A stretch of DNA of 64,000 nucleotides. Source: Chloroflexota bacterium (GTDB lineage: Bacteria; Chloroflexota; Dehalococcoidia; Lucifugimonadales; Lucifugimonadaceae). Location of the stretch: positions 17,511 through 81,510 of the forward strand of contig PBKW01000012.1 in NCBI GenBank assembly GCA_002721615.1. The letters are read 5' to 3'. Made by a program: the position numbers and the translations under genes. Below the pieces are notes generated by a model. That model searched no databases. It saw only the letters and a program-made list of their open reading frames with translations, and was not told the origin of the DNA. This document shows positions 1 through 64,000 of this stretch, piece by piece (positions within the stretch are counted from its first letter, which is position 1; each line of letters opens with the position of its first letter).

Positions 1-375
1 GCTAGAGCTTTTCTTTTAAGACCAAAAATAATAATTGCAGATGAACCTGTTTCTATGGTTGATGCATCTTTAAGAGCAACAATATTAGAAGAACTTAAAA
101 TTCTAAGAGAAAAACATGGAATATCTATAGTATATATTACTCACGATCTAACTACTGCTTATCAAGTAGCAGATAATATATTAATATTATATAAAGGATT
201 ACTTAAAGAATCTGGTCCTGTAGAAACTGTTATAAATAATCCTAAACATCCATACACAAAACTCTTAGTTGATTCTATCCCTCAACCAGATCCTGATATT
301 AAATGGGGAAAATTAAATATTGAAGAAACTCAAAAATTATTAGAAGAACCAGGGGTCGGTTGGAGAGAAGACTAA
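1..375 (+). CDS. Peptide-type ABC transporter ATPase, C-terminal part
   Basis: The frame is open from base 1, so only the last 124 residues are visible and the start lies outside the window. The visible part opens just before Walker B and the D-loop (IIIADEPVSMVDAS), continues with the H-switch (YITHDL) and ends with the NPKHPYTKLLVDSIP stretch. That last motif is typical of OppD/OppF and DppD/DppF ATPases of peptide or nickel importers. The protein would sit on the inner face of the membrane and power uptake by permeases encoded further left. The next gene, 15 bases on, is an FtsX-type permease, which is not the usual partner of this ATPase type. Confidence 0.9.
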   Translation, partial: ARAFLLRPKIIIADEPVSMVDASLRATILEELKILREKHGISIVYITHDLTTAYQVADNILILYKGLLKESGPVETVINNPKHPYTKLLVDSIPQPDPDIKWGKLNIEETQKLLEEPGVGWRED

Positions 376-390
376 AATAATTTTTTCAAT

Positions 391-3300
391 ATGAAACTTA
401 CTTTAAGCATTTTAAAAGGTTATTTTTTTACTTCAAAATTTATCACAATTATTTTTTTATTATCTACCTTATCTCTTGGAATAATCTTTTCATCATTAAC
501 CATCTATATAAATTCTTTAGAAGATAATGTCATCAAAAAAACAGTAAATACTCTTGGAATTAGTAATAAAAACATTTGGTTACATAATACGAATGCTTCT
601 ATATCGGAAGACTATTTAGAAAAACAATCAGGATTTATAAAAAAATTAGTTGAACAAGAAGAATCTGGTCTGATAAAAAATAATTCTAAAATAGTAAAAC
701 TCGAAATTTCTAAAAAAAAATCCCTCTTAAAAAATATAGTATATAAAAAAACAGCTTCTACTGAAGCAGTTACTAAAACTTTTTCTCCTTTTGATAATTT
801 TGAAATAATTAAAGAATTAGCAGGTTTCACTATCCAGAAAAGCCTTGTTTCGACACCTCAAAATATAACATTTCCTACAAAAAACATATCCCAATATTCT
901 TCTTCCATTAAAGATTATAATTTCTCAATAGTTAGTATAGATAATCTATTTGAAAATGTTTCTATTTTAGATTCTACTGAAGAACAAAAAGAAGGGGCAT
1001 TCAATATTTATATCTCTGAAAACACCTCAAATAAATTAGATATTTTAGTAGGAGATATAATCTATATTTCAGATCCATTATACCCTGAACCACTAAGATT
1101 TCATGTTTCTAAAATATTCAATTTAGATGAAAATGATGGATTCTTGATGGGTCAAAACAGTTTAGTAAATCCTAATGTAAATTCCCAGGGAATTTTAGAT
1201 ATCCCATTATCAATAGATATAAAAGACTTTTTGAAATTGAATCAAAGATCTGAAGGAGACACAAACTTATATTGGATGTTTTTCTTATATGATGATTTAA
1301 TTTTCAACTTAGGGCCTACAAAATCTATTAAATATATCAAAGATATAACTCAACAACTTAATCTAAAATTTCCAAGTTCACTAATTATAAGTCCAATAAT
1401 TGAAAGATTGGAAACAAACCTAAATGATTATAAAAATACATTACCTTCTTTATTGATTATAGGATCTTTGTTAATAATGACATCTCTCATTATTTCATTA
1501 CTTCCTATATTACAACTTGGGGAGAAATTTAATTCAGAATTTTATATATTAAAAATGAGAGGATTGAAGGGAAAACAATTATTTTCAGATATAATTTTCT
1601 GGTTATTTTTATTTGTTTTTCCTATATGTATTCTTGGATCATTGATTGGAAATTATTTAGTAACTTTAATAATTGATTCAAAAGAAATCTTAAATAATGA
1701 ATTTCAAAATAATTTTTCTGCAAATTTCTTCAATGGAATATTAGCTTCACTTATAAGTTTAATCATTATATCAATTCCCATATTTATTAAAAGATTTCTT
1801 CAAAATAAATCAATAGACAATCAGGAAATTATAAATAGATTCAAAAGCTCTTCATTCTTTCAAAGATATTACATAGACATAATAATAATATCTTTAGCTG
1901 CTGTAAGTTTCTGGGAATCACTAATTTCAAATTTTCAATATTTAGCAACCTACAATAATGAAAATATTGCTCAAATAGCAATTTTAAAAATGGGAATTCC
2001 AATGTTTTGGGTTCTTGGGTTAATTTTTTTGATATTAAGGCTATTTCAAGTGATAAATCTAATTACTGAGAAACTTAGAATAAATGTGAATAAGCCTCTA
2101 TGGCTAAGATTCAGTTTAATAAATATCACAAGAAGACCTAATGAATATTCTTGGATATTATTAATATTTTTTATTTCAACATGCACAATTTTATCTTCTA
2201 GAACAATCATTAATACAGTAGACAATCATATTAATGATTCTATTTCTTACCAAGTAGGTGGAGATATCAGAATAAATGATGTTCCAGTTGAAAAACCTTT
2301 GAATGAAAAGGAAATTTCCCCTAAAGATTTAAGTCAATATGACCAATCAATAAATTTCAGAGGTCTAGGAAGATTAGGAAAAGAAGATTTTAAATTTCTT
2401 GCTGTACAACCCCAATTAATAGAAAAATCAATATGGTTTAGAGAAGATTTTTCTGCAAAACCTATTTCAGAATTAATGCAGAAAATTGAAATAACTAACA
2501 CAGAGGAAAAACTTTTTATGAAAGAAAACATTAAGTCTATAGGGTTAACAATTAACGATTCCTCCCCAATACCTTCTAATGTTCAGTTATGGTTAAGAGT
2601 AAAATTTAATAATGGAAAATACAAAACAATTCCAATTTCTAACTGCAAAGTATTTGATTGCTTTCAAAAAAAACATCCTTTAAATGATTGGTCTATCTAC
2701 TACATAAATTTAGAAGAAGAAATAAAAGAATCTATAGAAGTAATTGGAATCCTTGCTTATGAAACTTCCCCAGAAGACTTATCAACAGAATTCACTATGA
2801 AAATTAAAGAAATCAATTATTCAACTAATAATAATATAAATAATAATGAAGGAAGATTTAATTATTTAGGTGTTATTCCGTTAAAATCATCAACTTCTTG
2901 GAAAACTCTTCCCACATCTGAAGGTGATGATTCAATTTTAAATTTTTATAATCTAGATGGAGAATCTGATTCTGAATATATGGAAATTAATTTTGGATCT
3001 GGTTCAGATGAAGGCATCAGAGGAATATACATATCTTCATTTGAGGAATTACCAATTATCGCTAGTAAATCATTCTTAGAAAAAACTCTTCATCAAATTG
3101 GAGAAAAATTTACTGCTAATTTAGGAGACCATTATATCGTACTTGAAATTGTAGATAGTATTGATTTATTTCCAACATTAGATCCTTCAGATAATGGATT
3201 TATAATTCTAGATAGTGAAAATTTAATAAATTTCTTAGAAATTAGAGGTCCATTAAGATTTAATTCTAGTGAGATATTTGCATCTTCAAAAGATAATATA

Positions 3301-3882
3301 TCAACTGAAACTTTTACATTTAATTCAATAGAACCAAATCAACTTGATTCAAAATTAAATTCTTCCAAGTTAGATAATACTATACAAGAACAACAAGATT
3401 ATCTTATAAAAAATAATTTAATAGAATCACTAAAAGATAATAAAGTTACAGAGGGTGGATTAGATGGATTAAATATTTTATCTTTATATTTTATTCCAAT
3501 TTTACTATTTCTAGGAAGTATAAGTTTCGTATCTATTCAAGTAATTAAAAGATCTTCCGAATGGATCTCATCAAAAAGAATAGGAATAAATTCTAGTATG
3601 ATATTTTCTCATATAATATTAGAATATTTGATAGTAATTTTTGTGGGGATTTTATTTGGGGTTTTTGCTAGTAGTATAATAACAAAGATCTTAGTAAATG
3701 AACTTATTGAAGTATTCTATCAAACTTCAACATTGTCATACCTTCCAATACATTTAAAAGTTAATTGGTCAATATATTATTCAATTATGATTTCATCTGT
3801 AATTATAATTTTTATTAGTTCAATTATAGGAATAAAAAATATTATCAAATCTATTTCTTCACAAGAAGAAACTTTTCAATAA
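391..3882 (+). CDS. Large FtsX/MacB-type ABC transporter permease
   Basis: A 1163-residue membrane protein. I see one N-terminal helix (about 17-40), a long extracytoplasmic region, a first helix bundle (about 351-375, 400-428, 446-466), further hydrophobic stretches near 493-511, 535-553 and 585-603, a second extracytoplasmic region, and a C-terminal bundle (1026-1051, 1070-1101, 1126-1152). Two FtsX-like units separated by big periplasmic domains is the layout of MacB/LolC-type permeases that move lipids, peptides or lipoproteins rather than import solutes. It starts 15 bases after the Opp-type ATPase. No LolD/MacB-type ATPase is visible beside it. The substrate is unknown. Confidence 0.8.
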   Translation: MKLTLSILKGYFFTSKFITIIFLLSTLSLGIIFSSLTIYINSLEDNVIKKTVNTLGISNKNIWLHNTNASISEDYLEKQSGFIKKLVEQEESGLIKNNSKIVKLEISKKKSLLKNIVYKKTASTEAVTKTFSPFDNFEIIKELAGFTIQKSLVSTPQNITFPTKNISQYSSSIKDYNFSIVSIDNLFENVSILDSTEEQKEGAFNIYISENTSNKLDILVGDIIYISDPLYPEPLRFHVSKIFNLDENDGFLMGQNSLVNPNVNSQGILDIPLSIDIKDFLKLNQRSEGDTNLYWMFFLYDDLIFNLGPTKSIKYIKDITQQLNLKFPSSLIISPIIERLETNLNDYKNTLPSLLIIGSLLIMTSLIISLLPILQLGEKFNSEFYILKMRGLKGKQLFSDIIFWLFLFVFPICILGSLIGNYLVTLIIDSKEILNNEFQNNFSANFFNGILASLISLIIISIPIFIKRFLQNKSIDNQEIINRFKSSSFFQRYYIDIIIISLAAVSFWESLISNFQYLATYNNENIAQIAILKMGIPMFWVLGLIFLILRLFQVINLITEKLRINVNKPLWLRFSLINITRRPNEYSWILLIFFISTCTILSSRTIINTVDNHINDSISYQVGGDIRINDVPVEKPLNEKEISPKDLSQYDQSINFRGLGRLGKEDFKFLAVQPQLIEKSIWFREDFSAKPISELMQKIEITNTEEKLFMKENIKSIGLTINDSSPIPSNVQLWLRVKFNNGKYKTIPISNCKVFDCFQKKHPLNDWSIYYINLEEEIKESIEVIGILAYETSPEDLSTEFTMKIKEINYSTNNNINNNEGRFNYLGVIPLKSSTSWKTLPTSEGDDSILNFYNLDGESDSEYMEINFGSGSDEGIRGIYISSFEELPIIASKSFLEKTLHQIGEKFTANLGDHYIVLEIVDSIDLFPTLDPSDNGFIILDSENLINFLEIRGPLRFNSSEIFASSKDNISTETFTFNSIEPNQLDSKLNSSKLDNTIQEQQDYLIKNNLIESLKDNKVTEGGLDGLNILSLYFIPILLFLGSISFVSIQVIKRSSEWISSKRIGINSSMIFSHIILEYLIVIFVGILFGVFASSIITKILVNELIEVFYQTSTLSYLPIHLKVNWSIYYSIMISSVIIIFISSIIGIKNIIKSISSQEETFQ

Positions 3883-3920
3883 TCCAAAAATATATAAAAA
3901 TGATATAAATATAAAAATTC

Positions 3921-4955
3921 ATGGAAGATAAAATGCTTGATTTTGGTTTTTGCTTACCTATATTCCCCGGAGGAAATGATAGTATGGCGAGGACTCCTAT
4001 GGTAAATTCTTTAAACCCAAATACCTTGCATGGTTTAGTAGAGGAAATTGACTTAATGGATTTCAATTCCATTTGGATTGCAGATCATTTAAATATGAAC
4101 AATGATACCCCAATACTTGAAGGATTAACGACTTTATCATGGGCCTCCAATATTTCAAAAAGACTTAGATTGGGCCATATTCATTTCAACAATCTTCTAA
4201 GAAACCCATCATTAACTGCAAAAATGTATTCCACTTTAGATATTATTACTAATGGAAGAATTAATTTTTTCATTGATGGAGGACACCCAGGAACAAAAAA
4301 TGAAGTCACATCTTACGGTTATGATTTTTTATCAGATTCAGAAAGAATTGAACAACTTGAAGAAGCTATAAAAATTATTAAGTTGATGTGGACTCAAAAA
4401 TCTGCTTCTTTTCAAGGTACACATTATAATATTCAAAAACCTATTTCATACCCCAAACCATTACAAAAACCACACCCTCAAATATGGATAGGAAGTTTGA
4501 CTGAAAGTAAACAAGTGGAAGAATGGAACCAAAAAATATTTGAAATTATCGCAAAATATGCAGATTGGTGGAATGTGACTCCTGTTGGAATACAAGAATA
4601 CAAAGAAACTCAAAAAAAAATAAAACAGGTTTTTAATAGCCATAACAGAAACTTTAATACCTTAAACAAGTCTGTTGAATTAGAAATTCTTATAGGAAAA
4701 GATGAAGAAGATATTAAAAGAATTAAAAAAGAAATAAATTTAAATAATCCTAAAAATGATTATTTTGGAGATTGGGAAAACTGGAATAAATCAAACGTAT
4801 CAGGTAACCCATCAATAATTATTTCAAAATTAAAAGAATACATAGAATTAGGAGTAACAAATTTTATGTTTTGGTTTCTTGATTCTCCTTCTATTGATGG
4901 TGCAAGAATATTCAACCAACAAGTAATACCTGAATTAAGGAGAATATATGACTAA
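3921..4955 (+). CDS. LLM class flavin-dependent oxidoreductase
   Basis: A 344-residue luciferase-like (LLM) TIM-barrel protein using FMN or F420. The typical N-terminal strand (FGFCLPIF), the segment SIWIADHLN, the RLRLGHI strand and the STLDIITNGRINFFIDGG segment that follows the cofactor site are all recognisable. ATG at 3921 was kept; an in-frame ATG at 3933 is possible and places the start closer to the conserved core. It overlaps the next LLM gene by 8 bases, so the two are translationally coupled and may act on one pathway. Such paralogues are abundant in SAR202-type genomes and are thought to oxygenate or cleave recalcitrant organics; the substrate cannot be told. Confidence 0.88.
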   Translation: MEDKMLDFGFCLPIFPGGNDSMARTPMVNSLNPNTLHGLVEEIDLMDFNSIWIADHLNMNNDTPILEGLTTLSWASNISKRLRLGHIHFNNLLRNPSLTAKMYSTLDIITNGRINFFIDGGHPGTKNEVTSYGYDFLSDSERIEQLEEAIKIIKLMWTQKSASFQGTHYNIQKPISYPKPLQKPHPQIWIGSLTESKQVEEWNQKIFEIIAKYADWWNVTPVGIQEYKETQKKIKQVFNSHNRNFNTLNKSVELEILIGKDEEDIKRIKKEINLNNPKNDYFGDWENWNKSNVSGNPSIIISKLKEYIELGVTNFMFWFLDSPSIDGARIFNQQVIPELRRIYD

Positions 4956-5910
4956 ATTTGGAGTATGTTTACCAATTTTTTCAGGATCAAGTGCAAAAAC
5001 ATCAGAAATAAATATTAATGAAATTATTAATTTTGCGAAAAAATCTGAAGAATTAGGATATTCATCTTTATGGGGTGCAGATCATTTTCATTTAGGACAT
5101 GAAAAGGGAGAACATGAACTTTGGACAATCCTTAGTGTAATTGCACAACAAACAAAAAGAATAAGAATGGGACCACTTGTACTAGGGTACTCACATAGAG
5201 AGCCTACACTACTAGCAAAAATGACATCCACACTAGATTTTCTAAGTTCAGGAAGATTTGATTTAGGAATTGGTGCAGGTTGGTATAAAGAAGAACAAAA
5301 TGCATATGGGTTTCCATGGATAGAAAAGGTAGGAATCAGAATGGATGCTTTTGAAGAATATATAGAAATAATTCTAAATATTTTTAAAGACAATAAACAT
5401 CCCGATTATAATCATTTTCCTACACCTAACACAAAATTAACTCCCAAATTAACTCAAAAACCTTATCCTCCATTATTAATTGGTGGAGGTGGCGAGAAAA
5501 GAACATTAAAATTAGTAGCTAAATACGCAAATATTTGGAATATACCCTCAGTTACTGCCAAAGAATATTCTAGAAAGTTATCTATATTAAAATCTCATTG
5601 TGAAAACGAAAGAACTGATTATTCTAAAATTGAAAAAACAATGGAATCAAGAATATTAATTACTGACAAAGGTATCGATGACGAAATTATTGATTGGTTT
5701 AGATATTTTTTAAAAACTGCTGGTAATGTAGTACCTACTAGACAAGAGTCTAAAGAAATCATTGAGTCTGATTTTATAATAGGCGAAAGAGATCAATGTG
5801 AAGAAAAAATTAATAATTACATAGAATATGGAGTTGAACACTTTACATTATATTTTTTGGATTTCCCTTCTTATAATTCTTTAGAATTATTATCAGATTT
5901 TAAAAATTAA
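4948..5910 (+). CDS. LLM class flavin-dependent oxidoreductase
   Basis: A second LLM protein of 320 residues, related to but clearly different from its upstream neighbour. It keeps FGVCLPIFSG at the N-terminus, SLWGADHFHLG, RIRMGPLVLGYSHREP, and the STLDFLSSGRFDLGIGAGW segment that closely fits F420/FMN-binding LLM enzymes. The C-terminal part contains PPLLIGGGGEKRTLKLVAKYA, a usual phosphate or cofactor contact region of the family. The start codon lies inside the end of the preceding gene, and the di-heme lipoprotein gene follows after 2 bases. The role is probably oxidative attack on an organic substrate together with the upstream enzyme. Confidence 0.9.
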   Translation: MTKFGVCLPIFSGSSAKTSEININEIINFAKKSEELGYSSLWGADHFHLGHEKGEHELWTILSVIAQQTKRIRMGPLVLGYSHREPTLLAKMTSTLDFLSSGRFDLGIGAGWYKEEQNAYGFPWIEKVGIRMDAFEEYIEIILNIFKDNKHPDYNHFPTPNTKLTPKLTQKPYPPLLIGGGGEKRTLKLVAKYANIWNIPSVTAKEYSRKLSILKSHCENERTDYSKIEKTMESRILITDKGIDDEIIDWFRYFLKTAGNVVPTRQESKEIIESDFIIGERDQCEEKINNYIEYGVEHFTLYFLDFPSYNSLELLSDFKN

Positions 5911-5912
5911 TT

Positions 5913-7400
5913 ATGCCTAAAAAAATCAAATACTTAATAATTTTTCCATTTTTTTTCGTCATTATATGTATTCTAAGTCTTTCCTGTACTAAAGAGACTA
6001 ATAAAAATCATATTTTTATTGGAGATGAACCTTCAATAAAAAATCACCTTAAACAACAAGACATAGAATCAGGAAAAATCACTATAGAAGAACTAATTTT
6101 ACATGGAGAAAAATTATTTACAGCCAATTTCAATTCATTAGATGGTTTTGGAAGACCTCAAAGTTCTGGAAATAGAACCAGAAGAGATAAAAAATTATTC
6201 CCAGAAAATTTTAATAGGATTTCTGGGCCTGAAACTAGCGCATGCTCTGATTGTCATAACATGCCTATAATTGGTGGTGGTGGAAGTAATGTAACTAACG
6301 TTTTTTCTTCAGCAGAAAAATCTCCCTTTTTAGATTTTGAAACTGAAGATCTTGGAAAAAATATCACCCTAAAAGAAATAGGTAATGAAAGAAACACTTT
6401 AGGAATGTTTGGTTCTGGACTAGTTGAACTATTAGCTAGAGAAATGTCTAAAGAATTAATAGCTCAAAGAGCAAGCGCTGAAATAATTTCTTTAAATGAA
6501 TCTAGGGAAGTAAGAATAGAATTGATTACTAAAGAAGTTTCATTTGGATTTTTAACTGCCAAACCCAATGGAACTTTAGACACATCGGAGATAGTAGGAG
6601 TTGATAAAGATTTAATCATTAAGCCTTTTACTCAAAAAGGTGTAGTTCCATCCCTAAGAGTTTTTACAAATAATGCAATGAATCATCATCATGGAATGCA
6701 ATCTTCAGAAACTTTCGAAGATAGAGAAGATACCCACAAGGCTATGGACTTATTATCTGACTCTAAAGATCATGATGGAGATGGTGTGATTAATGAATTA
6801 ACTATGGGAGATATTACTGCTCTAACAATTTTTCAAGCATTACTTCCTATTCCCAAATGGGAAGAGCCAAACACAGATATTGAAAAAGAAGCGTCTGAAA
6901 ATGGACAATTATTGTTCTCAAAAATTGGATGCTCTGATTGTCATAGACCCTATTTACCACTTAAAAACACATTATTTTCTGACCCTGGACCTTTTAACCC
7001 AAAAGATCATCTTTCATCAGAAGACACAAAAGGAATTTATGTAGATTTAAAAGATTATTATCCTAACTTAAAAATAAATAAAAATGGCGAATTACTTGTT
7101 CCCTTATTTTCAGATTTAAAAAGACATAAAATGGGAGACCTGTTAAATAATGAAAAAGTGAAACAATTAGCAACAAGAAACAATGTGCCTACAGATCAAT
7201 GGATTACAAAAAAATTGTGGGGATTTGCTAGTGAACCTCCTTTCTTACATCATGGAAGAGCAACTTTAATTTCTGAGGCAATAAAAGTTCATGGAGGAGC
7301 AGCAGAGAATAGTAAACAAGCTTATATAAGACTTAATGAAATTGAACAAGCTCAAATAGTTGAATACTTAAATACCTTCAAGACAGAGAACATTAAATGA
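5913..7400 (+). CDS. Di-heme cytochrome c peroxidase-like lipoprotein (DUF1111/DHOR type)
   Basis: 495 residues. The N-terminus is a lipoprotein signal (basic start, hydrophobic stretch, LSLSC with Cys25), so the mature protein is probably anchored on the outer face of the membrane. Two heme c motifs are visible: CSDCH at residue 111 and CSDCH at residue 340. The C-terminal part (EPPFLHHGRATLISEAI, then a GGAAENS loop and IVEYLNTFK) matches the putative di-heme oxidoreductase family often labelled DUF1111. The family is thought to transfer electrons or act as a peroxidase or oxygenase. It follows two LLM genes within 2 bases, suggesting shared oxidative catabolism. The exact reaction is unknown. 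Confidence 0.85.
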   Translation: MPKKIKYLIIFPFFFVIICILSLSCTKETNKNHIFIGDEPSIKNHLKQQDIESGKITIEELILHGEKLFTANFNSLDGFGRPQSSGNRTRRDKKLFPENFNRISGPETSACSDCHNMPIIGGGGSNVTNVFSSAEKSPFLDFETEDLGKNITLKEIGNERNTLGMFGSGLVELLAREMSKELIAQRASAEIISLNESREVRIELITKEVSFGFLTAKPNGTLDTSEIVGVDKDLIIKPFTQKGVVPSLRVFTNNAMNHHHGMQSSETFEDREDTHKAMDLLSDSKDHDGDGVINELTMGDITALTIFQALLPIPKWEEPNTDIEKEASENGQLLFSKIGCSDCHRPYLPLKNTLFSDPGPFNPKDHLSSEDTKGIYVDLKDYYPNLKINKNGELLVPLFSDLKRHKMGDLLNNEKVKQLATRNNVPTDQWITKKLWGFASEPPFLHHGRATLISEAIKVHGGAAENSKQAYIRLNEIEQAQIVEYLNTFKTENIK

Positions 7401-7437
7401 GTTTAGTAGAAACAAAATACTTAAACGTGTTAAATTA

Positions 7438-7476
7438 CGTTAACGGATACCTGTTAATTGAACTCGTTTACGGATA
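7438..7476. promoter_or_regulatory. Pair of near-identical direct repeats before the SDR gene
   Basis: CGTTAACGGATA (7438-7449) and CGTTTACGGATA (7465-7476) differ at one base and start 27 bases apart, in the 82-base gap between the di-heme gene and the SDR gene. The second copy ends 6 bases before the SDR start codon. The first contains the palindrome GTTAAC, and a related ACGTGTTAA lies at 7424-7432. In this AT-rich spacer such a repeat is unlikely by chance and could be a repressor or activator site. No ribosome binding site is obvious for the SDR gene here. Confidence 0.4.
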
Positions 7477-7482
7477 ATTATT

Positions 7483-8271
7483 ATGACTAGATTAAATAAT
7501 GAAGTAGCTATAATTACCGGTGGTGCAGGAGATATTGGAACTGCTCATGTTGAATCCTTTTTCAAAGAAGGAGCAAATGTAATCATAGCAGATATCAATG
7601 AAGAAAAAGGCAAATTAATATCTAAAAATTATCCAAATAATACTTCTGAAAATAAAGTAATATTTGTTCATCACAACTCCACAGATGAAAAATCATGGAA
7701 ACGATTATCATCAAAAGTCATAGATGAATTTGGAAAAGTTTCAATATTAGTTAATTGCTATGGAACAAATTTTCGAGAGAGATACATTAATCAAAATCTA
7801 GAAAACTGGAACACTATTTTAAATGTAAATTTGACAAGTGTTTTTATAGGAATAAAGGAATTAATTCCATTTTTCAAGTTATCCGGAAAAGGATCAATAA
7901 TAAATTTAGGCTCATTAGCTTCACTAAGAGGATCTGAATACAGTCCTGCTTATACAGCTAGCAAAACAGGTTTAATAGGATTGACTAAAAGTACTGCTAT
8001 AGCTTTTGCCAAAGATAAGATTAGATGTAATTTAATTTGTCCTGGACATGTAGACACAAACTTTATTCGAAATAATTCTCAATACAGTCCTAATGATTGG
8101 ACAACAAGCATTAATAATCCAGAAAATTATAACGAAAGATTAAATCAAATTCCTCTAGGAAGGCTTCAAACTCCTCAGGATATAGCAAACCTATCCGTTT
8201 TTCTTGCATCTAAAGACTCAGAGATGATCACAGGAAGCATTATAACCGTAGATGGTGGAATCACTATATGA
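7483..8271 (+). CDS. Short-chain dehydrogenase/reductase
   Basis: 262 residues with a classical SDR Rossmann fold. The nucleotide-binding motif is TGGAGDIG (residues 12-19), the catalytic pair is Tyr157/Lys161 (YTASK), and the C-terminus ends in ITGSIITVDGG as usual. The structural NNAG motif is replaced by NCYG (residues 91-94), which is uncommon. It should oxidise or reduce an alcohol/carbonyl with NAD(P). It stands between the di-heme protein and a sulfatase on the same strand, so it may process an alcohol released by one of them; that is inference from position only. Confidence 0.88.
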   Translation: MTRLNNEVAIITGGAGDIGTAHVESFFKEGANVIIADINEEKGKLISKNYPNNTSENKVIFVHHNSTDEKSWKRLSSKVIDEFGKVSILVNCYGTNFRERYINQNLENWNTILNVNLTSVFIGIKELIPFFKLSGKGSIINLGSLASLRGSEYSPAYTASKTGLIGLTKSTAIAFAKDKIRCNLICPGHVDTNFIRNNSQYSPNDWTTSINNPENYNERLNQIPLGRLQTPQDIANLSVFLASKDSEMITGSIITVDGGITI

Positions 8272-8320
8272 ATTATTAATAAATCATGGTAATTTATGAA
8301 ATAGTAATAGAGAGGAAATT

Positions 8321-9637
8321 ATGAGCAAAAAACAAAATAAAACTAATGTAATTCTAATTATGTCAGATGATTTAGGTTACGAAGTATTAGGATGTAACGG
8401 TGGAACATCTTATAAAACACCAGTATTAGATAAATTAGCATCTGAGGGAGTTAATTTTACAGAAGCTCATGTTCAACCTCTTTGCACACCTACTAGATTA
8501 CAACTTATGACAGGAAAATATAATTCTAGAAACTATATTGGATTTGGATTGATGAAACCTGACGAAAGAACTTTTGGACACATAATGACTGAAGCTGGAT
8601 ATAAAACACTAATTTCAGGAAAATGGCAATTATACTCTTACAATCCTCCTGATGTAGAACCTCATATGAGGAATAAAGGTCAAAGAATTGAAGATTCAGG
8701 ATTTGATGAATATTGTGTATGGCATGCTCATCACACAGAAGATAAAGGATCAAGATACAAGGACCCAGTTATTTATCAAAATGGATCTTATTTAAATAAC
8801 ACTAAAGGAAAATATGGAGAAGATATTTTTTGTGATTATATTTTAGATTTCATAGATAGAAACCAAGAAGAACCATTCTTCGTATACTTCCCTATGGCTC
8901 TAACTCATAGACCTTTTGAGCCCACTCCAGATAGTCCGGAATATGAAGAATTTGATCCACCTACTAATTTATCACTGGGTAAAGGAAAAACATTTGATGA
9001 AGTTGAAGGATGGGAAGATGACCCCAAATATTACAAAGACATGGTAGAGTATCACGACAAGATAGTGGGAAGAATTATTCATAAACTTGATGAACTTAAT
9101 TTAAGTGAAAACACACTTGTAATCTATATTGGAGATAATGGCACACCTGTTGAAGTAAATTCTCAAATGGGATCTAACTCAATTCAAGGTGGGAAAGGAT
9201 TACCTAATGATAGAGGTACTCACGTACCTTTAATATGTTCTATGCCTGGAACTATTAACCCGGGAGTCAACTTAGATTTAATAGACTCTACTGACATTTT
9301 GGCTACAATTTTAGATATTTCTAAAACAGATTTAGGAGATTTTGTAATCGATGGGCAATCATTTCTTCCTCAATTATCTGGTCAAAAAGGAAATCCTAGA
9401 GATTGGTTGTATTTCTATTATGAACCTAAAAATCCTCGAAGAGATGCATTAAATAGAGAATTTAAATATGTTTTTGCAAGAGATAAAAAGTGGAAACTTT
9501 ATAATGACGGAAAGTTGTTTGATTTAAACAATGATTTAGAAGAATTAGACCCCATTTTTGAATATGATGATACTTCAGAATCTAATGAAGTAAGAAAAAA
9601 ATTAACTAAAGTATTAGAAGAAAACACTCCTAAATAG
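8321..9637 (+). CDS. Sulfatase (formylglycine type)
   Basis: 438 residues of the alkaline-phosphatase-like sulfatase family. The metal-binding start (LIMSDDLG, Asp16/Asp17) and the sulfatase signature with Cys55 (CTPTRLQLMTG) are present; Cys55 would be turned into formylglycine by a maturase. IGDNGTP near the second half supplies further metal ligands. The start has a clear ribosome binding site (GAGAGGAAATT before ATG). There is no signal peptide, so the enzyme appears cytoplasmic and would act on an imported sulfate ester. No maturase gene (FGE or anSME) is in the window. The stop lies 1 base before the end of a convergent gene. Confidence 0.9.
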   Translation: MSKKQNKTNVILIMSDDLGYEVLGCNGGTSYKTPVLDKLASEGVNFTEAHVQPLCTPTRLQLMTGKYNSRNYIGFGLMKPDERTFGHIMTEAGYKTLISGKWQLYSYNPPDVEPHMRNKGQRIEDSGFDEYCVWHAHHTEDKGSRYKDPVIYQNGSYLNNTKGKYGEDIFCDYILDFIDRNQEEPFFVYFPMALTHRPFEPTPDSPEYEEFDPPTNLSLGKGKTFDEVEGWEDDPKYYKDMVEYHDKIVGRIIHKLDELNLSENTLVIYIGDNGTPVEVNSQMGSNSIQGGKGLPNDRGTHVPLICSMPGTINPGVNLDLIDSTDILATILDISKTDLGDFVIDGQSFLPQLSGQKGNPRDWLYFYYEPKNPRRDALNREFKYVFARDKKWKLYNDGKLFDLNNDLEELDPIFEYDDTSESNEVRKKLTKVLEENTPK

Positions 9638-9638
9638 T

Positions 9639-10205
9639 TCAGGAAATATTTTCAATTTTTTGAGATACAACTGTACCTGATAACATATCATGAAGACATC
9701 TTCTGTCTTTTCTAAAAATAAAGACAACATCAGCTAAAACTATAATCGTTCCAAAAGGCAAAAATGATAAAATCTCAAAAAATATCCATCTGATAAAAAT
9801 TATATTAATCAACTTTACTTTACCCAAATTAAATGCATTTATAATCTTTATTCCAATGATTTTTTTCCCTATAGTCTGACCATCTCTTATCAGTAATCTG
9901 GATTGAATAATAATTACAGAAAAAAAAGATAATACTATCAATAAAATTTGGAATCCTTCAGGAGAATTATTAATGATATTAACAGAAACCCTATCATTGG
10001 TTTGTAACTCAATTAACCAGAAATATAAATCTCTAAAATTCATTTCGCCAAAAAAACTAGCTAACATTAAACCTATGACAATAATTGATAGAAAAAAAAA
10101 TAAATCTAATATTTTAGCTGCTAATCTACTTGCCCGAGTTGCTAAAATAATCTCATTTTTACTTTTTTCATCTACAACATTTTCGGAAAATTCTGAAGGA
10201 TTCAT
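9639..10205 (-). CDS. RDD family membrane protein
   Basis: 188 residues with the family marker near the N-terminus (RASRLAAKILDLFFFL, residues about 24-39), a second hydrophobic segment around residues 85-105, the IGKKIIGIKII segment, and a last hydrophobic stretch near 140-165. RDD proteins are small membrane proteins of mostly unknown function; some affect ion transport or membrane adaptation. It is transcribed behind the amino-acid transporter ATPase with a 5-base gap, so the two may share a transcript. It converges on the sulfatase with one base between stops. Confidence 0.82.
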   Translation of the reverse strand: MNPSEFSENVVDEKSKNEIILATRASRLAAKILDLFFFLSIIVIGLMLASFFGEMNFRDLYFWLIELQTNDRVSVNIINNSPEGFQILLIVLSFFSVIIIQSRLLIRDGQTIGKKIIGIKIINAFNLGKVKLINIIFIRWIFFEILSFLPFGTIIVLADVVFIFRKDRRCLHDMLSGTVVSQKIENIS

Positions 10206-10210
10206 AAGAA

Positions 10211-10951
10211 TTACAATATCTGACTCAAAAAAAGTTTAGTTCGATCTTCTTTTGGATTAGAGAAAAAATGATCTGGAGAACCTTCTTCTATCAATAATCC
10301 TTGATCGAAAAATAGAAATCTGTCTGCTACTTCTCTTGCAAAACCCATTTCATGAGTAACACATATCATTGTCATTCCAGAATCAGCTAATTCTCTCATT
10401 ACATCTAAAACTTCCTTAATCATTTCTGGATCTAATGCTGAAGTAGGTTCATCAAATAACATTATTTTTGGTTGCATAGCCAATGCTCTAGCTATAGCTA
10501 CTCTTTGTTGTTGACCTCCAGATAGTTGTGTAGGAAATTTTTCTGCTTGTTCTGGAATTCCTACTCTTTCAAGTAAACTCATAGCCAGATCTTTAGCTTC
10601 ATCTTTTTTCATTCTCTTAACTTTCCTAGGCGCTAAAGTAATATTTCCTAGGATAGATAAATGAGGAAATAAATTAAACGATTGAAAAACCATACCTACA
10701 TTTGATCTAACCTGTTCAAGATTTTTCACATCATCATTCAACTCGATACCATCTATTATTATTCTTCCTGAATCATGAGGTTCTAATCTATTCAAAGTTC
10801 GAATATAGGTAGATTTCCCTGAACCAGAAGGTCCAAAAACCACAACTACTTCACTTTCTTTGATTATTGCTGTTATGCCTTTTAAAGCCTGGAAGTTTCC
10901 AAATGACTTCTTAACATTCTCTGTAATAATTATTTCTTTTTTGTTTTTCAT
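10211..10951 (-). CDS. Polar amino-acid ABC transporter ATPase (GlnQ/HisP type)
   Basis: 246 residues and complete: Walker [10 protein letters not shown] (residues 40-48), Q-loop, signature [15 protein letters not shown], Walker [15 protein letters not shown] and the H-loop [15 protein letters not shown]. The closing segments are typical of GlnQ/HisP/ArtP ATPases that energise uptake of polar amino acids. It has a strong ribosome binding site (AGGAGG, 10956-10961 read on the minus strand). Its usual partners are missing: directly upstream only about 26 codons of a permease end remain, and no binding protein is encoded nearby. It may serve another permease in the cell or be the remainder of a decayed transporter. 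Confidence 0.93.
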
Positions 10952-10965
10952 TTAAACCTCCTATA

Positions 10966-11046
10966 TTATCTTACTCCTATATCCATAGCTTTCTCTAGTC
11001 TAGAGCTTAAATTAGATAAAGAAATTGAAACAACCCAAAATAAAAA
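10966..11046 (-). pseudogene. Remnant of an amino-acid ABC permease C-terminus
   Basis: Reading the minus strand from 11046 to the TAA at 10968-10966 gives 26 codons: FLFWVVSISLSNLSSRLEKA and then MDIGVR. This resembles the last helix and basic tail of GlnP/HisM-type permeases (helix, then LS-x-LS-x-RLE). An in-frame TGA sits immediately upstream (11049-11047), and beyond it no permease coding is left before the divergent enolase-family gene. The stop is 14 bases before the ATPase start, the spacing expected for permease-ATPase gene order. I read it as the 3' scar of a deleted or rearranged transporter operon; the similarity is by eye. Confidence 0.6.
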
Positions 11047-11097
11047 TCAACTAGTTACAAAAACTTTAAAGCAGTATAAATTAGTTCTGAGGAAATA

Positions 11098-12267
11098 ATG
11101 AAAATCACTAAAATTACAACTTATTTGATTGAATCCAAACTAAAAAAACCTTTTTGGTGGTCTAATGGAAAAGCAACAAAGAGATCTGCTGTACTTGTAA
11201 AAATTTCAACTGATGAAGGCATTGAAGGATGGGGAGAGGGATACGGAACTCAAGAAACAATTTCTGTGATTCATAATACTTTAAAATCCCAAATTATCTC
11301 TGAAAATCCATTAAATAGAGAAAAGCTATGGGAAAAGATGTACCTTTCTTTAAATAATGCAGTTTTGCAAGTAGGAATTGGAGGATGTGCTATAAGTGCG
11401 ATAGATATAGCACTATGGGATATTACTGGAAAAACATACAATCTTTCTGTTTCTGAATTATTGGGTGGAAAAATAAGAGATAAAATCCTTACTTATGCCA
11501 CAGGTCTATATTACTCAGAAAATGATTTTCCTAAAAACCTAGTCAATGAAGCTAAATACTACAAAAAGATAGGTTTTAAAGGAATGAAAATGAAGATAGG
11601 TGCCATAAAACCAGAATCAGACATAGAAAGAATTAAAGAGGTACGAAAAGCAATAGGAGATGACATTTATTTAATGGTTGATGCGAATCAAGCATACAAT
11701 CTATACACTGCAAAGAAATTATTAAAAAAACTAGCCGAATTTAACATATTGTGGTTTGAAGAGCCACTACATTATTATGACTGGAATTCATACGCTGAAT
11801 TAAAAAAAATTTCTCCTATTGCAATTTCAGGTGGTGAATCTTTAAGAACTTCTTCTCAATTCAAAGATTTCTTAGTTAATCAATCATATGACATAGTACA
11901 GCCTGATGTATCAAATGTTGGAGGAATCACAGAGTTCAAAAGAATAATAAATATGGCTTCTACAATGGGTATCCAAACTATTCCTCATGTTTGGGGAACA
12001 CCTGTAATGATTGCAGCCTCTTTACATATTGCAAGTACAATTCCAAATACTCCTAGGATGGACAACCCTCAGCATTTTCTACAAGAGCCAGGCATGGAAT
12101 ATGATAGAACTGATAATCCTTTACGAGAAAATATTACTTTAGAAACACAACCATTTAAATTTGATAATGGTTACCTTGATGTTCCAAAAAAACCTGGATT
12201 AGGTATAGAAATTTCTGAAGAAAAGGTACAACAAATGTCCACACAAAAAATTGAAACCAACACTTAA
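11098..12267 (+). CDS. Enolase-superfamily sugar-acid dehydratase (mandelate racemase type)
   Basis: 389 residues. The barrel contains the catalytic KxK (Lys164-Met-Lys166), metal ligands Asp195 (MVDANQAY), Glu221 (WFEEPL) and Glu247 (SGGES), and the Asp270/His297 dyad (QPDVSNVGG, IPHVWGTP). This set defines the mandelate racemase subgroup, most of whose members remove the alpha proton of an acid-sugar and dehydrate or epimerise it. The gene starts with GAGGAAATA before ATG and is followed after 70 bases by an HpcH/HpaI aldolase, so a dehydratase-aldolase sequence giving pyruvate (or a derivative) and an aldehyde is likely. The natural substrate cannot be read from sequence. Confidence 0.88.
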   Translation: MKITKITTYLIESKLKKPFWWSNGKATKRSAVLVKISTDEGIEGWGEGYGTQETISVIHNTLKSQIISENPLNREKLWEKMYLSLNNAVLQVGIGGCAISAIDIALWDITGKTYNLSVSELLGGKIRDKILTYATGLYYSENDFPKNLVNEAKYYKKIGFKGMKMKIGAIKPESDIERIKEVRKAIGDDIYLMVDANQAYNLYTAKKLLKKLAEFNILWFEEPLHYYDWNSYAELKKISPIAISGGESLRTSSQFKDFLVNQSYDIVQPDVSNVGGITEFKRIINMASTMGIQTIPHVWGTPVMIAASLHIASTIPNTPRMDNPQHFLQEPGMEYDRTDNPLRENITLETQPFKFDNGYLDVPKKPGLGIEISEEKVQQMSTQKIETNT

Positions 12268-12337
12268 TATTACTAATAAAATATTTTAAAGTAGCGATTA
12301 TTACTAGAAAAATGAAATAATATAGTAAGAGGAAAAG

Positions 12338-13153
12338 ATGAAACCATTAGAATTAAAATCCAAATTACAATCTGGCGGAAAAGTTTACGGAACAATGATT
12401 TGGGCTCTTGAAGGCACTAGATGGAGTTCAAGTTTTTCAAAATCTGATCTTGATTATGTTGTAATAGAAGCAGAGCATGCACCTAGAGACAGAGCACAAA
12501 TATCGCAATTATGTCAAATGTTTAAATCGCTAGACATTACAACGATTATTAGAGTTACTAACCCTGATCCAGTATTAGTAGGCATGGCAATTGATGCAGG
12601 CGGTGATGGAGTTCTAGTACCTTACACAGAAAATATCGAAGATGTAAAAAAATGTTCTGCTAGAGCATACTATAATCCATTAAAAGGAACTTACTTAGAA
12701 AAAGTAATGAATGAAAAAATATTTCCTAGTGAAAAAACTAAAGAATATTTAAATAAAAGGAATAAAAATAGAATTTTTGTATTAGGTATTGAAAGCGAAC
12801 CAGCACTAGAAAATTTAGAAGATTTAATATTAAGTGCTCCTATGGATGGAATTTTTGTTGGCCCAAATGATTTAACTACTTCAATTGGAATTCCAGATGA
12901 ACTCAATCATAAAAAATATATAGATGCCTTGAAAAAAATTATAAAAATTTCTGAAAAACATCATATTCCTGTAATGATTCATCATGCAACTATAGAATTA
13001 TCAAGCCTTTCTATAGAGCTAGGATCTAGATTCATACTACATGGAAGTGATTCATCTTTATTAACAAATGCAATTCATCAAGATTTTAGCCGATTAAAAA
13101 ACGATAAAAAGATTATGAATCAAGCAAATGAAGCTACTAAAAAACCTTATTGA
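12338..13153 (+). CDS. HpcH/HpaI-type class II 2-oxo-acid aldolase
   Basis: 271 residues of the HpcH/HpaI aldolase family (metal-dependent retro-aldol cleavage of 2-keto-3-deoxy sugar acids or hydroxyphenyl-heptenedioate). Recognisable segments are DYVVIEAEHAPRD (catalytic His region), IRVTNPDPVLVGMAIDAGGDGVLVP shared by the family, the ESEPALENL metal-ligand region and FVGPNDLTTSIG near the active site. It has a good ribosome binding site (AAGAGGAAAAG). Together with the preceding enolase-family dehydratase it makes a plausible two-step sugar-acid route. The tRNA 3' fragment lies 17 bases after its stop, so this is the last gene of the putative island. Confidence 0.88.
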   Translation: MKPLELKSKLQSGGKVYGTMIWALEGTRWSSSFSKSDLDYVVIEAEHAPRDRAQISQLCQMFKSLDITTIIRVTNPDPVLVGMAIDAGGDGVLVPYTENIEDVKKCSARAYYNPLKGTYLEKVMNEKIFPSEKTKEYLNKRNKNRIFVLGIESEPALENLEDLILSAPMDGIFVGPNDLTTSIGIPDELNHKKYIDALKKIIKISEKHHIPVMIHHATIELSSLSIELGSRFILHGSDSSLLTNAIHQDFSRLKNDKKIMNQANEATKKPY

Positions 13154-13170
13154 TATAATTGTTAATCAGC

Positions 13171-13203
13171 CTGCCATAGGTTCGAATCCTATCTCGGGAG
13201 CCA
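13171..13203 (+). other. 3' fragment of a tRNA gene, probable attachment site
   Basis: Bases 13176-13192 form a perfect T-arm (ATAGG, loop TTCGAAT, CCTAT), followed by a 7-base acceptor strand CTCGGGA (13193-13199), a G discriminator and an encoded CCA (13201-13203). An intact tRNA would need TCCCGAG, a D-arm and an anticodon arm within the preceding 45 bases; these are absent, and the region upstream belongs to the aldolase gene. A 3' half without a 5' half is the normal product of integrase-mediated insertion at a tRNA gene. The orientation places the inserted segment to the left (towards base 1). tRNA identity is uncertain. Confidence 0.72.
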
Positions 13204-13213
13204 TTGTTTTTGG

Positions 13214-13648
13214 TTAAACTTCTATCAAATCATTAAAGGCAGACCAAGACAAAAGAGCGCATTTCACTCTTATAGGAAATTTCTTTACTCCTTCCAAGGC
13301 AATTAAATCACCTAAATCATCCATTTGATCTTCAGGTAAATTCCCTGTTAATAATTCTCTAAAATCCTTATAAAGTTTAAGTGAATCATTAATATTGTTT
13401 TTCAACAAAGCTTCTCCCATTAAAGAAGCAGAAGCTTGGCTAATAGCACATCCTCTACCTGAAAGTCCTATTTCAGTAACAATTCCATCTTGAATCTTAA
13501 CTTGTAATTTTATTTCATCTCCACAAAAAGGATTATTACTCTCTATTTCTTTAGTAGGATTATCTAAAGACTTATTATTTCTTGGGGAATGATAATGATC
13601 AAGAATAACTTCTCGGTACATTTCATCTAATTCACTAAATTCATTCAT
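13214..13648 (-). CDS. sufU: SufU, sulfur-transfer partner of SufS
   Basis: 144 residues. Cys42 and Asp44 (FCGDE), Cys67 (GCAIS) and Cys130 (RVKCALLSW) are the zinc/sulfur ligands of SufU. The spacing and the RVKCALLSW segment fit SufU rather than IscU. SufU accepts persulfide sulfur from SufS and hands it to the SufBCD assembly scaffold. It is the last gene of the sufBCDSU operon and overlaps sufS by 8 bases. Its stop lies 11 bases from the CCA end of the tRNA fragment, so the suf operon borders the putative island. Confidence 0.95.
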   Translation of the reverse strand: MNEFSELDEMYREVILDHYHSPRNNKSLDNPTKEIESNNPFCGDEIKLQVKIQDGIVTEIGLSGRGCAISQASASLMGEALLKNNINDSLKLYKDFRELLTGNLPEDQMDDLGDLIALEGVKKFPIRVKCALLSWSAFNDLIEV

Positions 13649-14894
13649 TTATAAAATAATCCTCTATATCAGATATTGAATCTATAAGTTTATCTATATC
13701 TTCATTATCATTATATATATAAAAACTTGCACGAGAAGCTGCTACTAAACCAAAACTCCTAATCAATGGCATAGCGCAATGATGACCTGTACGTATTGCA
13801 ATTCCAAATCTATCTAATGCAGTGCCTAAATCATGAGGATGAATAAACTTATGATTGAATGAAATCACTCCACCCTTCAAAGATGGATCCTGAGAACCCA
13901 AGATATCAATATTTTCTAAAGAAGAAAATTTTTCTAATGCATAAGATACTAAATTTATTTCATGATCAAACACTTTTTCCATACCTATGTTTTGTAAGTA
14001 ATCTATTGCAGTTCCAGTAGCTATCGCATCTGCGATATTTGGAGTACCTGCTTCAAATTTATAAGGTAGATCATTCCATTTTGCATCTTCATAAGTGACT
14101 TCACTTATCATGTCTCCCCCAAAAAGAAATGGATCCATAATTTCAAGAATTTCTTTTTTTGCATAAAGAACACCTATTCCTGTTGGCCCCAACATTTTAT
14201 GTGATGAAAAAGCAAGAAAATCACAATTCATTTCTTGGACATCTATAGGCATATGAGGAACACTTTGTGCTCCATCAATCATAATTAAGGCCCCAAATCT
14301 ATGTGCCAATTCAGTTAAATCTTTAATAGGACTAATTTCTCCTAATACATTGGACATATGAGTCACAGATATGAGTTTAGTGTTTTGATCTATCAAAGAT
14401 GAAAATTTATCACAATCAATAGCCCCTGAATCATCTAAAGGAATATATAACAATTGAGCTCCAACCTTACGACATATTTGTTGCCAGGGAACTAAATTTG
14501 AATGATGTTCAAAAGGAGAAATAAACATTTTATCTCCTTTGGTTAGATTTTTTAAAGCCCAACTGTAAGCCACTAAATTTATACTCTCAGAAGTATTCCT
14601 TGTATATATAATCTCTTGAAAATTCTTAGCGTTAATAAATTTTTGAACTTTTTGCCTAGCTAAATCATATAGATCAGTTGCTTCTATACTTAGAGTATGA
14701 ACACCTCTGAAAACATTTGCATTTGAATTTCGATAATATGAGGATAAAGAGTCAATGACAGATTGAGGTTTTTGTGTAGTAGCAGCATTATCAAGATAAA
14801 TTAGTGGGTACCCATTAATAGTTCTCTTGAAAATAGGAAAATCATTTTTAATATTCATAGGGTCTAAATTATTATTCAAATTACTATCCTTCAA
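13641..14894 (-). CDS. sufS: Cysteine desulfurase SufS
   Basis: 417 residues of the group II cysteine desulfurases. The PLP lysine lies in AFSSHKMLGPTGIG, the persulfide-carrying cysteine in RTGHHCAMPLI, and the N-terminus has the usual YLDNAATTQKP. It removes sulfur from cysteine for Fe-S cluster assembly in the cytoplasm. The start lies within the end of sufD (11-base overlap), and sufU begins inside its end, so translation of sufD-sufS-sufU is coupled. Confidence 0.97.
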   Translation of the reverse strand: MKDSNLNNNLDPMNIKNDFPIFKRTINGYPLIYLDNAATTQKPQSVIDSLSSYYRNSNANVFRGVHTLSIEATDLYDLARQKVQKFINAKNFQEIIYTRNTSESINLVAYSWALKNLTKGDKMFISPFEHHSNLVPWQQICRKVGAQLLYIPLDDSGAIDCDKFSSLIDQNTKLISVTHMSNVLGEISPIKDLTELAHRFGALIMIDGAQSVPHMPIDVQEMNCDFLAFSSHKMLGPTGIGVLYAKKEILEIMDPFLFGGDMISEVTYEDAKWNDLPYKFEAGTPNIADAIATGTAIDYLQNIGMEKVFDHEINLVSYALEKFSSLENIDILGSQDPSLKGGVISFNHKFIHPHDLGTALDRFGIAIRTGHHCAMPLIRSFGLVAASRASFYIYNDNEDIDKLIDSISDIEDYFINE

Positions 14895-16206
14895 AATATA
14901 ATTCAGGAAGAATATTTCCTAAATCATTCTGAACAAATGATTTTAGTTCATCTAATAAGATTTCGTTTATAATCTCATCAGCAAAACCTTTAATCAATAT
15001 TGCAGTTGCAGATTTTTTATCTAAGCCTCTAGACATAAGATAAAACAGCGTATCTTCATCAACATGTCCTGCTGTAGCACCATGAGTACATTGTACATCA
15101 TCAGCATAAATTTCCAGACTTGGTTTCGTATCTATTTCTGCACCCCTTGAAAGTAATAAGTTTAAATCTTTTTGATCCGCAATAGTTTTCTGGGCATCTT
15201 TTTCTACGAAAACTTTTCCACTAAATATTGCTCTAGATTTTCCAGACAATATACCCTTAAAATACTGATGACTTTCTGAATTAGGCTTTTCATGATTAAT
15301 GCTAATATGGTTTACCATATGTTGGGTTCCAGAAGTCAGATACAAACCATTTACAGTACACTTACTTCTTTCTCCTTGTAAATAAACTTCTATTTCATTA
15401 CTGCCAATTTGGGGAGAACGAGAATAAGATAAAGAGTTCAACTCACTTCCTTTAAATTGATATACTCTCGTATTGCCAATATGAAATGAATTACTCTGTT
15501 CTAACAAAATTCTATAATGATTTAATAGAGAATTTTCTTCTAAAATAATCTCTGTAACACAATTACTGAAATGAGAACTAGAGGAATCAGAAATCTCTAT
15601 ATATGTTTCTATTAAAGAGAAAGACGCCTCTTTTTCTCCTAATATTAAGACTCTAGGATTATTTATAGTTTTATTAGAATCATCTCCAACAGAAATATTT
15701 ACAACATTAATTACTTTATGAGAATTACTTTTTTCAATATTTATTTTTATCACATCATTCAGAAAGGCATAATTAAGAGAAATAAAAGGATCTTGATTAG
15801 ACTTAGAATTTTTATAGAATTGCTCTATGTCAAACATTGAATCATTTAAAGTAGTTAAAGAAACACCTTTGACATTTTGAAAATTTGAAGAAAGTATTTT
15901 GGAGAACTTTCCATTAACTAAAACAATTAATATTTGATTCTCCACTATAGGAATATTAGATCCCAAGAAAAACCGAAAACTTTCATCATTTTTCTCTGAA
16001 GGTAACTTAAAAGAATCTAAAAGAGGTTTCAAGTTTGTATATTTCCATCTTTCATTACCGCGTCTTTGTACAGGAATACCTGTTTTTACAAATCTATCCC
16101 AATTTTTCTTTCGAAAATTTTGTAAATTTGATCTCCCACTAATAATTGAAGATTGATTAATTTCTTCAAAGTTTTTTAAATAATTTTCTAGATGATCGAG
16201 TGTCAT
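14884..16206 (-). CDS. sufD: Fe-S cluster assembly protein SufD
   Basis: 440 residues. The C-terminal beta-helix core with DVQCTHGATAGHVDEDTLFY, ending in a helical segment with RGLDKKSATA, is diagnostic for SufD; the His in CTHGAT is the conserved residue at the SufB-SufD interface. It forms the SufBC2D scaffold on which clusters are built. Its start overlaps sufC by 4 bases (ATGA). The N-terminal third is less conserved, as is normal for SufD. Confidence 0.95.
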   Translation of the reverse strand: MTLDHLENYLKNFEEINQSSIISGRSNLQNFRKKNWDRFVKTGIPVQRRGNERWKYTNLKPLLDSFKLPSEKNDESFRFFLGSNIPIVENQILIVLVNGKFSKILSSNFQNVKGVSLTTLNDSMFDIEQFYKNSKSNQDPFISLNYAFLNDVIKINIEKSNSHKVINVVNISVGDDSNKTINNPRVLILGEKEASFSLIETYIEISDSSSSHFSNCVTEIILEENSLLNHYRILLEQSNSFHIGNTRVYQFKGSELNSLSYSRSPQIGSNEIEVYLQGERSKCTVNGLYLTSGTQHMVNHISINHEKPNSESHQYFKGILSGKSRAIFSGKVFVEKDAQKTIADQKDLNLLLSRGAEIDTKPSLEIYADDVQCTHGATAGHVDEDTLFYLMSRGLDKKSATAILIKGFADEIINEILLDELKSFVQNDLGNILPELYFEG

Positions 16207-16943
16207 AAGTAATTTTCATATCCTGATTTTTCTATTTCTAATGCTAACTCATAATTACCAGATTGAACGATTTTCCCATTTACAAGAACATGAACAAAAT
16301 CGGGTTTTATGTAATCAAGTAATCTTTGGTAATGAGTAACAATCAAAAAAGATCTTTCTTTAGAAGTTAATCCATTAACTGCTTCAGCTACTATTTTCAA
16401 AGCATCAACATCCAGTCCAGAATCAGTCTCATCCATAACACATAATTTTGGTTCAAGAACTAACATCTGTAACATTTCATTTCTCTTTTTCTCTCCTCCA
16501 GAAAAACCTTCATTTAATGATCTTTTTAATAAATTAGAATTTATTCCTACTTCATTTGCTTTTTGATCAAAAAATGAGGAAAATTCCCTTACAGACATTT
16601 CTTTTTGCCCTTCTGAAATCCGTTTAGAATCAACAGCTGTTTTTAAAAACTGCCATGGCCTAACACCAGGTATTTCAGCAGGATATTGAAATGCCATAAA
16701 AATCCCCTTTCTTGCTCTTTCGTCAGGTAACAATTCAGAGATATCATCATTTTGGAAAATTATTTCTCCATCGGACACATTATAAGTATCCCTGCCAGCT
16801 ATTACGTTGGCTAATGTACTTTTTCCACTACCATTAGGACCCATAATTGCATGAATTTCCCCTGAATTTATATTCAAATTTATTCCTTTTAAAATTTTCT
16901 CTTCATCAGAAATATCTACATGTAAATCATTAATTTTTAACAT
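16203..16943 (-). CDS. sufC: Fe-S assembly ATPase SufC
   Basis: 246 residues, an ABC-type ATPase without membrane partner. Walker A is GPNGSGKST, the signature is NEGFSGGEKKRNEMLQM (the SufC-specific form), and Walker B runs into CVMDETDSGLDVDAL, also SufC-specific. It drives conformational change of the SufBCD complex. It abuts sufB (no gap) and overlaps sufD by 4 bases. Confidence 0.97.
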   Translation of the reverse strand: MLKINDLHVDISDEEKILKGINLNINSGEIHAIMGPNGSGKSTLANVIAGRDTYNVSDGEIIFQNDDISELLPDERARKGIFMAFQYPAEIPGVRPWQFLKTAVDSKRISEGQKEMSVREFSSFFDQKANEVGINSNLLKRSLNEGFSGGEKKRNEMLQMLVLEPKLCVMDETDSGLDVDALKIVAEAVNGLTSKERSFLIVTHYQRLLDYIKPDFVHVLVNGKIVQSGNYELALEIEKSGYENYL

Positions 16944-18407
16944 CTATCCAACTGCTCCTTCTAGACTTACTTTTAATAATTGACCAGCCTCCATTGCAAA
17001 CTCAAATGGAAGTTCTTTAAAAACATCCTTGCTCCATCCTGTTATTATCATATGATGAGCATCCTCTTCTGAAATTCCTCTTTGCATTAGATAAAACAAT
17101 TGATCATCGCTCACTTTAGATGTAGAAGCTTCATGCTCTAATCTGGCTGTAGGATTCTTTACTTCAATATATGGAACAGTATGAGCTCCACATTTATCAC
17201 CAATTAAAAGAGAATCACATTGTGTAAAATTAGTAGCATTATCCGCAGACGGAAGCACTCTAACTTGACCTCTATAGGTATTATTACCAAACCCTGCAGA
17301 AATACCTTTTGCAACAATAGTACTCTTAGTATTTTTTCCTATATGAATCATCTTTGTTCCTGTATCTGCTTGTTGATGATTATTTGTTAACGCTACAGAA
17401 TAGAACTCTCCAATAGAGTTATCCCCTTGTAACAATACACTAGGATACTTCCAGGTAATTGCTGAACCAGTCTCTACTTGAGTCCAAGATATTTTCGAGT
17501 TTTTACCTAAGCATTTTCCACGCTTTGTTACAAAATTATATACTCCACCTACTCCTTCTTTTGTACCTGGGTACCAATTTTGAAGAGTAGAATATTTTAT
17601 CTCTGCATTTTCCAAAGCTACTAATTCAACAACTGCAGCATGTAATTGATGCGTTTTTCTAATAGGAGCAGTACATCCTTCCAAATAACTCACGTAGGAA
17701 TCTTTATCTGCAATTATCAATGTTCTTTCGAATTGACCTGATCCCTCAGTATTAATTCTAAAATAAGTCATTAATTCTATAGGACATCTAACACCAGGAG
17801 GAACATATACAAAAGAACCATCACTAAAAACTGCAGAATTTAAAGTTGCAAAAAAATTATCAGAATAAGGAACAACACTCCCTAAATATTTTTTTATAAG
17901 ATCAGGATGATTTTTCACAGCTTCACTAAAAGAACAAAAAATTATTCCTAATTCTTTTAATTGTTTCTCATATGTAGTAGCTACAGAAACACTATCAAAA
18001 ACAGCATCGACAGCCACACCAGCAAGCTTAGCTCTTTCCTGAAGCGGAACACCTAACTTATCAAAAGCTTCTAACATTTCTGGATCTACATCATCTAAAG
18101 ATTTAGGTTTGTCGTCTGTCACTGGAGCAGCATAGTAATAAATATCTTGATAATCTATTTCAGGATATTTAATTTTAGGCCAAGTTGGTTCTCCCTCTAA
18201 AACAGATTTTTCTTTCCAATGTAGAAAGGATTTTAATCTCCAATTTAGCATCCAAGAAGGTTCATTTTTTTTTGAACTAATCAACCTTATGATATCTTCG
18301 TTAAGGCCTTTAGGCGCTAAATCTGTTTCAACATTAGTATTAAATCCCCATTTATACTCTTTATCCGAAATTTTAGATTTTCTTGAAATTGTGTTTGAAT
18401 TATCCAA
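16944..18407 (-). CDS. sufB: Fe-S cluster scaffold SufB
   Basis: 487 residues, close to the family length. Characteristic SufB segments are [40 protein letters not shown] and [24 protein letters not shown]. SufB is the main scaffold for nascent clusters. The start is TTG at 18407-18405; GGAGG (18416-18412) lies 4 bases upstream and no better in-frame start exists before the conserved region. It is the first gene of the sufBCDSU operon and faces gatB across a 160-base gap, which should hold both promoters. Confidence 0.96.
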
Positions 18408-18567
18408 TAAACCTCCAATTTAAATTATATCTGATAATTATACTAATAATTTTTCATTTGTTTATTAAATTTTCATACAATTTTATAATATACTGAATCT
18501 TCATAATCTTTCTATTCAAAAATGTATACAATACAATAATTACAAACATTTTTTATATGGAGAAAAA
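18408..18567. promoter_or_regulatory. Divergent promoter region between sufB and gatB
   Basis: A 160-base AT-rich gap between two divergent operons. It must contain start signals in both directions. Ribosome binding sites are visible at both ends (GGAGG for sufB, GGAGAA at 18559-18564 for gatB). I see no convincing IscR-, RirA- or SufR-like operator, and any TATAAT-like match has little weight in such AT-rich sequence. Confidence 0.5.
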
Positions 18568-20037
18568 TTGGAGTACGACACTGTAATTGGTTTAGAAATA
18601 CACGTTCAATTAAATACTAAAAGTAAAATGTTCTGTAGTTGTCCTAATAACTATCAGAATCAAGTACCTAACACATTTGTGTGTCCCGTATGCTTGGCAT
18701 TGCCTGGATCTTTACCAGTGGTAAATAAAACAGCAATAGAATCTGCAATAAAATTAGGATTGGCATTAGATTGCAAAATTGCCCCTATTACAAAATTCGA
18801 TAGAAAAAATTACTCTTATCCAGATCTAATGAAAGGATATCAAATTTCACAATTCGATAAACCTATAGCATTTAATGGTTCTATTAAAATTTCAGATGAA
18901 AAAAATATCAGAATAAATCGGGTTCATATGGAAGAAGATGTAGCAAAATTAATTCATAATGCTATACCAAATGAAGACTCTACATTAATGGATGTAAATA
19001 GAGCTGGTGTTCCACTACTAGAAATAGTTTCAGAACCTGATATAAGAACTACAGATGAAACAGAATTATATATTTCAAAACTTCAATCAATAATTCAATA
19101 TTTAGAAATTGGTTCTGCCAGTATGGAGGAAGGAAGTTTTAGGTGTGATGCAAATATTAGCATAAAACCTAAAAACTCCAATGTGTTAAACGATAGAGTA
19201 GAAATAAAAAACATGAACCGTATTAAAGCTGTAACTAGAGCAATAGAGTTTGAAACAAAAAGACAAATAAAAGTTACTGAATCTGGTAATAGAGTTGTGC
19301 AAGAAACAAGAGGTTGGGATGATGAAAAAGGAATTAGCATTTCACAAAGATCAAAGGAAGACGCTCATGATTACAGATACTTTCCAGAACCTGATATTCC
19401 TATTTTTGAATTGGAATATAAATGGATAGAATCACTAAAAAATAATTTACCTGAATTGCCTTCAGAAAAAATTGATAGGTTTTGTAATGATTATGGCTTA
19501 TCAGAATATGATGCCAAATTGCTCTCTACTTCTATGAATATTTCAAAATATTTTGAAAAAGTTGTACAAAAATTTAGTGATTCTTCTAAAAAACAACTAC
19601 ATGAATTTAGTAAAGAAGCAGCAAATTGGCTAAATGGAGAAGTACTGCGTTTAATGAATAACAATCATATTAAAGATATTAATGACCTGAAAATTTCATC
19701 TGAGAATCTAGCAGAGTTGATAGAGATGTTCCAAAAAAGAGAAATAAGTAATTCCATTGCAAAAGAAGTATTATTAGAAATGTTCCAAACTAAAAAAAAT
19801 CCAAAAAATATTGTTGAAACTAAAGGCTTAAAAAAGATTCAAGATATAGAGGGACTCTCAGAAATAGCCTCTGAAGTCATCAACAATAACTCTCGTGCTA
19901 TTCAAGATTATTTATCTGGTAAGGAAACAGTAATAAAATTCTTAGTTGGTCAAATGATGAAAATGTCTAAAGGGAAAGCAGATCCTAAAATTTCTGAATC
20001 AGTGCTAAAAGAAAAACTTCAAGATTTACCAAAGTAA
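18568..20037 (+). CDS. gatB: Asp/Glu-tRNA amidotransferase subunit B
   Basis: 489 residues, full GatB length. The N-terminal half has EYDTVIGLEIHVQL, the cysteine-rich metal site (CSCPNNYQ, then CPVCLALPGSLPVVN), and KNYSYPDLMKGYQISQ; the C-terminal half is the helical YqeY-like tail ending in VGQMMKMSKGKADP. GatB activates mischarged Glu-tRNA(Gln) or Asp-tRNA(Asn) for amidation with ammonia from GatA. The start is TTG at 18568, 5 bases after GGAG; no ATG precedes the conserved start. gatC and gatA are not adjacent; yvcK and secG follow. Confidence 0.97.
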   Translation: MEYDTVIGLEIHVQLNTKSKMFCSCPNNYQNQVPNTFVCPVCLALPGSLPVVNKTAIESAIKLGLALDCKIAPITKFDRKNYSYPDLMKGYQISQFDKPIAFNGSIKISDEKNIRINRVHMEEDVAKLIHNAIPNEDSTLMDVNRAGVPLLEIVSEPDIRTTDETELYISKLQSIIQYLEIGSASMEEGSFRCDANISIKPKNSNVLNDRVEIKNMNRIKAVTRAIEFETKRQIKVTESGNRVVQETRGWDDEKGISISQRSKEDAHDYRYFPEPDIPIFELEYKWIESLKNNLPELPSEKIDRFCNDYGLSEYDAKLLSTSMNISKYFEKVVQKFSDSSKKQLHEFSKEAANWLNGEVLRLMNNNHIKDINDLKISSENLAELIEMFQKREISNSIAKEVLLEMFQTKKNPKNIVETKGLKKIQDIEGLSEIASEVINNNSRAIQDYLSGKETVIKFLVGQMMKMSKGKADPKISESVLKEKLQDLPK

Positions 20038-20039
20038 TT

Positions 20040-20987
20040 ATGGCAAAAATTAAATCTCAAAAAAATAAAAAAATTGTTGGCATAGGTGGTGGCACTGGGC
20101 TTTCTACTTTACTAAGAGCATTACGTACAAAACCTGTAGACTTAACTGCAATAATTACAGTAGCTGATAATGGAGGAAGCTCTGGTATACTTAGAAAGGA
20201 ATATGGAATCTTACCTCCTGGAGATTTTAGAAATTGTTTAGTAGCTTTGTCCGATGCAGAACCTTTATTGAAGGACTTATTTCAATATAGATTTGAAAGT
20301 AATTCAGAATTAAATGGTCATTCATTTGGAAACTTATTCATTATGGCTATGGAGAAAGTAACTGGAAGTTTTGAAGAAGCAATTAAAGAATCAAGTAAAG
20401 TTCTTAATGTAACTGGTCAACTTATACCTTCTACATTTCAACAAGTAAATTTAATTGCAAAACTAAAAGATGGAAATATGGTAGAGGGAGAAAGTGAAAT
20501 CACAAAATCAAATTCTAGTATTATTGATATAAAATTAAACCCAAAGGATGTTACCCCTTCACCCCAAGCTTTAAAAGCAATTAAGAATTCAGATGTAATA
20601 ATTATTGGGCCAGGAAGTCTTTACACTAGTATTATTCCAAATTTATTAGTCCCTAAAATTATTGAAGAAATTAACAATACTAACAATCCAGTAATTTATG
20701 TATGTAATATAGCAACACAACTTGGAGAAACCACAGGCTATAATGCTATATCTCATCTAGAATCAATCAAAAAGTTTGCCCCTGATCTAAAAATTTCTTC
20801 TATATTAGTAAATTCAAGAATTGAAGAATTAGGTGATAATTTCCCTACAAGCACATGTGTTTTACATAAAAATTTCAATTACTCTGATATTAAAGTAAAA
20901 TACTCTGACTTAATGAATATGAATTTCAAGGGACACCATGATCCTGAGAAACTTTCAAATGCTATTTTTGAAATTTTAAATTATTGA
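20040..20987 (+). CDS. yvcK: YvcK/GlmR-type UDP-sugar-binding regulator
   Basis: 315 residues of the CofD/YvcK superfamily. The N-terminal GIGGGTGLSTLLRALR and ADNGGSSGILRKEYGILPPGDFRN motifs form the nucleotide-sugar site. The GlmR/YvcK branch binds UDP-GlcNAc and steers carbon into cell-wall precursors; the CofD branch, which makes coenzyme F420, has different motifs, so I favour YvcK. It lies 2 bases behind gatB and 30 bases before secG. Confidence 0.9.
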   Translation: MAKIKSQKNKKIVGIGGGTGLSTLLRALRTKPVDLTAIITVADNGGSSGILRKEYGILPPGDFRNCLVALSDAEPLLKDLFQYRFESNSELNGHSFGNLFIMAMEKVTGSFEEAIKESSKVLNVTGQLIPSTFQQVNLIAKLKDGNMVEGESEITKSNSSIIDIKLNPKDVTPSPQALKAIKNSDVIIIGPGSLYTSIIPNLLVPKIIEEINNTNNPVIYVCNIATQLGETTGYNAISHLESIKKFAPDLKISSILVNSRIEELGDNFPTSTCVLHKNFNYSDIKVKYSDLMNMNFKGHHDPEKLSNAIFEILNY

Positions 20988-21017
20988 TAGAATATTATTG
21001 ATATATAGAGGAGAAAA

Positions 21018-21227
21018 ATGATTTACAGTGTTATAGAAATAATTGTTTCTGTACTCTTAATAATAGTAATTTTACTTCAAGTGAGAGGCACAGGCACTGC
21101 TCTTTTTGGGCAAGGAGAAAATTCTTTTAGAGTACGACGAGGCTTTGAAAGAACACTTTTCAGATCAACTATTATATTAGGAATAATATTTGTAGTAGTA
21201 GCTGTGCTTAACGTAAGGTTTAATTAA
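21018..21227 (+). CDS. secG: Preprotein translocase subunit SecG
   Basis: 69 residues with two transmembrane segments (about 5-22 and 52-67) and the SecG loop GTGTALFGQGENSFRVRRG between them. SecG is the small accessory subunit of SecYEG. It has a good ribosome binding site (GAGGAGAAAA). The end of the gene overlaps the end of the convergent cysS by 8 bases. Confidence 0.93.
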   Translation: MIYSVIEIIVSVLLIIVILLQVRGTGTALFGQGENSFRVRRGFERTLFRSTIILGIIFVVVAVLNVRFN

Positions 21228-22587
21228 TTTTTTTCCAAACAGTACCTTCTTGAGAATCTCTTATTTCAATTCCCATTTTTTTTAGTTGTTCTCTAGTTTC
21301 ATCAGCTTCTTTAAATAATTTGTTTTTTCTAAACTTATTTCTTTTATTGATTAAATCATCTATGTAAGCTTCATCGATGTCTTCATTTTCTCTCTCTTGA
21401 TCTTCATTTAAGTTTAATCCTAAGATCATAGCAAGTTCTTTTAGTAATCTCTGTGGACCTAGAATATCATTTCCTAAAGTACTCAATTTATTAATCTCTC
21501 TAGACAAATCAAATAATACACTTAAAGCCTTAGGTGTATTTAAATCGTCCTCCATATATTTTTCAAAAATTTCTCTATATTTATTTATTGAAAAACCTGA
21601 ATGACTTTTTCCCATATTAGAAATCAATGTAGCTTCTCTTAATCTTCTTAGAGCTTTTGACTGAGCTAAAATATTTTCCCTGTCATAAATAATAGGATTT
21701 CTATAATGTGAACTTAACATCCATAATCTCAAAGAATTAGGAGAATGGATTTTCAAAGCATCTCTAAGCCTAATAAGATTTCCTGTAGATTTGCTCATCT
21801 TATCACCAGAAATTTTTAGCAATCCATTATGCATCCAAAATTTAGCAAATCTCACCCCTGAAATGGCTTCAGATTGTGCAATTTCATTTTCATGATGAGG
21901 AAATAAAAGATCTAATCCACCTCCATGAATATCAACAGAATTTCCAAAATTACTCATTACCATAGAACTACATTCAATATGCCACCCCGGCCTACCTCTT
22001 CCCCAAGGAGAATCCCAAAAAGGTTCATCTTCTTTTGATTTCTTCCATAACGCAAAATCTCCAGGATGCTGTTTCTTTTCTTCAATTTCAACTCTAGTAC
22101 CCTGAACGATATTATTTAAATCTCTTCTGCTCAATTTCCCATAATCTTCTTTATTATTTACTTTGAAATAGACACTTCCATCTAAATTATAGGTAAAACC
22201 TTTAATTTCTAATTTCTTTATAAAATCAATAATATTGGAGATTTCATCTGTTGCTCTAGGATAAAAATCAGCTCTTTTGATTCTCAATTTATCCATATCT
22301 TGTATAAAAGCATTGATATATTTTTCAGAAACTTGATGCATAGTTAATTTCTCTTTTTTAGCTTTATCAATTATTTTGTCATCAACATCTGTAAAATTTT
22401 GTATTCTAGTGACTTTAATTTTCTTATATTCCAAATATTTGTGAAGAACTTCGAATACCATAGAAGAAAATGCATGGCCCAAATGAGAGTAATCAGAAGT
22501 AGTAACTCCACAAACATAAATAGTTATTTTATTATTATTTAAATTTAAATTTTTCTTTTTTTTATCTAAACTATCGTAAAATTTCAA
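21220..22587 (-). CDS. cysS: Cysteinyl-tRNA synthetase
   Basis: 455 residues. The HIGH motif appears as HLGH (35-38) after the zinc-ligand Cys26 (YVCGVTTSDYSHLGH); the remaining zinc ligands lie in GWHIECSSM and FPHHENEIAQ; KMSKS is intact (GDKMSKSTGN). It charges tRNA(Cys). It is the last gene of the dnaJ-hspR-clpC-ispDF-cysS run, 7 bases behind ispDF. Gene order clpC-ispD-ispF-cysS recalls the arrangement in many Firmicutes. Confidence 0.96.
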   Translation of the reverse strand: MKFYDSLDKKKKNLNLNNNKITIYVCGVTTSDYSHLGHAFSSMVFEVLHKYLEYKKIKVTRIQNFTDVDDKIIDKAKKEKLTMHQVSEKYINAFIQDMDKLRIKRADFYPRATDEISNIIDFIKKLEIKGFTYNLDGSVYFKVNNKEDYGKLSRRDLNNIVQGTRVEIEEKKQHPGDFALWKKSKEDEPFWDSPWGRGRPGWHIECSSMVMSNFGNSVDIHGGGLDLLFPHHENEIAQSEAISGVRFAKFWMHNGLLKISGDKMSKSTGNLIRLRDALKIHSPNSLRLWMLSSHYRNPIIYDRENILAQSKALRRLREATLISNMGKSHSGFSINKYREIFEKYMEDDLNTPKALSVLFDLSREINKLSTLGNDILGPQRLLKELAMILGLNLNEDQERENEDIDEAYIDDLINKRNKFRKNKLFKEADETREQLKKMGIEIRDSQEGTVWKKIN

Positions 22588-22594
22588 AATACCT

Positions 22595-23794
22595 CTAATT
22601 ATTTAAGTCATTTAAAGTTACTATTGACTGTGCAGCTATTCCTTCAGAATTACCTATAAAACCTAAAAAATCCGTAGTTGTAGCTTTTATATTTACTGAA
22701 AATTCATTTATACCTAGTAAATTAGATAAATTATTTTCTATCTTTTCTCTATAATCTGAAATTTTCGGTTCTTGAGTAATTATAGTAGAGTCCAAGTGTT
22801 TAATCTCAAAGTTTTTTTCTTTCATCATTATTAAGATTTTCTTTAACATTTTAGAACTATCTACTCCTTGTAACGTTAAATCAGTAGAAGGAAAGTGATA
22901 GCCTAAGTCAATTAAACCTAATGCTCCCAAAATCGCATCACAAATTGAATGTAAAAGCACGTCACCATCACTATGTCCATCAAGACCTTTATTATAATCT
23001 ATTTTTATTCCTCCTAATAATAAATCTATCCCTAGTTTCAGTCTGTGACTATCTATTCCTAACCCAAAAACAGAATTACTATTTTTAGAGTTTATAATAT
23101 TTAATTTCTCTAAATCTTCTGTAGTAGTAATTTTAATATTTTTATATTCACCATTAAAAACTTTCACATTATTACCCAATAATTCCACCATTGAAGCATC
23201 ATCCGTAAACTCTTGTAATCGATTCTGATGTGCATCAGTAATTAGACTTAAGCTAAAAATTTGAGGAGTTTGAACTATAAAAACTGATGACCTATCTAAA
23301 GTTTTTTGAACAAATTTATTATTATCGATAATTTTTACAGTATCATTCATTGGAATTACTGGAATCGCAGCATGATATTTCTTTGCTTTATCTAAACCTT
23401 CACTTAATAAATTTTCACTAAAAAATGGCCTGGCTCCATCATGAATCGCCACTAATTTCACTTTATTAAAAATTTCATTTTTTCTAACCTCTTTTAGGGC
23501 ATTTAAAACAGAATCTTGCCTTCTTTCTCCTCCACATACAACAAGAACATTTTTTAAATCCCATTGCCTAATTATTTCTTTCATTAATAATTTTTTATTT
23601 TCTGAAACAACTACAATGGTATAATCAATCAGTTTATGATTACTAAACTTAGAAATACTATGAATAATAAGAGGAATTCCATCAAGCTTAAGAAACATCT
23701 TATCTTTATCACCAGTTCTAGTACTATTTCCTGCAGCTAATATTATTCCTATTGAATAAACAGGTTTATTAGATTTACTCAAATCATTACCCAA
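22595..23794 (-). CDS. ispDF: Bifunctional IspD-IspF of the MEP isoprenoid pathway
   Basis: 399 residues containing two enzymes. Residues about 14-235 are IspD (nucleotide site IILAAGNSTRTG, AIHDGARPF, TTTEDL), which makes CDP-methylerythritol. From about residue 240 the IspF domain follows (GLGIDSHRL and GHSDGDVLLHSICDAILGA with the zinc ligands), which forms the cyclic diphosphate. Fusions of these two non-consecutive enzymes are known from alpha- and epsilon-proteobacteria. It supplies precursors for the squalene-type cluster encoded divergently at 27549-31622. It is 24 bases behind clpC. Confidence 0.95.
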   Translation of the reverse strand: MGNDLSKSNKPVYSIGIILAAGNSTRTGDKDKMFLKLDGIPLIIHSISKFSNHKLIDYTIVVVSENKKLLMKEIIRQWDLKNVLVVCGGERRQDSVLNALKEVRKNEIFNKVKLVAIHDGARPFFSENLLSEGLDKAKKYHAAIPVIPMNDTVKIIDNNKFVQKTLDRSSVFIVQTPQIFSLSLITDAHQNRLQEFTDDASMVELLGNNVKVFNGEYKNIKITTTEDLEKLNIINSKNSNSVFGLGIDSHRLKLGIDLLLGGIKIDYNKGLDGHSDGDVLLHSICDAILGALGLIDLGYHFPSTDLTLQGVDSSKMLKKILIMMKEKNFEIKHLDSTIITQEPKISDYREKIENNLSNLLGINEFSVNIKATTTDFLGFIGNSEGIAAQSIVTLNDLNN

Positions 23795-23818
23795 AATTAA
23801 AAACTTTAAAAGTAAACA

Positions 23819-26137
23819 TTATTTTAGATTATTAACAGATTTTTTTATTGTTTTATCTAAAGAAAAATGCAGATGATCTTTTTTTACATTTACTTTTACA
23901 TTATCTCCTTTTTTAAATTCCCCGCTTAAAATTCTCTTAGCTAATTGATTTTCTAAGTTTCTCTGTACAGCTCTTCTAAGAGGGCGTGCTCCAAAAATTT
24001 TATCAAAACCTTTTTGTACTAACCATTTAAGAGTACTACTTGACACATTAATTTTTACTCCTAAATCTTCCATACGTTTTTTCACTTTTGATACGACAAT
24101 ATTCACAATTTTAAGAAGATCTGCCTCTCCTAATGAATCAAAAATTATAGTTTCATCGATTCTATTTAAAAATTCAGGTCTAAAATGATTAGATAAAGCT
24201 TCTTCTACTTTAGATTTTTTGTTGTTCCATTCTTCATCATTAGATTGAATTTTAAAACCTACTGATTCTCTAGATATATGTTGAGATCCTAAATTACTAG
24301 TCATAATTATTACTGTATTCCTAAAATTTATGACCCTTCCATGACTATCTGTAAGTCTGCCATCATCTAAAACTTGCAATAAAATATTACTAACATCTGA
24401 ATGAGCTTTCTCAATTTCATCAAAAAGAACTACTCTAAAAGGTCTTCTTCTAACAGCTTCTGTTAATTGACCAGAATCATCATAACCTATATAACCTGGA
24501 GGAGAACCTATCAATCTAGAGACGGTATGTTTTTCTTGATATTCAGACATATCTATTCTTACCAAATTATCTTCATCATCAAATAAACTTTCTGCTAGAG
24601 CTCTCGCAAGTTCAGTTTTACCTACTCCAGTAGGACCTAAAAATATAAAAGTTCCTATAGGTCGGTTAGGATCACTAACACCTGATCTTTGCCGTCTAAT
24701 AGCATCAGACAATGCTTCAACTGCCCTATTTTGGCCAACTACTCTTTCATGTAGTCTTTCTTCTAATTTCAACAATCTAGACTTGTCTTTTTCTATTAGT
24801 CTTGAAACAGGAATTGAAGTCCTTTCTGAAATCAATTCAGCAATATTTTCAGGTATTAGTTTTCCAAAACTATTTTTAGAATTTTTTGGGTTTTTTCCTT
24901 CAATTTCAATTCTTAATTTTGCAGCACTTTCATCGATTAAATCAATCGCCTTATCTGGTAAAAACCTGTCAGTGATATATCTTGCACTAAGATTAACTGC
25001 AGATTCAATAGCATCCTTAGAAATTTTTATTTCATGATGATCTTCATATCTTTTACTTAATATTTTTAGCATATCAACTGCTATTTCAGGAGAAGGCTCA
25101 TCTATATTTATTGGAGTAAACCTTCTTTCTAACGCTTTATCTGATTCTATGTACTTTCTATATTCTTCAGGGGTTGTAGCTCCAACTACCTGAAGCTCTC
25201 CTCGTGCTAAAGCTGGTTTCATCATATTAGAAGCATCAATAGCTCCTTCTGCACCTCCAGCCCCAACAACAGTATGTAATTCATCAATAAACAAAACAAT
25301 TTCTCCTGAAGCTGCTCTTATTTCGTCCATCACTGCTTTTAATCTTTCCTCAAACTCTCCTCTAAATTTACTTCCTGCTAACAAAGAAGACATTTCTAAT
25401 TTTATTACCCTTCTTTTTTGTAGTGATGAAGGCACTTCATCTTTTATAATCAATTGAGCTAAACCTTCTACTATAGCTGTTTTTCCTACACCAGCATCAC
25501 CTATTAAAACAGGGTTATTTTTTGTTCTTCTAGACAATGTCTGAATAACTCTCTTAATCTCTAAATCTCTTCCTAAAACAGGATCCAATTTTGAATTTCT
25601 AGCTAATTTAGTTAAATCTACACTGTATTTTTCCAAGGCCTGATATTTACTTTCAGCACTGGGATCTGTAACTCTATGACTACCACGTATATCTTTTAAA
25701 GCATGATAAATTCTTTCTTGAGAAACTCCATATTTAGCAAATATTGTTGATATTTCTCCGTCTTCTAATGAAGCTAATCCATGTAACAAATGTTCTGAGG
25801 CAATATATTCATCTTTTAACCTTTTTTTCTCTTGCAATGAATGATCAATAACTTTTAATAATCTGGGAGTTGCATATATCTGTCTAGTTTCAGAATCTGA
25901 CTCTCCTAATTTTGGAAATGCTCTAATGGCTTTCTCTAAATCAACTCTAATGTTTTCTATTTTTACATCTAAAGCATATAAAATCTTTTCAGTCATCCCA
26001 TTATCAATTGACACTAAACCCATTAATAGATGTTCAGCATCCATTTGACTATTCCTCATATCATGTAGCCATGCACTAGCTTTATTTAAAGCTTCTCTAG
26101 CTTCATCTGTATATTCTTCATGTCTAGGAAAAACCAT
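23819..26137 (-). CDS. clpC: ClpC/ClpA-type AAA+ unfoldase lacking the middle domain
   Basis: 772 residues. Two Clp-N repeats (about 1-150), AAA domain 1 (Walker A GDAGVGKT 213-220, Walker B FIDELH 283-288), AAA domain 2 (Walker A GPTGVGKT 501-508, LFDEIEKAHSDV), and a VGF tripeptide (626-628) at the place of the ClpP-docking loop. Between domain 1 (ending near residue 411) and the start of domain 2 (near 430) only about 20 polar residues remain where ClpC proteins carry a coiled-coil UVR/middle domain. It thus resembles ClpA in shape and ClpC in sequence. It unfolds damaged proteins for ClpP. hspR precedes it by 20 bases. Confidence 0.94.
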   Translation of the reverse strand: MVFPRHEEYTDEAREALNKASAWLHDMRNSQMDAEHLLMGLVSIDNGMTEKILYALDVKIENIRVDLEKAIRAFPKLGESDSETRQIYATPRLLKVIDHSLQEKKRLKDEYIASEHLLHGLASLEDGEISTIFAKYGVSQERIYHALKDIRGSHRVTDPSAESKYQALEKYSVDLTKLARNSKLDPVLGRDLEIKRVIQTLSRRTKNNPVLIGDAGVGKTAIVEGLAQLIIKDEVPSSLQKRRVIKLEMSSLLAGSKFRGEFEERLKAVMDEIRAASGEIVLFIDELHTVVGAGGAEGAIDASNMMKPALARGELQVVGATTPEEYRKYIESDKALERRFTPINIDEPSPEIAVDMLKILSKRYEDHHEIKISKDAIESAVNLSARYITDRFLPDKAIDLIDESAAKLRIEIEGKNPKNSKNSFGKLIPENIAELISERTSIPVSRLIEKDKSRLLKLEERLHERVVGQNRAVEALSDAIRRQRSGVSDPNRPIGTFIFLGPTGVGKTELARALAESLFDDEDNLVRIDMSEYQEKHTVSRLIGSPPGYIGYDDSGQLTEAVRRRPFRVVLFDEIEKAHSDVSNILLQVLDDGRLTDSHGRVINFRNTVIIMTSNLGSQHISRESVGFKIQSNDEEWNNKKSKVEEALSNHFRPEFLNRIDETIIFDSLGEADLLKIVNIVVSKVKKRMEDLGVKINVSSSTLKWLVQKGFDKIFGARPLRRAVQRNLENQLAKRILSGEFKKGDNVKVNVKKDHLHFSLDKTIKKSVNNLK

Positions 26138-26157
26138 CTATACCTCTTTACTAAATT

Positions 26158-26496
26158 TTATCTTCCTGAATTTAAACTTTTATTATTTTTATCTCTTAAA
26201 ATAATTAATTCTTTAATTAAATCTTGAACTTGATTCTCTAATTCAAAAACTCTTTCATTGAGACGCTCAATAATTTCTACTCCAGCTAAATTAACTCCTA
26301 AATCTTCTATCCATTGTTTTATCTGAAGTAATCTATCAACATCTTTTCTAGAATATAACCGAGTATTACCATTAGATCTTTTCGGTCTAACTAAACCTGC
26401 TCTTTCATAATATCTCAAAGTTTGAACATGAACTCCTATAAATCTAGCAGTGACACTTATAGCATAACAAGGTTCATCATAATCAAAGTGCATCAT
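26158..26496 (-). CDS. hspR: HspR, MerR-family heat-shock repressor
   Basis: 112 residues. The MerR-type DNA-binding domain reads YAISVTARFIGVHVQTLRYY then ERAGLVRPKR, with a C-terminal coiled coil (ERVFELENQVQDLIKEL). HspR binds HAIR elements (CTTGAGT-N7-ACTCAAG) and represses chaperone genes. It overlaps dnaJ by 14 bases and is followed by clpC, so it probably controls its own operon. I did not find a HAIR site upstream of dnaJ (27416-27548), so its operator may differ. Confidence 0.92.
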   Translation of the reverse strand: MMHFDYDEPCYAISVTARFIGVHVQTLRYYERAGLVRPKRSNGNTRLYSRKDVDRLLQIKQWIEDLGVNLAGVEIIERLNERVFELENQVQDLIKELIILRDKNNKSLNSGR

Positions 26497-27415
26497 TACC
26501 TCTCTTAGAAATTCTTAGTTTTTCTAAAATATCCTTTTCGTGATTAGAAATTTCTGAAGGAATAGAAATATTAATTTCTACAATTAATGAACCTATGTTA
26601 TTAGAATTTAATTCTGGCATACCTTTATTTTTAATTTTAAAAAGTGTCAAATTTTTAGTAACTGCAGGAATTTTTAAACTAATAGGTTTATCTAATGTAT
26701 CCACAATAATTTCACCACCTAAAATAGCATCTAAATAATCAACTTTAACTTTAGTAAACAAATCATTATTTTTTCTAACAAAATTATTTTCTTTAACTTC
26801 TTTAATAACAATATTAATAACTTTTGAATCCGGTCTTCGTAATTTTATTATTCCTTCATTTTTCATTCCTTTAGGAATTTTAAATTCAATATTTTTAGAT
26901 TTTAATGTCTTGCCAGATCCATCACAAAATGTACATTTTATAGATTGAAATTTTTCATCAATATTACATTTATCACAATTAATTTTTTCTTTTATAGTTA
27001 TGATTTTTTTTGTTCCAAAACATAAATCTTTTAAAGTAACTGGAATCTCTATTTTATGGGAATTGCTATTTTCAAAATTAGATTTAGAACTATTATTAAA
27101 ATTAAAAAAATCATTAAATGAGAAAAAATCTCTATCAAGATCTTTCTTATATTTAAAAGAATTATTAATACCATTAGATCTTATTTGATCCGCATGTAAC
27201 CAATTATTTCCAAAATCATCATAATCTTTCCTAGTTTTATCATCCGATAGAACTTGATATGCCTGATTGATTTCTTTAAATTTTTGCTCGTTATAAGAAT
27301 TTTTTTTATTAACATCAGGGTGAAATTTTCTAGCTAATTTCCTAAATGCAGAAATAATATCCTTCTTATTAGAATTTTTACTAACACCCAAAATGCTATA
27401 ATAATCTCTAGTCAC
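26483..27415 (-). CDS. dnaJ: DnaJ/CbpA-type co-chaperone with half a zinc finger
   Basis: 310 residues. The J domain (1-70) carries HPD at 32-34. A Gly-poor, Asn/Phe-rich linker follows (75-120). The zinc region has only two CxxC pairs, Cys147/Cys150 and Cys161/Cys164, where full DnaJ has four CxxCxGxG repeats. The C-terminal substrate-binding domain follows (LDAILGGEIIVDTLDK, FKIKNKGMPELNSNN). It should stimulate DnaK ATPase. It is the first gene of the heat-shock operon. Confidence 0.9.
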   Translation of the reverse strand: MTRDYYSILGVSKNSNKKDIISAFRKLARKFHPDVNKKNSYNEQKFKEINQAYQVLSDDKTRKDYDDFGNNWLHADQIRSNGINNSFKYKKDLDRDFFSFNDFFNFNNSSKSNFENSNSHKIEIPVTLKDLCFGTKKIITIKEKINCDKCNIDEKFQSIKCTFCDGSGKTLKSKNIEFKIPKGMKNEGIIKLRRPDSKVINIVIKEVKENNFVRKNNDLFTKVKVDYLDAILGGEIIVDTLDKPISLKIPAVTKNLTLFKIKNKGMPELNSNNIGSLIVEINISIPSEISNHEKDILEKLRISKRGNDAL

Positions 27416-27548
27416 TTAATCTCACAATATAATTATAAAATATCTAATAATAATATTATCATATTTATTAACTAATAACTATCATCTATTTCAACTTTTG
27501 TAAAAGATTCTTATTATTTAAAATAAATAAAAATTATAAATATAAAAA
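27416..27548. promoter_or_regulatory. Divergent promoter region between dnaJ and the prenyl synthase gene
   Basis: A 133-base gap, over 80 percent AT, between the heat-shock operon and the squalene-type cluster. CTTTT-GT-AAAAG at 27495-27506 is the only short inverted repeat I noticed. No HAIR-like heat-shock operator is visible. Confidence 0.4.
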
Positions 27549-28583
27549 ATGCACTTAAATCAACCTCCTTCTTTTTTAAATAGATATTACGAAGATATAT
27601 CTAAAAACATGGAAAATGCTTTTAGAGGACATGATCTACAAATATATGATTATTTAAAATATTTTCTAGGATGGACTGATATAAATGGAAACCGAGCAAA
27701 TAATTACACTGGAAAAATCCTTAGATCATCTCTTTGCTTATTAACATCAGATTCTTTAAATGGGAATTTGAAAATAAGTTTAAAGGCAGCAGTAGCTTTA
27801 GAATTTGTCCATAATTTCTCTCTTATTCATGATGATATAGAAGATCAAGATAAATTCAGACGACATAGACTTAGTTTATGGGCAATTTGGGGAATTCCTT
27901 CAGCTATTGTGTCAGGAAATGCATTATTAACTTTAGGAAATCTAGAAATTGGCAATTTAACAAACGAAAAATTACCATTAAAAATGATCAATAAAACTCA
28001 AAAACTTCTAACATTCTCATATCTAAAAATGATGGAGGGACAGTTTCTAGATATCCAATACGAATCTAAAATTAATATATCAATTCCTGAATATTTAAGA
28101 ATGATTCACCTCAAAACAAGCACTTTACTGGAATGCTCAATAATATTGGGAGTCTTAACTTCGAATTTTAATGATGATTCCTTAAAATCTAAATTCTCTT
28201 CTTTAGGAAAAATTTTAGGGAACATTTTTCAAATCAGAGATGATGTCTTAGGTATTTGGGGAACAGACGATACTGGAAAACCGATAGGTTCAGATATCAA
28301 AAAAAAGAAAAAAAGCCTTCCAATTATTCATGGATTAACTCATCAAAACTCATCTATATCAAAAAAAATCCATGATTTTCTTTCACAAGAATTTATTTCA
28401 GATTCTGAGGTAAATCACGTTATAGATATATTAAATGAAGCGGGAAGTAAAACATATTGCCAAGAACTAATAAAGGAATATTGGTCAGAAGGTGAAAAAA
28501 TTATAGACGACTTAAATATCTCTAATTCATTTAAAATTGATTTTCAAGAATTAGGAACATATTTATCCGGAAGGCACTCATGA
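27549..28583 (+). CDS. Polyprenyl (farnesyl/geranylgeranyl) diphosphate synthase
   Basis: 344 residues of the trans-isoprenyl synthase family. The first aspartate-rich motif is DDIED (95-99, in LIHDDIEDQDKFRR) and the second DDVLG (from 231, in IFQIRDDVLGIWG). It condenses isoprenyl units to an allylic diphosphate; placed next to hpnC and hpnE it probably makes farnesyl diphosphate for squalene. A GGPP role cannot be excluded. It overlaps the next gene by 4 bases (ATGA). Confidence 0.9.
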   Translation: MHLNQPPSFLNRYYEDISKNMENAFRGHDLQIYDYLKYFLGWTDINGNRANNYTGKILRSSLCLLTSDSLNGNLKISLKAAVALEFVHNFSLIHDDIEDQDKFRRHRLSLWAIWGIPSAIVSGNALLTLGNLEIGNLTNEKLPLKMINKTQKLLTFSYLKMMEGQFLDIQYESKINISIPEYLRMIHLKTSTLLECSIILGVLTSNFNDDSLKSKFSSLGKILGNIFQIRDDVLGIWGTDDTGKPIGSDIKKKKKSLPIIHGLTHQNSSISKKIHDFLSQEFISDSEVNHVIDILNEAGSKTYCQELIKEYWSEGEKIIDDLNISNSFKIDFQELGTYLSGRHS

Positions 28584-29347
28584 TAACATTTGTTAGCACT
28601 CACATTGATGAAGTAATTGTTGATTTTCTCTCTTACAATTTTAACACTATAGATTGTCCAGGCGAAATATTATGTTTTCAAGGATATATTCCTGAATTTT
28701 CTGACATCGAAATCAATTTCTTAATTACTGGATCTGGTGAATCAAGATCATTAGTAGCATTAAATTGGTTAGAAAAAAATATTAAGACCCATTACTTAAT
28801 CAACATTGGATTTTCTGATTCAACTTCTGAGAATGCCACTCATGGTCATATTATAATTTCAACATCAATAGGTAATTTATTTGGATATCCTATTGAATGG
28901 GATCTTAATGATATAAAATTTTCTAACAATGTTAACAATGAACTTTTTAATATTTCAAGAAAGTCTTGTTATCTTGGAAACATCGACTTTCATGTTGGAA
29001 AATCGATTTCTGTAGCTAATAATTTTCGTACAGACAAACTTAAAAAATGGATAAATACTAGAAAAGATATCTTATCCATAGATAATACTGGGTATTTTAT
29101 AGGAAAATATGCTGAAAAACACAAAATTCCATTTATATCAATTACTTCAATTTTAAATTATATTAATGAAAATAATTCTGATTTAATGAAAGACTTAGAT
29201 TATTCTCCAAATGAAAAAATCATAAATAAAATAAAAATTTTTTCTAGATCTAATTTTAACAATAAACTAAAAGTTTCACGGTCAAGTTTAAATAAATTTA
29301 TTAAATTATTTGGAAAAGAATTTTCTTCCAGCATTAAAATACAATAA
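28580..29347 (+). CDS. Nucleoside phosphorylase-like protein (HpnG-like)
   Basis: 255 residues with a weak but recognisable PNP/MTA phosphorylase fold: an N-terminal strand-turn ending in LITGSGESRSLVALNWL (phosphate loop region), a central HYLINIGFSDS segment matching the GxAG-type core strand, and late residues YFIGKYAEKHKIPFISI fitting the purine-site region. By family and by position between a prenyl synthase and hpnC it resembles HpnG, which removes adenine from adenosylhopane. Translation is coupled to both neighbours (overlaps of 4 and 1 bases). Conserved catalytic residues are not clear, so the activity is uncertain. Confidence 0.62.
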   Translation: MITFVSTHIDEVIVDFLSYNFNTIDCPGEILCFQGYIPEFSDIEINFLITGSGESRSLVALNWLEKNIKTHYLINIGFSDSTSENATHGHIIISTSIGNLFGYPIEWDLNDIKFSNNVNNELFNISRKSCYLGNIDFHVGKSISVANNFRTDKLKKWINTRKDILSIDNTGYFIGKYAEKHKIPFISITSILNYINENNSDLMKDLDYSPNEKIINKIKIFSRSNFNNKLKVSRSSLNKFIKLFGKEFSSSIKIQ

Positions 29348-30255
29348 TGGTACACATGGATAAATTATTATTGAACAAAAAAGAAAAAGAATCCTTTGAA
29401 AAGTGTTCCAACTTAGCAAAAAATCATTATGAAAATTTCACTGTCTGGAGCAAACTAATCAGAAAAGATCTATTGCCTTTTTTTTCTTCAATATATGCAT
29501 TCTGTAGGATTACAGATGATATAGGTGATGAATCAAATAATAAAAAAGAAAATATATTAAAATCCTTAGACGAATGGGAACGATTATTAATTAACTGTTA
29601 TAAAAATAATAAAGTAAATCATCCCTATTTCAAAGCTTTATCTATTACTATCAAGCGTTTTGATATACCACCTGATAATTTCATAAAAATTATTGATGCT
29701 AATAGGCAAGATCAAATAGTAAAAAGTTATAAAAATTTCAGGCTACTTGAGGATTATTGTACATTGTCTGCTAATCCTGTAGGAAGATTAATTCTCCAAA
29801 TTATGGGTTACAACAATACTGAAATCATTAAATCATCAGATAAAATATGCACTGGACTACAACTACTTAATTTTTGCCAAGATATTTCAGAAGACTTAAA
29901 AAAAGGAAGAATTTATATTCCTGAAGAAGATATGAAATATCATAAAGTTAAGAAAACAGACTTTCAGAAATCTATTATTTCACCTGAAATAAGAAATTTA
30001 ATAAAATTTGAAATTGAAAGAACAGAAAAGTTTTTCCAAGAAGGATTAAATATATTTCTTCAACTTAAAAGGAAAGATCAATTTCCAATATCATTGTTTT
30101 TGAAAGGAGGAAATAAAATCGTGAAAGAAATAAAAAAGAAAGAATTTGACACCATAACAAAAAAAATCAAAATTTCAAAAATTTCTAAATATAAGATTCT
30201 CTTTACATCATTACTAGATCTTTATTTGGGAAGAGATATGAGAAAATTACAATAA
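29347..30255 (+). CDS. hpnC: Squalene/phytoene synthase family, HpnC-like
   Basis: 302 residues. Aspartate-rich motifs lie in YAFCRITDDIGDES and NFCQDISEDLKKGRIYIPEED. The features NHYENFTVWSKLI near the start, SANPVGRLILQIMGY and KICTGLQLLNF fit HpnC, the enzyme converting presqualene diphosphate to hydroxysqualene, better than CrtB. HpnD, the first enzyme of that route, is not in the window, so this protein may do both steps or HpnD is elsewhere. It starts on the last base of the preceding gene and is followed 20 bases later by hpnE. Confidence 0.82.
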   Translation: MVHMDKLLLNKKEKESFEKCSNLAKNHYENFTVWSKLIRKDLLPFFSSIYAFCRITDDIGDESNNKKENILKSLDEWERLLINCYKNNKVNHPYFKALSITIKRFDIPPDNFIKIIDANRQDQIVKSYKNFRLLEDYCTLSANPVGRLILQIMGYNNTEIIKSSDKICTGLQLLNFCQDISEDLKKGRIYIPEEDMKYHKVKKTDFQKSIISPEIRNLIKFEIERTEKFFQEGLNIFLQLKRKDQFPISLFLKGGNKIVKEIKKKEFDTITKKIKISKISKYKILFTSLLDLYLGRDMRKLQ

Positions 30256-30275
30256 TCACCTAAAAGGAATCTAAT

Positions 30276-31622
30276 TTGAATAAGAACAAATCAGTTGTTG
30301 TAATTGGTGGAGGAATAGCAGGATTAGTTGCTACTCTAATACTCATAAAAAAAGGTCTAAGAGTAATATTAATTGAAAAAAAATTATCTCTTGGAGGAAG
30401 AGCATTTTCTTTTCAGAACCGTGAATCTAATGAAAAAATTGATAATGGACAGCATATATTTACACAAAATTGTTCAGAATATATAAAATTTCTTAAAAAT
30501 TTAGACGTATTTAATCAAGTAATTTTAGAAAAATCAATCAACGTTCCAATATATAAGAATAACAAAAGACATCACTTAAAATTTTCTGGTGAATCAAATA
30601 GTATTTCTTTATTTTTGAGCCTTTTTAAATTCAGACATATTTCATATATAGGAAAGTTTAGAATAATTTATGCTCTTATAATTATAAAATTCCTTAAAAA
30701 TTTAACAAAATTAGATTCAACTGATTTTCGAACTTGGTTAAAAAAACACCATCAAACCAGTGAAACGAATAAATATTTTTGGGAATTATTTCTTAAACCT
30801 GCTTTAAATGATGAACTAGAAAACATGAGTTCATTTATAGCAATATTAAGTATAAAAAATTCCATATTAAAACCTAGATTAACTGCATTTGGATTAGCTA
30901 AAACAGATCTTTCATCTTTAGTAGAAAAAAACTTTAACAATATCTTAAAAGAAACGAATTCCAAATTAATAAAAGGAAAAACAGTTAATAATATTTCTGA
31001 AGAAAAAAATAAAATTACTAAAATAGAATTGTCAGATAATACTGAAATAAAGGTTGATTTTATTATTAGCACAATTCCCTTTTTTGAAATCAAAAATCTT
31101 TTCAAAAAAACTTCTAAAATTACACCAATAATTAATAATATTTCTCAATTAGAATATTCTCCGATTGTTTGTATACATTTCTGGTTTTCTGAAAAAATTA
31201 CTGATGAATTATATTTTTCTGTTTTGGATAGTCCTATTCAATGGGTATTTAATGTATCAAAAATCAGAGAATATCAAGATCAAAACAAACAACATTTAGT
31301 AATATCTCTTAGCTCAGCATGGAAATGGATAAAATATGATAGAAAAGAAATGATTTCAATTTTCTCAAAAGAAATTTATAAATTACTTCAATTAAATTCT
31401 AGAGTAAAAATTAAACAAACTTTAATTGTAAATCAACCAAAAGCAACCTTCAGAACATTACCTGGATCTTATAAATTAAGACCAAAAAATTCTACTCCAT
31501 TAAAAAATCTTTTTTTCGCTGGAGATTGGACTGACACTGAATGGCCTTCAACAATGGAAAGTGCTGCAATAAGTGGAAGAAAAAGTGCAGAGGATTTATT
31601 AAGATATCTGAAATCTTTATAA
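30276..31622 (+). CDS. hpnE: FAD-dependent hydroxysqualene dehydroxylase (HpnE-like)
   Basis: 448 residues. The FAD Rossmann motif VVIGGGIAGLVA is at residues 8-19, GGRAFSF at 40-46, the HpnE-typical DNGQH at 56-60, and the C-terminal FAD site reads FFAGDWTDTEWPSTMESA. HpnE reduces hydroxysqualene to squalene; related enzymes desaturate carotenoids. The DNGQH motif and the neighbouring hpnC favour the squalene role. The start is TTG at 30276, 7 bases after AAAGGA; the only upstream alternatives fall before a stop. Confidence 0.85.
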   Translation: MNKNKSVVVIGGGIAGLVATLILIKKGLRVILIEKKLSLGGRAFSFQNRESNEKIDNGQHIFTQNCSEYIKFLKNLDVFNQVILEKSINVPIYKNNKRHHLKFSGESNSISLFLSLFKFRHISYIGKFRIIYALIIIKFLKNLTKLDSTDFRTWLKKHHQTSETNKYFWELFLKPALNDELENMSSFIAILSIKNSILKPRLTAFGLAKTDLSSLVEKNFNNILKETNSKLIKGKTVNNISEEKNKITKIELSDNTEIKVDFIISTIPFFEIKNLFKKTSKITPIINNISQLEYSPIVCIHFWFSEKITDELYFSVLDSPIQWVFNVSKIREYQDQNKQHLVISLSSAWKWIKYDRKEMISIFSKEIYKLLQLNSRVKIKQTLIVNQPKATFRTLPGSYKLRPKNSTPLKNLFFAGDWTDTEWPSTMESAAISGRKSAEDLLRYLKSL

Positions 31623-31658
31623 AATGCTAAACTACTGTTATCAATTTAAATACTAATT

Positions 31659-32414
31659 ATGGATATATTAAGAAATAAAGATACTTGGACAAAAGCATTT
31701 GCTGAATTACTAGGAACTTTTTTGTTTGTTTTTATTGGACTAGGAAGCATTGCTACAGTTATTTCCATAGGACAGGGAAGTATAGATAATGGTGCAGTTT
31801 TAGCTATTGCTCTTGCTCATGGAATAGGAATCACAATAGCTATAATTGCTATAGGAAGAATTTCAGGTGGACATATAAATCCTGCAGTAACGATTGCCCT
31901 ATCTTTAACGGGTAATTTTCATTGGATAAAAGCATTAATCTATATATTTTCTCAAATACTAGGAGCTTTCACAGCAAGTTTAATATGGTCAAAAGCATTA
32001 TCTACTCCTGCATTAGGAGTTCATAATCCTGCCTGGTCTATTCCAAGAACTTTAATCATTGAAGGAACTCTCACAGGTTTACTTGTATTCATAATTTTTG
32101 CCACTGCAGTAGATAAAAGGGGCTTAAGTAAATTAGCTCCATTCGCTATAGGTTTCATGATCATATTAGGTCACTTAGTAGCTATACCATTCACGGGCGC
32201 TAGTATGAATCCAGCTAGAAGCTTTGGCCCAGCTTTAACTACAAAACTATTTCCGCCTGCTGGACTTCCTGAACAAGCCGTATGGTGGAGTTCACATTGG
32301 GTTTATTGGGTTGGTCCGATTGCAGGTGCATTAATAGCTGCATATATTTACGTAATAATCTTTGGTGACAAAAAATCCCAGGAAAATCTTTCTAAACCCG
32401 GACAAGAAGAATAA
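31659..32414 (+). CDS. MIP-family aquaporin
   Basis: 251 residues, six membrane helices expected. Both pore motifs are present: GGHINPAVT in the first half and GASMNPARSFGPAL in the second. The residues after the second NPA (ARSFGP) and overall length fit water-type aquaporins (AqpZ-like) rather than the longer glycerol facilitators. It follows the squalene-type cluster by 36 bases and may share its transcript. The stop is 4 bases before the end of the convergent sodX. Confidence 0.92.
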   Translation: MDILRNKDTWTKAFAELLGTFLFVFIGLGSIATVISIGQGSIDNGAVLAIALAHGIGITIAIIAIGRISGGHINPAVTIALSLTGNFHWIKALIYIFSQILGAFTASLIWSKALSTPALGVHNPAWSIPRTLIIEGTLTGLLVFIIFATAVDKRGLSKLAPFAIGFMIILGHLVAIPFTGASMNPARSFGPALTTKLFPPAGLPEQAVWWSSHWVYWVGPIAGALIAAYIYVIIFGDKKSQENLSKPGQEE

Positions 32415-32418
32415 ATCA

Positions 32419-32862
32419 TTAAACTCTCACTACCTTTCCAATTATTTCAGAAGAACTGATCACTCCAAGAGATCTGCTATCAAACATTGAAGAAACATTT
32501 CTATTTTCAGCCAAAACAAAATATTGATCTTCTAATAAATAGAAGGATTTTGATTTATGTTCTCCAAAGAAATTGTGTTGAAAAAAGTCTGAGTCATTAA
32601 CATTTACACCTTTTGAATCAACAATAATTTTATCTTTTGGAATAGCTACTACTCGTTTAATATACTTTATTTTTTTACCTTTAACTTTAAAAATCACTAT
32701 ATCACCTCGTTTTATTTTTCTTTTTTGAAATATAGATGTATTAACAATAATTAATTGATTATCCTTAAGAATTGGATACATACTGTCATCTATAACTCTA
32801 AAAAAACGAACCTTAAAAATTGAAATTAATGATAGAATTTTTAAAAAAAATTTATTTTGCAT
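32419..32862 (-). CDS. sodX: Probable NiSOD maturation protease (signal peptidase S26-like)
   Basis: 147 residues of the S26 signal-peptidase fold. The catalytic serine is Ser27 (DDSMYPIL) and the general-base lysine Lys69 (IKRVVAIP); the closing box reads ENRNVSSMFDSRSLG. It is shorter than signal peptidase I and its N-terminus is only weakly hydrophobic, as in the nickel-SOD maturation proteases. It stands divergent to sodN with 63 bases between, which is a usual arrangement. It should cut the NiSOD leader just before the nickel-binding His. Confidence 0.85.
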   Translation of the reverse strand: MQNKFFLKILSLISIFKVRFFRVIDDSMYPILKDNQLIIVNTSIFQKRKIKRGDIVIFKVKGKKIKYIKRVVAIPKDKIIVDSKGVNVNDSDFFQHNFFGEHKSKSFYLLEDQYFVLAENRNVSSMFDSRSLGVISSSEIIGKVVRV

Positions 32863-32925
32863 ACTTATAAATATGTTGATACATTTGATTTATTGATAAT
32901 TCTAACCTGAACCATAGGAGTTCTA
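32863..32925. promoter_or_regulatory. Divergent promoter region between sodX and sodN
   Basis: A 63-base AT-rich gap must carry both promoters. An imperfect inverted repeat around 32869-32886 (AAATATGT, TGA, TACATTT) may be an operator but has two or more mismatches. AGGAG at 32916-32920 serves sodN. Confidence 0.35.
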
Positions 32926-33360
32926 ATGATATTCTCTAGATATTTAACTAAATTAATGAACAAATTGTCTATCTTAGATAAAGCATATGCTCATTGCGAT
33001 ATTCCATGTGGAATCTATGACCCCAATGATGCAATCCAGGCTGCCCAGACATGTATTAGAATGACTGAACTAATTCTGGAAAAACAAAATGATGATAGTT
33101 TGTCTGCAAAAAATTCTCTCTCAAGATATATAACTGTAAAAGAAACTCACGCAAAAAAGGCGAAAGACGACATTCTTATTATATGGACAGATTATTTTAA
33201 AGATAATCATTTAGAAGAATATCCTGATCTTCATGAGAAAGTTTGGAAAGCTTGTCAATTAGGTTCACAAGTAAAACAAAATGTTGATATGGAAAAAGCT
33301 AAACAATTCAAAGCTTCTCTAGAAGAAATTGGTGAAATTTTCTGGGAAACTAAGAAATAA
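32926..33360 (+). CDS. sodN: Nickel superoxide dismutase
   Basis: 144 residues. The nickel hook HCDIPCGIY starts at His23; His, the first Cys and the second Cys coordinate nickel after cleavage. The first 22 residues form the leader, ending AYA just before His23, a cleavage site of signal-peptidase type that fits the adjacent sodX. The mature protein (122 residues) is a four-helix bundle. It converts superoxide to peroxide and oxygen in the cytoplasm without iron or manganese, common in marine bacteria. It converges on the cupin gene with 1 base between stops. Confidence 0.96.
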   Translation: MIFSRYLTKLMNKLSILDKAYAHCDIPCGIYDPNDAIQAAQTCIRMTELILEKQNDDSLSAKNSLSRYITVKETHAKKAKDDILIIWTDYFKDNHLEEYPDLHEKVWKACQLGSQVKQNVDMEKAKQFKASLEEIGEIFWETKK

Positions 33361-33361
33361 A

Positions 33362-33688
33362 CTAAAATTTATATTCTTCTCTAGGGGGATTAAATATATC
33401 TAATGCAAGTGAAGGGGTATCAATACCCTTTGCACTATGCATTACTCCGCTAGGAATAACATAATGATCTCCTTCTTGAAGAAGAAAGTCTTTCCCATCT
33501 ATAGATAACCAAAAAGATCCTGATAAAACCCTTCCTGCTTGCTCATGGGGATGAGAGTGAAGAGGAACTTCTGCATTAGGAGCTATATCTACAAGCATCA
33601 TCATTATTTTTTCACCCCATACTGGCCTTACAATAATACCAGGAAATAATTCTTTAAAATTCATTTTAGATTGTTTATATACAGCCAT
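33362..33688 (-). CDS. Small cupin-domain protein
   Basis: 108 residues forming one cupin barrel. Metal-ligand motifs are visible: PLHSHPHEQAGRVLSGSFW (motif 1, His-x-His and Glu) and GDHYVIPSGVMHSAKG (motif 2, His). Such small cupins bind a metal and act as isomerases, dioxygenases or sensors. It is the last gene of the minus-strand run and follows the ThDP enzyme by 8 bases. Its specific function cannot be told. Confidence 0.85.
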   Translation of the reverse strand: MAVYKQSKMNFKELFPGIIVRPVWGEKIMMMLVDIAPNAEVPLHSHPHEQAGRVLSGSFWLSIDGKDFLLQEGDHYVIPSGVMHSAKGIDTPSLALDIFNPPREEYKF

Positions 33689-33696
33689 AATACTCC

Positions 33697-35385
33697 TTAA
33701 CTATGTGATCCAAATTTTCTACTAATTGCAGCTTCAGCTACTGGACTTCCCACTTTATCTACTTCAATATTTAGTAAAGAAACACCATTAAAATTCAAAG
33801 CTTCACTTAAAGATGATTTCAACTCAGAAAAGTTAGACACATTTTTAGATTTTGCTCCCATTCCTGAAGCAACCAAATCATATCTTGTAGGCTCTAATTC
33901 TGTCCATACAGTTCTACCATATATACCTTTCTGAATTTGATAATCTATTCCCCATAAACTGTTATTTCCTACTACTATAGTAATTGGTAATTGATGCCTA
34001 ACAGCAGTATCAATATCCATCGCATGAAAACCTAATGATCCATCCCCAACGACACATATTACTTTTTTATCTGGAAATGCAACTTGAGCACCTATAGAAT
34101 AAGGAAGAGCAGCGCCTATCATCCCAAAACTACTCACATATAACCATAAATTAGGATTATTTGCTTCTAAATATGCTCGAAAATAATGACAATAATCTCC
34201 TCCATCCATTATTACAATAGTTTCATCATCAATTAATTCAGATAATGTTTTACTTACTAACATTGGATGCATTGGATTATTACCTATAGCTAATTTTTTC
34301 ATCTCTTCTTTATGTTTATTTAAAGAAAGCTTTAATGATTTAGCCCAATCAAAATTATTCCATTTATATTTTTTTGATTTTTCACAAAGATCATTAATTG
34401 CAGGGCCTACATCTGACCAAATTATTAACTCAAATTTTCTAGATCTATTGTTTAAACTAGGATCAGGATCAATAATTATTTGTTTCACACTATCATTAAA
34501 AGGAGGATTACCTCCATACCCCCATCTGTAATCCAATCTTTCACCTAATAATAAAACCACATCAGATTCTTTAATTCTCTGCAATGCTTTATTTAAAGGA
34601 ATGTAGCCTAAACCACAAGAAAATTCATGATTATCAGGAATCAATCCTCTTGCATGATCTACAGTAAATATAGGAATTTGAGAAATATTCACAAAATCTT
34701 CTAGAATTTTTGGATTTACCGTTGCTCCCGCACCAGCGCCAGCTATAATCACAGGTTTTTTCGCTCTATTTAAAATATCTAAAGCTCTATTTATTAATTT
34801 TTGATCACAATTAATCGAATAATTCTGACTATCTAAATTACCGTAATATCTATCAAACTCTTTCTCATCAACCATTCCTGTCTGAATATCTTCAGGAATA
34901 GTGATATGTACAGGGCCTCTTCTTCCACTCATTGCTGTTCTAAATGCTAGTGAAATAATTTCAGGTATTCTTTCAATTGATTGAATTTCCCAAGAACCTT
35001 TAGTTACTGGCTTTGCTGTGCCTACTTGATCAAATTCTTGCATAGCGCCTCTACCCAAGTTAGTAGAAACAGCAGAACCTGCAATATTTATTACTGGTGC
35101 CTCAGAGTGAAGAGCATTAGCTAGGCCTGCAATAGCATTAGCATGACCTGGAGTTGTAGACATTACTACACCAGGTCTTCTCAACAACCTAGAGTAAGCA
35201 TTAGCCATATGTACTGAAGCTGCTTCATGTCTACCATCAATCAAATTAAACTCATGATCTATCATTTCATCCAATAAATGTAGAAAATGATCTCCTGCAA
35301 TCCCAAAAATAGTTTCAACACCTTCAGCTTTTAGGCATTTTATTATCAAATTACTACCTGAAATTTTTCCCATCTTTTTCTCCAA
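33697..35385 (-). CDS. ThDP-dependent decarboxylase/lyase (acetolactate synthase-like)
   Basis: 562 residues in three domains. The N-terminal domain has the catalytic glutamate (DGRHEAASVHMANAYSR) and MSTTPGHANAIAGLANA; the middle domain spans about 190-330; the C-terminal domain has the ThDP-magnesium motif GDGSLGFHAMDIDT ending in NN. It belongs with acetolactate synthase, oxalyl-CoA decarboxylase, 2-hydroxyacyl-CoA lyase and sulfoacetaldehyde acetyltransferase. The adjacent TauE/SafE-like gene is compatible with a sulfonate substrate, but the sequence alone does not decide this. It starts directly behind the tauE-like gene. Confidence 0.88.
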   Translation of the reverse strand: MEKKMGKISGSNLIIKCLKAEGVETIFGIAGDHFLHLLDEMIDHEFNLIDGRHEAASVHMANAYSRLLRRPGVVMSTTPGHANAIAGLANALHSEAPVINIAGSAVSTNLGRGAMQEFDQVGTAKPVTKGSWEIQSIERIPEIISLAFRTAMSGRRGPVHITIPEDIQTGMVDEKEFDRYYGNLDSQNYSINCDQKLINRALDILNRAKKPVIIAGAGAGATVNPKILEDFVNISQIPIFTVDHARGLIPDNHEFSCGLGYIPLNKALQRIKESDVVLLLGERLDYRWGYGGNPPFNDSVKQIIIDPDPSLNNRSRKFELIIWSDVGPAINDLCEKSKKYKWNNFDWAKSLKLSLNKHKEEMKKLAIGNNPMHPMLVSKTLSELIDDETIVIMDGGDYCHYFRAYLEANNPNLWLYVSSFGMIGAALPYSIGAQVAFPDKKVICVVGDGSLGFHAMDIDTAVRHQLPITIVVGNNSLWGIDYQIQKGIYGRTVWTELEPTRYDLVASGMGAKSKNVSNFSELKSSLSEALNFNGVSLLNIEVDKVGSPVAEAAISRKFGSHS

Positions 35386-36195
35386 TTAAAAAAATTGTCT
35401 CAAAATCATTACTAAAGTCATTACTAATAATGTTACATATAATAGTTTTAATAGAAAAATTTCGGAGAATTTACCTATCGATTTAGCGCCCCAAAAGCTA
35501 GTTAAGGATACAACAACAGCTAAGGGCATAAAAATTTTAAAATCAAAATGACTATTTCCACTTATCCCACTAATCAATCCATGTCCCGATAAACCAAAAA
35601 CAGCAACAAACAAATTAATCATGGAATTAGTTCCTGAAGTTTTTCTAGCAGATATATTTAAATAATTGATTAAAATAGGATATCTTAAAGCTCCCAATAC
35701 TAAACCAGTCGCTCCACCAAATAGTCCAATCAACATTCCCAAAAAATTTGAAATTGTATATTTAAAAATATTCTTATTAAAAAATTTAATCGATTGAGTT
35801 GTTTCTATTTTCTTTTTTTTAAAATGAACACTTTGAAGTATCAAAACAGCAGAAATAAATAAGAAAAAAGTTATCAGCCAAATTAATATTTCCATTGGAG
35901 CATTTTCGCTGATTACCCCCCCTAAAAATGAACCCAATAGACTAAATCCACCAAATAAAAATGCCACTTTATAGTCTATATTTGAGTTTTTTACATGAGG
36001 CCAAATAACACTTATCACAGATATAAAACTTACAGCAAGATTTGTTCCAATTGCAACTAAAGGTGGAATTCCTAAAATTAAAAAAAAGAACAACCTTAGC
36101 GGTCCTAAAGGCATTCCGACCAAACCTCCAATGTATCCTACTATTCCAGTAACAATAATCAGGATAATGATTTGAAAAACATCAATATCCATCAA
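35386..36195 (-). CDS. TauE/SafE-type anion permease
   Basis: 269 residues, about eight hydrophobic helices, in two similar halves: GYIGGLVGMPLGPLRLFFFL near the start and GLFGGATGLVLGALRYPIL in the middle, the paired G-rich motif of TauE/SafE (sulfite exporter) proteins. Members export sulfite or sulfoacetate or carry other small organic acids. It overlaps the DapA-family gene by 4 bases and abuts the ThDP enzyme gene, so it probably carries a substrate or product of that pair. Confidence 0.88.
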   Translation of the reverse strand: MMDIDVFQIIILIIVTGIVGYIGGLVGMPLGPLRLFFFLILGIPPLVAIGTNLAVSFISVISVIWPHVKNSNIDYKVAFLFGGFSLLGSFLGGVISENAPMEILIWLITFFLFISAVLILQSVHFKKKKIETTQSIKFFNKNIFKYTISNFLGMLIGLFGGATGLVLGALRYPILINYLNISARKTSGTNSMINLFVAVFGLSGHGLISGISGNSHFDFKIFMPLAVVVSLTSFWGAKSIGKFSEIFLLKLLYVTLLVMTLVMILRQFF

Positions 36196-37082
36196 ATGAG
36201 ATTTTCAAATAGTCTGTCTATTTGCATAAACTGATCATGATCGGGTTTCAACGAAGGAGACCTTGGAAAACTATTCTTAATAACTCCTTTTTTGACTAAA
36301 ATATACTTATTCAACCAATTTGCTATCCCTAAACTTTGCATAGATAACCTTAATAAATTTGTGTTTTCACTAAATTTCTTTTCAGCACTTATTCGATCTC
36401 CTTCTTCCCACAAATTCCAAATTTCAACAAGAACATCTGACATAGATCCATTTGGCATCGTTCCTACTGAACCAGCTTTTATTTCTTCTAACATAAACAT
36501 TCCACCAGCACCACCAAAAACAATTAATTTTGATTGAGATGATAATTTGTCAATGGTTTCTTTCACTCTAGGGACAGTTGGCTGAGTTTCACATTTCACA
36601 TAACACAAATTCTCATGCTCTTGAGACAAAGAAATAGCCATTTGTGGGGAAATTTGTGCATCCGGTTGATCTTGCATAAATATTGGTACATTCACTTCTT
36701 TAGCAATTTGAATGAAAAAATCATTTACTTCTGAAGGATGTACACCCATTAGAATAGGAGGTCTAATCATTAAAGCATTTGCACCCAAACTTTCAGCTTT
36801 TTTTGAATATTGAATTGATAAAAATGTTCCTTCAGCACCTGTATTCATAACTACAGGCACTCTACCTTTTACATCTCTTACAACTGTACTCAATACCTGA
36901 TCACGTTCCTGTTCGGACAATTTAAAAATCTCACTGGCCATGGCTATTCCAATACCATGAACTCCTACTTCTAAATTCCAATCTACTTGTCTAGTTAAAT
37001 CTCCAAAATTTATCTTACCTTGTTCATCAAAAGGTGTACTAAGAATGGGGAAAACGCCATTAAAAAAAGTTTTTGTTTCCAT
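36192..37082 (-). CDS. DapA-family lyase/aldolase with altered active site
   Basis: 296 residues of the dihydrodipicolinate synthase / N-acetylneuraminate lyase TIM-barrel family. The Schiff-base lysine probably lies in CYVKCETQPTVPR. The usual TTGE phosphate/carboxylate loop is MASE here, and the catalytic tyrosine (in Y-N-x-P) is replaced: the segment reads FMQDQPDAQ. It is therefore unlikely to be lysine-pathway DapA and may cleave or form another 2-oxo acid. It lies in the minus-strand catabolic run between the sodium-pump beta subunit and the TauE-like permease. Confidence 0.85.
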   Translation of the reverse strand: METKTFFNGVFPILSTPFDEQGKINFGDLTRQVDWNLEVGVHGIGIAMASEIFKLSEQERDQVLSTVVRDVKGRVPVVMNTGAEGTFLSIQYSKKAESLGANALMIRPPILMGVHPSEVNDFFIQIAKEVNVPIFMQDQPDAQISPQMAISLSQEHENLCYVKCETQPTVPRVKETIDKLSSQSKLIVFGGAGGMFMLEEIKAGSVGTMPNGSMSDVLVEIWNLWEEGDRISAEKKFSENTNLLRLSMQSLGIANWLNKYILVKKGVIKNSFPRSPSLKPDHDQFMQIDRLFENLI

Positions 37083-37109
37083 TTTTTATCCTAAAACTAT
37101 ATTTTATTG

Positions 37110-38309
37110 TTAAGAACCAAGAAATTTTGGAACTACACTTAAAAGGACACCTGCTACAGTAGCAGTACCTATTACTCCAGCAACATTAGGGCCCATAGCA
37201 TGCATTAGTATAAAATTTCCCGGCCTTTCTTTCTCTGCCATTTCTTGAACTACTCTAGCAGCCATGGGAACAGCAGAGACTCCAGCCGCACCTATCATAG
37301 GATTAATTTTGTTTTTAAAAAATAAATTCATAATCTTCGCAAGAATAATTCCTGCTACTGTTGCAGCAGCAAAAGCAATTAAGCCTAGGATAAATATTCC
37401 TATAGTTTGCCATTGTAAAAATACATCTCCTGGCATTGTTCCCCCTACTGCTAAACCTAAAACAATTATAACAATATTCATTAATTCATTTTGAGCTGTA
37501 TTTGAAAGCCTAGGCACTACTCCTGATTCTTTTAACAAATTTCCAAACATCATTATTCCTACTAAAGGAGATGCCTTAGGAACAAGAATACTAATTACTA
37601 AAGTACAAATAATCGGAAAAAGAATTTTTGCTCTTTTAGAAACCTCTTTAGGTGAATACTCCATCTTAATTTGACGTTCAGACTTGGTTGTTAACATTTT
37701 AATTATAGGAGGTTGAATAATTGGCACTAAAGCCATGTAAGAATAAGCAGCAACTGCAGTAGCGCCAACAATATCCTGTACATCTACATTGGGTAAACTA
37801 TTTCCAAGTTCTCTCATTCTAGTAGATATAAAAATTGTGGTAGGCCCGTCAGCTCCTCCTATAATTCCAATCGATGCCGCCTCAGGAAGCCCAAAATCAA
37901 AAATCCCAACTGTCGCCAATAAAAGAGATCCAATCATTGCTACAAATACACCAGCTTGAGCTCCTGCACCAAGTATCAAAGTTTTAGGGTTTGATATAGC
38001 AGGACTAAAATCGGTTAATGCTCCTAAACCCAAGAAAACTAATAAAGGTAATAAATCAGTTTCCAATCCATATTTCTGAAAAAAAAGTAGTATTCCTGGA
38101 GATTCTCCTTGAGAAGCTTCTTTTATAAGTTCTCCTAAAGGTAAATTAGCCAATAAAATTCCAAATGAAATCGGTATTAAAAGTAAAGGTTCTTTCTTTT
38201 TAGCTATACCAACAAATAATAATATAAAAGCAATTAACCACATTATAATCATTTTAGGATTAACCCATAATGCTTCGATTCCTTCTAATAAACTCTCTAA
38301 AAAAAACAA
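37110..38309 (-). CDS. Sodium-pumping decarboxylase beta subunit
   Basis: 399 residues, highly hydrophobic (about nine helices). It carries the signature loops of OadB/MmdB/GcdB: SIGIIGGADGPTTIFISTRM, with the essential Asp, and IGAAGVSAVPMAARVVQEMA with MHAMGPNVAGVIGTA near the end. The subunit decarboxylates carboxybiotin and exports sodium ions. The start is TTG at 38309-38307 behind GAGGAATC. It follows the biotin-carrier gene by 10 bases. No alpha (carboxyltransferase) subunit of the usual type is encoded near it. Confidence 0.93.
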   Translation of the reverse strand: MFFLESLLEGIEALWVNPKMIIMWLIAFILLFVGIAKKKEPLLLIPISFGILLANLPLGELIKEASQGESPGILLFFQKYGLETDLLPLLVFLGLGALTDFSPAISNPKTLILGAGAQAGVFVAMIGSLLLATVGIFDFGLPEAASIGIIGGADGPTTIFISTRMRELGNSLPNVDVQDIVGATAVAAYSYMALVPIIQPPIIKMLTTKSERQIKMEYSPKEVSKRAKILFPIICTLVISILVPKASPLVGIMMFGNLLKESGVVPRLSNTAQNELMNIVIIVLGLAVGGTMPGDVFLQWQTIGIFILGLIAFAAATVAGIILAKIMNLFFKNKINPMIGAAGVSAVPMAARVVQEMAEKERPGNFILMHAMGPNVAGVIGTATVAGVLLSVVPKFLGS

Positions 38310-38319
38310 GATTCCTCTT

Positions 38320-38787
38320 TTAACCCAATTTAATTAAAATCGCACTATGCTCTACAGAATCCCCAGGTTTAACATTTACCTCTAGAACTTCTCCATCTAT
38401 ATCTGCCAAAATATTTTGTTCCATCTTCATAGATTCCATTACACAAACTAAGTCTCCTTGTTTTACTTGATCACCTATTGAAACATTTACATTAATAATT
38501 TTTCCTGGCATCATCGCTTTTATAGTTCCATCTGAATCATCAGATTCAGGATGACTTGTGGGAACAAATGATTTCTCTTGAATATTCTCTTCAACAATAT
38601 TGTCATCATTATTTTTATCTAAAATCTGAAGTTCATTATTCTCATCAGAAATTTCGAATTTCTTATTTTCATGTATATCAGCGTTGATTTCAACACCATT
38701 AACTTTAACTTTAGCTTCTCCAGATTCAATATCTAATATTTCTACTTCAAATGATTTGCCATTAATTACTACATTATATTTTTTCAT
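38320..38787 (-). CDS. mmdC: Biotin carrier subunit of the sodium-pump decarboxylase (MmdC-like)
   Basis: 155 residues. An N-terminal segment of about 55 residues resembles the tail of carboxyltransferase-linked carriers, a charged Asp/Asn/Glu-rich linker runs to about residue 88, and the biotinyl domain (90-155) has Lys121 in MESMKMEQ, the biotin attachment site. It shuttles CO2 from a carboxyltransferase to the membrane beta subunit. Its start codon overlaps the stop of the small mmdE gene (ATGA). Confidence 0.92.
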   Translation of the reverse strand: MKKYNVVINGKSFEVEILDIESGEAKVKVNGVEINADIHENKKFEISDENNELQILDKNNDDNIVEENIQEKSFVPTSHPESDDSDGTIKAMMPGKIINVNVSIGDQVKQGDLVCVMESMKMEQNILADIDGEVLEVNVKPGDSVEHSAILIKLG

Positions 38788-38948
38788 CGCTTAGCCCCCA
38801 TTCTAGAAAAAAATTGGCGAGTTCTTGAATAATACGTCCATGAAGATATTTGATTATTAGTACTAACAATACTCTTAGTTTTGATTGTTCTATCATTCAA
38901 TGCTAATGATATTGCTACCGCTGCTGCGATATGAATTTCTTTTTCCAT
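38784..38948 (-). CDS. mmdE: 54-residue epsilon-like subunit, duplicate of the delta tail
   Basis: A 54-codon gene with ATG at 38948-38946 and TGA at 38786-38784. It begins on the last base of the delta-subunit stop (TGATG) and its stop overlaps the biotin-carrier start, so all three are coupled. Its sequence (KEIHIAAAVAISLAL near the start, SSWTYYSRTRQFFSRMG near the end) aligns without gaps to the C-terminal 53 residues of the delta subunit with 31 identities. Veillonella methylmalonyl-CoA decarboxylase has exactly such an epsilon subunit (about 55 residues, similar to the delta C-terminus), which stabilises the complex. The role here is assigned by that comparison. Confidence 0.85.
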   Translation of the reverse strand: MEKEIHIAAAVAISLALNDRTIKTKSIVSTNNQISSWTYYSRTRQFFSRMGAKR

Positions 38949-39011
38949 CACTTATTATCTCCCATTCTAGAAAGTAATTGGCGAGTTCTTGAATAATACG
39001 TCCATGAAGAT
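38797..39011. repeat. Direct repeat from duplication of the delta-subunit 3' end
   Basis: 38797-38847 and 38961-39011 are the same 51-base stretch with two differences, 164 bases apart, and 34 bases (38814-38847, 38978-39011) are identical. They encode the SSWTYYSRTRQ region of MmdE and MmdD. Near-identity at silent positions means a recent duplication or ongoing gene conversion, while the rest of the two genes has diverged. Confidence 0.9.
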
Positions 39012-39310
39012 GTTTTATTATTAATATTCACAATATTCTTGGTATTATTTTCTCTTTTATCCAATTCTAATGCTAATACTGCTGCTGCTGCCATATGAAT
39101 TTCTTTATAAAAACCATTTTCTTCATTCTCTAAATTCTCTTGATCTTCATTGATTTGATTTTTTAGATTTTTAGATTTTCTTTTTTCTGAAAAATCTTCA
39201 ATTCTAACTAATAGCAACACAAAAAAAGTCAAGATGAACAAAACTAAGAAAACAAACCCTAAACCTATTGCCGAAATATTTAAACCATCTTGTATTAATT
39301 TAAAATCCAT
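38948..39310 (-). CDS. mmdD: Delta/gamma membrane-anchor subunit of the sodium-pump decarboxylase
   Basis: 120 residues of the OadG/MmdD type: one membrane helix (about 12-36, IGLGFVFLVLFILTFFVLLL), a charged linker rich in Glu, Asn and Lys, and a conserved C-terminal segment (KEIHMAAAAVLALEL, then SSWTYYSRTRQLLSRMG). The anchor holds the soluble subunits onto the beta subunit. It is 17 bases behind pxpC, and its tail is copied as the following mmdE gene. Confidence 0.85.
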   Translation of the reverse strand: MDFKLIQDGLNISAIGLGFVFLVLFILTFFVLLLVRIEDFSEKRKSKNLKNQINEDQENLENEENGFYKEIHMAAAAVLALELDKRENNTKNIVNINNKTSSWTYYSRTRQLLSRMGDNK

Positions 39311-39327
39311 AATTTCCTTAATTAATC

Positions 39328-40419
39328 CTAGTGAAAATAATCAATTACTTCTTCTATTTCTATATATTCTCCGTTAACAGTTACTGAAAAATCCTCAAAA
39401 GTTTCCTCAGAATTTTTATATAATTTAACATCATATTTTGAATCAATAATATCAATTGAATATTCTTTTATCACAATTTCTGAAATATCGTTCTCTGAAA
39501 TTCCTCCATTACTGATTCTGTATAGTTTTTCAGCCTCTTCAATAGTTATTTTTTCAAATTTTATTGAATCTTTAGTTCCTATTTGACCTAATTTAGGCAA
39601 ATCTATACTAGCAACAACACCTATTTTCGGATAACCTCCTGTTGTTTGACAGTCTGAAAGAAGAATTAGAGGTTTTCCATTACCAGGTACCTGAATAGAT
39701 CCTTCAGGAGTGAAATCTGAAATTATATCGTGATTACCAGTTTTGGTAGGAATTTCAGTGCCATCTAATGCAATACCAATTCTATCTAGTTTTTCAGTGG
39801 ATTTAAATGTTTCAGAATAAAAAGTATCTACAACATCTGAAGAAAAATGATCTTCTTGTGGACCGGGTATAACTCGTAATGTAATGTTTTTTGAACCTTC
39901 ATTCTTTTCTCCAAGATACATTAACATTTTCTTTTTTTCTGTCACAGGATAAGACGAAATTAAATCATCTTTCTTTAAACTTTTTCCCAAAAAACCTCCT
40001 ATACCTGATGCTAAATGAGTAGAACCAGAACCAAGAACTAATGGAACATCTATTCCACCAGATACACCAACATAACTCCTAAATCCAATATTAGAAGACC
40101 CAAATGAAAGAACATCATTCTTTTTTAAATTCAAAGTTCTCCACATTGGAATTTTATTACCATTAAGAAGAGGATTTAAATTTGCACCTGTTATAGAAAT
40201 TGTTATTGGTCTAAGAACTAAAAATTTTGCTAAACCATATGAAATTTCTAATGCCAAGGAGTTCAAATCATTTTGCAACAAAAAATTAGCTACTTTAAAT
40301 GAATTTAAATCTGAGGGGCCTGATTTAGACACACCTCTTGATGCATAACCAAACCTTCCAAGATCTTGAATAGTAGTTAAGAATCCTCCATCTAATACTT
40401 GAAAACATTTATTTGACAT
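39328..40419 (-). CDS. pxpC: PxpC/KipA-family protein (AHS2 domain)
   Basis: 363 residues of the allophanate hydrolase subunit 2 / KipA family, the C-terminal half of the carboxyltransferase of urea carboxylase and subunit C of prokaryotic 5-oxoprolinase. It contains GGFLTTIQDLGRFGYASRGV and SGPSDLNSFKVANFL near the start and GSIQVPGNGKPLILLSDCQT with GGYPKIG further on. It overlaps pxpB by 11 bases and is followed by the sodium-pump subunits. In this setting either a 5-oxoprolinase role or a carboxyltransferase role is possible. Confidence 0.9.
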   Translation of the reverse strand: MSNKCFQVLDGGFLTTIQDLGRFGYASRGVSKSGPSDLNSFKVANFLLQNDLNSLALEISYGLAKFLVLRPITISITGANLNPLLNGNKIPMWRTLNLKKNDVLSFGSSNIGFRSYVGVSGGIDVPLVLGSGSTHLASGIGGFLGKSLKKDDLISSYPVTEKKKMLMYLGEKNEGSKNITLRVIPGPQEDHFSSDVVDTFYSETFKSTEKLDRIGIALDGTEIPTKTGNHDIISDFTPEGSIQVPGNGKPLILLSDCQTTGGYPKIGVVASIDLPKLGQIGTKDSIKFEKITIEEAEKLYRISNGGISENDISEIVIKEYSIDIIDSKYDVKLYKNSEETFEDFSVTVNGEYIEIEEVIDYFH

Positions 40420-41143
40420 TATTTATCTCAAAACCTAAAAAATTTTCTTCTATGATTTGTTTTTCTAAATTTTTATATTCTTTCAAATCTACACTAAAAA
40501 ATTTTACTTTCATTCCAGGAATTACAGGAAATGGATTTTTCTTTTTTAAATCAAATAATTTCATTGGTGTCTTCCCTATTATCCTCCATCCACCTGGAGA
40601 ATCTATAGAATAAATTCCCGTTTGGCTTCCTGCTAATCCAACTGAACCTGAGAACACTCTAGTTCTAGGTTTTTTCAATCTCGGACAATGGATTCTTTTA
40701 TCTAATTCTCCTAAATATGGAAAACCAGGAGAAAAACCAGTCATATATACTAAATAAAGGGTAGATGAGTGAATTTTAACAATTTCATCAGAAGATAAAT
40801 TGCAATAATTAGCAACATCCTCTAAATCAGGTCCTTCTTCTCCTCCATATTTTACTGGAATATTAATAATAGTTTGATTTTCATTAACTAATTCCTGAAA
40901 TTTTTTTGAAATCAAAACTTCTGAAATATAATTTCTTACTTCTTGGGATTGGATCAAATTTATGTCAAAAACTACTGAAAATGAATTATATGTTGGAACA
41001 ACATCTACCAACCAAGATTGTTTATCTTTATTTATTCTTTCTACTATCTCATGAATATTTAAGTTAATTTCTGGTGAAATTATATTCTCAAAATACACAG
41101 ATATAGATCTGTCTCCAATATTTTTGATTAAAAAAGAGTTCAT
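40409..41143 (-). CDS. pxpB: PxpB/KipI-family protein (AHS1 domain)
   Basis: 244 residues of the allophanate hydrolase subunit 1 / KipI family. Diagnostic segments are YMTGFSPGFPYLGELD and SGSVGLAGSQTGIYSIDSPG with WRIIGKTP following. With PxpC it forms the AHS1/AHS2 pair; with PxpA it hydrolyses 5-oxoproline using ATP. It lies 7 bases behind pxpA and overlaps pxpC. The N-terminal 60 residues are less conserved, as usual. Confidence 0.9.
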   Translation of the reverse strand: MNSFLIKNIGDRSISVYFENIISPEINLNIHEIVERINKDKQSWLVDVVPTYNSFSVVFDINLIQSQEVRNYISEVLISKKFQELVNENQTIINIPVKYGGEEGPDLEDVANYCNLSSDEIVKIHSSTLYLVYMTGFSPGFPYLGELDKRIHCPRLKKPRTRVFSGSVGLAGSQTGIYSIDSPGGWRIIGKTPMKLFDLKKKNPFPVIPGMKVKFFSVDLKEYKNLEKQIIEENFLGFEINNVK

Positions 41144-41150
41144 TAATGTA

Positions 41151-41915
41151 TTATTTCACAAATGTATTCATAGGGCTCAATTGGATTCCTGATCTCTCTA
41201 ACTCTTTCCTTATCACTGAAGCTAACCCAACAGAACTCTTATTATCCCCATGAAGACATAAAGTTTCTGCAGAAATTTTCACAGAATCACCATCAATAGA
41301 ATCCATTGTTCCAGTCTTAGCCAATTTTATTACCCTTTTCACTATCTCTTCTTCTTGGGTAATCACAGAACCTTTAACATTTCTAGAAACTAATTTTCCG
41401 TCTGAAGTAATTGCTCTATCAGCAAAAGCTTCTCTTGCAATTCTAACCCCAGATTCTTTAGCAACCTCTTCCCAAATTGATCCTGAAAGAACAACATGGA
41501 TTATCTCTGAATCAATCTCTTTGATCGCTTGTACCACCGCTCTAGCTTCTTTTTCATCTCTTGACGCTTTATTGTACAATGCACCATGAGGTTTAACATG
41601 TTGAATTTTCTTATCCCTAGTAAATTGTAGCAAAGCTCCAACTTGATATTTAATTAAATTAACAATTTCCCAATCCTCAAAACTCATATCTCTTCTTCCA
41701 AATCCCATCAAATCTGGATAAGAAGGATGAGCTCCAATAGAAACATTTGAATTTTCAGCTAATTTTACTGTTTTATGCATCCAATTAGGATCTCCAGAAT
41801 GAAAACCCGTAGCGATATTTACAGAAGTAACAAAAGGTACAATTTCATTATCAAGACCAGAGGTCATATTACCAAAAGATTCCCCTACATCAGCATTTAA
41901 ATCTATTATTCCCAA
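41151..41915 (-). CDS. pxpA: 5-oxoprolinase subunit PxpA (LamB/YcsF family)
   Basis: 254 residues. The family start IDLNADVGESFGNM, NIATGFHSGDPNWM, IGAHPSYPDLMGFGRR, VKPHGALYNKA and LCLHGDNKSS are all present, including the metal-binding His and Asp residues. PxpA is the hydrolytic subunit of ATP-dependent 5-oxoproline hydrolysis to glutamate. It follows the Gfo/Idh gene by 10 bases and leads into pxpB-pxpC. Confidence 0.93.
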   Translation of the reverse strand: MGIIDLNADVGESFGNMTSGLDNEIVPFVTSVNIATGFHSGDPNWMHKTVKLAENSNVSIGAHPSYPDLMGFGRRDMSFEDWEIVNLIKYQVGALLQFTRDKKIQHVKPHGALYNKASRDEKEARAVVQAIKEIDSEIIHVVLSGSIWEEVAKESGVRIAREAFADRAITSDGKLVSRNVKGSVITQEEEIVKRVIKLAKTGTMDSIDGDSVKISAETLCLHGDNKSSVGLASVIRKELERSGIQLSPMNTFVK

Positions 41916-41925
41916 AATTACCTCT

Positions 41926-43011
41926 TCAATGCAGAGGGAGTGTTACTTCTCTAGTATTTTCCCAACTCATTCTTACTGCATCTGTAAATTCCATATATTT
42001 TACACCATCTTTGAATGAAGTATGAGTAATATCTTCTTTGCCACGAATAGCATTAACAAATTCTTCTTCTACTCTCCATGACCCTACATTATTAGAATTT
42101 ATATTTAATTTTTCCCATTTCATTTTTTGTTGAGGTTTTGTAACTTCAATTTCCATGGCAAAGCTATTATCAGATGAAGCTTCAGAGGACAATTGATTAT
42201 CATAAAAATGTAATGTCCCTTTAGTCCCATAAATCCAAACATCTGCAATAGGAGCACCACCAAGAACATTGCTATGAGTAAAGTGATACTTACCTCCTAC
42301 AGTCATTGATCCAATTATTTCAAGGTGATCAGGAATTGATATTTCTCTAAGATCAGGCCCTTCTTTCATTCTCTTGACAACTACCTGAGCAGAAGTATTT
42401 ACAGAGCTAGCAGGCCCTAACCATCTCATTGCAGCCTCATACCAAATTCCCATATGCATGATATTGTTTCCAGATAAATCTCTATTATTTCTCCAATGAA
42501 TTTCAGAATTAAACTCAGGAAATTCTCCTGAATTTATTCTCATATCTAAAAACAATAAGTCCCCCATTTCATTATTAATCCAGTCAATAATTGTTAAATC
42601 ATAAGGTAATGTATGTGGAGCTGGAACAACTTGAGTAACTAGTTGAGGATTTTGCTTAGAAAATTTTTCCATTTCTTTTGCTTCTTTAGAATTCATTGCC
42701 ATACGAGCTTCAACAAGAACATGCTTTCCTGCCTTCAATGATTCAATTGTTAAAGTTGAATGCATATACGGCCATGTACCAATACAAACTGCATCAATTT
42801 CATCATCATTTAATAATTCTTTCCAATTTGAATAAATTTTGTTAATTCCAAATTTTTCAGCTACCCGTTTTGATGAATCTATTGACCTATTAGATACTGC
42901 ATAAGCTTCTACTCCATCTTGAGATTGAATTTTAGGTATATGGTGTTTTACTGTATTTGCACCAGCACCGATATAACCTATCTTTAGTAACTTTTCCATA
43001 ATATCCCCCAC
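41926..43011 (-). CDS. Gfo/Idh/MocA-family protein with altered EKP motif
   Basis: 361 residues. The Rossmann domain begins KIGYIGAGANTVKHHIP, and the segment GKHVLVEARMAMNSKEA is the place of the family's catalytic EKP motif; here it reads EAR, so the usual lysine is missing. The C-terminal half holds the beta-sheet substrate domain. It may be a dehydrogenase with changed chemistry or a non-catalytic relative. It lies between the E1 beta gene and pxpA in the minus-strand run with gaps of 19 and 10 bases. Confidence 0.85.
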   Translation of the reverse strand: MGDIMEKLLKIGYIGAGANTVKHHIPKIQSQDGVEAYAVSNRSIDSSKRVAEKFGINKIYSNWKELLNDDEIDAVCIGTWPYMHSTLTIESLKAGKHVLVEARMAMNSKEAKEMEKFSKQNPQLVTQVVPAPHTLPYDLTIIDWINNEMGDLLFLDMRINSGEFPEFNSEIHWRNNRDLSGNNIMHMGIWYEAAMRWLGPASSVNTSAQVVVKRMKEGPDLREISIPDHLEIIGSMTVGGKYHFTHSNVLGGAPIADVWIYGTKGTLHFYDNQLSSEASSDNSFAMEIEVTKPQQKMKWEKLNINSNNVGSWRVEEEFVNAIRGKEDITHTSFKDGVKYMEFTDAVRMSWENTREVTLPLH

Positions 43012-43030
43012 TGATCTAAATATACTTAGA

Positions 43031-44104
43031 TTAGAGATCTAAAAGTTTCTTAGTTGCTATTATTATTTCGTTAGAATCTGGCATAAATGCTGTCTCCAAA
43101 GCTTTATTGTATGGAACCGGAGTATGTGGACCAGTAACTCGCTTTATTGGAGCATCTAAATAGTCAAAAGCTTGATCAGCGACAATTGCAGCTACTTCTG
43201 ATGCCATACTGCATCTAGGAGTATCTTCATCGACGACAATAAGTCTATTAGTCTTAGACACTGATTCTATTAAAATACTTTCATCTAAAGGAGAAAGACT
43301 TAAGAGGTCTACAACTTCACAATCTATACCTTCTTCAGCAAGTTTTTCAGCTGCTTCTTTACATAAAACAGAAGTATATGACATACCTACAAGAGTAACA
43401 TCAGAACCTTTTCTTAAATATCTTCCTTTTCCTAGTTCAATAGCAAAATTTTCATCTGGAACAAAACCTGATAAGTTAATAAGTTTTTTATCACTTACTA
43501 CAAAAACTGGATCATCATCTCTAATAGCTGCAGATAATAATCCTCTAACACTATAAGCATCTGAAGGAACAACAACTTTTAATCCAGGTATATGAGCTAA
43601 CATCGAATAAAAAGACTCAGAGTGTTGAGCAGCATGACCTGTACCACCTCCTGATCTAGCAAACATTGTTAGAGGAACTTTTGTTTGACCAGCAAACATA
43701 TATCTACTTTTTGCAGCGTTAGATAATAATTGATCATAAGCCACAGTAACGAAATCAAAATACATTAAATCTACTACAGGTCTTAATCCAGTAAGAGCTG
43801 ACCCTATAGCAGCACCTAAAAAACCTGCTTCAGAAATAGGAGTATCTTTAATTCGATCAGGTCCAAAATCTTGAATTAAACCTTTAGTAGCAGCAAAGGG
43901 TCCTCCCCAAGCATCTAAAGGTTTACCGTCTTCATCAAATCTTCCTGCACCACCTGCTATATCTTCACCCATTAAAAATACATCAGGATCTCTATTTAAT
44001 TCATCTCTTAATGTTTTATTGAATGAATCTCTATATCTCATTTCAGAACCAGCAACATCATATCCTGGACCTAATGGATTTTTCGTATCTTCTTGTGTAG
44101 TCAT
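43031..44104 (-). CDS. 2-oxo acid/acetoin dehydrogenase E1 beta subunit
   Basis: 357 residues of the transketolase-like E1 beta family. Typical segments are RDPDVFLMGEDIAGGAG-like at the start (preceded by Asn), DTPISEAGFLGAAIGSALTG, MYFDFVTVAYDQLLSNAAK and MFARSGGGTGHAAQHSESFY. With E1 alpha it decarboxylates a 2-oxo acid or cleaves acetoin with ThDP. No E2 or E3 gene is in the window, so either they are elsewhere or the pair works alone. It lies 31 bases behind E1 alpha. Confidence 0.92.
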   Translation of the reverse strand: MTTQEDTKNPLGPGYDVAGSEMRYRDSFNKTLRDELNRDPDVFLMGEDIAGGAGRFDEDGKPLDAWGGPFAATKGLIQDFGPDRIKDTPISEAGFLGAAIGSALTGLRPVVDLMYFDFVTVAYDQLLSNAAKSRYMFAGQTKVPLTMFARSGGGTGHAAQHSESFYSMLAHIPGLKVVVPSDAYSVRGLLSAAIRDDDPVFVVSDKKLINLSGFVPDENFAIELGKGRYLRKGSDVTLVGMSYTSVLCKEAAEKLAEEGIDCEVVDLLSLSPLDESILIESVSKTNRLIVVDEDTPRCSMASEVAAIVADQAFDYLDAPIKRVTGPHTPVPYNKALETAFMPDSNEIIIATKKLLDL

Positions 44105-44135
44105 TTTTTCCCTTTAATAATAATTTATATTTTTA

Positions 44136-45143
44136 TTAATCTCTCTGTTGAGGAGCTAAAACTGAATTTGGATAGTTAACATATACATCTTTATACAACT
44201 CATCCATGTCTGGCATAGGACTATTAAGAGCAAAATCAACTGCTTCAATCATTTCGTTATCAATTTCATCTCTGATTGCTTTTAATTCTTTATCTGTAAG
44301 TTGATTAGCTTTAATTACTCTATCTTGAAAAGTTTCAATGGAATCTCTCTCTTTCCAATCAGATTCTTCTTCCTTAGTTCTGTAATTTTCTGGAACATCT
44401 GCATGAAAATGACCATGATATCTATAAGTTTTTAACTCTAGTAAAGTAGGACCATCTCCATTTCTTGCTCTTTTAACAGCTTCTCCAGCAGCATCATAAA
44501 CTGCAAAAACATCCATTCCATCAACAACAACTCCCGGCATAGAATATGATGAAGCCCTATCAGCAATATCTAGTATAGAAACAGCGTATTCAACTGGAGT
44601 TGCTTCTGCATAATGGTTGTTTTCACAAACAAATAACACAGGTAATTTCCATACTGTAGCCAAATTCATACTTTCATGAAGAATACCTTGACTTGTAGCT
44701 CCATCTCCAAAAAATGCTACTCCAATAGATTCATTTTCTAAACCTTTATATTTTGCTGTTAATGCTGCTCCAACAGCAAGAGGAATACTGGCTCCAACTA
44801 TTGCATTAGCACCTAACATTCCTTTAGAAAAATCAGCAATATGCATTGATCCACCCTTACCCTTACAGTGTCCAGTAGCTCTACCCATTATTTCAGCCAT
44901 CATTTTCTTAGTATCTAATTCTTTTGCTATACAGTGACCATGACCTCTATGAGTAGACCCAATCCAGTCTTTTTCAGTTAAATGAGCACATACACCTGTA
45001 GGTCCTGCTTCCTGACCATCTGAACTGTGAGTAACTCCCATAGCATTGCCCTTAAAAGTTTGCTCTAACATTGTTTCTTCAAAACGACGAATTCTATACA
45101 TCGTTTCATACAGCCAAACTAATTTTTCTTTAGAAATATCCAT
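44136..45143 (-). CDS. 2-oxo acid/acetoin dehydrogenase E1 alpha subunit
   Basis: 335 residues. The ThDP-magnesium motif is GDGATSQGILHESMNLA, running to ENN; HRGHGHCIAKELD and GRATGHCKGKGGSMH form the active-site loop; the tail contains YRYHGHFHADVPENYR where regulatory sites lie in PDH-type enzymes. AcoA and PdhA cannot be separated by eye. It is preceded 32 bases upstream by a tiny Tat-signal gene, and followed by E1 beta. Confidence 0.93.
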   Translation of the reverse strand: MDISKEKLVWLYETMYRIRRFEETMLEQTFKGNAMGVTHSSDGQEAGPTGVCAHLTEKDWIGSTHRGHGHCIAKELDTKKMMAEIMGRATGHCKGKGGSMHIADFSKGMLGANAIVGASIPLAVGAALTAKYKGLENESIGVAFFGDGATSQGILHESMNLATVWKLPVLFVCENNHYAEATPVEYAVSILDIADRASSYSMPGVVVDGMDVFAVYDAAGEAVKRARNGDGPTLLELKTYRYHGHFHADVPENYRTKEEESDWKERDSIETFQDRVIKANQLTDKELKAIRDEIDNEMIEAVDFALNSPMPDMDELYKDVYVNYPNSVLAPQQRD

Positions 45144-45175
45144 TTTCTATCCTTTACAATTTGATCAATAATTTT

Positions 45176-45337
45176 CTAGTGATTCGAGTCTCTTGGGACA
45201 AACACAGAATCTCCATCTTTTTTTCCATAAAATTTAGACCACAAATTGAATGGCTTCAAAGTCGAGAAAACAACTAATAATCCAGATAAACTTAAAAATC
45301 CTGTTTTAAGAAATCTTCTCCTATCAAATTCATTCAT
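45176..45337 (-). CDS. 53-residue Tat-signal mini-protein
   Basis: A 53-codon gene with ATG at 45337-45335, stop TAG at 45178-45176, and a ribosome binding site TAGGAG ending 7-8 bases upstream. The product starts MNEFDRRRFLKTGFLSLSGL, a full twin-arginine signal (RRRFLK, hydrophobic stretch to about residue 26), followed by only about 25 residues ending FVPRDSNH. No cysteine or obvious cofactor site is present. Similar tiny Tat proteins occur next to some formate dehydrogenases. It is the first gene of the E1/pxp/sodium-pump run; function unknown. Confidence 0.75.
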   Translation of the reverse strand: MNEFDRRRFLKTGFLSLSGLLVVFSTLKPFNLWSKFYGKKDGDSVFVPRDSNH

Positions 45338-45642
45338 ATTTGAACTCCTATACTGTGATTATAATCTTAAAAAGATTCGTAACAATAAAATTTTCCCAAT
45401 ATCTCCCAATTTGATAAAGAAATTTTATTTTGAAATCAGTTTATTTATAGGTTGATTCTATAAACAAAGATTCTGGAAAACAAGGCTAGATCTCAAAAAT
45501 TAATTTAATATCAAAATTTAACAATTAACTATAAAAAAAATATTACGAAAATTATTGATATTCTAGTGACCTTATAATATTCTCCTATTTGTATTAAAAA
45601 TAGTGTTTAGAAATCAAATATTTTAATTATTAATATCTTTCC
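45338..45642. promoter_or_regulatory. 305-base divergent intergenic region
   Basis: The longest gene-free stretch of the window separates the E1/pxp/sodium-pump run (minus) from the complex III operon (plus) and should hold both promoters. It contains a perfect inverted repeat TTTATAG-GTTGATT-CTATAAA (45444-45464), a candidate operator. A weak direct repeat CCCAAT lies near 45395-45410. I see no RNA gene, no believable ORF and no strong ribosome binding site before the plus-strand gene at 45643. Confidence 0.5.
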
Positions 45643-45933
45643 ATGGATCCAAATACATTAAATATAGCAGACTGGTTAATGCGTTTAACAGCCCTCAGAA
45701 TTTTATGGATCTGCCTATTATTGGCACCAGCAGCAGCAGGTTCATTATTAATTGCTCATGCAATTATCCCATCAGCGGTAGACTCTCATCATATAAGCAG
45801 AAAATGGGTAATAATCAGAGCTCCATTATATTTATTTGGATTTGGAACTCTTTTTATAGAAATCATTTTATTTATTTATGCTTTTTACAATATGACTTTC
45901 TTAAGTGATTTATATCCAAGGTTTTGGCAATAA
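45643..45933 (+). CDS. Small two-helix membrane protein heading the complex III operon
   Basis: 96 residues with two predicted membrane helices (about 18-42 and 58-84) joined by a loop with HHISRKWV. I do not recognise the family. It is the first gene before the pentaheme cytochrome and ends inside the 5' part of actA, so it is co-transcribed with complex III and may be an extra small subunit comparable to the small ActG-type protein described for Chloroflexus; no sequence match supports this. The start lacks a clear ribosome binding site. Confidence 0.6.
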   Translation: MDPNTLNIADWLMRLTALRILWICLLLAPAAAGSLLIAHAIIPSAVDSHHISRKWVIIRAPLYLFGFGTLFIEIILFIYAFYNMTFLSDLYPRFWQ

Positions 45934-46715
45934 GGAGAAAATTGTTTAATAAATTTATAGAGTTTTTAAAAGAAAAAGACAGAAACACTCCAACATGGCT
46001 TAAAATTTTAATCCCTTTTTTAGCATTTGGAGGTCTTGCATTTCACGCTATAATGGCTTTTATAACAGCTTTTCTTATTACTGCATGGTTTGGAAACCCT
46101 CTCCCTGTATTCGGATTCAATCAGAGTCCTGATCAACCTATTGCTTTTCCACATACTATTCATGCCGGAGTAGGAAAATTGATTGTTCCAAAAACCGGAA
46201 AACCATATAAAGACATTTATGGAAATGAAAGAGTAAATGATTCTGGTGAGCCATTAACAGGTTTGGGTATGGATTGTACTTATTGCCACAAAACTGTAAC
46301 AAAAGAAGCTTGGGCTGGAGTTCCTCCTGTAGAGCTATGTATTTCATGCCATAAAGTAATAGGAAGTAATGAAAGTCAAGAATTAACTAAACTAAGAGAA
46401 TTTGGATTGTCTGAAAAAACGAAAGGTCCTATTAAATGGAAAAGAGTTCATAGGATGCCTGATCATGTTAGATTTGTTCATGAACCACATATTAGATATT
46501 TGACATCAAATCCAAAAGCTATACAAAATAAATCAACTGATTTTAAAATTTTAGATAATGGAACAGTAGAAGCATCTCAAGTTTGCACTACATGTCATGG
46601 ACAAATCGCTGAAATGGAAAAAGTTACTCAAAAAGAACCTTTGAAAATGGGACAATGTGTAGCTTGCCATAGAGCAAATGAAGCTTCAATAGGATGTGAA
46701 ACTTGTCATCATTAA
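45924..46715 (+). CDS. actA: Alternative complex III pentaheme cytochrome ActA
   Basis: 263 residues. An N-terminal membrane anchor (about 25-52) is followed by a periplasmic domain with five heme c motifs: CTYCH, CISCH, CTTCH, CVACH and CETCH, the last at the very C-terminus. Five hemes plus one anchor is the ActA pattern. It passes electrons from quinol-oxidising subunits to ActE or directly to an oxidase. ATG at 45924 gives an overlap of 10 bases with the preceding gene; TTG at 45942, behind AAGGAG (45932-45937), is an equally good start and would shorten it by six residues. Confidence 0.94.
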   Translation: MAIRRKLFNKFIEFLKEKDRNTPTWLKILIPFLAFGGLAFHAIMAFITAFLITAWFGNPLPVFGFNQSPDQPIAFPHTIHAGVGKLIVPKTGKPYKDIYGNERVNDSGEPLTGLGMDCTYCHKTVTKEAWAGVPPVELCISCHKVIGSNESQELTKLREFGLSEKTKGPIKWKRVHRMPDHVRFVHEPHIRYLTSNPKAIQNKSTDFKILDNGTVEASQVCTTCHGQIAEMEKVTQKEPLKMGQCVACHRANEASIGCETCHH

Positions 46716-49075
46716 AGAAAAATCGCTCTATTTCTAATAACAATTTATCGAGGAGAAAATTCTTAGGTCTTCTTGGTGCTACAGCAACAGGAGCTGTGAT
46801 TTTTGAAGCATGCGGAGTTCCAGAAGAAGAATTAATAGTAGAGAGCCCATTGAATATGCCTGAAGATTTAGTAAGAGGTGAAGATCAATGGTATGCAACT
46901 TCATGTGGAATTTCTAGTTATGGTGAAAGTGTTCTAGTAAGAGTAATGGAAGGAAGAGCCAAAAAAATTGCTGGCAACCCAGATTTCCCTAATTCCTTAG
47001 GAAAACAAAGTGTCGTTTCTGAAACGAATCTTCAAATGCTCTATCATCCTGACAGAATTACTACTCCTCTTTACAGAAAAACTAAGACCGGAGATCATAA
47101 ACCAATAACTTGGGATACTGCTATCTCAATTCTAGAGAAAGGAATAAATGATTCAAAAGGTAAATCAACATTAATTACTAAACCTATTAGAGGTTTAAAT
47201 GCTGGCCTAATAGAATCTTTTTCTGATTTTAACTCCATAAAACATCTGAAATTTGACTCCATCAATAATGGTTTGATGAATAAAACAATGAAATCAGTTT
47301 TTGATCAAGACAGGTTACCTTATTTTGATATAGGTGATTCCGATTTAATAATTTCTTTTGGATTAGATTTCTTAGGCACTTGGGGACCTGTTCAATATAA
47401 AACAAAATTTGGAAGATTAAAACAAAATCATGGAAAATTAATATCTATAGAACCCAGAATGTCTCTTACTTCAGCAAATGCTGACAAATGGATTTGCCCC
47501 ATTCCTGGCACAGAAATGGTTTTTGCTTTTGGTATTGCAAACCACATCATCTCTAACAATTTATCTTCATCAAATCAAATAAAAGAATTCAAAAACTTAA
47601 TTGGAGATATTGACCTAAGCTCATTCACAGATGAGTATGTCACTCAAGTAACTGGTTTAACAGTTAAAGATATTGAATATGTAATAAATAAAATTAATAA
47701 AATTAAAGAGTCAAAGGGTAAAATTTTATTTCTCGGAGGTGGCCCATTAGAAGGATATAAAAATAGCGCAGAAAGCATGTCAATTGTTTTCGCTTTAAAT
47801 TATCTTACTGATTCTGTAGGATCTGAGGGAGGAATAATTTTTAACCCAGAATCTCCTATAAAAGAATTTAAACCTTCAGAAGAAAGTCCTACTATAAAAA
47901 TTATTGATTCTTCTTACGCAAATAACCTCCAAGAATGGAAAAAAGAAACACTCAAATGGGAATCAGGAGAAACAGATCTTCTGATTTTACGTGGATCAAA
48001 TATTATTCATGGTATCCCATATGATCTTACAAAAGCGTTAGATGCGATTAAATTAAAAGTATGTTTTACATCAATTTTCGATGATACAGCAGAAGCATCT
48101 GACTTGATTCTTCCAGAGCATAATTCTCTAGAAGATTGGGGAGTAGATATTCCTGAGCCACTTATGGGATACCAAACATTTTTATTCCAGCAACCTGTAG
48201 TAAATTCTCCTACAAAAGGAAAAGAATCCAAACCAATTTATGATTCAAAGAGTTTTTACGATATATTAATTTCTCTTTCAGATCCAATGTTAGGTATAAA
48301 AAATTACAAAGAATTAATAGAAAAATTCACTTCAAAGCTTTATTCAACCACAGCTACAAATAGACAAGGATCAATTATAGCATCCAATGAAAAACAATTC
48401 TTAGAAGGTGTTCTTTCAAGAGGAGGATGGTGGAATATTAATACTAAAATAAATGATAATGTTTCTACTCAAAAACTTAAAAGTATTAACGTCTCTAACA
48501 ATAATGTATTTAATGATTTAAATAATAAAGAATTTTATTTAGTTCCATTTTTATCAAATACTATTTTAGATGGAATAACAGCGGCTAGCCCTTGGGCTCA
48601 GGGAATCCCAGATCCGATAACTACTATAGCTTGGGATACTTGGGCAGAAATAAATCCTAAAACAGCAGAAAAACTTAAATTAGAACAAGGAGATATTATA
48701 GAATTAATATCATCAACAGGGAAAATTAAACTTCCTATTTTTCCTCATCCAGCAGTTCACCCTAAAGTAATTGGGGTTCCTATAGGATTAGGTCATAAGT
48801 TCTCTGGAAGATACGCGGCTGGAAAAGGAGCTAATGTATTGAAGATATGTCATACTGAATTAAATAAATCTCAAACTTTCTCTTGGGCTCAAAACACAGT
48901 TAGAATCAAAAAAACAGAAAATTCAAAAACTATAGCTAAGTTTGAAGGTACTCTTCCAGGCGGAGCAGTAGCAGTAGAACCAGGTTTTCCTATACTGACT
49001 GTTGGGCCAAACCAAACTGCTGATGATGCTCTTCACGAAGCACATGAAGAACACATGGAAGAAACATTTAAATAA
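46703..49075 (+). CDS. actB1: Alternative complex III subunit ActB1 (molybdopterin-oxidoreductase-like)
   Basis: 790 residues. A Tat signal is present (SRRKFLGLLGATATGAVIF), followed by a domain shaped like molybdopterin oxidoreductases (YATSCGISSYGESVLVRVMEG, then KIAGNPDFPNSLGKQ). The CxxC cluster ligands of true enzymes are missing, as expected for ActB, which binds no molybdenum. The start is TTG at 46703, inside the end of actA, with AGGA 8 bases upstream; no ATG precedes the Tat motif. In many organisms ActB is one fused protein of about 1000 residues; here the ferredoxin part is the separate next gene. Confidence 0.92.
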   Translation: MSSLKKNRSISNNNLSRRKFLGLLGATATGAVIFEACGVPEEELIVESPLNMPEDLVRGEDQWYATSCGISSYGESVLVRVMEGRAKKIAGNPDFPNSLGKQSVVSETNLQMLYHPDRITTPLYRKTKTGDHKPITWDTAISILEKGINDSKGKSTLITKPIRGLNAGLIESFSDFNSIKHLKFDSINNGLMNKTMKSVFDQDRLPYFDIGDSDLIISFGLDFLGTWGPVQYKTKFGRLKQNHGKLISIEPRMSLTSANADKWICPIPGTEMVFAFGIANHIISNNLSSSNQIKEFKNLIGDIDLSSFTDEYVTQVTGLTVKDIEYVINKINKIKESKGKILFLGGGPLEGYKNSAESMSIVFALNYLTDSVGSEGGIIFNPESPIKEFKPSEESPTIKIIDSSYANNLQEWKKETLKWESGETDLLILRGSNIIHGIPYDLTKALDAIKLKVCFTSIFDDTAEASDLILPEHNSLEDWGVDIPEPLMGYQTFLFQQPVVNSPTKGKESKPIYDSKSFYDILISLSDPMLGIKNYKELIEKFTSKLYSTTATNRQGSIIASNEKQFLEGVLSRGGWWNINTKINDNVSTQKLKSINVSNNNVFNDLNNKEFYLVPFLSNTILDGITAASPWAQGIPDPITTIAWDTWAEINPKTAEKLKLEQGDIIELISSTGKIKLPIFPHPAVHPKVIGVPIGLGHKFSGRYAAGKGANVLKICHTELNKSQTFSWAQNTVRIKKTENSKTIAKFEGTLPGGAVAVEPGFPILTVGPNQTADDALHEAHEEHMEETFK

Positions 49076-49108
49076 AGATAAATTTAAAAAAAATATAATA
49101 AGGGAAAA

Positions 49109-49864
49109 ATGGTAACAGAGAATAAAGAAAGTAAATTTAAATGGGGAATGGCTGTTGATATAGATAAGTGTACAGGATGCCAAGCTTGTGTTTTAGCTTG
49201 TCAGTCTGAGAATAACATCCCTATAAATACAGAGAAGAATTTTAAAAATGCTAGAGCTATAGAGTGGATAAGAGTAGAAAGATACTGGGAAGGAGAATTT
49301 CCAGATGTAAAAGCAAAATTTATACCGATTCTTTGCCAGCACTGTGATAATGCTCCTTGCGAACCTGTATGTCCCGTTTATGCAACTTATCACACAACTG
49401 AAGGTTTAAATGTTCAAGTCTATAACAGATGTGTTGGTACTAGATATTGTGCTAATGGTTGTCCTTATCTAGTAAGATTTTTTAATTACTGGGAACCAGA
49501 ATGGCCAGAAAGTTTAAAAAACCATTTAAACCCCGATGTTACTGTAAGATCTAGAGGAATAATGGAAAAATGCACAATGTGTATTCAAAGAATCAGAAGA
49601 ACTACAAGAAATGCAAAGAAAAACGATGAAGAACTAAAAGATGGAGATATTTCTCCTGCATGTGTAGATGCATGCCCGACAGATGCCCTTGTTTTTGGAA
49701 ATCAGAAAGATGAAAACAGTAAAGTCTCTAGGATGAAAAACGATAAAAGATCTTACACTTTACTAGATAACAACCTACAAACTTCTCCGAATATATTTTA
49801 TTTAGCTAAGATAGATCATGATAAAAAAGAAAGCACTCATCATGAAGAAGGAAAACATCACTAA
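49109..49864 (+). CDS. actB2: Alternative complex III iron-sulfur subunit ActB2
   Basis: 251 residues with four cysteine groups for iron-sulfur clusters: CTGCQACVLACQ near the start, CQHCDNAPCEPVCP, the RCVGTRYCANGCPYL segment, and CTMCIQRI with CVDACPTDAL. This is the HybA/DmsB-like domain usually fused to the end of ActB. It has a ribosome binding site (AAGGGAAAA). It lies 33 bases behind actB1 and 2 bases before an NrfD-type gene, so it completes the electron wire of complex III. Confidence 0.93.
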   Translation: MVTENKESKFKWGMAVDIDKCTGCQACVLACQSENNIPINTEKNFKNARAIEWIRVERYWEGEFPDVKAKFIPILCQHCDNAPCEPVCPVYATYHTTEGLNVQVYNRCVGTRYCANGCPYLVRFFNYWEPEWPESLKNHLNPDVTVRSRGIMEKCTMCIQRIRRTTRNAKKNDEELKDGDISPACVDACPTDALVFGNQKDENSKVSRMKNDKRSYTLLDNNLQTSPNIFYLAKIDHDKKESTHHEEGKHH

Positions 49865-49866
49865 AA

Positions 49867-51246
49867 ATGGCACAAGAAACAAACAGCGCTAAATATTCAA
49901 AAGCTACCCTGGATTTAATAAATACTACCATGATAGCTCCGAAAAAAATGAAATTAATCATTATGATTTTGTCTATTTTAAGTATATTAGGAATCATAGG
50001 AATAGTATTAAAAATACTTAATGGTTTCGAAGATAAATCCGCTTGGGGTTACTACGCAGCAACAATTTCTTTCCTTCTTACTACTGCGGCTGCAGCTCCA
50101 ATGGTAGCTATTGCCCCTACAATTGCTAAAGCAGATTGGGTTAGACCAATCACTAGGATAGCCAGTTTATTCTCAGTCGTAGGTATAGTAACAGCACTAG
50201 CATCTATACCATTAATATTCGCACTTCCTCCATTAATTGTTGATGAAACTAGAAGGCGTTCAATTTGGTTTGAAGCTACTAATTACTCCCCTCATGTTTG
50301 GTTTGCATTATCAATTTTTGGATTAACTTTATGTGGATTAGGATTATTATATTCTTCAAGTATTCCAGATCTAGCAGCTATGAGAGATCATGGAACTGGA
50401 TGGAGAAAAAAAATGGGAAAATCACTATCTCGAGGATTTATAGGTACTGACAGTCAATGGAAATCTTTACAAATGCGTATTGGAATGATGGGAACATTTT
50501 ATTTCTTAATGTTAATGTTCGTTAATTTTTTATTTAGTATAGACTTCGCGTTAAGTTTAGTTGCAGGATGGAAAGACGCAATATTTCCTATGTATCATGC
50601 AATGACTTCACTACAATCAGGAATTGCTATATGTATACTTGCTATGTTTTTTGCCAGAAAATATTGGGGAATGGAAAACTATATTAAGGTACCTCAATTT
50701 TGGGCCTTATCAAAATTACAACTAGCTACAACTGTACTGTGGTTTTATTTCTTTTATTCAGCATTTATAGTTTTTTGGTATGGTAGATCTGCAAGTGATC
50801 AAATGGTCATAAATTTATTAATAATAGGACCTTATCTACCTGTCTTTCTTGGAGCATTCTTCTTAGAATTCTTTGTGCCTTGGTGGATATTAGTATGGAA
50901 TAGAGTAAGAAAAAGTATCCCAAGTTTAGCGGTAGTAGCATGTCTTGTTCTAATTGGTGTTCTCTTAGATAGAATAAGGATTTTTGTGATTTCTTGGTCC
51001 ACATATTCAAACGAAGTAATTCACAAAAAATTCGTTCCTGAACAAGATTTTCCTCAATTCATGTATCCTTCTGTAGCTGATATTATAGTCTTTATTGGAT
51101 TAGTATCTTTAAGTACATTAATATTCATACTCTCAACGAGAATATTGCCACTTGTTTCAGTTTGGGAAACACATCAATCACTTTTATTAACTAAAGTAGT
51201 TAAATATGTGAGGACAGATGTTATTGCAATTGGAAAACCAGATTAA
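49867..51246 (+). CDS. NrfD-family quinone-binding subunit (ActF-like paralogue)
   Basis: 459 residues, about ten membrane helices. The segment ADWVRPITRIASLFSVVGIVTALAS-like and SIPDLAAMRDHGTGWRKKM match the same positions in the ActC neighbour, so the two are paralogues of equal length. Complex III normally has two NrfD proteins, ActC and ActF; by elimination this one takes the ActF role although it is placed before actC. It lacks the HLGRPW-like quinone-site segment of ActC. It should sit in the membrane and take part in quinol binding or proton movement. Confidence 0.82.
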   Translation: MAQETNSAKYSKATLDLINTTMIAPKKMKLIIMILSILSILGIIGIVLKILNGFEDKSAWGYYAATISFLLTTAAAAPMVAIAPTIAKADWVRPITRIASLFSVVGIVTALASIPLIFALPPLIVDETRRRSIWFEATNYSPHVWFALSIFGLTLCGLGLLYSSSIPDLAAMRDHGTGWRKKMGKSLSRGFIGTDSQWKSLQMRIGMMGTFYFLMLMFVNFLFSIDFALSLVAGWKDAIFPMYHAMTSLQSGIAICILAMFFARKYWGMENYIKVPQFWALSKLQLATTVLWFYFFYSAFIVFWYGRSASDQMVINLLIIGPYLPVFLGAFFLEFFVPWWILVWNRVRKSIPSLAVVACLVLIGVLLDRIRIFVISWSTYSNEVIHKKFVPEQDFPQFMYPSVADIIVFIGLVSLSTLIFILSTRILPLVSVWETHQSLLLTKVVKYVRTDVIAIGKPD

Positions 51247-51254
51247 GGATTAGA

Positions 51255-52634
51255 ATGCAACAAAGAAGAAAATTAGATCAAAAGCAAATAAACCAAGAAT
51301 TATTATCAGGTAACCTTAAAACACCAAAATGGTACATCCCTACAATGTTATTCTTAGGTTTTTTCGTTGTAACTGGATTTGCAACAATACTATATATGTT
51401 TAACAAAGGTTTAGGGGTTACAGGTTTATCAAGACCTGTATATTGGGGTTTATTTATTACAACTTTTGTTTTTTGGGTAGGAATCAGTCACGCAGGTATT
51501 ATGATTTCTGCGATTCTTAGATTAACACAAGCAGAATGGAGAAGACCAGTAACAAGAGCTGCAGAATTACTTACAGTATTTTCTCTATTAACAGCATTAT
51601 TTTTCCCTCTTATGCATGCTGGAAGACCTTGGAGAATTGTCTATTGGTTAATGCCTTATGATTTTGCTAGAGGTATATGGCCAAATGTTAGATCTCCTTT
51701 GTTTTGGGATCCTATCGCTATAGGAACCTATTTAACAGGAAGTACATTATTCTTATACATTGCTTTAATCCCTGACTTAGCGGTACTTAGAGACAGAACC
51801 ACAGGATGGCAAAAAGTTTTTTATACAATTTTAGCTCTTGGTTGGAGAGGAAACCCTAGACAATGGCTATTACAAGCCGTTGCAGGAATTTTATTATCTG
51901 CATTAATGCTTCCAATTTTCGTTTCAGTACATTCTATCGTTTCATGGGACTTTGCAATTACACCATCTGTTGAAGGTTGGCATTCAACGATATTTGCTCC
52001 TTATTTCGTTATTGGAGCAGTCCATTCAGGAGTTTCAGCTGTAGTAACTATGATGGCTTTAATGAGATGGTTGTGGAAATGGAATAATCATATTAGACCC
52101 GAACATTTTGATGCTTTAGCAAGGCTACTGATTGTAGTAGCGACAGCTTGGTTAGGATGCACTTTCCTAGAACTAATATTTTCTGTTTATGGCCGTGAAG
52201 CACCTGAAATAGCATTAAGAGAATTAATGATATTTACTTGGCCTTGGAACTTATTATTTATAATATTCCTTTTAACTGGATATATTATACCAGTAGGTTT
52301 TTGGATATTTAAAAAAGCAAGAAATAATATAGTAATAATGTTCTGGACATCTATATTGGTCAATGTTGGAATGTGGCTAGAAAGATTTCTAATTATAGTA
52401 CCTGGATTAGCTAGAAAACAACCTTTTACATTCACTTGGGAAGCATACACTCCTAGCTTAGTAGAATGGTATATTTTAGTATGGTCATTTGCATGGGTCT
52501 CATTTTTGATGTTGCTTTTTGCTAGATTTTTCCCACTTATTCCTCTCTTCGAAACAAAAGAGAGTCAAGTATTTACATCAGAAACAAAAATAGGAAGAGC
52601 TACTGTTCCAGTAATTTATAGAGAAGAAGACTAA
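51255..52634 (+). CDS. actC: Alternative complex III quinone-binding subunit ActC
   Basis: 459 residues, ten membrane helices expected. Canonical ActC segments are ISHAGIMISAILRLTQAEWR, RPVTRAAELLTVF and PLMHAGRPWRIVYWLMPYD, with SIVSWDFAITPSVEGWHSTI further on. This NrfD-type protein carries the quinol-oxidising site facing the ActB iron-sulfur clusters. It lies 8 bases behind its paralogue and 15 bases before actD. Confidence 0.94.
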   Translation: MQQRRKLDQKQINQELLSGNLKTPKWYIPTMLFLGFFVVTGFATILYMFNKGLGVTGLSRPVYWGLFITTFVFWVGISHAGIMISAILRLTQAEWRRPVTRAAELLTVFSLLTALFFPLMHAGRPWRIVYWLMPYDFARGIWPNVRSPLFWDPIAIGTYLTGSTLFLYIALIPDLAVLRDRTTGWQKVFYTILALGWRGNPRQWLLQAVAGILLSALMLPIFVSVHSIVSWDFAITPSVEGWHSTIFAPYFVIGAVHSGVSAVVTMMALMRWLWKWNNHIRPEHFDALARLLIVVATAWLGCTFLELIFSVYGREAPEIALRELMIFTWPWNLLFIIFLLTGYIIPVGFWIFKKARNNIVIMFWTSILVNVGMWLERFLIIVPGLARKQPFTFTWEAYTPSLVEWYILVWSFAWVSFLMLLFARFFPLIPLFETKESQVFTSETKIGRATVPVIYREED

Positions 52635-52649
52635 AGTCAAGGAGAAAAA

Positions 52650-53156
52650 ATGTCTAAAAAAAGTATATTAGGGTTATTTGATACCCCAGATCAGGGAGCT
52701 GATGCTTTAGATGGTCTACATAATGCTGGCTTTGAATCACATGAATGTGATGTTTTAACTGGTACTCCATATCCTGAAGGGACTTTTGGCGAACATGTTC
52801 CACAACATAGGTTGTTCAGATTTCCATTGTTTGGAGCAATAATAGGATTAACCTTATCTATATTTATAACTACTGCTACACAAATTGCATATCCATTAGT
52901 AACCGGAGGAAAACCAATTTTGTCAATATTTGCAATGCTTATAATAATGTATGAAATGACAATGTTATCAGCAGTAGTTACCACAGTAGTTGGTATAATT
53001 TTTGAATCTAGACTTCCAAAATTTAATCTTGGAGCTTATGACACTAGAATCACTGAAGGTTTAATAGGAGTTGTTGTTAACTGTGAAGAAAAAGATTTAT
53101 CAAAAGCTAAAAAGGTATTTACAGATTCTGGAGCTTTAGACACTAAAGAGGCATAA
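52650..53156 (+). CDS. actD: Alternative complex III subunit ActD
   Basis: 168 residues of the ActD (DUF3341) family: an N-terminal soluble fold (LGLFDTPDQGADALDGLHNA), then two membrane helices (about 62-80 and 90-118) and a C-terminal strand-rich part with VVNCEEKDLSKAKKVF. The N-terminal part resembles a ferredoxin-like sensor of the flavodoxin-neighbour type. It is a structural membrane subunit of complex III with no cofactor. Strong ribosome binding site (AAGGAGAAAAA). Confidence 0.93.
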   Translation: MSKKSILGLFDTPDQGADALDGLHNAGFESHECDVLTGTPYPEGTFGEHVPQHRLFRFPLFGAIIGLTLSIFITTATQIAYPLVTGGKPILSIFAMLIIMYEMTMLSAVVTTVVGIIFESRLPKFNLGAYDTRITEGLIGVVVNCEEKDLSKAKKVFTDSGALDTKEA

Positions 53157-53162
53157 CAAAAA

Positions 53163-53777
53163 ATGAAAAACAATCCTCTAAAAATAAATATATTATTAAT
53201 ATTATTAACTGGATTATTCAGTCTCGCCCCTACTTGTCAAAGTGGAATAACACAAAGTACTACATATCCTATAGAATTATTTTCTGAGATGCATTATAGT
53301 CCAGCATATAAATCTCAAGAAACTCCGAGACTTCAGCCTGTACCTGAAGCTGTGGTTAATATTGATTCTATTGGAACAGAAAATCAATATGACATGACAA
53401 TAGAAGATTTCAAGTATAATCATGAATTAGGAAAAGACCTATATAGAGTAAATTGTTCATTCTGTCATGGTAATGAGGGATTAGGAGATGGACCAGCAAA
53501 AGAGTATATTATTAGCGAAAATAGTTATTATTCTACAAACAAAGTAGATGGCCTCCCTGGGTCAGGTTCTGGCACACCTTATATTAGTCCTCCTCAACTA
53601 AATGATATTGAAGTAAGATATGGTAATAGAGATAGTGCATACAATAGAATTTATCAAATGCTTAACTCTGAGATTGGATTCGGCCCTATGCCAGGATTTT
53701 TAAGAGTACTATCAGAAGAAGAAAGAAAACAAATTATTGAGTTCATACTGGATAAAGATTACGGTTTAAATAAATAA
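53163..53777 (+). CDS. actE: Alternative complex III monoheme lipoprotein ActE
   Basis: 204 residues. A lipoprotein signal ends in LAPTC, so the protein is probably lipid-anchored. The single heme motif CSFCH is followed by GNEGLGDGPAKEYI, and MPGF near the end supplies the methionine ligand. The central PIELFSEMHYSPAYKSQE segment is typical of ActE. It hands electrons from ActA to the terminal oxidase. It is the last gene of the complex III set and is followed by cytochrome c maturation genes. Confidence 0.92.
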   Translation: MKNNPLKINILLILLTGLFSLAPTCQSGITQSTTYPIELFSEMHYSPAYKSQETPRLQPVPEAVVNIDSIGTENQYDMTIEDFKYNHELGKDLYRVNCSFCHGNEGLGDGPAKEYIISENSYYSTNKVDGLPGSGSGTPYISPPQLNDIEVRYGNRDSAYNRIYQMLNSEIGFGPMPGFLRVLSEEERKQIIEFILDKDYGLNK

Positions 53778-53831
53778 TTTATTACAAATTATTTCCAATC
53801 TTTTTCTACCTCTTGAACTATAATTAAGATA

Positions 53832-54242
53832 TTGAAAATTAAAATAAAAATTATGCCTCATCTAAAATCAATAATCTTATGTTCAATCATCCCATTTTCA
53901 ATTTATTGTTCTAATGAACTGAATAATGATGAAAATCGAGCTCAATATTTATTTGAAAACCTAATGTGTCCAGTTTGTGATGGACAAACAATTTCTGAAT
54001 CACAAGCACAATTAGCTAAAAACATGAGAGATATAGTTAGAATTAAAATAGAAGAAGGTCTTACAGATGACCAAATATTAGATTATTTCAAATCAAAATA
54101 TGGAACTTCTGTACTATCTAACCCACCAAAATCTGGTTTTTATTTTACAGTCTGGTTAATCCCAATAATTGTATTGCCAAGCATTTTTATTGGATTAATA
54201 TTTTTAATAAAGAGTTTAATAAATCCTCAAAAAGAAAATTAA
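53832..54242 (+). CDS. ccmH: Cytochrome c maturation thiol protein CcmH
   Basis: 136 residues. A signal segment, then the redox motif LMCPVCDGQTISESQAQLA with the CxxC pair, and a C-terminal membrane helix (about 103-127). CcmH keeps the apocytochrome cysteines reduced for heme attachment. Two starts are possible: TTG at 53832 or ATG at 53853; the ATG leaves a normal signal peptide and is at least as likely. It abuts ccmF, starting a maturation block next to the c-type cytochromes of complex III. Confidence 0.9.
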   Translation: MKIKIKIMPHLKSIILCSIIPFSIYCSNELNNDENRAQYLFENLMCPVCDGQTISESQAQLAKNMRDIVRIKIEEGLTDDQILDYFKSKYGTSVLSNPPKSGFYFTVWLIPIIVLPSIFIGLIFLIKSLINPQKEN

Positions 54243-56216
54243 ATGGCACTTTTAGGAACATTTTGCATCACAATAAGTTTCATTTTATCTATTTACTCTA
54301 TATTAGGTTTTTTGATAAGTATGAAGTTTAAAGCTGAAGAATTAAAAATTAGTGCCAGGTGGAGTTCATATTTAACTTTACCAATTATTTCTATAGCAGT
54401 TTATATACTTGTTTATTCTTTTGTTACTCATGATTTCAGTATTAAATATGTATTCAATCATAGTAATATTTCAATGGAACCTATTTATACATGGGTTGCA
54501 ATTTATGCAGGAAATGAAGGTTCTTTACTGTATATATCTACAGTAATATCATTAGGATCATTTTTAACCATAAAAACACTACAGAAGAGGATCCCTGAAT
54601 CAGTTCCACATATCACGATAATTATGATGGGTATACTTTCTTTTTTTCTCGGAGTAATGTTATTTCTTGCAGATCCATTCACACTACTTGAATCTCAAGT
54701 TCAAGATGGAAGAGGAATTAATCCTTTGTTAAAACATCCTGGTATGTTTTCTCACCCTCCTTTATTAATGGCTGGATTAGCAACTATTTCAATTCCTTTC
54801 TCAATTACTACAGGTATGCTAATTAGTGGAAATTATAGTGATAAGGGAACAGAATACGTAAGAATTACTACTTTAATAATTTGGTTAATGCTAGGAATTG
54901 GCTTATTATTAGGATCATGGTGGGCATATACTATTTTAGGTTGGGGTGGATATTGGGCATGGGACCCCATAGAGAATGTAGGATTAATGCCATGGTTAGT
55001 ACTTACAGCACTGATCCATTCTTTGATAGTACAAAGAAGAAGAGGAATGTTTAGACTATGGAACTTAGTTTTAATAAATATCGCTTTTGTTCTTTCTCAA
55101 TTCGGTATGTTTATTAATAGAGGGGGGCCAGTAGTATCTGTTCATTCTTTTGCTGCTTCAACTCTAGGATTTATCTTTTTGAGTTTTATGATATTAAGTA
55201 TTATTTTTCCTACAATTATATTTTTATGGAAATATAAAGAACTTCTTAACTCTAGAAAAATAAACTCCTTTCTTTCAAAAGAATCATCATTTTTAATAAA
55301 TAATTTTTTATTATTAGCAATCACATTTGTAACCTTATGGGGATTAGTTTTTCCTTTATTCTCAGAATTATTTGGAAAAGAGCCTGTAACAGTTGGAACA
55401 CCTTACTATAATAGTGTTAACGGACCACTATTATTGATATTAATATTATTAATGAGTATTGGACCTATACTTCCATGGAAAGAAGGAAATATAAAATCTT
55501 TTTTCAAAAATATCAGATTTCCTTTGATAATTTTTGTTTTGTGTATCATCATATCTCTTATTTTTTTTAGTTTTAATTTCCTAGCAATTTTAGCTTTTTC
55601 TTCTCTTTCATTAGTTCTTGCAACTATTTTACAAGAGTGGATTATAGGAACGAATAATAGGATGAAACGTTTAAAGGAAAATATATTTATTGGTTTCATA
55701 AATCTGATAAATGGAAACAGAACTAAACATGGAGGATACATAATTCATTTATCAATTTTAATGTTAGCAATGGGAATCATAGGAATGAATTTTTATCAAC
55801 AAAAAGCTGATTATGTAATTTCGAAAAACAAATTATTAGATTTTCAAAATTATCAAGTAGAACTTTCAGAAATTAAAACAAAAAACTTTGCAGATAGAAT
55901 TGAAAGAACTGCAAAATTCAATATTTATAAAAAACAACAAGATAAATCAGAAAAAGATCTGGAAAAAATCACAGAATTACAAGGATCAAATGCAATTTAT
56001 CCATCATTTAACATGGCTTCGGTAAGAGCTGCAATTCATTCAACAGTTCTAGAAGATTTATATATAATTCCTTCAGAATTCATAGGAGAAGATAAGCTTC
56101 TAATAAGGATAAGTATTAATCCTTTTATTTCTTGGCTTTGGTTTGCAGGCCCTATCTTCTTCATAGGAGCAATCTTTACTTTATGGCCAAGAACAGAAAA
56201 AAACACTAAATTATAA
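54243..56216 (+). CDS. ccmF: Cytochrome c heme lyase CcmF
   Basis: 657 residues with about 14-15 membrane helices. The tryptophan-rich heme-handling motif reads LGWGGYWAWDPIENVGLMPW, flanked by conserved His-containing helices (KHPGMFSHPPLLMAG before, LIHSL after). CcmF attaches heme to apocytochromes at the outer membrane face. It begins right after the ccmH stop. ccmABCDE are not in the window, so the pathway is completed elsewhere. Confidence 0.95.
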   Translation: MALLGTFCITISFILSIYSILGFLISMKFKAEELKISARWSSYLTLPIISIAVYILVYSFVTHDFSIKYVFNHSNISMEPIYTWVAIYAGNEGSLLYISTVISLGSFLTIKTLQKRIPESVPHITIIMMGILSFFLGVMLFLADPFTLLESQVQDGRGINPLLKHPGMFSHPPLLMAGLATISIPFSITTGMLISGNYSDKGTEYVRITTLIIWLMLGIGLLLGSWWAYTILGWGGYWAWDPIENVGLMPWLVLTALIHSLIVQRRRGMFRLWNLVLINIAFVLSQFGMFINRGGPVVSVHSFAASTLGFIFLSFMILSIIFPTIIFLWKYKELLNSRKINSFLSKESSFLINNFLLLAITFVTLWGLVFPLFSELFGKEPVTVGTPYYNSVNGPLLLILILLMSIGPILPWKEGNIKSFFKNIRFPLIIFVLCIIISLIFFSFNFLAILAFSSLSLVLATILQEWIIGTNNRMKRLKENIFIGFINLINGNRTKHGGYIIHLSILMLAMGIIGMNFYQQKADYVISKNKLLDFQNYQVELSEIKTKNFADRIERTAKFNIYKKQQDKSEKDLEKITELQGSNAIYPSFNMASVRAAIHSTVLEDLYIIPSEFIGEDKLLIRISINPFISWLWFAGPIFFIGAIFTLWPRTEKNTKL

Positions 56217-56223
56217 TTACAAA

Positions 56224-56469
56224 ATGTATATTTTTATAGGAACAATGATTGCAATCATTTGTATTTTAATTTTGTCTTTGCCAATATTTAATAAAAAAAT
56301 TCTTTCAAAAGAAATAGAAAATGAAATATTATCATCTAAAAATAAGCTCAAATCTAAAAACAACATTTTTAATGAGGTAAAGTCTGACTATGAGGCTGGA
56401 TATATTTCAAATAAAAATTTTCAAGAATTAAATTCAGAAATTAATGAGAATAATCATATAAAAAAATGA
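56224..56469 (+). CDS. Short CcmI-like membrane protein
   Basis: 81 residues: one membrane helix (about 2-22) followed by a coiled-coil stretch with the pattern VKSDYEAGYISNKNFQELN, which resembles the start of CcmI (helix, then a basic coiled coil with E-x-G-x-I-S). CcmI brings apocytochromes to the heme lyase. Position between ccmF and the next ccm genes supports this. The TPR domain of full CcmI is absent. It overlaps the next gene by 4 bases. Confidence 0.6.
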   Translation: MYIFIGTMIAIICILILSLPIFNKKILSKEIENEILSSKNKLKSKNNIFNEVKSDYEAGYISNKNFQELNSEINENNHIKK

Positions 56470-57635
56470 AAAAATTATTCTATATCACAATGATTTTCTT
56501 ATTCGTATCATTTCCACATGAGTATGTCCTAGCTGATGAAAAAACAATAACTATTTCAGGTCATGTACAAAATAAAACAAAAAACCATGACTCTTCTAAA
56601 GAATATCTCATCAAACTTTTTAAAATAAAAAATAATTCAGAAGAAATTATTGAAATATCAAATACAAAAACTAATAAAAATAAATTTTCTTTTTCAAATT
56701 TAACAATCACAGAAACAGAAGAGCATTTTTTAATAACAGAAAATGAAGGGTTATCAGTAATAACTGAATTAAATTCACAACAACAATGGGATAACTTAAA
56801 AATAGAAGTCTATGATAAGGGAACAAATCTAGAAGATATAAAAGTATCAGAATATTCATTAATGATTCCCCAAAACAGTTTAATTAACGGAGAAGTTTCT
56901 GTACTTGTATTGATCACATTAGAAAATTTGGGAGACAAAACATTTGAAACTGATTTATCAAAACCAAATCTTTCAGGATTCGATCTCTTAAGATTTAGTC
57001 TTCCTGAAGGATATTCAAATTTAAATGTTGATAGTGACCTTCCTCCAGGTAATATCATGGAAATACCTACAGGTTTTGCATTATCTAATCCTATACCTCC
57101 AGGAATACATCAAATAATTTTCTCTTATTCTCATCAATTAACAAATTCAAAATTCTCATTCGAATTAAAGCTTCCTTTTGGAGCAGATAAGGTAAGAATA
57201 TTAATGAATTCTCCAAATGGAATTATTAAAGGAGAAGGTCTAGAAGAATTAGAAAAAGTCAAAATAGATCAGGATTTCTATACAATTTCTGAAGGAACCA
57301 ATTATGAAAGAAATTCTTCTATTAAACTTGAATTATCCTCGTTTTCAGAAGCTGAAACATTTAGATCAATTTTTACATTTTTTGAATCTAATTTATATAA
57401 AATCATCATAATCATTGCTATTTCATTTATATTACTATTACTAATAATTTACTCTATTATTTCTAGTACAAAAAAGGATAAAAATGTAACTTTTTCTAAA
57501 GAAAGAAAAAGATTGATTTTAAAGATTGATGAACTAAAAAAATCATTAAAATCTGGAAAAATCAATGAAGAAGAATATGAAATTTTAGAAAAAGGCTTTC
57601 AAGAAAAATTACAACAAATATCAGAGGAATATTGA
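56466..57635 (+). CDS. Exported membrane-anchored protein with CcmI-like tail
   Basis: 389 residues, family not recognised. A signal peptide (to about residue 23), an extracytoplasmic beta-rich part (about 30-310) with Pro/Gly-containing loops such as SDLPPGNIMEIPTGFAL, one membrane helix (about 312-336), then a cytoplasmic coiled coil with LKKSLKSGKINEEEYEILEK. That last motif resembles the short protein encoded just upstream. It is co-transcribed with ccmF and ccmG, so a role in apocytochrome handling is likely but unproven. Confidence 0.6.
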   Translation: MKKLFYITMIFLFVSFPHEYVLADEKTITISGHVQNKTKNHDSSKEYLIKLFKIKNNSEEIIEISNTKTNKNKFSFSNLTITETEEHFLITENEGLSVITELNSQQQWDNLKIEVYDKGTNLEDIKVSEYSLMIPQNSLINGEVSVLVLITLENLGDKTFETDLSKPNLSGFDLLRFSLPEGYSNLNVDSDLPPGNIMEIPTGFALSNPIPPGIHQIIFSYSHQLTNSKFSFELKLPFGADKVRILMNSPNGIIKGEGLEELEKVKIDQDFYTISEGTNYERNSSIKLELSSFSEAETFRSIFTFFESNLYKIIIIIAISFILLLLIIYSIISSTKKDKNVTFSKERKRLILKIDELKKSLKSGKINEEEYEILEKGFQEKLQQISEEY

Positions 57636-58207
57636 AAACAGAAAATAAGAAATTTTTACTTATTAGCATGCCAATAGTTTTAATATTTTTGTCGTTTTTC
57701 ATTTTTATTTTAATATGGTCAACTATTTCTACTGGTGGTCAACATGGACAACCTGGTCTAAACGAGTTTTTTAGTGAAACTAATTTGAGAATTGACCCTT
57801 ACACTAAGTTTGAAATAAACACTTTTTCGCACGGAATAATATCATCTGAAAATCTTGAAGGAGAGTTATTAATGATAGATTTCTGGGCTTCATGGTGTCC
57901 ACCATGTATTAAAGAAGGTCCAATATTATCAGAAGCTTATAAAAAATGGTCTCAAAAAGGAATAGATTTTGTAGGCATATCTTTGTGGGATTCTGAAGAA
58001 AATATTCTATCATTTAAAGAACGTTTTTCAATTAACTATCCTTTATCCATAGATACAAATGGAGAATTAGCAATAAATTTTGGAGTAAGAGCTTTACCAG
58101 AAAAATTTTTTATCGATCAAAATGGGAAAATTCTAAAAAAAGTTATAGGACCAGTGAATGAATCTCAATTAAACAAAATCCTAGAAGAATTAATTTTTAA
58201 AAGATAA
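57632..58207 (+). CDS. ccmG: Thioredoxin-like CcmG/TlpA protein
   Basis: 191 residues: a membrane anchor (about 9-32) and a thioredoxin domain with the active site WASWCPPCIKEGP. The cis-proline region reads ALPEKFFIDQNG. It reduces CcmH or apocytochrome cysteines outside the membrane. The start is TTG at 57632, overlapping the TGA stop of the preceding gene (TTGA), with GAGGAAT upstream. It ends the maturation block; its stop is 2 bases from a convergent gene. Confidence 0.92.
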   Translation: MKTENKKFLLISMPIVLIFLSFFIFILIWSTISTGGQHGQPGLNEFFSETNLRIDPYTKFEINTFSHGIISSENLEGELLMIDFWASWCPPCIKEGPILSEAYKKWSQKGIDFVGISLWDSEENILSFKERFSINYPLSIDTNGELAINFGVRALPEKFFIDQNGKILKKVIGPVNESQLNKILEELIFKR

Positions 58208-58209
58208 AA

Positions 58210-58764
58210 TTACCTTAATAATTCTTTTGATAAACTTAATGTTTGACCAGTAATATTTATTGAATCTGAAGACAACAAAAATTTTGTTAAATTACATAAA
58301 GTAAAGTTATCTGATAATTCAATATTTTCTGGAACACAAATATTATTTATTCTTATTTTAGAAGAGCCTAATTTTAAAGCATATGCTTGAGAAATATTTA
58401 TTACTGCTGCATATTGAAGTGCTCGAAAATATTGAATTTCATGACCTAAAACTCCAATTTCAGAAATTATATTCACGATATTCTTATAATTAGTATCCTT
58501 ATTTAAACTTTCTAAAATATCTCTGAAATATTTTAATTGAAGAAAATCTGAACCATTCTGAATTTGTTCTTGGAAATCTACAATAATTATCAAGTTTTCT
58601 TTTTGATTATTATTTTTTAAAATCATCGATTCTTTAATCTGATTTAAATCAATATTTTTCAATATTTGTGAAAGATTTTTTTGTATTTTTCTTACAAACT
58701 TTGAATTGTAAAGTAATATTAAATCCGAGTTTGTTTTTTGATTAACAACTTGTAAATTATTCAT
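58210..58764 (-). CDS. Degenerate SDR-like protein, probably non-catalytic
   Basis: 184 residues. The second half follows the SDR pattern (LQYAAVINISQAYALKLGSS, then IRINNICVPENIEL, and FLLSSDSINITGQTLSLS at the end), but the nucleotide motif TGxxxGxG is absent and the catalytic YxxxK reads YAAVI, so the lysine is gone. The first half has no recognised Rossmann start. It follows a normal SDR gene with a 1-base gap, so it may be a pseudoenzyme partner forming a heteromer, as seen in some FabG-like pairs. A decaying gene is the alternative, but the frame is intact. Confidence 0.6.
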   Translation of the reverse strand: MNNLQVVNQKTNSDLILLYNSKFVRKIQKNLSQILKNIDLNQIKESMILKNNNQKENLIIIVDFQEQIQNGSDFLQLKYFRDILESLNKDTNYKNIVNIISEIGVLGHEIQYFRALQYAAVINISQAYALKLGSSKIRINNICVPENIELSDNFTLCNLTKFLLSSDSINITGQTLSLSKELLR

Positions 58765-58765
58765 A

Positions 58766-59566
58766 TCAATTTAAGAAAAATCCTCCATCTACATTTATAG
58801 CTTGGCCTGAAAAGCTAGAGGAATCTAGTGAAACAAGGAAAAAAACTAAATTTGCAACATCTTGAAGACTAGTTTCTCTTCTTAAAGGAATATTTTCTTT
58901 CACCATATCATCGAATACTTCTCTTGCTTCAAATCCTTTATATTTTTCTTGAGTATTGGAATATCTTAATCCTACTTGCTCCCACATAGGAGTCCAAATT
59001 AATCCCGGACAAACTGCATTAACAGAAATATCAGAATTTTCTAATCTCTTATGTAATGATTTTGTAAAATTTATTACTGCAGCTTTAGTAGAAGAATAAT
59101 GTGGTAGTGAAGGTCTGCCTTGTCTTCCAGATACAGAAGCGATATTAACTATTCTACTACCTGAATTCTTTTGCAATTCAGGTAAAAATTCATTAGTAAC
59201 ATTTATTAAACCTAAAATATTTACTTCCCAAGATGCTTTCCAATCCTCTTCTCTAGACACAGATTCATTTTCCCAACCTTTGGCTCCAGCTACACCTGCA
59301 TTATTTATCAAAATATTAATATTCTCAAAGTTACTAATTGAGAAATCTAGAAGATGTTTTATGCTTTTTTGTTCAGTGACATCCGTTTCACAAAAAATTA
59401 TGTTCCCAGATTGCTTACTAGATGTTTGGGAAATTTGTTTCCCTCTTTTTTTATTTAAATCTGCAACAATTACATTGTACCCTTCACTACAAAATTTCAT
59501 AGTTATGGATTCGCCTATTCCTGTTGCTCCACCAGTTACTACTGCAGTTCTTCTATCTATATTCAT
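58766..59566 (-). CDS. Short-chain dehydrogenase/reductase (FabG-like)
   Basis: 266 residues with all SDR marks: VVTGGATGIGES near the start, NNAGVAG in the middle, catalytic YSSTKAAV, and FSGQAINVDGG at the end. It is the first gene of a two-gene minus-strand unit with the degenerate SDR-like protein. It is divergent to the hadA-hadB-plsX-fabG-fabL run, across about 65 bases, and may handle a related acyl or hydroxyacyl substrate. Confidence 0.9.
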   Translation of the reverse strand: MNIDRRTAVVTGGATGIGESITMKFCSEGYNVIVADLNKKRGKQISQTSSKQSGNIIFCETDVTEQKSIKHLLDFSISNFENINILINNAGVAGAKGWENESVSREEDWKASWEVNILGLINVTNEFLPELQKNSGSRIVNIASVSGRQGRPSLPHYSSTKAAVINFTKSLHKRLENSDISVNAVCPGLIWTPMWEQVGLRYSNTQEKYKGFEAREVFDDMVKENIPLRRETSLQDVANLVFFLVSLDSSSFSGQAINVDGGFFLN

Positions 59567-59633
59567 AAAAGCTTTATTTAATATCTGTTTTTAAGTAAAG
59601 TATCTTGATAATTGTAATTCAAAGGAGTATATA

Positions 59634-60041
59634 ATCCTTAATATATTATCACCAGGTGATATTATTTCAGAATATAAATTAAATACTACCAGAGAATTCC
59701 TCGATTCTTATATAGAAGCATGCCAATTAACAGTAAATGAAAAAAATGATTTCTATCCTATTTCAGCTCTAATAACTCTAGGATTCAAAGATCTATTAAA
59801 AACTCTTAATCTTTTCAAAAATGATTCTGAAACAGTACACACAAGTCAAGAGATGCGATTATTTTCTCCTGTCAAAATAGATTCAGAAGTAACCTGCACC
59901 TGTATTTTAAAATCTAAAAAAATCATTAGAGGAAATATGATGGTAAATATAGAAATGCACTTTAAAAACATGAAAAATCAAAATATTGGATATTCTTCAT
60001 CTAATCTACTTATAACAGACAAGGAAGAAAAAAATGTCTGA
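59634..60041 (+). CDS. hadA: HadA-like MaoC/FAS1-type dehydratase subunit with non-ATG start
   Basis: About 135 residues. The stop-free frame runs from 59595 to TGA at 60039-60041. Protein similarity begins at once (NILSPGDIISEYKLNTTREF) and continues to the end (HTSQEMRLFSPVKIDSEVTC, then KSKKIIRGNMMVNIEMHF), matching the N-terminal FAS1/MaoC-type dehydratase half known as HadA. No ATG, GTG, TTG or CTG lies in frame before 59853, where half of the fold would be lost. AAAGGAG (59621-59627) stands 6 bases before ATC (59634) and 3 before ATA (59631), so ATC is my choice. It overlaps hadB by 8 bases. Confidence 0.72.
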   Translation: MLNILSPGDIISEYKLNTTREFLDSYIEACQLTVNEKNDFYPISALITLGFKDLLKTLNLFKNDSETVHTSQEMRLFSPVKIDSEVTCTCILKSKKIIRGNMMVNIEMHFKNMKNQNIGYSSSNLLITDKEEKNV

Positions 60042-60438
60042 AAATAAAAAATTATTATCAGTTATTCATAAAGTATCAGATTCCCAAATTGTGAATTACT
60101 CTAAAGCATCAGGAGACATCAACCCTATTCATCTAGATTCTTCTTATGCAAAAAATACTCAATTTGGAGAAAGAATTGCTCATGGAATGTTAATAATTTC
60201 ATTCATTTCAGATTTTATGTATAAAAATTTTGAAGAAAAATGGATTCATACAGGTTCATTAAAAATTAAATTCAAAGCGCCAGTTTTTATAAATGATGAA
60301 ATTTATACAGAGGGCATAATAAAAAATATGGAAAAAAAATCAAATTTCACTAAAATTACTTGTTCAGTAAATTGTACTAAACAAAATGGTGAAGAGGTAA
60401 TATCTGGAATCACTACTGTTAATTTGGAGGATCTATGA
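60034..60438 (+). CDS. hadB: MaoC-type (R)-hydroxyacyl dehydratase, HadB-like
   Basis: 134 residues of the hotdog-fold MaoC family. The hydratase motif is intact: YSKASGDINPIHLDSSYAKN (Asp and His) and GERIAHGML. With HadA it would form the heterodimer that dehydrates 3-hydroxyacyl-ACP in fatty acid elongation. The start lies in the end of hadA, and the stop overlaps plsX by 4 bases, so the three are coupled. Confidence 0.88.
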   Translation: MSENKKLLSVIHKVSDSQIVNYSKASGDINPIHLDSSYAKNTQFGERIAHGMLIISFISDFMYKNFEEKWIHTGSLKIKFKAPVFINDEIYTEGIIKNMEKKSNFTKITCSVNCTKQNGEEVISGITTVNLEDL

Positions 60439-61439
60439 ATCAAAAAGAGGTTACTATTGCTTTAGATGCAATGGGAGGAGATTTTGCTCCTTATAACAAT
60501 ATCAAAGGAGCTTCAATAGCTTCAGAAAACCCTAATGTTAATGTTCTTTTGGTAGGAGATCCTGAGATTATAAAAAAAGAAATTGAAAATCAAAAAATTG
60601 ATACTAGAAAAATCAAAATCATACCTTCTAAAGGTGTGGTGGAAGAAGGAGAACCTCCTGGAATGGCTTTTAAAAACAAACCAGAGGCATCTGTATTTGT
60701 ATGTGCAGGATTAGTTAAAAAAGGACTTGCCGATGGTTTTGTAAGTTGTGGTTCATCAGGCGGAACATTTGCATCTGCTACATTTGCATTTGGATTGTTT
60801 GAAGGATTATCAAAACCAGCAGGAGGGGGAGCTGTAAATGGTTTTGCTCCTAAAACTTTAATTCTAGATCTAGCTTTAAATGTTGATTGTTCATCCAAAC
60901 AATTATTCGACTTTGCAGCATTAGGAGTTACACAGGCAAAAATTTTATATGATATTGAAAACCCAACTGTTGCTATACTTAGTAATGGAGGTGAAAAAGG
61001 TAAAGGAAATAAATCCTCAAAAGAAACATCTGAACTATTAGAAAATTCTAATATAAATTTTATTGGAAATATTGAAGGAGATGATATTTCTGAAGGAAAG
61101 GCAAATGTAGTAGTATGTGACGGATTCACAGGAAACATATTATTAAAATCAATAGAAGGGTTAGGGAAAATTATTACAGAATTTATATCCAAACAATCAA
61201 AATCAGATCAAATGAAAGAAATATCAGATGAAATTTTTAAATTAACACACATTATGCAAGAATTTGGAGGAGGACCAATTTTTGGTGTAAATGGAATTGC
61301 TATAGTAGGACATGGGAAATCTAATCCTCAAGCAATTTCTAATGGAATAAGTACTGCAACAATGTTAGCTAGAAAAAATTATATTCAAGAATCCAAAAAA
61401 CAATTATCTGAACTCAGATCAAGTATAAAAATTAACTAA
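60435..61439 (+). CDS. plsX: Phosphate acyltransferase PlsX
   Basis: 334 residues. Family segments are IALDAMGGDFAPYNNIKGA, GFVSCGSSGGTFASATFAFG, GEKGKGNKSSKETSELL and FTGNILLKSIEGLGK. PlsX turns acyl-ACP into acyl-phosphate for phospholipid synthesis. The sequence IMQEFGGGPIFGVNG supplies the usual C-terminal site. It is placed between hadB and fabG; fabD and acpP, often beside plsX, are missing here. Confidence 0.95.
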   Translation: MNQKEVTIALDAMGGDFAPYNNIKGASIASENPNVNVLLVGDPEIIKKEIENQKIDTRKIKIIPSKGVVEEGEPPGMAFKNKPEASVFVCAGLVKKGLADGFVSCGSSGGTFASATFAFGLFEGLSKPAGGGAVNGFAPKTLILDLALNVDCSSKQLFDFAALGVTQAKILYDIENPTVAILSNGGEKGKGNKSSKETSELLENSNINFIGNIEGDDISEGKANVVVCDGFTGNILLKSIEGLGKIITEFISKQSKSDQMKEISDEIFKLTHIMQEFGGGPIFGVNGIAIVGHGKSNPQAISNGISTATMLARKNYIQESKKQLSELRSSIKIN

Positions 61440-61455
61440 CCCTTTAGGAGAAAAA

Positions 61456-62193
61456 ATGACAAATAAGCATGCTTTAATAACCGGAGCATCAAGAGGAATA
61501 GGGGCTGCAATAGCAAAATCATTATCAAATGATGGGCATTCAATTTCTATAAATTACAATAGTCATAAAGAAGATGCCGAAAAGGTTGTTAGAGAAATTA
61601 AAGATCTAGGAGGAAAAGCTGATTGTTTTCAAGCTAATATTTCTGAAAAAAAAGCCGTTGAAAAGTTAATTCTTAACTCCAAAAATAAATTTGGAAACAT
61701 AGATATTCTTGTAAATAATGCTGGCATAATTTCTGATAATTTACTGATGAGAATGAAAGATGAAGATTTTGATAAAGTAATTGACACTAATCTAAAGGGA
61801 ACATTCTATTGTACCCGTTTATGTGTTCCAGATATGGTAAAACAAAGGTGGGGTAGAATTATAAATATTACTTCAGTTGTAGGATTGAGGGGAAATATTG
61901 GTCAAACCAATTATTCAGCATCTAAAGGAGCAATACATTCTTTTACAATGTCATTAGCAAAAGAACTAGCTACTAGAGGCGTTACGGTGAACGCAATAGC
62001 CCCAGGATATATAACCACAGCAACTGTAGACGTGTTATCAGAAAAATTAAAAGAAACAATTATGACATGGATACCTATGAAGAGATTTGGAAAACCAGAA
62101 GAAATTGCTGGAATAGCTTCATTTATAGCTTCTGAAAAATCAACTTATATGACTGGTGAAATAATTAAAATAGATGGTGGAATGGCCATATAA
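61456..62193 (+). CDS. fabG: 3-oxoacyl-ACP reductase FabG
   Basis: 245 residues with the FabG marks: ALITGASRGIGAAIA, NNAGIISDNLLMRMKDEDF, catalytic YSASKGAI, and ITSVVGLRGNIGQTNY. The NNAG followed by DNLLMRM is typical of true FabG rather than other SDRs. It reduces 3-oxoacyl-ACP with NADPH. The ribosome binding site is TTAGGAGAAAAA. It lies 16 bases behind plsX and 6 before fabL. Confidence 0.94.
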   Translation: MTNKHALITGASRGIGAAIAKSLSNDGHSISINYNSHKEDAEKVVREIKDLGGKADCFQANISEKKAVEKLILNSKNKFGNIDILVNNAGIISDNLLMRMKDEDFDKVIDTNLKGTFYCTRLCVPDMVKQRWGRIINITSVVGLRGNIGQTNYSASKGAIHSFTMSLAKELATRGVTVNAIAPGYITTATVDVLSEKLKETIMTWIPMKRFGKPEEIAGIASFIASEKSTYMTGEIIKIDGGMAI

Positions 62194-62199
62194 AAAATC

Positions 62200-62958
62200 G
62201 TGAATAAATTAAATCAAAAATTCGCATTAGTTACTGGTGGTTCGAGAGGCATTGGAAAAGCTATTTGTTTAGATTTAACAAAACACGGGTTCAATGTAGC
62301 ATTCACATATTTTAGAAATTCTGAAATTGCCCAAAAAACTCTTACTGAATTAAAAAAAGAGAAAAAAGAATGTTTCTCAATTAAAACTCATCTAGGAAAA
62401 GAAAAAGATATAGAAATTCTTTTTGAAGAAATAAAAAGTAAATTCGGAAAACTTGATGTGTTAGTAAACAATGCTGCAACAGGAATAAACGTTAAATCAG
62501 AGGAACTTTCACCTAAACATTGGGACTGGGTAATGAATACAAATGCAAAAGGACCATGGATTTCATCAATTTTGGCAAGCAAACTTATGAAAAATGGAGG
62601 GTCAATAATAAATATATCTAGTCCAGGGTCTCAAAAAGTTTTATCTAATTATTTTTCTGTGGGTGTATCTAAATCTGCACTAGAATCTGTGACAAGGTAT
62701 CTATCAATAGAGTTAGCAGATAAAAACATCAGAGTAAATACAATTTCCCCTGGAATCATAAAGACTGATGCATTAAATGCATTCCCATCGGATTCTGAAA
62801 TAAATTTACTTGCTAATAGAACCCCTCCTTCAGGAAAATTTCTTGAAACTACAGATGTAGCTAAGTTAGTAACATTTTTATGCTCTGATGATTCATATAT
62901 GATAAGAGGTCAAAACATCATTATAGACGGCGGAGTAACACTTTTGCCTAGAATTTAA
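62200..62958 (+). CDS. fabL: Enoyl-ACP reductase FabL
   Basis: 252 residues, SDR fold. Beyond TGGSRGIGKAI it has NNAATGINVKSEELSPKHWD then WVMNTNAKGPW, YFSVGVSKSALESVTRYLS, TDALNAFP and MIRGQNIIIDGG, which match FabL (enoyl reductase III of Bacillus) much better than FabG or FabI. It catalyses the last step of the elongation cycle. The start is GTG at 62200; no ribosome binding site is obvious, so translation may be coupled to fabG. It converges on ygfZ with 11 bases between. Confidence 0.85.
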   Translation: MNKLNQKFALVTGGSRGIGKAICLDLTKHGFNVAFTYFRNSEIAQKTLTELKKEKKECFSIKTHLGKEKDIEILFEEIKSKFGKLDVLVNNAATGINVKSEELSPKHWDWVMNTNAKGPWISSILASKLMKNGGSIINISSPGSQKVLSNYFSVGVSKSALESVTRYLSIELADKNIRVNTISPGIIKTDALNAFPSDSEINLLANRTPPSGKFLETTDVAKLVTFLCSDDSYMIRGQNIIIDGGVTLLPRI

Positions 62959-62969
62959 CTAGATAAAAA

Positions 62970-63800
62970 TTACACGAACTTTTTCTTAGAAATAGCTATT
63001 GCATATCCCCCTGAAGATGAAGTAATTTTAGTTCCTCTCATATTTGAATCTATATCATCAACTTTAATCATATGCATAATATTCTGTACTTTTTTATAAG
63101 TATCTAGCCTAGCAATCACTTCTTGACCCACATAACATCCTTTAGAAAAATCTATTAATCTTTCTAAGCCTAAATCCAATGGATTATAAGAATCAATAAT
63201 TTCATTTCCTGATTTAGGGATAAGATTTTTTATTCTAAATAATTCAAAATCTTCTTTGGTCTTTTCTGAAATACCTATATTTAAAATCATTTTTTTTAAT
63301 TTATTTCTAGATGATTCACCATCTAAACAAATAAAATCTATTGAATCTAATCCATTAAATAATTCATGTTTTCCTATCAAGTATCTTTTAGAATTCATAT
63401 TAACTTCAATAAAATTACCTTTTTTAGTACTTTTTAGAGATGGAATGAATTTGTATAATTTATTTAAATCATTACCAATTATAGAGACTTTAAAAAAATT
63501 CTTCTGTTCTTGAATTCTAGAATCCTCTTCAATAGTAAATTTATTTATCCATGAAATGAGTTTTTTAACATTTTCTATATTTGACTCTAAAAGCAATTTA
63601 TTTTTATCTATTTTCCATACATTTAACACATCAATTATTTTTGCTTTTTCATCTGTGACTATAGTTGTTCGAATACATTTATCAGATAACCTTAAGACAC
63701 TATTTGTAGATAACCTATCTAATAGGTCTAAAGAATCTAAACCTTTTTGAAAAAGAAAACTTGCTTGACTAAAATTCACAAAAAATGTCTCTGAAAGCAT
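62970..63800 (-). CDS. ygfZ: Folate-binding Fe-S repair protein YgfZ
   Basis: 276 residues, GcvT-like fold. The diagnostic motif KGCYVGQEVIARLDTYKKVQ is present in the second half, with LDLGLERLIDFS before it. YgfZ uses folate to help maintain or repair certain Fe-S enzymes. It lies 3 bases behind the end of the ErpA/IscA-type gene on the same strand, a matching functional partner. Confidence 0.93.
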   Translation of the reverse strand: MLSETFFVNFSQASFLFQKGLDSLDLLDRLSTNSVLRLSDKCIRTTIVTDEKAKIIDVLNVWKIDKNKLLLESNIENVKKLISWINKFTIEEDSRIQEQKNFFKVSIIGNDLNKLYKFIPSLKSTKKGNFIEVNMNSKRYLIGKHELFNGLDSIDFICLDGESSRNKLKKMILNIGISEKTKEDFELFRIKNLIPKSGNEIIDSYNPLDLGLERLIDFSKGCYVGQEVIARLDTYKKVQNIMHMIKVDDIDSNMRGTKITSSSGGYAIAISKKKFV

Positions 63801-63803
63801 ACT

Positions 63804-64000
63804 CTAAACTGAAAAAGAGGTTCCGCAACCACAAGATTTTTTTGCATTAGGATTTGAAAACAAAAAACCTTTACCATTTAATCCATCAGAAAAATCTAAG
63901 ATTGTACCTGCCAAAAAAATAAAAGATTTCTTAGGGATCCTTATTTCGACTCCATGTTGTTTTATGATCTTCTCATTTTCAGCAGGAGTATCAACTATTT
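63804..64000 (-). CDS. ErpA/IscA-type Fe-S insertion protein, 3' part
   Basis: Only the last 65 codons lie in the window; the 5' part is beyond base 64000. The visible part ends LNGKGFLFSNPNAKKSCGCG and then TSFSV before TAG at 63806-63804. The CGCG pair and FSNPNA segment are characteristic of ErpA/IscA/SufA carriers, which deliver clusters to apoproteins. The earlier cysteine of the family lies in the missing part. It precedes ygfZ on the same strand. Confidence 0.92.
   Translation of the reverse strand, partial: IVDTPAENEKIIKQHGVEIRIPKKSFIFLAGTILDFSDGLNGKGFLFSNPNAKKSCGCGTSFSV

Follow-up and report, generated by a model that had tools for sequence, protein, structure and literature searches.

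In the marine Lucifugimonadaceae genome studied here, the beta subunit of a decarboxylase-type Na+ pump is probably the cell's biotin carboxylase. We estimate a probability of about 0.6 that this subunit, driven backwards by the Na+ gradient, feeds AccDA, PccB and, probably, PxpBC. Its gene lies in the window, the whole 64-kb stretch of DNA that was analysed, in one operon with pxpABC.

The operon and its conservation

All genes of the region 37110-41915 (minus strand) were confirmed, six of them by Pfam and NCBIfam profile searches and epsilon from its translation. As originally predicted, pxpA, pxpB, pxpC, delta, epsilon, biotin carrier and beta follow one another in a single tight operon, with spacing of -11 to +17 bases from pxpA to beta. 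The features are, in the direction of transcription:

41926..43011, minus strand: Gfo/Idh/MocA oxidoreductase, upstream neighbour, close to pxpA in many relatives
41151..41915, minus strand: pxpA, LamB/YcsF family hydrolase subunit (PF03746, 5e-90; NF003814, 328 bits, cut-off 226)
40409..41143, minus strand: pxpB, AHS1 / carboxyltransferase subdomain C-D (CT_C_D) (PF02682, 1e-67; TIGR00370, 195 bits, cut-off 146)
39328..40419, minus strand: pxpC, AHS2 / carboxyltransferase subdomain A-B (CT_A_B) (PF02626, 2e-76; TIGR00724, above cut-off)
38948..39310, minus strand: delta (OAD_gamma / MmdD-like) membrane anchor subunit (PF04277, 1e-6, barely above cut-off)
38784..38948, minus strand: epsilon-like protein of 54 aa (translation and by-eye comparison with delta)
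38320..38787, minus strand: biotin carboxyl carrier (Biotin_lipoyl; PF00364, 1e-14; biotinylation motif ESMKM)
37110..38309, minus strand: beta (OAD_beta), membrane carboxybiotin decarboxylase and proposed ion-driven biotin carboxylase (PF03977, about 5e-141)
36192..37082, minus strand: DHDPS-family aldolase/dehydratase, downstream neighbour, often kept in relatives

The run of minus-strand genes extends past the operon, upstream with E1alpha, E1beta and a MocA-type oxidoreductase, and downstream with DHDPS-like, TauE-like and TPP enzymes.

The assignment of PxpB and PxpC to the AHS1 and AHS2 families holds (PF02682 and PF02626); against the PxpC equivalog model NF045499, PxpC reaches 204 of 500 bits, far under the cut-off. 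PxpA, PxpB and PxpC are present together and complete the gene set of the PxpABC 5-oxoprolinase, an activity that is predicted here. The epsilon reading frame overlaps both the stop of delta and the start codon of the carrier gene, and its product looks like a duplicate of the delta C terminus. Beta matches a solved structure along its full length. Its residues E40, D154, R267, N274, S345 and N375, which correspond to the essential E40, D203, R304, N311, S382 and N412 of StOadB, are invariant in 11 of 11 aligned relatives; in this alignment all tested Na+-site and catalytic residues of a Na+-translocating decarboxylase beta subunit are intact.

The operon is kept through most of the family. 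Beta occurs in 68 of 76 family genomes, and PxpB lies within ~4 kb of it in 62 of those 68, by manual count from tables of profile matches. The arrangement is therefore not due to chance, and the pxp-mmd linkage does recur in other genomes, a point that the original prediction had left to be surveyed.

Biotin carboxylase and beta across the class

Biotin carboxylase (AccC) catalyses an ATP-dependent step that helps define acetyl-CoA carboxylase, and it is a target of antibiotics. Two Pfam models that are independent of each other, PF02785 and PF00289, found no match to it in the genome, which nonetheless retains AccDA, a PccB-type carboxyltransferase and PxpBC. Among four Biotin_lipoyl domains in this genome, the single biotin-type carrier is the one encoded in the operon; the other three proteins have lipoyl-type motifs (ETDK, ETDK and ESAK) and were rejected as additional carriers.

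A biotin carboxylase could be present but missed through MAG gaps or divergence, given that the genome is 89.6% complete and in 27 contigs. This reading is largely refuted and very improbable, since the two models agree, control searches were positive in 13 of 14 named genomes, and the single-contig relatives G007, G008 and G040 also lack matches to the enzyme. Furthermore, the gap tracks the presence of beta across the class. Among 393 genomes of Dehalococcoidia (at least 85% complete, most of them incomplete MAGs), 176 have biotin carboxylase only, 144 have OAD-beta only, and 56 have both, which counts against a replacement of AccC. The remaining 17 have neither, compared with ~79 expected under independence, where the Fisher test of this exclusion treats genomes as independent and ignores shared ancestry. 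The 154 AccD-bearing genomes divide in a similar way: 70 with biotin carboxylase only, 63 with beta only, 17 with both and 4 with neither. The 63 beta-only genomes span 20 families, and five of them are single-contig assemblies. Also counting against replacement, AccD was recognised in only ~44% of beta-only genomes; the others may use the PccB-type carboxyltransferase or need no malonyl-CoA.

Gene neighbourhoods show the same alternation. The family genomes G059 and G075, both without beta, carry AccC. In G059 the cluster reads PccB-IDH-MDH-AccC, and its counterpart in the beta-bearing G007 reads PccB-MazG-IDH-MDH, with AccC missing. On a Lactiplantibacillus plasmid (NZ_CP035145), the gene order pxpB-pxpC-BCCP-AccC has AccC at the place of beta here. 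In phylogenetic distribution and in synteny, beta takes the position of AccC. AccC produces carboxybiotin and does not consume it. Because beta sits where such an enzyme would be expected, the pump probably runs in the direction opposite to the decarboxylation that was originally predicted, although flux direction cannot be read from sequence, which counts against the reversed-pump reading.

Carboxyltransferases and PxpBC

No alpha carboxyltransferase is encoded in the operon or the 64-kb window, consistent with the original observation; whole-genome matches all fall on other contigs. The module does not simply lack an alpha subunit, as two OadA/PycB-type alphas (L003 and L004) and one MmdA/PccB-type carboxyltransferase are encoded elsewhere in the genome, and a dedicated PxpBC pump is thus not needed. 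A PF01039 match of ~590 aa at first suggested a GcdA-type alpha, but the protein proved to be an AccD-AccA fusion of 586 aa (L002:1243-3003).

The alpha-like genes of L003 and L004 are complete, and their products lack a biotin domain and hence need a separate carrier. Either could combine with beta as an ordinary oxaloacetate decarboxylase or, in reverse, as a pyruvate carboxylase. We regard this as the least probable of the readings weighed here: both genes are solitary and distant from beta, PF02436 matches are absent from the beta-bearing genomes G007 and G008, and the OadA type occurs in just 17 of 76 family genomes, far fewer than have beta. The OadA-type alpha was rejected as a general partner of beta on this distribution. 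The PccB type, in contrast, is nearly universal in the family. The refuting condition of the original prediction, an alpha that accompanies the mmd genes in relatives, therefore points both ways: the PccB type co-occurs with them and the OadA type does not.

This near-universal gene underlies the main rival explanation, in which the pump is an ordinary methylmalonyl-CoA decarboxylase that translocates Na+. MmdA would then be the PccB-like protein (G000:C10:209189-210646), pumping Na+ together with delta, epsilon, carrier and beta; AccDA would be supplied with carboxybiotin through transcarboxylation from methylmalonyl-CoA, and the tie to pxpABC would be one of shared regulation only. The best NCBIfam model for the protein is indeed mmdA (TIGR01117, full length), but its 780 bits fall under the mmdA cut-off of 998.8, and its orthologue in beta-less G059 adjoins AccC and is therefore probably an ordinary acyl-CoA carboxyltransferase there. 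The pump residues kept in beta fit such a decarboxylase, and exclusion with AccC could mean that a futile ATP-to-Na+ cycle is avoided. However, the supply of carboxybiotin to AccDA would still be unprecedented, and the conserved pxpABC linkage is left unexplained. We consider this explanation unlikely, though the most probable of the rivals.

The original prediction had PxpBC moving CO2 from a substrate to the carrier, with beta converting it to a Na+ gradient, as a dedicated new decarboxylase pump. The tight operon, the AHS domains that form the carboxyltransferase of urea carboxylase (PxpBC gives partial matches to TIGR02712) and the annotation of PxpC homologues as biotin-dependent carboxyltransferase speak for such a pump. 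It is nevertheless highly unlikely: carrier and beta are located apart from pxpABC in G008, the pxpABC-carrier linkage is kept without beta in G059 and G075, the AccC-bearing Lactiplantibacillus operon indicates carboxylation and not decarboxylation, and there is no evident decarboxylatable substrate.

The part of the prediction that stands is the link of PxpBC to biotin chemistry. It is plausible because the pxpABC-carrier linkage occurs in the beta-less relatives, again in other families with rearranged gene order, in Lactiplantibacillus and in Thermomicrobium (BCCP-pxpB-pxpC-pxpA-BioY). PxpABC functions in other bacteria without an adjacent biotin partner gene, so the link may be regulatory. 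The PxpB sequences of 13 relatives have no invariant Lys, in an alignment where the column matching KlUA K1605, which we take to be the general-base lysine of the urea carboxylase type of carboxyltransferase, was not placed.

Proposed mechanism and known systems

In the reversed-pump reading, delta, epsilon, the biotin carrier and beta would form a membrane module that produces carboxybiotin without ATP. Na+ inflow through beta, the reverse of a decarboxylase pump, would attach CO2 to the carrier biotin and substitute for the lost AccC. Several carboxyltransferases would draw on the sole carrier: AccDA, which makes malonyl-CoA for fatty-acid synthesis, the enzyme of PccB/MmdA type, that of OadA type in genomes that have it, and probably PxpBC. 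The last may N-carboxylate 5-oxoproline or a similar lactam and so enable ring opening by PxpA. Pump reversal on pyruvate and acetyl-CoA is attributed to Dimroth and Hilpert (1984) in the accounts of PMC7274780 and PMC3578206, and in Nitrospina a reversed OAD was proposed in place of pyruvate carboxylase (PMC3578206). No account of a reversed pump standing in for AccC turned up in the literature searched, which covered few subscription journals.

More tentatively, a large share of the class might make malonyl-CoA and fatty acids via an ATP-independent, ion-gradient-driven biotin carboxylase derived from a decarboxylase pump, with the same carrier feeding a PxpBC lactam carboxylase and 5-oxoproline opening paid for by the Na+ gradient. 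If beta does take over from biotin carboxylase, many uncultured Chloroflexota would pay for fatty acids by ion gradient and not ATP, the incomplete look of annotated acetyl-CoA carboxylases in these genomes would be explained, and a physiological role would be given to a reaction that purified pumps have been known to perform since 1984. It would also offer a way into whether PxpBC enzymes are biotin-dependent carboxyltransferases.

The module resembles the Na+-translocating decarboxylases (OAD, MmdA-E, GCD) in beta, gamma/delta, the epsilon-like protein, the biotin carrier and the tested residues, but here the operon has no carboxyltransferase, several are encoded elsewhere in the genome, the cell has no biotin carboxylase, and reverse running is proposed. 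Heteromeric acetyl-CoA carboxylase (AccABCD) is matched by the AccD-AccA fusion and by the presence of a biotin carrier; it differs in its AccC, which is missing here, and in its carrier, which here is of the MmdC/PycB-like kind and encoded alongside a membrane beta subunit. In the Lactiplantibacillus plasmid operon, too, a biotin carrier gene comes after pxpB-pxpC and pxpA is close by, but AccC takes the place of delta, epsilon and beta. By domain, PxpBC equals the carboxyltransferase halves of urea carboxylase (AHS1-AHS2), here with no biotin carboxylase or fused carrier and probably with a lactam as substrate. A further parallel is the reversed OAD proposed for the marine bacterium Nitrospina gracilis (PMC3578206), in which a Na+ gradient drives carboxylation; that is one pyruvate-specific OAD, whereas a general carboxybiotin supply replacing AccC is proposed here.

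The pxp-beta operon and its neighbourhood

The window derives from a MAG of 1.46 Mb in 27 contigs (completeness 89.6%), and the gene run in the original prediction is present as claimed, with spacings of -11 to +17 bases between consecutive genes. Domain identities are firm, except for the small membrane subunit.

41151-41915, minus: pxpA
40409-41143, minus: pxpB
39328-40419, minus: pxpC
38948-39310, minus: delta, a small membrane subunit barely above the Pfam cut-off
38784-38948, minus: epsilon-like protein, 54 aa
38320-38787, minus: biotin carrier
37110-38309, minus: beta, the membrane carboxybiotin decarboxylase subunit

Judged from its sequence, epsilon appears to have arisen by tandem duplication of delta's C-terminal 50 residues (38784-39310).

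In the stretch compared, contig C16 of relative G020 is an identical match to PAXI01000016.1 ('Chloroflexi bacterium isolate SAT13'), so the genome's family is marine Chloroflexota, which we infer to lie within SAR202/Dehalococcoidia. Beta occurs in 68 and PxpB in 71 of 76 family genomes, and in 62 of the beta-bearing genomes PxpB lies no more than about 4 kb from beta, by our own tally from the tables. Nine genera, including that of the window, keep the order pxpA-pxpB-pxpC-(delta)-carrier-beta. In one relative (G008) carrier and beta are paired ~140 kb away from pxpABC, and two others (G059 and G075) retain pxpABC-carrier and lack beta. In three other families (L211, L218 and L229) the pxp genes again adjoin beta and carrier, divergently oriented, and in two of these beta stands before the carrier. 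This rearranged recurrence argues for a functional link rather than merely a frozen operon.

Biotin genes also accompany pxp genes elsewhere, as in a Lactiplantibacillus plasmid (pxpB-pxpC-BCCP-AccC-hydrolyase-pxpA) and Thermomicrobium roseum (BCCP-pxpB-pxpC-pxpA-BioY), but are not adjacent in the other three pxp operons examined, so the link is recurrent and not universal. PDB entry 9yx5, for which the literature search found no paper, holds a mycobacterial AHS1/AHS2 pair (the PxpB/PxpC type) together with AccA3 (biotin carboxylase and carrier), a hint that AHS pairs can be biotin-dependent.

Carboxyltransferases and the missing biotin carboxylase

The premise of a pump without an alpha (carboxyltransferase) subunit is not supported by a genome-wide search, which found as candidates one MmdA/PccB-type protein and two stand-alone OadA/PycB-type proteins, both without a biotin domain and with neighbours unrelated to biotin chemistry:

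L003, 595-2121: OadA/PycB-type protein
L004, 1495-3024: OadA/PycB-type protein

Co-occurrence of alpha with beta gives a split picture: the OadA type is limited to 17 of 76 family genomes, and the PccB type is almost universal, yet the latter is also situated near AccC (biotin carboxylase) in beta-less G059. The PccB type belongs to a TCA-cycle gene cluster that also encodes isocitrate and malate dehydrogenases (L116:4857-10327 in G059, L125 in G007, L121 in G075, L124 in the window's genome), and among these four AccC is the final gene in G059 only (PccB-IDH-MDH-AccC). The corresponding stretches read PccB-MazG-IDH-MDH in beta-bearing G007 and PccB-(455 aa)-MDH in the window's genome, both with AccC absent; the 455 aa protein (L001:105-1472) has no match in Pfam or NCBIfam.

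No biotin carboxylase was matched by PF02785 in 64 of 76 family genomes or by the independent model PF00289 in 63 of 76; the window's genome is among them, as are G007, G008 and G040, each assembled as a single contig. Of 14 named control genomes, both models miss just one, Thermotoga maritima, which has beta. The window's genome retains an AccD-AccA fusion (AccDA), and its sole biotin-type carrier is that of the pxp-beta operon; the motifs of its three remaining Biotin_lipoyl domains are of the lipoyl type. Genus g6 (G025-G032) has biotin carboxylase domains, mostly together with beta, and in several of its genomes they lie within proteins of 1110-1205 aa that also contain a carboxyltransferase domain and are probably self-contained acyl-CoA carboxylases.

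Class-wide exclusion and a proposed role for beta

The class survey took in 393 genomes of 85% completeness or more. Biotin carboxylase alone occurs in 176 of them, beta alone in 144, both in 56 and neither in 17 (versus ~79 expected under independence), an odds ratio of 0.038, with p-values that ignore shared ancestry. The 154 AccD-bearing genomes divide into 70, 63, 17 and 4, respectively, and the 63 with only beta are spread over 20 families and include five single-contig assemblies. Seven families (f1, f13, f50, f59, f62, f84 and f86) each contain biotin-carboxylase-only and beta-only members, and the exchange therefore seems to have taken place repeatedly. The strongest rival holds that the PccB-like protein is the MmdA of an ordinary methylmalonyl-CoA decarboxylase pump. 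Avoidance of a futile cycle could then account for AccC's exclusion, but AccDA's carboxybiotin would still have to come from transcarboxylation.

The six residues shown to be essential in StOadB are all retained in beta. By rough estimate, two Na+ entering per carboxylation versus one H+ leaving amounts to ~20-25 kJ/mol in seawater, and the commonly quoted cost of carboxybiotin is close to 20-25 kJ/mol. The title of Dimroth and Hilpert (1984) reportedly names pyruvate and acetyl-CoA carboxylation through reversal. The StOadB paper, pointing to that study, terms such pumps reversible (PMC7274780), and the Nitrospina paper applied pump reversal to pyruvate in a marine bacterium (PMC3578206). We therefore propose the beta module as the carboxybiotin source. 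Beta, delta, epsilon and carrier would produce carboxybiotin for AccDA and PccB, and would probably supply PxpBC too; here we infer the flux direction, the coupling ion and the PxpBC reaction. PxpBC enzymes in general are currently assumed to phosphorylate 5-oxoproline at the expense of ATP (PMC13274462).

Relation to known systems

Thermotogales without biotin carboxylase but with carboxyltransferase retained are described in passages of Lombard and Moreira that offer no replacement for the missing enzyme (PMC3199775). In the Thermotoga maritima control genome, OAD beta and a carboxyltransferase matching PF01039 occur with no biotin carboxylase match, possibly an independent case of AccC replacement by beta. 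No paper proposing a decarboxylase pump in AccC's place was found in the literature searched, which left out most subscription journals; within it the proposed replacement is apparently new.
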